From: a virus
Direction: 5' to 3' (one strand)
IMG/VR virus record: IMGVR_UViG_3300030098_001269
Location: 1 to 20,546 of that record
Length of the DNA: 20,546 nucleotides
The notes under the pieces are model-generated. The model ran no database searches. It was not told where the DNA came from and worked only from the letters and a program-made list of their open reading frames with translations. Shown piece by piece: positions 1 through 20,546 of the stretch (its first letter is position 1; every line of letters starts with the position of its first letter). Position numbers and translations under genes: made by a program.

Positions 1-144
1 CTCATGGGTATTACAACTATATTAACCCTAGCTTTTCCAAACAGACTTGCAGAAGCAGAAAGTATCCTTATGACACAGTATATATCGATGTGTGGTCTTG
101 TGGGAGCATATTTTGGTTTTAGTGCTTTAGGTGGTAAGAAGTGA
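1..144 (+). CDS. C-terminal part of a small membrane protein, possible holin (partial)
   Basis: The frame is open from the first base of the window and ends with TGA at 142-144, so only the last 47 residues are seen and the true start lies outside. Its second half is a hydrophobic stretch rich in Gly, Ala, Val and Phe (around residues 29-43), followed by a short basic end (GGKK). This fits one membrane segment with a cytoplasmic positive tail. It lies directly upstream of a coiled-coil peptide and a lysozyme that has no signal peptide, and such an enzyme normally needs a holin to cross the inner membrane. A holin role is therefore inferred from position and hydrophobicity only; another small phage membrane protein is equally possible. 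The next gene starts inside its stop codon (GTGA overlap). Confidence 0.55.
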   Translation, partial: LMGITTILTLAFPNRLAEAESILMTQYISMCGLVGAYFGFSALGGKK

Positions 145-314
145 TTGAAGCTAATGGGTGGGATAACCACGAAGATACATTTGAAGAAACAATAAGAAGA
201 GAACTTCTAGCTGCACAACAGACTATATACATATTAAAAGAAGACAATAAAGAATTGACAAAAGCCTATTACATACTACTAAAAGAAAATGAAAGGTTAA
301 AAAAATTAAATTAA
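141..314 (+). CDS. Small coiled-coil protein, 57 aa, GTG start, lysis cassette
   Basis: The reading frame starts with GTG at 141, overlapping the TGA of the previous gene, and ends with TAA at 312-314, overlapping the ATG of the lysozyme. This chain of 4-base and 1-base overlaps points to translational coupling and supports the GTG start; there is no in-frame ATG upstream. After about 15 acidic N-terminal residues the product is a charged helix with regularly spaced Leu, Ile and Tyr, ending in a Lys-rich tail, so a short coiled coil is likely. No signal peptide or membrane segment is visible, so it is not an obvious spanin. I do not recognise a family. Its place between a membrane protein and a lysozyme suggests a lysis accessory role, which is inference. 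Confidence 0.6.
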   Translation: MIEANGWDNHEDTFEETIRRELLAAQQTIYILKEDNKELTKAYYILLKENERLKKLN

Positions 315-766
315 TGGATTTTATAGATAGACTAAGAGAGGAATTAAAAATAGATGAAGGATGTAAATACGAAATATATTTGGACCACCTTGGCTTACCT
401 ACGTTTGGCATCGGACATCTCATTGTACAAGGAGATGAAGAATACAAGAAACCAGTGGGAACAGTGGTGGATGAAATTAGGGTTAACGAAGTTTTTGAGC
501 AAGACATAAATGTTACAATAGGTGAGTGTAAAAGATTATTTGATGATTGGGATAAATTACCTCAAGAAGTACAATTAATTACAGCTAACATGATGTTTAA
601 TATGGGTAGACCTAGATTGTCTAAATTTAAGAAAATGATACAGGCTATTAGAGATGGTGATTGGATTGAAGCTGGAAATCAAATGCAGGATTCAAGATGG
701 TACAAACAAGTAACAAACAGAGCAGACAGACTTATATCTCGAATGAAAGCAGTCGGCTTGAGTTAG
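314..766 (+). CDS. T4-type lysozyme (muramidase, GH24-like endolysin)
   Basis: This 150-aa protein resembles phage T4 lysozyme. The N-terminal motif IDEG...Y.D..G..TFGIGHL gives the expected catalytic trio Glu15, Asp24 and Thr30, equivalent to T4 Glu11, Asp20 and Thr26. The C-terminal half has the matching NMMFNMG segment and the SRWYKQ..NRADRLI segment. The family cleaves the beta-1,4 bond between N-acetylmuramic acid and N-acetylglucosamine in peptidoglycan at the end of infection. The length is close to the 164 residues of T4 lysozyme, and no signal peptide or membrane anchor is present, so release would need a holin. The ATG overlaps the stop of the upstream 57-aa gene, and no good Shine-Dalgarno lies close by, so coupled translation is likely. 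The 78 bases after it hold no gene I can support. Confidence 0.93.
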   Translation: MDFIDRLREELKIDEGCKYEIYLDHLGLPTFGIGHLIVQGDEEYKKPVGTVVDEIRVNEVFEQDINVTIGECKRLFDDWDKLPQEVQLITANMMFNMGRPRLSKFKKMIQAIRDGDWIEAGNQMQDSRWYKQVTNRADRLISRMKAVGLS

Positions 767-844
767 TAAAACAAAAACAAAGAAAAAAACATATATACAA
801 CTTAAAAGAATTTTTTAAACCTAGAGAAAGAAAGTTTATAAAAC

Positions 845-1222
845 ATGGCTAGAAAACTAACAGAAAGACAACAAAAATTTATAGATGCTTTATTTGCAGA
901 AGCAAATGGTAGCATAAAAGATGCTAAAATTATTGCGGGGTATTCTCCTAATACAAATAATCAAGAAATAATTAAAGCACTAAAAGAAGAAATATTAGAA
1001 GCTACACAACTATACATGGCAAGTAATGCACCTCTTGCTGCAATGGCAATGGTAGGTGGTGTAGTAGACCCTACAGAACTTGGCATACGAGATAAAATGA
1101 ATGCAGCTAAAGAATTATTAGATAGAACAGGTTTGATAAAAACAGAGAAGGTACAAGTAGAAGCATCAGGTGGTGTTATGCTTATGCCAACAAAAAAACC
1201 TATTGAAGAAGATGACGACTAG
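845..1222 (+). CDS. Terminase small subunit-like protein
   Basis: The 125-aa product begins with an LTERQQKFIDALF segment followed by a helix-turn-helix-like stretch ending in AGYS (residues about 5-34). This is the typical opening of phage small terminase subunits (Terminase_2-like), which bind the packaging site and load DNA into the large subunit. The middle is helical (residues 40-100), consistent with an oligomerisation region, and the end is acidic (IEEDDD). It sits two genes before the large terminase, the usual position. The start at 845 has a purine-rich GAGAAAG upstream. The last 11 bases overlap the next gene. Because that next gene also encodes a DNA-binding-like protein, which of the two is the true small terminase is not certain; this one has the better motif match. 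Confidence 0.75.
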   Translation: MARKLTERQQKFIDALFAEANGSIKDAKIIAGYSPNTNNQEIIKALKEEILEATQLYMASNAPLAAMAMVGGVVDPTELGIRDKMNAAKELLDRTGLIKTEKVQVEASGGVMLMPTKKPIEEDDD

Positions 1223-1610
1223 AAGTGCAGGTAAGTGGGAGTTACCACAACCAACAGATATTAAAGAAGACAATGAATGGATTTCTATTCCAAGAATTGC
1301 ACGAACTATACCTTTTGGTTACATAAAAAATAATGAAGACCCTAATTTATTAAATCCTGTTCAAAATGAATTAGATAAATTAGAGTTAGCAAGAAAATAT
1401 ATTAAACAATATTCATACAGAGAAGTAGCTAATTGGCTGACAAAACAAACAGGTAGATATATTTCTCATGTAGGATTACGTAAAAGATTACAGGATGAGC
1501 AAAAACGTAAGAACAAAGCTAGAAGCCTACGCAAGTGGGCAGAGTATGCAGAAAAGGCGATCTCCAAGGCGAAAGAAATCGAAGAAAGTAGAACAGGAGC
1601 AACGTCTTAA
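1212..1610 (+). CDS. Helix-turn-helix protein between the terminase genes, possible packaging cofactor
   Basis: I start this 132-aa protein at the ATG at 1212 rather than at an upstream ATG at 1170, because the longer version would add 14 unconvincing residues lying entirely inside the previous gene, and a GAAGAAG sequence precedes 1212. Residues 60-94 (ARKYIKQYSYREVANWL and GLRKRL) look like a resolvase-type helix-turn-helix, and the C-terminal third is strongly basic and helical. DNA binding is therefore likely. Its place between a small-terminase-like protein and the large terminase suggests a role in packaging-site recognition, either as a second small subunit or an accessory factor. The last 116 bases are also read in another frame as the start of the large terminase. 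Confidence 0.7.
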   Translation: MTTRSAGKWELPQPTDIKEDNEWISIPRIARTIPFGYIKNNEDPNLLNPVQNELDKLELARKYIKQYSYREVANWLTKQTGRYISHVGLRKRLQDEQKRKNKARSLRKWAEYAEKAISKAKEIEESRTGATS

Positions 1611-3054
1611 AGTAGATAATACATTATTAGATGAAGTAGAAAAACCCATTGAAGAAGAAAGAAATATAGTTTTTCAACCTAATAAAGGTCCTCAAACAGA
1701 GTTTCTTGCTGCATCTGAAAGAGAAGTTTTATATGGGGGAAGTGCAGGTGGTGGCAAGTCTTTTGCCATGTTAGCAGACCCTTTAAGATATATGGGTCAT
1801 TCACAATTTAGTGGATTACTCTTACGACATACTACAGAAGAATTAAGAGAACTTATATTTAAATCTCAAGAGTTATATCCAAAAGTATGGAAGGGTATAA
1901 AGTGGTATGAAAGAAAAATGCAGTGGGTAGCACCATCAGGTGCAAGACTGTGGATGTCATATCTTGATAGAGATGAAGATGTTATGCGTTATCAAGGTTT
2001 GGCTTTTAGTTGGATAGGTTTTGATGAATTAACACAATGGGCAACTCCTTTTGCTTGGAACTATATGCGTTCTCGTTTACGTTCTACAGCATCTGATTTA
2101 CCTATATTTATGAGAGCAACAACAAACCCCGGAGGTGTAGGACATCATTGGGTTAAAAAAATGTTTATAGACCAAGCACCTTATGGAAAGGCATTTGATG
2201 CAACAGACATTGAAACAGGAGAAGTTCTTAAATACCCAGCAGGACACAGAAGAGCTGGGAAATCTTTATTCAAAAGGAGATTTATTCCTGCAAGATTATC
2301 TGACAATCCATACCTCGCAGAAAGTGGAGACTATGAAGCAATGCTACTTTCCCTTCCTGAACAACAAAGAAGACAACTCTTGGAGGGGGATTGGGATATT
2401 AAAGAAGGTGCAGCGTTTACTGAATTTGATAGGAACGTACACGTTGTTGAACCATTTGATATACCTAGTAATTGGGTTAAGTTTAGGTCTTGCGACTATG
2501 GTTATGGGTCATATTCAGGTGTTGTTTGGTTTGCTGTTTCACCTGCTGAACAACTTATTGTATATCGTGAGTTATACGTTTCAAAAGTTTTGGCAACGGA
2601 TTTAGCAGATCAAATATTAGATTTAGAAGCTGAAGATGGCAATATAAAATATGGAGTATTAGACTCTAGTTTGTGGCATAAACGAGGTGATACAGGTCCT
2701 TCACTCGCTGAACAAATGATTTCTAGAGGTTGTCGTTGGAGACCTTCAGATAGAAGTAGAGGTTCTAGAGTTGCAGGTAAAAATGAATTACATAGAAGAT
2801 TACAAGTTGATGAATTTACAGAAGAACCTAGATTAGTATTTTTTGAGAATTGTGTAAATATGATATCACAAATACCATCTATACCTTTAGATAAAAAGAA
2901 TCCTGAAGATGTAGATACAAAAGCAGAAGACCACTTATATGATGCTTTACGTTATGGTATAATGTCGAGACCTCGATTTAGTGTATTTGACTATGATCCA
3001 CATGGTAGACCTTCAACAGGTATGCCAGTAGCAGATGCAACATTTGGATATTAA
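1495..3054 (+). CDS. terL: Terminase large subunit (packaging ATPase and nuclease)
   Basis: This 519-aa protein has the full set of large-terminase motifs. Walker A is GGSAGGGKS (residues 81-89); Walker B is WIGFDE (173-178); a coupling motif RATTNPGG lies at 207-214. The C-terminal RNase H-like nuclease has candidate acidic residues Asp334 (SCDYGYG), Asp390 (GVLDSS) and Asp479/Asp483 (DHLYDALRYG). The enzyme pumps DNA into the prohead through the portal and cuts the concatemer. The ATG at 1495 gives a very basic 40-residue leader and a 116-base overlap with the upstream gene. An alternative ATG at 1546 (502 aa) has a GTGGG sequence at a better distance, and I cannot decide between them. No ATG lies between 1546 and the conserved ATPase region that would remove the overlap. 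The portal gene follows 10 bases later. Confidence 0.96.
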   Translation: MSKNVRTKLEAYASGQSMQKRRSPRRKKSKKVEQEQRLKVDNTLLDEVEKPIEEERNIVFQPNKGPQTEFLAASEREVLYGGSAGGGKSFAMLADPLRYMGHSQFSGLLLRHTTEELRELIFKSQELYPKVWKGIKWYERKMQWVAPSGARLWMSYLDRDEDVMRYQGLAFSWIGFDELTQWATPFAWNYMRSRLRSTASDLPIFMRATTNPGGVGHHWVKKMFIDQAPYGKAFDATDIETGEVLKYPAGHRRAGKSLFKRRFIPARLSDNPYLAESGDYEAMLLSLPEQQRRQLLEGDWDIKEGAAFTEFDRNVHVVEPFDIPSNWVKFRSCDYGYGSYSGVVWFAVSPAEQLIVYRELYVSKVLATDLADQILDLEAEDGNIKYGVLDSSLWHKRGDTGPSLAEQMISRGCRWRPSDRSRGSRVAGKNELHRRLQVDEFTEEPRLVFFENCVNMISQIPSIPLDKKNPEDVDTKAEDHLYDALRYGIMSRPRFSVFDYDPHGRPSTGMPVADATFGY

Positions 3055-3064
3055 AGGATAAATT

Positions 3065-5197
3065 ATGGCAGAAGAAGAAATAATGATTGAAGATGATGCT
3101 ATTGCACTTGAAGATGGCGAAACAATAGAAGCAGATTCATCAGGTATAATACCATTTATTATGGAAAAATATCATCGTGCTGATAAATACAGAGAAAATG
3201 ATGAAACTAGATGGTTAAGAGCATATAGAAATTATAGAGGTTTATATGGTTCTGACGTACAGTTTACAGAAGCAGAAAAATCTAGAGTATTTATAAAAGC
3301 AACAAAAACTAAAACTCTTGCAGCATATGGTCAAATAGTAGATGTATTATTTGCTAATAATAAGTTTCCGTTAAATATTGAACCTACAGAATTACCTGAA
3401 GGTGTAGTTGCTGATGTACATTTTGATCCCGCAGAACCTGAACAACTTAAAAACGAAATAGATTTAACATCACCTTATGGTTTTGCAGGAGATGGAAAAG
3501 AACTACCAGCAGGTGCTACAGAAAAAACATTAAGAGAAAAATTAGGACCTTTAAAAAATAAACTAGAAGATATTGATGGTTTAAAAGAGGGTGCTGGTAC
3601 TACTCCAACATCTGTTACTTTTAGTCCTGCTATGGTTGCAGCAAAAAGTATGGAAAAGAAAATACATGATCAATTACAAGAATCAGGTGCTAATAAACAT
3701 TTAAGAAGTACAGCTTTTGAAATGGCTTTATTTGGAACTGGTGTAATGAAAGGACCTTTTGCTGTTGATAAAGAATATCCTAATTGGAATGAGCAAGGAG
3801 AATATAGTCCCGTATTTAAAACTGTACCTCAAGTAAATCATGTATCTGTGTGGAATTTTTATCCAGACCCTGATGCAAATAATATGGATGAAGCAACATA
3901 TGTAATTGAAAGACATAAAATGTCAAGAAGTCAATTACGTAGTCTAAAACGTAGACCACATTTTAGAGATGTTGCAATAGAGGAAGCTATAGAAGAAGGA
4001 GAAAATTACACAAAAGAATCTTGGGAAGATGACTTATCTGATTATGCACCTGAGTATGGAATAGAAAGATATGAAGTTCTTGAATATTGGGGTATGTGTG
4101 ATACTGATATGTTAGAGGAACAAGGTGTAGATATACCAAAAGAATTAAGAAATTTTGATGAGTTACAAATAAATTCATGGATTTGTAATGGTAAATTATT
4201 AAGAATGGTTTTAAATCCATTTAAACCTTCTAAAATACCATATATGGCATCACCATATGAATTAAATCCGTATTCATTTTTTGGTGTTGGTATAGCTGAA
4301 AATATGGATGATACTCAAACACTAATGAATGGATTTATGAGAATGGCTGTAGATAATGCAGTATTATCAGGTAATATGCTAATAGAAGTAGATGAAACAA
4401 ATTTAGTTCCGGGACAAGACTTATCTGTATATCCGGGAAAAATATTTAGAAGACAAGGCGGCGCTCCCGGTCAAGCAATATTTGGTACAAAGTTTCCAAA
4501 TGTTTCAGGTGAAAATTTACAGTTGTTTGATAAAGCAAGGCAATTGGCTGATGAGTCAACTGGTTTACCTTCATTTTCTTATGGTCAAACAGGTATTACT
4601 GGTGTAGGTAGAACTGCTAGTGGTATATCTATGTTAATGAATGCTGCAAGTGGCAGTATAAAAACTGTTATTAAAAATGTAGATGACTATTTATTAAGAC
4701 CTTTAGGTGAGGGTTTATTTAGATTTAATATGCAGTTTGATTTTAACCCTGATATAAAAGGCGATTTAGAAGTTAAAGCACGAGGAACAGAAAGTCTTAT
4801 GGCAAATGAAGTAAGAAGTCAAAGACTAATGCAATTTTTACAAGTTGCAAGTAATCCTGCTCTTGCACCTTTTGCTAAATTTCAATATGTTATTAGAGAA
4901 ATAGCTAAAGCATTAGACTTAGACCCTGAAAAAGTAACTAATAATATGAATGATGCAGCAATACAAGCAGAACTAATGAAAGGTTTTCAACAACCTGCAC
5001 AACAACAACAAAAACCACCAGCGGGAGCAAACCCAGCTGACCCAACAGGATCAGGTGGTGGAACAATAGGAGTGGGTCAAGCACCTACTCCGGGAGAGCA
5101 AGGATTTACAGGAGATAATAAACCAAGTGGACAAGAAATTAATCAGCCAACTCAAACCCCTAGTGAGCAACAGCCACCTATGGGAAGCATTCAGTAG
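3065..5197 (+). CDS. Portal protein (head-to-tail connector)
   Basis: This 710-aa protein is assigned as portal from its position directly after the large terminase, its size (within the range of podovirus portals), and its content: an acidic N-terminus, then a helical HRADKYRENDETRWLRAYRNY segment seen in large phage portals, a long alpha/beta body, and a final 70 residues that are Gln/Pro/Gly-rich and probably disordered. Twelve copies would form the ring through which DNA enters and leaves the capsid. An AGGA sequence precedes the ATG. The end of the gene overlaps the following small gene by 71 bases, so the flexible tail is coded in DNA that also encodes another protein. I infer the function by family resemblance and synteny, not by a single catalytic motif, as portals have none. 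Confidence 0.87.
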   Translation: MAEEEIMIEDDAIALEDGETIEADSSGIIPFIMEKYHRADKYRENDETRWLRAYRNYRGLYGSDVQFTEAEKSRVFIKATKTKTLAAYGQIVDVLFANNKFPLNIEPTELPEGVVADVHFDPAEPEQLKNEIDLTSPYGFAGDGKELPAGATEKTLREKLGPLKNKLEDIDGLKEGAGTTPTSVTFSPAMVAAKSMEKKIHDQLQESGANKHLRSTAFEMALFGTGVMKGPFAVDKEYPNWNEQGEYSPVFKTVPQVNHVSVWNFYPDPDANNMDEATYVIERHKMSRSQLRSLKRRPHFRDVAIEEAIEEGENYTKESWEDDLSDYAPEYGIERYEVLEYWGMCDTDMLEEQGVDIPKELRNFDELQINSWICNGKLLRMVLNPFKPSKIPYMASPYELNPYSFFGVGIAENMDDTQTLMNGFMRMAVDNAVLSGNMLIEVDETNLVPGQDLSVYPGKIFRRQGGAPGQAIFGTKFPNVSGENLQLFDKARQLADESTGLPSFSYGQTGITGVGRTASGISMLMNAASGSIKTVIKNVDDYLLRPLGEGLFRFNMQFDFNPDIKGDLEVKARGTESLMANEVRSQRLMQFLQVASNPALAPFAKFQYVIREIAKALDLDPEKVTNNMNDAAIQAELMKGFQQPAQQQQKPPAGANPADPTGSGGGTIGVGQAPTPGEQGFTGDNKPSGQEINQPTQTPSEQQPPMGSIQ

Positions 5198-5351
5198 TTA
5201 TATTGATTCTTTAGTTGAGCAACAACAAAAAGCATTAGAGCAAACCGATAACAGTACAATAATGTATAGATCACAAGGTGCTATTGGTGCATTACGTAGA
5301 TTAAAACTTATAAGGAATATTGTAAATGAAAAAACAAATGGAAATGTTTGA
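5127..5351 (+). CDS. Small conserved-looking protein after the portal, 74 aa, GTG start
   Basis: The frame starts at GTG 5127, inside the 3' end of the portal gene, with a GGAG sequence 12 bases upstream. The product has the pattern ISQLKPLVSN..LWEAFSSYIDSLVEQQ followed by SQGAIGALRRLKLIRNIV. It is helical, amphipathic and resembles small proteins that follow the portal gene in many podoviruses; no function is known to me. Starting at the only later ATG (about 5263) would discard the best part of the protein, so the GTG start is preferred. It overlaps the portal by 71 bases upstream and the next gene by 26 bases downstream. A role in portal or head assembly is suggested by position alone. Confidence 0.72.
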   Translation: MDKKLISQLKPLVSNSHLWEAFSSYIDSLVEQQQKALEQTDNSTIMYRSQGAIGALRRLKLIRNIVNEKTNGNV

Positions 5352-7095
5352 CGAAGGTGGACTTAAAGACGAGGGTGGAGAAAAAGACCCTATATCAGGT
5401 AATGATGTTCCTGTAGGTTCAACTAAAAAAGAAGTTCGAGACGATATACCTGCGCAATTAAGTGAGGGTGAGTTTGTATTTCCTGCTGATGTAGTTAGAT
5501 ACTTAGGTTTAGATTTTTTAATGAAGTTGAGACAAAAAGCTAAAGCAGGTTTAAAACGTATGGAAGAAATGGGTCAGATGGGTAATTCAGAAGAAGCTAC
5601 ATTACCTGATGATATACCTTTTACACTTGATGATTTAGATGTTGAAGAAGATGGTAGACTTAATTTTTCTGAAGGTGGTGTTGCAGATGAAGAAGCAGGA
5701 GTATTTGGTAAACCTACAGATACAGAAGATGATGAAGATGATGAAGCATCTTTTCAAGATTTAGTTGGTGGTGGGTCTTTTGGTAAATATGATGAGTTAA
5801 GAAAATTTGTAGGACCTAATGGTGAAATACGTTACATACCATTTAAAGATGGCGAACCATTACCACCATATAAAGATATTGTTACAGATTTAACAGACAA
5901 AGGATACGAATATACTCCTCCAAGTGATGATGATGACGATGATAAAAAACCAAAAGAAGAAGAAGCTGTAGAAGAAGTTAAAGAAGATAAAGATAGAGAA
6001 AAAGAACTACAGACTGCTAAAGAAGATAAAGAAAGAAGAGACAGAAGTTTAGACAACGCTGTTCAACAAGCTGTTCAGGCAGGTATGAGTACAGAGCAAG
6101 AAATAATAGATTGGATAAAAGGTGGAAATGTTAAAGTAGGAAAATTTAAAGTTCCGGGATTTTTATTTAATAACTTACCAATTCCGGGAGAAGAGTTTGG
6201 TCCTATAACAAATGCTATAAATAGAAACAAACAAGCAGGTGCAAGTGTACCAATGCCTATATCTAAACCTAAAGATGTAAGTACATTAGGTTTAACAAAT
6301 GTAGATGCAACAGTTCCAAAAGTTGATATAAGTGATGCAAAAGCTGTAGGATCAGATGTCGTTTCTCTTAGACAAGCAAAAGCTGCAAAAGCAAGAATAG
6401 AAAGAGATAGAGAAAGACAACTAAAAAAATTAGATCAACAAATAGCTTCGTATACCAAAGAATTAGAAGATGCTGGTGAAACTATATCAGAACAAGACCT
6501 TACAATTTACAAATTAGAAGATCAAAAAAAAGATATAATTGAAGACTCTAACAATAAAATAAAAGCACTTGACACTGAAATTGCTAATTTAACAGGTGAT
6601 GTAAAAGATAAAGAGACTGTAATAGAAGATTATAAGACATCAGAGACTGCTTTAAAAGAACAAATAAGTAATTTACAAGGTGAAAAAGAAAGATTACAAC
6701 AACAAGTAAATTCTAAAGATCAAGAAATAAAAAATAAAGATGATAAAATAAGTAACCTAGCAAATCAAATTGCAAGTCAGTCTCAAATTGCACAGACAGC
6801 AGATGCTTCAGGTTCTTCTATACCTAATGTAATTAAAACAGATCAAGGAACAACATTTAAAGGTGGTAAATTAACTACAGACACTAAAGGAAATATTGTA
6901 AAAGTAAATGATAGACCTGTAGTTGTAAAGGATGATAGACCTAATAGACCTAGTGGTGGTGGAACATCTGCAGGAGATGCAGGATTTACTACTTCCAAAG
7001 GATATAGTGATGCTTTTAACACAGGTGGTTTAGCATCTAAAAAACCTAAAAAGAAAAAAGTTATGAAGCGTGGTGGGTTAGCTTCTAAAAAATAA
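5326..7095 (+). CDS. Large acidic coiled-coil virion or assembly protein, function unknown
   Basis: This 589-aa protein has four regions. Residues 8-95 hold an FDEGGLKDEGG start and the segment DIPAQLSEGEFVFPADVVRYLGL, a signature I associate with marine phage structural genes but to which I cannot attach a function. Residues 96-245 are very acidic, with a run of six Asp (201-206). Residues about 345-488 form a long coiled coil with heptad-like Leu/Ile spacing. The C-terminus is basic and ends with two GGLASKK motifs (567-573 and 583-589) around a lysine-rich linker. It has no signal peptide or membrane span. It lies between portal and scaffold, so an internal head protein, an ejected protein or a second assembly factor are all possible. 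Its start overlaps the previous gene by 26 bases. Confidence 0.82.
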   Translation: MKKQMEMFDEGGLKDEGGEKDPISGNDVPVGSTKKEVRDDIPAQLSEGEFVFPADVVRYLGLDFLMKLRQKAKAGLKRMEEMGQMGNSEEATLPDDIPFTLDDLDVEEDGRLNFSEGGVADEEAGVFGKPTDTEDDEDDEASFQDLVGGGSFGKYDELRKFVGPNGEIRYIPFKDGEPLPPYKDIVTDLTDKGYEYTPPSDDDDDDKKPKEEEAVEEVKEDKDREKELQTAKEDKERRDRSLDNAVQQAVQAGMSTEQEIIDWIKGGNVKVGKFKVPGFLFNNLPIPGEEFGPITNAINRNKQAGASVPMPISKPKDVSTLGLTNVDATVPKVDISDAKAVGSDVVSLRQAKAAKARIERDRERQLKKLDQQIASYTKELEDAGETISEQDLTIYKLEDQKKDIIEDSNNKIKALDTEIANLTGDVKDKETVIEDYKTSETALKEQISNLQGEKERLQQQVNSKDQEIKNKDDKISNLANQIASQSQIAQTADASGSSIPNVIKTDQGTTFKGGKLTTDTKGNIVKVNDRPVVVKDDRPNRPSGGGTSAGDAGFTTSKGYSDAFNTGGLASKKPKKKKVMKRGGLASKK

Positions 7096-7104
7096 CCTAC
7101 ATTG

Positions 7105-7144
7105 ATGGCTACTTATCCCCCAACTAATTGGCTACGATAACCCC
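7105..7144 (+). repeat. Imperfect direct repeat with an 11-codon micro-ORF between two head genes
   Basis: The 61-base gap between the 589-aa gene and the scaffold gene contains two similar 16-base units, at 7106-7121 and 7129-7144, both beginning TGGCTAC and ending in a run of C. The same stretch holds an ATG at 7105 opening an 11-codon frame (MATYPPTNWLR) that stops at 7138-7140. This frame is in phase with the upstream gene, four codons after its TAA. No Shine-Dalgarno precedes the ATG. The gap also carries the strong AAGGAG site for the scaffold gene. What the repeat does is unknown. Confidence 0.4.
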
Positions 7145-7156
7145 AAGGAGAAAAAA

Positions 7157-8023
7157 ATGGCTGAAGCTATTGTACAGGAAGCAACACCTAAAAAAGTTGC
7201 ATTTATGAGTAAACCTTCTAACGTAGAAGAGAGAATAAAAAAAGACGAGGAAGAACTAAAAAAACTTATGGAACAGGAGAAAGAACCTGAACCAAAAGAA
7301 GAAGATAAAGAAAAAGAAGAAGAACCTAAAAACGCTGAAGAAAAAACTTTTAAAAAAAGATATGGTGATTTAAGAAGACACTCTCAACAAAAAGAAAAAG
7401 AACTACAAGTTAAAATAGAAGAGTTATCTAAACAACTATCTGAAGCAACTAAAAAAGAAATAAAATTACCTAAAACAGAAGAAGAATTAGAGTCATGGGT
7501 AAAAGAATATCCAGATGTTGCTGCAATTGTTGAAACAATAGCTATAAAAAAAGCAAAAGAAACTTCTAAACAATTAGAAGAAAAAGTAAAAAGCATTAAT
7601 GAGTTGCAATTAAATGCAACAAAAGAAAAAGCTGAAGCAGAATTAATGAGATTACATCCTGACTTTGGTGATATAAGAGACAGTGATGAGTTTCACGAAT
7701 GGGCAGATGAACAACCTAAATGGATTCAAGATGCCTTGTATGATAATGATAGCGATGCACGATCTGCTGCTAGAGCAATTGATTTATACAAAGCAGATAA
7801 AAATATCACAAAAAAATCAAGTGATGTTAAAAATGATGCTGCAAAAGTTGTAAAAACAAGAAACAATAGCACAGAACCTAATGTTGACGAGTCTAAAAAT
7901 TACTTTAGAGAGTCACAAGTAGAAAAAATGTCTGCTGAACAATATGAAAAAAATCAAGAAAAAATAATGGAAGCTATAAGAAGTGGTAAATTTATTTATG
8001 ATTTAACAGGTTCTGCTAGATAA
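7157..8023 (+). CDS. Head scaffolding protein
   Basis: This 288-aa protein is highly charged and low in aromatic residues, with an N-terminal part dominated by Glu and Lys (residues 25-70), a predicted coiled coil (about 75-110 and 140-165), and a more ordered C-terminal half. This composition, and its place just before the major capsid gene, are typical of phage scaffolds, which direct coat-protein assembly into a prohead and then leave or are cut. A strong AAGGAG lies 7 bases before the ATG. The gene is followed within five bases by the capsid promoter, so scaffold and capsid can be transcribed independently, which would allow a different ratio of the two. No protease gene is seen nearby, so release without cleavage, as in P22 or T7, is more likely. 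Confidence 0.8.
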   Translation: MAEAIVQEATPKKVAFMSKPSNVEERIKKDEEELKKLMEQEKEPEPKEEDKEKEEEPKNAEEKTFKKRYGDLRRHSQQKEKELQVKIEELSKQLSEATKKEIKLPKTEEELESWVKEYPDVAAIVETIAIKKAKETSKQLEEKVKSINELQLNATKEKAEAELMRLHPDFGDIRDSDEFHEWADEQPKWIQDALYDNDSDARSAARAIDLYKADKNITKKSSDVKNDAAKVVKTRNNSTEPNVDESKNYFRESQVEKMSAEQYEKNQEKIMEAIRSGKFIYDLTGSAR

Positions 8024-8028
8024 AATTG

Positions 8029-8056
8029 TTGACAAACAATAATTTATGTGTATAAC
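8029..8056 (+). promoter_or_regulatory. Sigma70-type promoter for the capsid genes
   Basis: TTGACA at 8029-8034 and TATAAC at 8051-8056 are separated by 16 bases, five of six matches for the -10 and a perfect -35. It begins six bases after the scaffold stop and points at the capsid gene. The -35, most of the spacer and the -10 match the promoter at 15299-15327, so this is probably a phage-specific promoter family read by host RNA polymerase. Confidence 0.8.
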
Positions 8057-8068
8057 TATAGTATATAA

Positions 8069-8097
8069 ATGCAATTAATATCTTAATTGTGTTTTTT
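8069..8097 (+). terminator. Hairpin plus T-run at the start of the capsid transcript (possible attenuator)
   Basis: CAATTAA (8072-8078) and TTAATTG (8083-8089) form a perfect 7-bp stem with a 4-base loop; three more pairs, two of them G-U, can extend it outward. Six T residues follow at 8092-8097. The shape is that of an intrinsic terminator, but the stem is AT-rich and therefore weak. It begins within about ten bases of the expected transcription start from 8029-8056, so it would act on the very start of the capsid mRNA, or end transcripts coming from the scaffold side. A palindromic operator is another reading. Confidence 0.5.
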
Positions 8098-8238
8098 CGC
8101 AAATATAAAGACTATTAGACCTACTCTGTCAAGTAAAAGCCCAACTTTGTCCGTACAATAGAGTTGCACCTTTGAACAATAGACCTCAAATAAACTAAAT
8201 ATTTTGCATTTGTAAGTAGTAAAAAAGGAGAAACTACT
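8098..8238 (+). promoter_or_regulatory. Capsid mRNA leader with the ribosome-binding site in a hairpin loop
   Basis: No gene is visible here. AGTAGT (8215-8220) pairs perfectly with ACTACT (8233-8238), placing the AAAAAAGGAG Shine-Dalgarno in the 12-base loop immediately before the ATG at 8239. Further upstream, ACAATAGA occurs twice (8155-8162 and 8176-8183), and GCAAATAT (8099-8106) can pair, with one bulge, to ATATTTTGC (8199-8207), which would close a larger structure. The leader is likely structured to present or control the capsid start site; this is inferred from base pairing alone. Confidence 0.5.
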
Positions 8239-9312
8239 ATGGCGTTCAAAACGGCTGCTGGATATGGTAATCTACCTAATGGTAACTTCTCACCTGTAAT
8301 ATACTCGAAACAAGTTCAACTAGCATTCAGAAAAAGTTCTGTTGTAGAAAGCATTACTAATTCTGATTACTTTGGTGAAATTTCAGCGATGGGTGATACT
8401 GTTAAGATTATTAAAGAACCAGAAATCACAGTCAAGGAATATGCTCGTGGTACAATGATTCAACCACAAGACCTTGATGACGAAGACTTCAGCTTAGTTA
8501 TTGATCAAGCAAACTATTATGCTTTTAAGATTGATGACATAGAGGAAGCACATAGTCACGTAAACTTCTCTCAACTCGCAAGTGACAGAGCAGGTTACAG
8601 ACTAAAAGACCAATATGACCAAGAAGTTCTTGGTTATTTATCAGGATTTGCACAATCCTCAATCAACTCCGTAGCGAGTTCAGCAAACTCAACTGTAAAT
8701 GGTACAAAAGCTGTATCAACTGCAGGTTCTGATGAATTGCTAACAAGCATGAAGTTGAGAAAAGATAGTTTTGGTAACATCACTACATCAAGTGCTGGAG
8801 ACCACTCTATCCCAATCGCACCACGTATGCCGGGTGCTACTGCACAAGCAACTGCTACTGCTACACCATTGCAAGTTATTGCAAGAATGGGCAGACTATT
8901 AGATACACAATTTGTAGACTCTGATGGTAGATGGCTTGTGTTACATCCAACTTTTATCGAAGTTCTGAAAGATGAAGACTCAAGACTTCTTAACGCAGAC
9001 TTTGGTGAATCAGGTGGATTAAGATCAGGACTTTCCGTAGGCAAGTTGCATGGCTTTGATGTTTACTCATCAAATAACTTACCTGCAGTTGGAACAGGTC
9101 CGGGAACTTCAGGTTCAGCAAACCAAAATTCTAACTTTGGAATTATTGTTGCAGGACACAGTTCTTCAGTAGCTACTGCTGAACAAATTAATAAGACAGA
9201 AACTTACAGAGACCCTGACAGTTTCGCTGATATTGTTCGTGGTATGCATTTGTATGGCAGAAAGATACTTCGACCTGAAGCTATCGTGACTGCTAAATAC
9301 AACGTAGCGTAA
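8239..9312 (+). CDS. Major capsid protein
   Basis: This 357-aa protein follows the scaffold gene, has its own promoter and a strong GGAG site, and shows the features of a phage coat protein of the HK97 fold: an N-terminal segment with FRKSSVVESI and GDTVKI..EPEITVKEYARG, then a long helix (DRAGYRLKDQYDQEVLGYL, about residues 116-134) like the spine helix, a loop-rich middle with Ala/Thr/Ser, and a C-terminal beta domain ending in RKILRPEAIVTAKYNVA. It should form the icosahedral shell. Base composition and codon choice are somewhat richer in G+C than the flanking genes, as expected for a very highly expressed gene. The exact coat family (P22-like or another podovirus type) cannot be settled by eye. 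The accessory head gene follows 13 bases later. Confidence 0.88.
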   Translation: MAFKTAAGYGNLPNGNFSPVIYSKQVQLAFRKSSVVESITNSDYFGEISAMGDTVKIIKEPEITVKEYARGTMIQPQDLDDEDFSLVIDQANYYAFKIDDIEEAHSHVNFSQLASDRAGYRLKDQYDQEVLGYLSGFAQSSINSVASSANSTVNGTKAVSTAGSDELLTSMKLRKDSFGNITTSSAGDHSIPIAPRMPGATAQATATATPLQVIARMGRLLDTQFVDSDGRWLVLHPTFIEVLKDEDSRLLNADFGESGGLRSGLSVGKLHGFDVYSSNNLPAVGTGPGTSGSANQNSNFGIIVAGHSSSVATAEQINKTETYRDPDSFADIVRGMHLYGRKILRPEAIVTAKYNVA

Positions 9313-9325
9313 GGGAGGATAAACT

Positions 9326-9856
9326 ATGGCAACTTTTGATTTAACATCATCCGATACCACAGGGGTATTCTCTAATTCTATCGCAGCGTTACCTTCAACA
9401 AAAAATACCAATGTTATGAGAAATATCGAAGCGTACTTAGATATTGATAAACTCGTAGCTGCAGGTGGTTCGTTTTCAGATGGAGATGTCTTTCAGGTGT
9501 TAGAAATACCTGCGAATCATTTAATTTTAAATGCAGGTGCAGAGGTTATGGCAGCTTTTACTTCAAGCTGTACTCTTGACATGGATTTTGCAGGAGGTGA
9601 CGACATTATTGATGGTGCTGACATTACATCTACAGGCTTCTGTGCTGCAGGTACTAATGGTCAGACTAACACAGTTGTAGGAAGTGCAGCTTCAACTTAC
9701 ACACAATTTATCACAGCGACTGATACAATTGATTGTACGATTGCAGGTGCAGCTCCTGCGACAGGCAGACTAAGAGTATATGCAACAGTTATTGACCTTT
9801 CAGGTCATGGCTTAGACGATGCTCCTGTCGATGTCGATAGAGACCAATTAGCTTAG
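9326..9856 (+). CDS. Probable accessory or decoration head protein
   Basis: This 176-aa protein has a GGGAGG ribosome-binding site and shares the capsid transcript, between the coat gene and an intrinsic terminator. It is rich in Ala, Gly, Thr and Asp with very few Lys, and reads as an all-beta protein: PANHLILNAGAEVMAAF, then GGDDIIDGADITSTGF, a Thr/Ser-rich loop region, then a last strand pair RLRVYATVIDLSG. Being co-transcribed with the coat gene suggests it is needed in many copies, which fits a capsid decoration or cement protein. I do not recognise a named family, so the role is inferred from context; a head-completion or other abundant virion protein is possible. Confidence 0.7.
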   Translation: MATFDLTSSDTTGVFSNSIAALPSTKNTNVMRNIEAYLDIDKLVAAGGSFSDGDVFQVLEIPANHLILNAGAEVMAAFTSSCTLDMDFAGGDDIIDGADITSTGFCAAGTNGQTNTVVGSAASTYTQFITATDTIDCTIAGAAPATGRLRVYATVIDLSGHGLDDAPVDVDRDQLA

Positions 9857-9870
9857 TTTAGCTAGATATA

Positions 9871-9898
9871 GGGTGGCAGGGAAACTTGCCATCCTTTT
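9871..9898 (+). terminator. Intrinsic terminator after the capsid genes
   Basis: GGGTGGCA (9871-9878) and TGCCATCC (9887-9894) form an 8-bp stem with one G-U pair and an 8-base loop, followed by TTTT (9895-9898). It is the most GC-rich hairpin I noticed in the window. The next gene starts only 15 bases later with no promoter between, so tail genes must depend on readthrough; this gives more capsid than tail mRNA, much like the terminator after gene 10 of phage T7. Confidence 0.8.
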
Positions 9899-9912
9899 AA
9901 CACGAGTTTATT

Positions 9913-10854
9913 ATGGCAGAAACATTTCTTACACATACAAATAGAGTTATAGCACGTTTAAATGAAGTACAGTTAACATCTTCTGATTTTGCTAATTCTA
10001 GAGGTATTCAAACACAATGTAAAAATGCTGTCAATGAAGCTGTAAGATATATTAATCAAAAAGAATTTCAATATCCATTTAATCATTCTACAAAAACACA
10101 AACTCTTACAGCAGGTTCTGTTAGTTATTCTATACCAACAGATGCCAAAACTGTTGATTATAACACATTTAGATTAGTAAAAGATAGCGATTTAGGAACA
10201 AGTGGTGGTAGATTAAGAATACTTAACTACAATGACTATATAAACGCTTTTATTACACAAGAAGATGAAATAAGCACAACAACACTTAGTCAGTCTCACA
10301 CAGATTCTGTTACAACAATTACAGTAGCAAGTACAACTGGATTTGATACAACTGGAACTTTATTTATAGGTAATGAACAAGTTACATATACAGGTATAGG
10401 AAGTTCTACAACATTTACAGGTGTAACAAGAGGTGCAAGTAGCACTACTGCATCAGCACACGATAGTGGAGTTCAAGTAGCACAATTTGAAGATGGTGGT
10501 ATACCACAACATGTTGTTAGAACACCTGATAATAATTTTTTATTATATCCTTTTCCAACAAAATCATATTCTATAAAATACGACTATTTTACTTTTCCTA
10601 CAGATATGTCTGCTCATGGAGATACGACAACTATACCTGATAGATTTGCTCCTATTATAGCAGATGGAGCAACAGCATTTGTGTATCAGTATAGAGGTGA
10701 AACATCTCAGTATCAATTAAATATGGAACGATTTGAGCAAGGTATTAAAAATATGCAGACATTATTAGTAAATAGATTTGATTATATTAGATCAACTTAT
10801 ATACCTAGATCAAGTTATTTAACCGGTGTAGATAATCCTTTAAGAGTAACTTAA
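9913..10854 (+). CDS. Tail tubular / head-tail adaptor protein (T7 gp11-like role)
   Basis: This 313-aa protein begins with a helical segment (RVIARLNEVQLTSSDF, then AVNEAVRYINQKEFQYPFN), followed by beta strands and a C-terminal helical part (FVYQYRGETSQYQLNMERFEQGIKNMQTLLV). This arrangement is typical of podovirus tail adaptor proteins that sit below the portal. An extra Thr/Ser/Gly-rich beta module lies at residues 132-190 (10306-10482); a relative of it occurs in the next protein. Removing it leaves roughly the length of T7 gp11 (about 196 aa) plus about 60 residues. The ribosome-binding site is weak (CGAG), and the gene lies just beyond the capsid terminator, both consistent with lower expression. 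The next ATG begins two bases after its stop. Confidence 0.72.
   Translation: MAETFLTHTNRVIARLNEVQLTSSDFANSRGIQTQCKNAVNEAVRYINQKEFQYPFNHSTKTQTLTAGSVSYSIPTDAKTVDYNTFRLVKDSDLGTSGGRLRILNYNDYINAFITQEDEISTTTLSQSHTDSVTTITVASTTGFDTTGTLFIGNEQVTYTGIGSSTTFTGVTRGASSTTASAHDSGVQVAQFEDGGIPQHVVRTPDNNFLLYPFPTKSYSIKYDYFTFPTDMSAHGDTTTIPDRFAPIIADGATAFVYQYRGETSQYQLNMERFEQGIKNMQTLLVNRFDYIRSTYIPRSSYLTGVDNPLRVT
10306..10482 (+). repeat. Inserted beta module, copy 1 (tail adaptor residues 132-190)
   Basis: The module runs from DSVTTITVASTTGF through TFTGVTRG to the AH...GV..A end. It matches copy 2 at 11165-11356 closely at protein level and is identical to it over 25 bases (10408-10432 against 11276-11300). Order of elements is the same in both: TI-TV-STTGF, then SGT/TGT, then VTYTG, TFTGVTR and a Ser/Thr-rich turn with AH. 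Confidence 0.75.
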
Positions 10855-10855
10855 A

Positions 10856-12604
10856 ATGCCTGATTTATCTCAAACACAACCTTTTTCATTTTCATGTCAA
10901 GGTGGTTTAGTTTTAAATCAACCAACATTTAATATGCAACCCGGTCAAGCATTAGAGTTAGAAAATTTTGAACCTGATATTGATGGTGGATACAGAAGAA
11001 TAGATGGGTTTAAAAAATTTGTAAATCATATTGTACCTCAAACATCTTCTTCTACTGAAGAAGTATTAATGGTAGTAAACTTTGCAAATAAAATTGTTGC
11101 TGCTAGAGGACAAAAAATATTTAGTTCTGCATCTACTGAACTTGCTACGGCTATAGCTTCAGATACAACAATGTCAGGATCAGGAACTATAACTGTAGAT
11201 AGCACAACTGGATTTAGTTCAAGTGGTACATTACAAATTAATTCAGAAATATTTACATACACAGGTGTTACATCAACAACATTTACAGGTGTAACAAGAG
11301 CAACAAGTTCTACAAGTGCCGCAGCACATGCTGTAAATGATGTAGTATCTGAAAGTTGGACAGAAAGAGATACAAGTAGAAGTAGTGCATCAAGATATAA
11401 TTTTGAAAGATTTAATTTTGATGGTAACGATAAATTAGTCGTTGTTGATGGAAATAATGCTCCAACTTTTTTTAACTCTGCTATGTCTGCAACAGATATA
11501 ACATCTGCAGGAAGTGGTGAAGTAAGTACAGCAGTTACAGGTGCAAAGTTTGTAGCGGCTTTTAAAGATCACATGTTTTATGCTGGTATGTCAAGTACAC
11601 CACAAGAAATAGTATTTAGTGTGCCTTTTGACGAAGATAATTTTGCAACAGGTAGTGGTGCAGGTAGTATTAAAGTTGATAATACTATAACAGGACTAAA
11701 AGTTTTCCGAGATAATTTATTTATCTTTTGTGAAAGCAGAATATTTAAATTAAGTGGTACTTCATTAAGTAATTTTGCTATAACACCTGTTACTAGAAAT
11801 ATAGGATGCATAGAACCTTTTGGTAGTACAATACAAGAATTTGCAGGTGATTTGATATTTTTAGGACCTGATGGATTACGTACAGTTGCAGGTACAGCAA
11901 GAATCGGTGACGTTGAGATTGGCACTATTAGTAAAAGTATACAGTCTTTAATTGATGATAATATTAAAAATGCTGATTTATTTAATTCAATAGTCATACC
12001 TGATAAAACACAGTATAGATTATTTTTTAATAAATCAGGTTTAACAGAAGAAAATACAATAGGTGTTATATGTGTTTTAAAAGGGCAACAGTTTGAGTTT
12101 GCTAAGTTAAAAGGTATAAAACCATCGTCTACAGATAGCATAGTAGAATCTGGTGATGTAATAGCTATACATGGTGGTTTTGATGGATATGTTTATAGGC
12201 AAGAAAAAGGCAATGATTTTGATGGAACAGCCATAAATGGTAAATACAGAAGTCCTGATTTAACATTTGGTGATCCCGGTGTTCGTAAACATATGCAAAG
12301 AGTTATATTAAATTATGCACCTGAAGCAGCTATAAGTGCAGATTTATTTTTAAGATATGATTACGAAAGTGCAGAAGGTGCAAGACCAAATGCATATCCT
12401 TTTGATTCAACGAAAGTTGCAGCAGTTTATGGTGTAGCAACTTATGGAACAGGTACTTATGGTGGTGCAACACAACCATTAGTTAGACAATCCGTAGAAG
12501 GTTCAGGATTTGCATTAGCATTGAGAGTTAATGATAGTGGAACTACTGCACCATACTCATTAAAAGGATTTGGATTAGAATATCAAGTAGGAGCAAGAAG
12601 GTAA
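10856..12604 (+). CDS. Tail nozzle / stabilisation-type protein (T7 gp12- or P22 gp10-like role)
   Basis: This 582-aa protein starts two bases after the adaptor gene stops and ends directly against the next ATG. The N-terminus (SCQGGLVLNQPTFNMQPGQA, then LENFEPDIDGGYRRIDGFKKF) is a signature I associate with marine podovirus tail proteins. The remainder is beta-rich with recurring hydrophobic strands, such as KLVVVDGNNAPTFF, HMFYAGMS, NLFIFCESRIFKL and DLIFLGPDGLRTVAG, a pattern suggesting beta-propeller-like blades. It carries a beta module at residues 104-167 also present in the previous protein. Position directly after the adaptor favours a tail tube or nozzle protein. T7 gp12 is about 794 aa and P22 gp10 about 470 aa, so length does not decide between the two roles. 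Confidence 0.68.
   Translation: MPDLSQTQPFSFSCQGGLVLNQPTFNMQPGQALELENFEPDIDGGYRRIDGFKKFVNHIVPQTSSSTEEVLMVVNFANKIVAARGQKIFSSASTELATAIASDTTMSGSGTITVDSTTGFSSSGTLQINSEIFTYTGVTSTTFTGVTRATSSTSAAAHAVNDVVSESWTERDTSRSSASRYNFERFNFDGNDKLVVVDGNNAPTFFNSAMSATDITSAGSGEVSTAVTGAKFVAAFKDHMFYAGMSSTPQEIVFSVPFDEDNFATGSGAGSIKVDNTITGLKVFRDNLFIFCESRIFKLSGTSLSNFAITPVTRNIGCIEPFGSTIQEFAGDLIFLGPDGLRTVAGTARIGDVEIGTISKSIQSLIDDNIKNADLFNSIVIPDKTQYRLFFNKSGLTEENTIGVICVLKGQQFEFAKLKGIKPSSTDSIVESGDVIAIHGGFDGYVYRQEKGNDFDGTAINGKYRSPDLTFGDPGVRKHMQRVILNYAPEAAISADLFLRYDYESAEGARPNAYPFDSTKVAAVYGVATYGTGTYGGATQPLVRQSVEGSGFALALRVNDSGTTAPYSLKGFGLEYQVGARR
11165..11356 (+). repeat. Inserted beta module, copy 2 (tail nozzle residues 104-167)
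   Basis: This is the partner of copy 1 at 10306-10482. It shows the same order of motifs (TITVDSTTGF, SSGTL, FTYTGVTSTTFTGVTR, AAAH) and shares 25 identical bases with copy 1 at 11276-11300. It lies between the N-terminal signature and the blade-like part of the protein, so it looks like an insertion into an older scaffold. Confidence 0.75.
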
Positions 12605-15295
12605 ATGGGAGCAACATATACAAGACAGTCTACATATACTGATGGTGACGTAATACAGGCATCAGATACTAATAATGAATTTGACCAAATAGTAAATGCG
12701 TTTGCTGCAAGTACAGGACACACACATGATGGCACTACTGCTGAAGGTGGTCCTATAACTAAACTGTTAGGTAATTCACTAACATTTGGTACAGGAGCAG
12801 ATACAGATATAGCAATTACATTTGATGGTAATACATCAGATGGTGTTCTTACTTGGATGGAAGATGAAGATTACTTTCAGTTTAGTGATGACATATTAAT
12901 ATCTTCTAACGAAAAGCTACAGTTTAGAGATACAGCTATATATGTTAATTCATCAACAGATGGACAGTTAGATGTAGTAGCAGATGGTGCAGTATCTATA
13001 GATGCAGGTACAGATATTATATTAGATGCAGATGGTGCAGATGTATTATTAAAAGATGGTGGTACTACTTATGGTAGTTTAACAAACAGTAGTGGAGAAC
13101 TTGTAATTAAGTCAGGTTCTACTCCTACAACTGCTATGACATTTAGTGGTGCTAACGTAACCTTTGCAGGTACAGTAACAATAGGTAGTGCAGGTATATC
13201 TGAAGCAGAACTAGAGATACTTGATGGTGCTACAGTTACAACAGATGAACTTAATGTTCTTGATGGTATAACTTCTACAGTAAGTGAACTAAACATTGTA
13301 GATGGTGATACAAGTGCTACATCAACTACAGTCGCAGATGCAGATAGAGTTGTATACAATGATGCAGGAACTATGAAGCAAGTTGCTGTTACAGACTTAG
13401 ATACATACTTTTCTGCTACATCAAAGACATTAACAAATAAAACTTTAACAACACCTGTAATTACAGAGATTGACTCAGGTTCTACTATAACATTAGATGC
13501 TACCACAGACATTGTTTTAGATGCTGATGGTGGTAATGTAATATTTAAAGATGATGGCACATCAATACTTGATATAGCAAATAACTCAAGTGATGTAGAA
13601 CTAACAGTTAGCACAGCAGATAAAAACTTTGCTATTAAAGGCACAGATGGTTCTAGTGCAATAACTGCACTTGACATTGATATGGCACTAGCAGGTAAAG
13701 CTACTTTTAGTGGTGACGTAGTTGTAACAGGTGACTTGACTATATCAGGTGATGACCTAACAATGGGTACAAATACTAGTGGTCATATCATGGTTGCAGA
13801 TGGTACTAACTTTAATCCTGTAGCAGTATCAGGTGATGTAACTATAGCATCAAATGGTGCTGTAACAATAGCAAATGGTGCAGTAGAAACTGCAATGGTA
13901 AATGCAAATGTTATTACAGGACAAACTGCTGAAACATCTCTTGACACATCTAATGATACAATACTTATACATGATGACAGTGCAAGTGCTTTAAGAAAAA
14001 CTACATTAGCATCTATATCATCTGCTCTTGGTGGTATTACAGATGTTGTCGCTGATACTTCACCACAGTTAGGTGGCAACTTAGATGTAAATGGTAATGA
14101 TATTGTTACTACATCTAATGCAAATTTAGAACTAGCACCAAATGGCACAGGTAAAGTTGTTGTAAAAGGAAATACTAATCAAGGTGCTATAACATTAAAT
14201 TGTGAAAGTAATAGTCATGGGCAAACTATAACTGCTCAACCTCATTCTTTAGGAGTTACAAACACATTAACATTACCTGCAGGTGCAAATCAAGAAATAG
14301 TAGGAACTTTAGATACTCAAGATGTATTGAATAAAAATTTAATTACTGCTGACTCTCATGCAGGTAAATATGGAAGTTCAAGTTCTCCTATTACCTTTAC
14401 AGTTACTGTAGCATCTAAATCAGGACATCCCTATCAAGGTGATGGTAGTGGTAACGCTTATGTCATAAACGGAGTTCAAGCACCTGCTTTAACATTACAT
14501 GGTGTAGACAATGTAACATCTGACTCAGGATATTATTATAGATTTGACCAATCTGATAGCAGTAATGGTGGACACCCACTAAGATTTTACTTAGATGCTG
14601 ATAAGACCACAGAATACACAACAGGAGTTACAACAAACGGCACTCCGGGAAGTAGTGGTGCATATACACAAATAGATGTTGATGAAGACACACCAAGCAT
14701 ATTGTATTACCAATGTACTAATCATGCCTACATGGGTAATTATGCAATAGTTCTTGGTTCTAATAAAATAAATCATACTGAAGCTCTTATTAGTTTTCCA
14801 ACAACAACAGGCACATTAGTAGGCACAGGTGATACAGGCTCAGTCACAAATGGTATGTTAGCAGGTAGTATAGCTGACAGTAAATTATCTACTATATCTA
14901 CAGCAGGTAAAGTTGCTCTAAGTGCATTAGAGATTGATGGTGGAACAGATGTAGGTGCAGATTTAGTAGATGCCGACTTAATTATTGTTGATGATGGTGC
15001 AGGTGGAAATAATGAAAAATCCGAACTAACAAGAGTTAAGAAATATATCTACTCTGCTATGTCTGGAGATGCAACTGCAAGTGATGCAGGAGCATTAACA
15101 ATAGCAAATGATGCAGTTGAAAGTGGTATGTTAAATGACAACGTAATTAGTGGTCAAACAGAATTAGCATCAGGACTAGCAACAACAGATGAACTACTTG
15201 TAAGTGATGCAGGTACAATTAAAAGAATGGATGTAAGTGTTCTAACAGCAGTTACTGACGATAGTGCAACAGCGTTAGCTATAGCACTAGGATAA
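12605..15295 (+). CDS. Long tail fibre protein with a cupredoxin-like domain
   Basis: The 896-aa protein starts directly after the previous stop, with AGGAG and AAGG upstream. The N-terminus (YTDGDVIQASDTNNEFDQIVNAF, then GHTHDGT at 38-44) is a fibre start seen in marine phages and may dock to the tail. The middle is a repetitive beta shaft: ITFDG..., DAGTDIILDADG repeated as DATTDIVLDADG, three LDG/VDG units at 203-234 (EILDGAT, NVLDGIT, NIVDGDT), and TLTNKTLTTPVITEI. Residues 410-471 and 821-880 are related copies of one module. Residues about 596-718 resemble a cupredoxin (see separate entry). It is composed largely of Ala, Thr, Asp and Gly, with few Lys or Arg. It is probably a trimeric side or central fibre; receptor binding is inferred. 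The promoter for the next block overlaps its end. Confidence 0.82.
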   Translation: MGATYTRQSTYTDGDVIQASDTNNEFDQIVNAFAASTGHTHDGTTAEGGPITKLLGNSLTFGTGADTDIAITFDGNTSDGVLTWMEDEDYFQFSDDILISSNEKLQFRDTAIYVNSSTDGQLDVVADGAVSIDAGTDIILDADGADVLLKDGGTTYGSLTNSSGELVIKSGSTPTTAMTFSGANVTFAGTVTIGSAGISEAELEILDGATVTTDELNVLDGITSTVSELNIVDGDTSATSTTVADADRVVYNDAGTMKQVAVTDLDTYFSATSKTLTNKTLTTPVITEIDSGSTITLDATTDIVLDADGGNVIFKDDGTSILDIANNSSDVELTVSTADKNFAIKGTDGSSAITALDIDMALAGKATFSGDVVVTGDLTISGDDLTMGTNTSGHIMVADGTNFNPVAVSGDVTIASNGAVTIANGAVETAMVNANVITGQTAETSLDTSNDTILIHDDSASALRKTTLASISSALGGITDVVADTSPQLGGNLDVNGNDIVTTSNANLELAPNGTGKVVVKGNTNQGAITLNCESNSHGQTITAQPHSLGVTNTLTLPAGANQEIVGTLDTQDVLNKNLITADSHAGKYGSSSSPITFTVTVASKSGHPYQGDGSGNAYVINGVQAPALTLHGVDNVTSDSGYYYRFDQSDSSNGGHPLRFYLDADKTTEYTTGVTTNGTPGSSGAYTQIDVDEDTPSILYYQCTNHAYMGNYAIVLGSNKINHTEALISFPTTTGTLVGTGDTGSVTNGMLAGSIADSKLSTISTAGKVALSALEIDGGTDVGADLVDADLIIVDDGAGGNNEKSELTRVKKYIYSAMSGDATASDAGALTIANDAVESGMLNDNVISGQTELASGLATTDELLVSDAGTIKRMDVSVLTAVTDDSATALAIALG
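14390..14758 (+). other. Cupredoxin-like domain inside the long tail fibre
   Basis: Residues about 596-718 read VTVAS..., NAYVINGVQAPALTLHGVD, YYYRFDQ, GGHPLRFYLD, then after a loop DEDTPSILYYQCTNHAYMGNYAIVLG. His657 (14573-14575), Cys704 (14714-14716), His707 (14723-14725) and Met710 (14732-14734) are placed like type 1 copper ligands: the C-x2-H-x2-M spacing is that of amicyanin, and the 47 residues from first His to Cys match plastocyanin. The strand-rich layout also fits. Copper binding is a prediction; the fold could be kept without metal. Confidence 0.6.
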
Positions 15296-15298
15296 TGC

Positions 15299-15327
15299 TT
15301 GACAAACAAGCAATTTTTGTGTATAAT
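15299..15327 (+). promoter_or_regulatory. Near-perfect sigma70 promoter for the fibre block
   Basis: TTGACA at 15299-15304 and TATAAT at 15322-15327 both match the consensus exactly, with the ideal 17-base spacer. It starts four bases after the long-fibre stop. The expected start of transcription is near 15334, only about 15 bases before the ATG at 15349, with AAGGAAAG as ribosome-binding site, so the leader is very short. Much of the spacer is shared with the capsid promoter at 8029-8056. Confidence 0.88.
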
Positions 15328-15348
15328 TAGACAAACAAGGAAAGAAAA

Positions 15349-15705
15349 ATGGCAAATACATTTAAAACAGTTACAGTTGCAGGAGTAACATCTGAAACTA
15401 CTGTGTATACGGCAGGAGGTTCTGTAGTTGCTACAATAGTATTAGGACTTATGGTAGGCAATACAACTTCAAGTCAAGTAACTACAACAGTATCTCTTGA
15501 CTCAGATACAACAAGTAGACCACCATCAGGAACTAATAGTGGTAATAATGCTAAAGTAGAGTTAGTTACAAATGCACCAATACCTTCAGGTTCAACTCTT
15601 GAATTATTAGCAGGTAACAAAGTAGTTTTAGAAGATACTGATTCTATTACTGTTACTGGTTCAGGTGCAGTTGATGTTGCTTTATCAATTATGGAGATAA
15701 CCTAA
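15349..15705 (+). CDS. Small beta-rich virion protein, 118 aa
   Basis: This is the first gene after the near-consensus promoter, with an AAGG site close to the ATG. The product opens with MANTFKTVTVAGV, has a Ser/Thr-rich middle, and ends with APIPSGSTLELLAGNKVVLEDTDSITVTGSGAVDVALSIMEIT. The PIPSGS...LLAGNKVVLE...SIMEIT pattern is one I have met in small structural genes of marine phages, where no biochemical role is given. It has no signal peptide, membrane span or Cys. Being first on a strong, short-leader transcript suggests many copies per virion. The stop TAA overlaps the ATG of the next fibre gene, so the two are translationally coupled and may interact, for example as a fibre base or collar component. 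Confidence 0.75.
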   Translation: MANTFKTVTVAGVTSETTVYTAGGSVVATIVLGLMVGNTTSSQVTTTVSLDSDTTSRPPSGTNSGNNAKVELVTNAPIPSGSTLELLAGNKVVLEDTDSITVTGSGAVDVALSIMEIT

Positions 15706-16652
15706 TGCCTTACGTAGGAAATAGTCCTGCAAGTAATTTTGCATCTGTAACTAAAGATACATTTAGTGGAGATGGAAGTACAACTGCTTTCACATTGTCT
15801 AAAGCTGCGACAACAAATGGAGTTGCAGTCTTTGTAGAAAACGTAAGACAAGAACCTACAACAGCGTATGCAGTCAGTGGCACAACATTGACATTTACTG
15901 CTGCACCTGTAAGTGCTAGTGGAAATAATATCTATGTGTTGCATCACAACGCACCTGCAAGTACAGCAACACATCCTGCATCACAAGACTTGACTGCAGC
16001 AAATGCTACTCTTACTGGAGATGTAACAGTAGGAAGTGGAACAGCGGCAGATAGAAAAATACTATTTGACGGCAATGCACAAGATTACCACATTGGTTTA
16101 GATGACAGTGCAGATACATTAAATATTGGTAAAGGTTCTGCATTAGGCACAACCACAGCTATGACTTTTGATGCAAATGGTCAAATATTAAAACCCCTAC
16201 AATGTATGTTTGAAGTAAGAGCAAATACTACTCAATCAATAAACCATGGTAGTACAACAAAAGTAACTTTATGGGGAACAGAAACTACTGATATTGGAGG
16301 TAATTTTGCAAGTAATGCTTTTACTGCACCAGTAACAGGGCATTACTTATCTACAGGCGTATTAACTTTTTCTCAAATGGCAGCAGGTTCTCATATATCA
16401 TTAAGCTATTTTCATACACCATCTGGTAGTGGTAGTGATTCTTTGTTAAAATATGCATATACTGATTCAACTGAAATTAATATCACACATCCTGTAGTGT
16501 GGACTAATATTTTAACTTTAAATGCAGGAGATGCATTACAAGTTGCTGTAAATCAAGGTAGTGGTGGTGCTGAAGATATAGGCACAGCAAATAATTCTGG
16601 TGGTGGTACAACTGCAAATAGTAATTATTGGACAATGTTTTTACTAGGGTAA
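15705..16652 (+). CDS. Tail fibre / receptor-binding protein with a C1q-like tip
   Basis: The 315-aa protein has three parts. Residues 1-82 (MPYVGNSPASNF, then FSGDGSTTAFTLS, VFVENVRQEPTTAY and TLTFTAAP) form an N-terminal module common in phage fibres, probably for attachment to the tail. Residues about 100-160 (RKILFDGNAQDYHIGLDDSADTLNIG) are a shaft module. Residues 165-315 resemble a C1q/TNF-type jelly roll: FTAPVTGHYLSTGVLTF, LNAGDALQVAV and the terminal YWTMFLLG have the spacing of C1q domains (FTAPV.G.Y, L..GD.V.V, F.GFLL). C1q domains form trimers, which fits a fibre tip binding a host surface ligand. The ATG overlaps the upstream stop codon. The ligand is unknown. Confidence 0.8.
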   Translation: MPYVGNSPASNFASVTKDTFSGDGSTTAFTLSKAATTNGVAVFVENVRQEPTTAYAVSGTTLTFTAAPVSASGNNIYVLHHNAPASTATHPASQDLTAANATLTGDVTVGSGTAADRKILFDGNAQDYHIGLDDSADTLNIGKGSALGTTTAMTFDANGQILKPLQCMFEVRANTTQSINHGSTTKVTLWGTETTDIGGNFASNAFTAPVTGHYLSTGVLTFSQMAAGSHISLSYFHTPSGSGSDSLLKYAYTDSTEINITHPVVWTNILTLNAGDALQVAVNQGSGGAEDIGTANNSGGGTTANSNYWTMFLLG

Positions 16653-16656
16653 AATT

Positions 16657-16992
16657 ATGGCAATACAATTATACACAAAAATTAAATTATATTTAGAAGC
16701 AAACTCAAAAACTTGGGAAGCTGAACAAGGTAATATTGAATTAAGAAATGAAGGTTTAGGAGATGGTGATTACATTCATGCATGGAACGTAGATGGATTA
16801 GATAAACCTACTGATGAACAACTAAAATCTTACGAAACAAATGCAAAAAAAGAAGAAGCAAATCATAGAATAAGACAGACTAGAAAGACAGCCTATGGAG
16901 ATATAGGTGAGCAATTAGATGAAATCTATAAAGATATAGATGCGTGGAAAGCACGAATTAAAAAAATTAAAGATGATAATCCAAAGGAATAA
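16657..16992 (+). CDS. Small charged protein after a fibre gene, possible fibre chaperone
   Basis: The 111-aa product is short, hydrophilic and lysine-rich, with an N-terminal half containing YIHAWNVDGLDKPTDEQL and a C-terminal half RKTAYGDIGEQLDEIYKDIDAWKARIKKIKDDNPKE. The last part matches a pattern (aromatic-x-x-GDQLD-like, then a helix with W and a final VK/IK..NPK) seen in small proteins encoded next to fibre genes of marine phages. These are often thought to help fibre folding or attachment, but I know of no proof. It begins four bases after the upstream fibre gene ends and is followed by another fibre gene three bases later. It is placed in the repeating fibre-plus-small-protein pattern of this region. 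Confidence 0.7.
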   Translation: MAIQLYTKIKLYLEANSKTWEAEQGNIELRNEGLGDGDYIHAWNVDGLDKPTDEQLKSYETNAKKEEANHRIRQTRKTAYGDIGEQLDEIYKDIDAWKARIKKIKDDNPKE

Positions 16993-16995
16993 CAT

Positions 16996-18291
16996 ATGCC
17001 ATACATAGGAAAAACAACAGACGGATTTGGAGTACGAAATAGGTTCGTATACCTAGCATCAAGTGGTGACACATCCGTAAGTGGAGCAGATGCCAATGGT
17101 GCTACTCTAACATTTACAGATGGTGCATACGTTGATGTGTATCTCAATGGTATCCTACTAAAACCAACAACAGATTATAACACAAGCACTGCTAACACGA
17201 TAGCAGGTCTATCAGCACTCAATACAAATGATGAAGTGACTGTGGTGGTCTATGATGTCTTTACTGTTGCTGATACAGTTAGTGCTACAAGTGGTGGTAC
17301 GTTTAGTGGTGCAGTCACACTTGGTGGTGGTGTTACAGGAGATTTAAATTTAAATACAGATGGTTCAGCAATTAAGTTTGGTGCAGATGGTGAGATAACT
17401 CTTACACATAATGCTGATGATGGATTAATATTAAAACACGTTGGAACAGGTGATGGTAAAGAACCACGTTTAACATTCCAAGCAGGTGATACAGATATAG
17501 CTGTTGATGATTTACTTGGTTCTATTGAGTTTCAAGCACCTGACGAAGGAACTGGTACAGACTCACAATTAGTAGCTGCGGCTATTTCAGCAGTATCTGA
17601 AGGAGATTTTAGTGCATCTAGTAATGCAACAGGACTAAGATTTCAAACAGGTGCATCGGAAACTGCAACTACAAAAATGACTTTAACTTCAGGAGGTCAT
17701 CTTGGATTAGGCACTGCATCACCAATAAGTTATAATTCTTATGGTAATGGTCTTGTTGTTGCTAAAACAGGTGCAGGAGCATCTCACTCAGGAATGAGTC
17801 TTATATCTGCAACAGATGGATATGGTTCTATTTATTTTAATGATGGCACAGGTAACAATACACAGGGTGCTATTGACTATAATCATAGTACAGATGTAAT
17901 GCGACTTAGGATAGCAGGTAGCACTGCTATAACACTAGACCAAAGTGGAAAACGAGCAAATTTTGGCATAACAGGTGAAAGAGCAATAATTAACAGAGAA
18001 GCACTAACAGGTATTGCTTTAGAAGATGATGCTAGTACAACTGTTGCAGGGTTTAGTGGTTCTTCATCTGCATTAATTTTAGTGTATGACCCCGGAGGAG
18101 GTGGTGCTGTATTTTTTGCTACCTATCAAAATCCAATAGCAAAATTAGCAGGTTCAAGTGATTATGCTGCAACAGACAGTGATGGAAACACCTGTGTTTT
18201 TAAAAGTAGCAATAGTCACTCTGTCACATTAAAAAATAGAGAAGGTAGTGGAACATCTTACTACGTTATTATATTACAGGCTTATGATTAA
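16996..18291 (+). CDS. Tail fibre / receptor-binding protein, variable tip
   Basis: The 431-aa protein opens with MPYIG, like the fibre at 15705, and has an N-terminal module with YVDVYLNGILLKPTTDY (about residues 48-64) and EVTVVVYDVF, a common docking domain in marine phage fibres. A shaft follows: LNLNTDGSAIKFGADGEITLTHNADDG, then GLRFQTGAS...TTKMTLTSGGHLGLGTASP, and GSIYFNDGTGNNTQGAIDYNHSTDVMRLRIAGS, a repeated fibre module. The last about 110 residues (from ERAIINREALTGI to VIILQAYD) are a separate beta-rich tip that I cannot assign. A good AAGGA site lies before the ATG. Receptor binding is inferred from the modular organisation; the tip is the part most likely to differ between related phages. 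Confidence 0.8.
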   Translation: MPYIGKTTDGFGVRNRFVYLASSGDTSVSGADANGATLTFTDGAYVDVYLNGILLKPTTDYNTSTANTIAGLSALNTNDEVTVVVYDVFTVADTVSATSGGTFSGAVTLGGGVTGDLNLNTDGSAIKFGADGEITLTHNADDGLILKHVGTGDGKEPRLTFQAGDTDIAVDDLLGSIEFQAPDEGTGTDSQLVAAAISAVSEGDFSASSNATGLRFQTGASETATTKMTLTSGGHLGLGTASPISYNSYGNGLVVAKTGAGASHSGMSLISATDGYGSIYFNDGTGNNTQGAIDYNHSTDVMRLRIAGSTAITLDQSGKRANFGITGERAIINREALTGIALEDDASTTVAGFSGSSSALILVYDPGGGGAVFFATYQNPIAKLAGSSDYAATDSDGNTCVFKSSNSHSVTLKNREGSGTSYYVIILQAYD

Positions 18292-18302
18292 GAGGAAAAA
18301 CA

Positions 18303-18611
18303 ATGACAATTAAAAATATTAAAATAGATAAAATGACAACCGAAAAAATAGACAAAAATAACACAACTGAAGGTGGTGATAATTATGATTCTAGTTCAGC
18401 CACTCTTAAAAAGAAAGTTGGTTTTAAAGTTACTAATGACAAAGGTGATGTTTATATTGTAGATAAATGGTTGACTATTGTAGATGGCAAAACAGATGAA
18501 GATTATTCTAAAGAAGCATATGAATTATGTAAAGATAAAATAGAAGAGTGGGATAATGGTTTTGTAAACGTGGGTAAAACATTTAATCCTGAAACAGGAA
18601 AGATAGAGTAA
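18303..18611 (+). CDS. Small hydrophilic protein after a fibre gene, unknown function
   Basis: This 102-aa protein has a GAGG ribosome-binding site and directly follows the fibre gene. The N-terminal 35 residues are Lys, Thr, Asn and Asp-rich and probably flexible, and the rest is more ordered (GFKVTNDKGDVYIVDKWLTIVDGKTDEDYSKEAYELCKDKIEEW). There is no signal peptide, and a single Cys. I do not recognise it. Its stop abuts the ATG of the next fibre gene (TAA at 18609-18611, ATG at 18612). It takes the same position relative to its fibre neighbour as the small proteins at 16657 and 19652, so a fibre-associated or chaperone role is possible but not shown by any motif. Confidence 0.66.
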   Translation: MTIKNIKIDKMTTEKIDKNNTTEGGDNYDSSSATLKKKVGFKVTNDKGDVYIVDKWLTIVDGKTDEDYSKEAYELCKDKIEEWDNGFVNVGKTFNPETGKIE

Positions 18612-19643
18612 ATGAGCAGAGCAAGAACATTCGCAGATTTAGCTACAGCATCTGAAGAGGGTAGTTTAGCTAGTCCTAATCTATTAATGAATGGTGATAT
18701 GGCTATATCACAAAGAGCAACAAGTCTTTCAGGTCAAACAGGTACTTCAATTATATGCGTAGATAGATTTACCATTGTAGAAGGAGCAGATGCAGCTTTT
18801 GATGTTGCTCAAAGTTCTACTGCACCTGATGGATTTAATAACAGTTTAAAAATTGACACAGCTACTGCTGATTCTTCTTTAGCAAGTACACAATATGCAT
18901 CTGTGTATCAAAGACTTGAAGGTCTTGATGTTCAACAACTTTTATGGGGAACTTCTTCGGCTAAATCTATAACTTTATCATTTTATGTAAGGTCAAATGT
19001 AACAGGTACATATTCTGTTACTTTAAATGCAGCAGATGCAAGTAGTGGCTATCAATCCCAAACTTATTCAATTAGTTCTGCAAACACTTGGGAAAAGAAA
19101 ACAATAACTTTTATTGGAGAAACAACAACAGCCATTCCTGATGATAATACTAACGCTTTTGCAATAGATTGGGCTTTAGGTTCTGGAACAGGATATACAA
19201 GTGGTGGTGCGACAGGACAAGCATGGTCTAGTGATGTTACTAAATATTTTGGTGGTCATGCTGTTAACATTATGTCTAGCACAGATAATGAATGGTTATT
19301 AACAGGTGTTCAGTTAGAAATTGGAGAAGTTGCTACACCTTTTAAATATGAAAGTTTTGGAGATAATCTAGCTAGATGCCAAAGGTATTATTCAAAAGTA
19401 CAATACAGTAACTGGAGTGGTAGAGTTCAAAGTGGTAATGCTTATTATATACATGACGGATTTCGTCAAACTATGAGAGCAAATCCTACTGCATCAATTC
19501 TTTCTCAATCACAAAGCACCTTTCCTACTGATAGAAATTTTGGTGATATGACAACAAATGGTGTTGGCACTCAATGTACTGCTCCATCAAATGCTGATGG
19601 AGCGTATTGGTATACAGGAATAGCACTTGATGCAGAATTATAG
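18612..19643 (+). CDS. Fibre protein with carbohydrate-binding-like module
   Basis: The 343-aa product begins with a short region, then NLLMNGDMAISQRATS (23-38) and VDRF (50-53), a pattern found at the start of phage structural proteins with a jelly-roll domain. Residues about 95-235 show the alternating strands of a carbohydrate-binding-like jelly roll (SITLSFYVRSNVTGTYSVTLN, WEKKTITFIGE, WLLTGVQLEIGEVATPFKYE). The segment SFGDNLARCQRYYSK (248-262) that follows is a recurring junction in such proteins. The last 80 residues form a distinct C-terminal end rich in Asn, Ser and Thr. A sugar or cell-surface ligand is a reasonable guess. The ATG follows the previous stop directly, with GGAAAGA upstream; the following small gene starts eight bases after its stop. 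Confidence 0.8.
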   Translation: MSRARTFADLATASEEGSLASPNLLMNGDMAISQRATSLSGQTGTSIICVDRFTIVEGADAAFDVAQSSTAPDGFNNSLKIDTATADSSLASTQYASVYQRLEGLDVQQLLWGTSSAKSITLSFYVRSNVTGTYSVTLNAADASSGYQSQTYSISSANTWEKKTITFIGETTTAIPDDNTNAFAIDWALGSGTGYTSGGATGQAWSSDVTKYFGGHAVNIMSSTDNEWLLTGVQLEIGEVATPFKYESFGDNLARCQRYYSKVQYSNWSGRVQSGNAYYIHDGFRQTMRANPTASILSQSQSTFPTDRNFGDMTTNGVGTQCTAPSNADGAYWYTGIALDAEL

Positions 19644-19651
19644 AGGTTAAG

Positions 19652-19825
19652 ATGATAATAACAAAAGCACAATGGAGTGAATACAAAGGTAATAAAAAAG
19701 AATGTATCAAAGCCACAATAGATGGTGTTGAAATGTTTGTTTCAGTAGACGAAAATAACAGACACTACGCTGAAATCAAACGACAAGTTGATGCAGGTGA
19801 ACTTACAATAGAGGATGCAGACTAA
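19652..19825 (+). CDS. Small charged protein, 57 aa, fibre region
   Basis: A GAGG site is followed by an ATG at 19652, and the frame ends with TAA at 19823-19825, overlapping the ATG of the next gene by one base. The product (MIITKAQWSEYKGNKK..., then GVEMFVSVDENNRHYAEIKRQVDAGELTIEDAD) has the pattern V...NRHY.EI...V.AG, which I have seen in small proteins near tail-fibre genes. It is too short for other reliable analysis. The proper ribosome-binding site and TAATG coupling make it a real gene rather than a chance frame. Function unknown; it occupies the small-partner position after a fibre gene. Confidence 0.75.
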   Translation: MIITKAQWSEYKGNKKECIKATIDGVEMFVSVDENNRHYAEIKRQVDAGELTIEDAD

Positions 19826-20418
19826 TGGCAATATCAAAAATAGGAAGAAACGCAACAGATACAAGTATATCAGACAGTGGTGATGCAACTGCTATTAGTA
19901 TAAGTAGTGGAGAAGATGTAACAATTTCTTCAGGAGATATTATATTTGGTGGTTCTGGAAAAGGCATCAATCTTGGTGTAACCTCTAACACAGATAGCAA
20001 TACATTAGATGACTATGAAGAAGGTACTTTCACTTTTGGTACTAATGCAAATGTTGCATTTGTGAGTAATAGTAATGTAGGAAAATATACTAAAATTGGT
20101 AAGATGGTTCATTTACAACTTCATGTAGATGTATCTTCTGTTTCAGGTACAAATCATTTTTATTTAAGTGGTATGCCTTTTGCTCAAGATGCTAACACTA
20201 CAAATACACTTAATGGTTATAGTCAAAGTGCTGTTAGGTTTTATAATTTTGATACTTATTATGCAGGTTCACAAGTGACGGCTAATATGGAAAATCAATC
20301 ATCTAATATGTATTTTTATGAATCATATGACAGTGTAAATACACTTATTGCATCTAATACTAGAGCAACAAGCAGCACTGAAATATTTGTAAGTCATACA
20401 TATTTTACAGATTCATAA
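19825..20418 (+). CDS. Short fibre / receptor-binding protein
   Basis: This 197-aa protein reads like a stand-alone fibre tip. It has a short N-terminal shaft rich in Ser, Ile and Gly (residues 1-48), then GVTSNTDSNTLDDYEEGTFTFG (51-72), and the beta-rich part VGKYTKIGKMVHLQLHVDV...HFYLSGMPFA (85-120). The LDDYEEGTFTF to GKYTKIGK to SGMPF order is a familiar module at the ends of marine phage fibres. The last 75 residues are Ser, Asn, Thr and Tyr-rich. Its ATG overlaps the preceding stop. At under 200 residues it may trimerise and attach to a longer fibre, or serve as an alternative receptor-binding protein; I cannot tell which. Confidence 0.76.
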   Translation: MAISKIGRNATDTSISDSGDATAISISSGEDVTISSGDIIFGGSGKGINLGVTSNTDSNTLDDYEEGTFTFGTNANVAFVSNSNVGKYTKIGKMVHLQLHVDVSSVSGTNHFYLSGMPFAQDANTTNTLNGYSQSAVRFYNFDTYYAGSQVTANMENQSSNMYFYESYDSVNTLIASNTRATSSTEIFVSHTYFTDS

Positions 20419-20424
20419 AGGAAT

Positions 20425-20445
20425 ACTCTAGTGGATTGCTAGAGT
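20425..20445 (+). other. Perfect inverted repeat between fibre gene and last gene
   Basis: ACTCTAG (20425-20431) and CTAGAGT (20439-20445) pair perfectly around a 7-base loop, just after the stop at 20418 and 26 bases before the ATG at 20471. No T-run follows, so it is not a classic terminator. It could be an RNA processing or stability element, or an operator. Confidence 0.5.
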
Positions 20446-20470
20446 TGGAAGCCTAAAAAGGAGAAACAAT

Positions 20471-20546
20471 ATGGCACAAGGTGATATAACAAAAGAAATA
20501 GAATACGATAAAATAGAAGTCGTAAACTTATGGAACATACAAGTTC
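20471..20546 (+). CDS. N-terminus of a gene that continues beyond the window
   Basis: A strong AAAAAGGAG site precedes the ATG at 20471, and the frame is open to the window end, giving 25 residues: MAQGDITKEIEYDKIEVVNLWNIQV. The opening MAQGDI..EIEYDKIEVV is a pattern I associate with a small conserved protein found among tail-fibre genes of marine phages, without a known function. The gene is cut by the window edge, so length and role cannot be stated. Its start site is very similar to that of the capsid gene (AAAAAGGAGAAAC). Confidence 0.8.
   Translation, partial: MAQGDITKEIEYDKIEVVNLWNIQV

Follow-up and report, generated by a model that had tools for sequence, protein, structure and literature searches.

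A predicted blue-copper-type cassette in the tail fibre of an HMO-2011-like phage and in its marine relatives

The tail fibre encoded by the DNA analysed here (the window, an IMG/VR virus record of 20,546 bases) carries an inserted cassette that contains a cupredoxin-like domain with the four residues of a predicted type 1 copper site. The fold of this domain, the conservation of its ligands, its nature as a cassette and its spread among marine phages were established by computation. We infer that the fibre of this HMO-2011-like phage holds a blue-copper-type module that would be loaded with copper after lysis and would bind the host surface with its metal-shaped end, and we assign this reading a probability of about 0.6.

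The carrier is an open reading frame of 896 aa located at 12605..15295 on the + strand. Residues 495-763 matched the tail fiber protein family PHROG 30742 (E 4.3e-40), an entry that is silent on both copper and fold. The portal protein of the contig showed 81% identity to that of Roseobacter phage CRP-1 and 77% to that of Puniceispirillum phage HMO-2011, which indicates a phage of the HMO-2011 kind, and its contact with the host is probably made through the 896-aa fibre. An HxH motif (H39-T-H41, within GHTHDGT) was found near the N-terminus of the fibre at residues 39-41 (window 12719-12727). Motifs of this kind have been connected with the binding of iron in fibres, T4 gp37 among them.

The domain was delimited with AlphaFold2, Foldseek and VIA-align to about 125 residues (approximately residues 594-718; 14384..14758, + strand). 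The AlphaFold2 model of residues 591-720 had a pLDDT of 92.3, a pTM of 0.87 and nine strands, and the ligand loop lay within a block of mean pLDDT 97. As numbered in the model, H67 precedes strand 69-72, C114 closes strand 109-114, and H117 and M120 stand in the loop ahead of strand 123-127. The predicted layout is thus that of a cupredoxin, with one His by the start of a strand, the Cys at the end of a strand and the second His and the Met in the loop that follows. In a Foldseek search against the PDB, rusticyanin ranked first (E 1.2e-3, probability 1.0), followed by multicopper oxidases (laccases), nitrite reductases, amicyanin and other cupredoxin-fold proteins. Almost all of the best 50 matches were copper proteins or cupredoxin-fold relatives, at modest TM-scores that mostly fell between 0.40 and 0.49 of the query length. 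With VIA, the best 50 matches were copper proteins without exception; the domain aligned to the N-terminal domain of a Hyphomicrobium nitrite reductase (2dv6) with a Z of 8.8 and an rmsd of 3.0 over 100 residues, and to rusticyanin with a Z of 7.5. These two closest solved folds share only 13-20% sequence identity with the domain and, unlike it, are soluble electron carriers or enzyme domains. A lipoprotein relative from Marinifilum, modelled separately, reached a pLDDT of 94.2 and lay nearer still to the copper proteins: rusticyanin was matched by Foldseek with E 8.7e-5 and by VIA with a Z of 10.0, and 2dv6 with a Z of 10.1 and an rmsd of 2.1 Å over 91 residues. The first-pass annotation had proposed a cupredoxin strand order from the letters of the fibre alone. 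The prediction agrees with it: the model is a beta sandwich of the Greek-key cupredoxin type, and its nearest solved structures are cupredoxins.

A shared fold by itself shows no function, so the argument is carried by the fold together with the ligand set. Translation of the reading frame placed His657, Cys704, His707 and Met710 where the first-pass annotation had put its four ligands. His657 (14573..14575), the first predicted copper ligand, stands directly before the strand PLRF; Cys704 (14714..14716), the predicted thiolate ligand, closes a strand; and His707 (14723..14725) and Met710 (14732..14734), the second predicted His ligand and the predicted axial ligand, lie in the loop, all on the + strand. 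When 42 phage relatives were aligned, no columns were invariant except Y645, F647, H657, C704, H707 and M710, and the same six remained invariant after bacterial relatives were added, at a mean column identity of 37%. Tyr645 and Phe647 (within 14537..14545, + strand) belong to the strand before the first His and probably serve in core packing. That the six invariant columns include all four ligands indicates that the pattern goes beyond chance. The C-x2-H-x2-M spacing, likened earlier to that of amicyanin, occurs once in the 896-aa fibre, as CTNHAYM, and is the constant part across the family. The 47 residues between His657 and Cys704, which had been read as the plastocyanin spacing, were confirmed in the window fibre and did not hold as a family feature, since the gap ranged from 31 to 65 residues across copies.

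Among the 262 distinct copies from all collected loci, 248 contained the complete His-Cys-His-Met set, a fraction inflated by the fact that some of the collection scans used peptide patterns including the Cys-His-Met loop as bait. This bias does not affect the phage records collected with tblastn. The remaining copies were either truncated at contig ends or degenerate, lacking the Cys together with one or more of the other ligands. No copy of the 262 had the Cys without the other three ligands, so the four positions are not independent of one another, and a Cys always comes with the complete set. Cys704 is normally the sole Cys of the domain, a second one being found in only 6 of the 248 intact copies. 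Codon usage in these intact copies was mixed at His657 (CAT 128, CAC 120), Cys704 (TGT 182, TGC 66) and His707 (CAT 158, CAC 90). The use of both synonymous codons at each His and Cys indicates that it is the residues that are kept and not the DNA.

These results bear on the simplest alternative, a plain Ig-like display domain in which His, Cys and Met were kept by chance or for packing. A relative in phage MED4-213 was automatically annotated as an immunoglobulin-domain protein, PF07686 was noted in the P-HM2 carrier, and a fibre is itself a fitting carrier for such a domain. However, no columns are better conserved than those of the four ligands, a copy that has the Cys always has the other three as well, and an Ig-like fold was rejected on the ranking of folds, in which copper proteins came nearest and Ig folds far lower. 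We regard this explanation as extremely unlikely. The ligand set also raises the question of a redox-active domain, which would transfer electrons or take up copper or an oxidant at the cell surface during infection. Amicyanin, an electron-transfer cupredoxin, has the same ligand set and the same C-x2-H-x2-M loop, and the strict retention of all ligands in the phage domain would suit such a role. However, no redox partner or enzyme was recognisable near the domain within the window, and no path for electrons is evident in a fibre placed at the tail end; a redox role is very unlikely on these grounds.

The link of the domain to known cupredoxins was also followed at the level of sequence. For comparison we used 19 genuine cupredoxins with PF00127, mostly from cyanobacterial genomes. 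When the alignment of phage and bacterial members was compared with this set by hhalign, the four ligands were aligned, His657 with the cupredoxin His among them (P 3.9e-5), and the score was 33.0. The best of 150 column shuffles scored 21.7, and the reversed profile 19.3. After the four ligand columns were masked the score fell to 14.5, which is chance level; the sequence likeness to cupredoxins thus lies mainly in the ligand motif, and the evidence from the fold is separate. Pseudoazurin ranked first in PDB profile searches (E 0.019 and 0.0015), over the Cys-His-Met loop. PF00127 (Copper-bind) gave no match above its cut-off for the window domain or for any of the 42 phage members. In single-sequence searches, Pfam gave no match for the fibre and only sub-threshold matches for the domain, and phmmer against the PDB returned chance-level matches only. 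NCBIfam gave nothing meaningful. The At5g54830-like domain PF25489, a family whose name was taken from a plant protein, was matched by the window domain at 13.9 bits, under its cut-off of 27 bits. Weak matches to it were obtained for 25 of the 42 phage members, and the cut-off was passed by two bacterial members, L235 (29.6 bits) and L246 (32.8 bits). With amicyanin, pseudoazurin and plastocyanin the domain has in common the beta sandwich, a His before a strand and a Cys-x2-His-x2-Met loop after another strand. It differs from these short-loop cupredoxins in the segment from the first His to the Cys, which is variable, and in being housed inside a phage fibre.

Distances between scaffold motifs showed that the domain lies in an insert, a cassette of some 174 aa (residues ~560-733; 14282..14803, + strand; the edges are approximate). 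From NCESNSHGQ to GTLVGTGDTGS the window fibre spans 195 aa, whereas 25 related fibres without the domain span 21 aa. Two fibres (L307 and L309) kept the scaffold NCESNSHGQ...TNTLVLPTDAGTLVGTGDTG and had no domain; the upstream motif varied among the 25 domain-free fibres and was mostly YCES-NAHAQ. The insert is thus dispensable for the fibre shaft. An optional cassette, found moreover in carriers as varied as T7-type fibres and T4-type gp7, follows the pattern of a display module, and judged from sequence it is probably a displayed module of copper type that binds a surface.

Copies without ligands were found in several cyanophages. The first copy was degenerate in gp7 of P-HM2 and MED4-213, as was the second copy in S-SSM5, and further degenerate copies were found in S-RIM2, ACG-2014b, S-WAM1 and PSS2. 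In S-WAM1 the first His was kept and the Cys loop was lost, which indicates that loss of the ligands can be stepwise. The persistence of ligandless copies in cyanophage gp7, S-WAM1 and PSS2 suggests that the fold can also serve a purpose where no metal is bound. The T4-like baseplate wedge protein of Synechococcus phage S-SSM5 (L288, 343-3696) contained, in order, an intact cupredoxin copy, a YHYH domain (PF14240, E 1.2e-16) and the degenerate copy. In Cyanophage PSS2, gp080 (L291, 1480-1818) was a stand-alone ligandless domain of 112 aa annotated as a baseplate wedge subunit.

The first-pass annotation had suggested that a metal might lock the structure of the fibre, and the invariance of all four ligands could be taken in favour of a structural copper comparable to the iron in the T4 gp37 tip. 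The existence of 25 fibres of the same scaffold without the whole cassette (which bears on the cupredoxin domain only) and of ligandless copies argues against it, and the site, judging from the monomer model, appears to lie inside one domain and off the trimer axis. A lock of this kind is highly improbable, although copper could still stabilise its own domain.

We prefer the reading of the cassette as a copper-loaded, surface-binding module. In this mechanism the domain would be exposed on the fibre and would be loaded with extracellular copper once the host has lysed. Bound metal would set the shape of the sandwich at its His-Cys-His-Met end, and contact with the host surface, either weak or specific, would be made by this end or by one of the faces, in the manner of Ig-like and lectin-like display domains. 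The display role is drawn from the presence and absence of the cassette in one scaffold and from the range of its carriers, which include T7-type fibres, gp7 and a surface protein with lectin domains.

Searches with tblastn showed how widely the domain has spread. The window domain found 34 phage records, all of them marine (phages of Prochlorococcus, Synechococcus, Pelagibacter and Methylophilales), in which the annotations of the carriers read tail fibre, gp7 baseplate wedge, structural protein or hypothetical protein. With the S-B68 member as query, 178 records were found, almost all of them cyanobacterial, Pelagibacter, Methylophilales or marine phages by name. Two scans of IMG/VR for relatives of the domain each yielded at least 600 stretches. 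Genomes of bacteria and archaea contributed 73 loci with the domain. Some of these were disguised phage contigs, for example L240, in which the domain is carried by a fibre with a T7 N-terminus, and others, from Marinifilum, SAR86 and Arcticimaribacter, looked cellular. The domain thus belongs to a large marine family. In phages that are unrelated to one another its carriers are tail fibres, T7-type fibres among them, baseplate-wedge proteins such as T4-type gp7, and other structural proteins; in bacteria they are lipoproteins and giant surface proteins. In Candidatus Arcticimaribacter forsetii (L204, 3-10340), a repeat protein of 3446 aa contained a cupredoxin-like domain together with DUF11, DUF7507 and C-type lectin domains.

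The single-domain proteins of Marinifilum and SAR86 were hydrophobic over a stretch at the N-terminus and had a lipobox-like Cys. Their loci were L235 (4884-5339), L231 (4884-5414) and L225 (4782-5264). From their sequences it is possible that they are undescribed small blue-copper proteins of marine bacteria. These lipoprotein-like relatives point to a setting that is competent for copper, and they bear on the alternative that the cupredoxin fold holds another metal (Zn, Fe or Cu(I) only) or a free reactive Cys. The identity of the ligands alone leaves the metal unfixed, and proteins assembled in the cytoplasm, where there is very little free copper, would seldom meet it. Against this, His-Cys-His-Met in the cupredoxin arrangement is the classical copper ligand set, a free reactive Cys would not demand both the His residues and the Met, and the bacterial relatives resemble lipoproteins of the envelope or surface. 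We consider this alternative unlikely.

Prochlorococcus, Synechococcus and Pelagibacter, which are hosts of the phages concerned, are among the most abundant bacteria of the ocean. The first-pass annotation had raised the use of a host metal-uptake system. It might be supposed that a host receptor for copper uptake or copper chelates recognises the fibre-borne copper and would then serve as the phage receptor (a Ferrojan or Trojan horse with copper). Copper is usually buried in a type 1 site, and the family spans phages of hosts as unlike as Prochlorococcus, Pelagibacter and Methylophilales. This makes the proposal decidedly improbable, although the marine-only distribution among phage records and the predicted metal site on a fibre would accord with it and an iron version has been published for HxH fibres (PMC11705849).

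If the site is a real type 1 copper site, the adsorption of these phages would be linked to the copper chemistry of seawater, and a classical electron-transfer fold would be placed on the exterior of a virus. It would also account for a recurrent domain whose annotations have so far gone no further than tail fibre, baseplate wedge or hypothetical. To our knowledge, few cases of metals in phage fibres have been described, mainly iron in HxH shafts. The iron-binding HxH fibres are the nearest published idea; T4 gp37 and the fibre of Alteromonas phage R22Y resemble the window fibre in that a metal in a phage fibre has been proposed (PMC11705849). In HxH fibres, however, HxH pairs of the trimer coordinate the iron, whereas the His-Cys-His-Met site of the window domain is predicted within one domain. 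No description of a cupredoxin domain in tail proteins of phages was found in the literature searched, which covered few subscription papers and no bioRxiv preprints. Two candidate prior descriptions were set aside: one concerns viral nirK, a separate auxiliary gene (PMC8115048), and in the other copper refers to grids only (PMC10665884). Apparently a known fold and site occur here in an undescribed place, and an earlier description elsewhere is possible.

A broader reading is tentative and rather doubtful. It holds that a mobile blue-copper domain sits on the virions of several unrelated marine lineages, that it takes up seawater copper and that the metallated site attaches the phage to its host, which would make copper a factor in infection. 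If so, phage particles would act as a copper ligand, and copper supply would be a factor in phage infection in the ocean. Matches to the model of the phage domain were also obtained among giant viruses. Three BFVD entries (A0A481Z6J5, A0A481Z7Q7 and A0A481YY19), small 'beta-sandwich proteins' of pithovirus- and marseillevirus-like viruses, matched it with a query TM-score of about 0.7.
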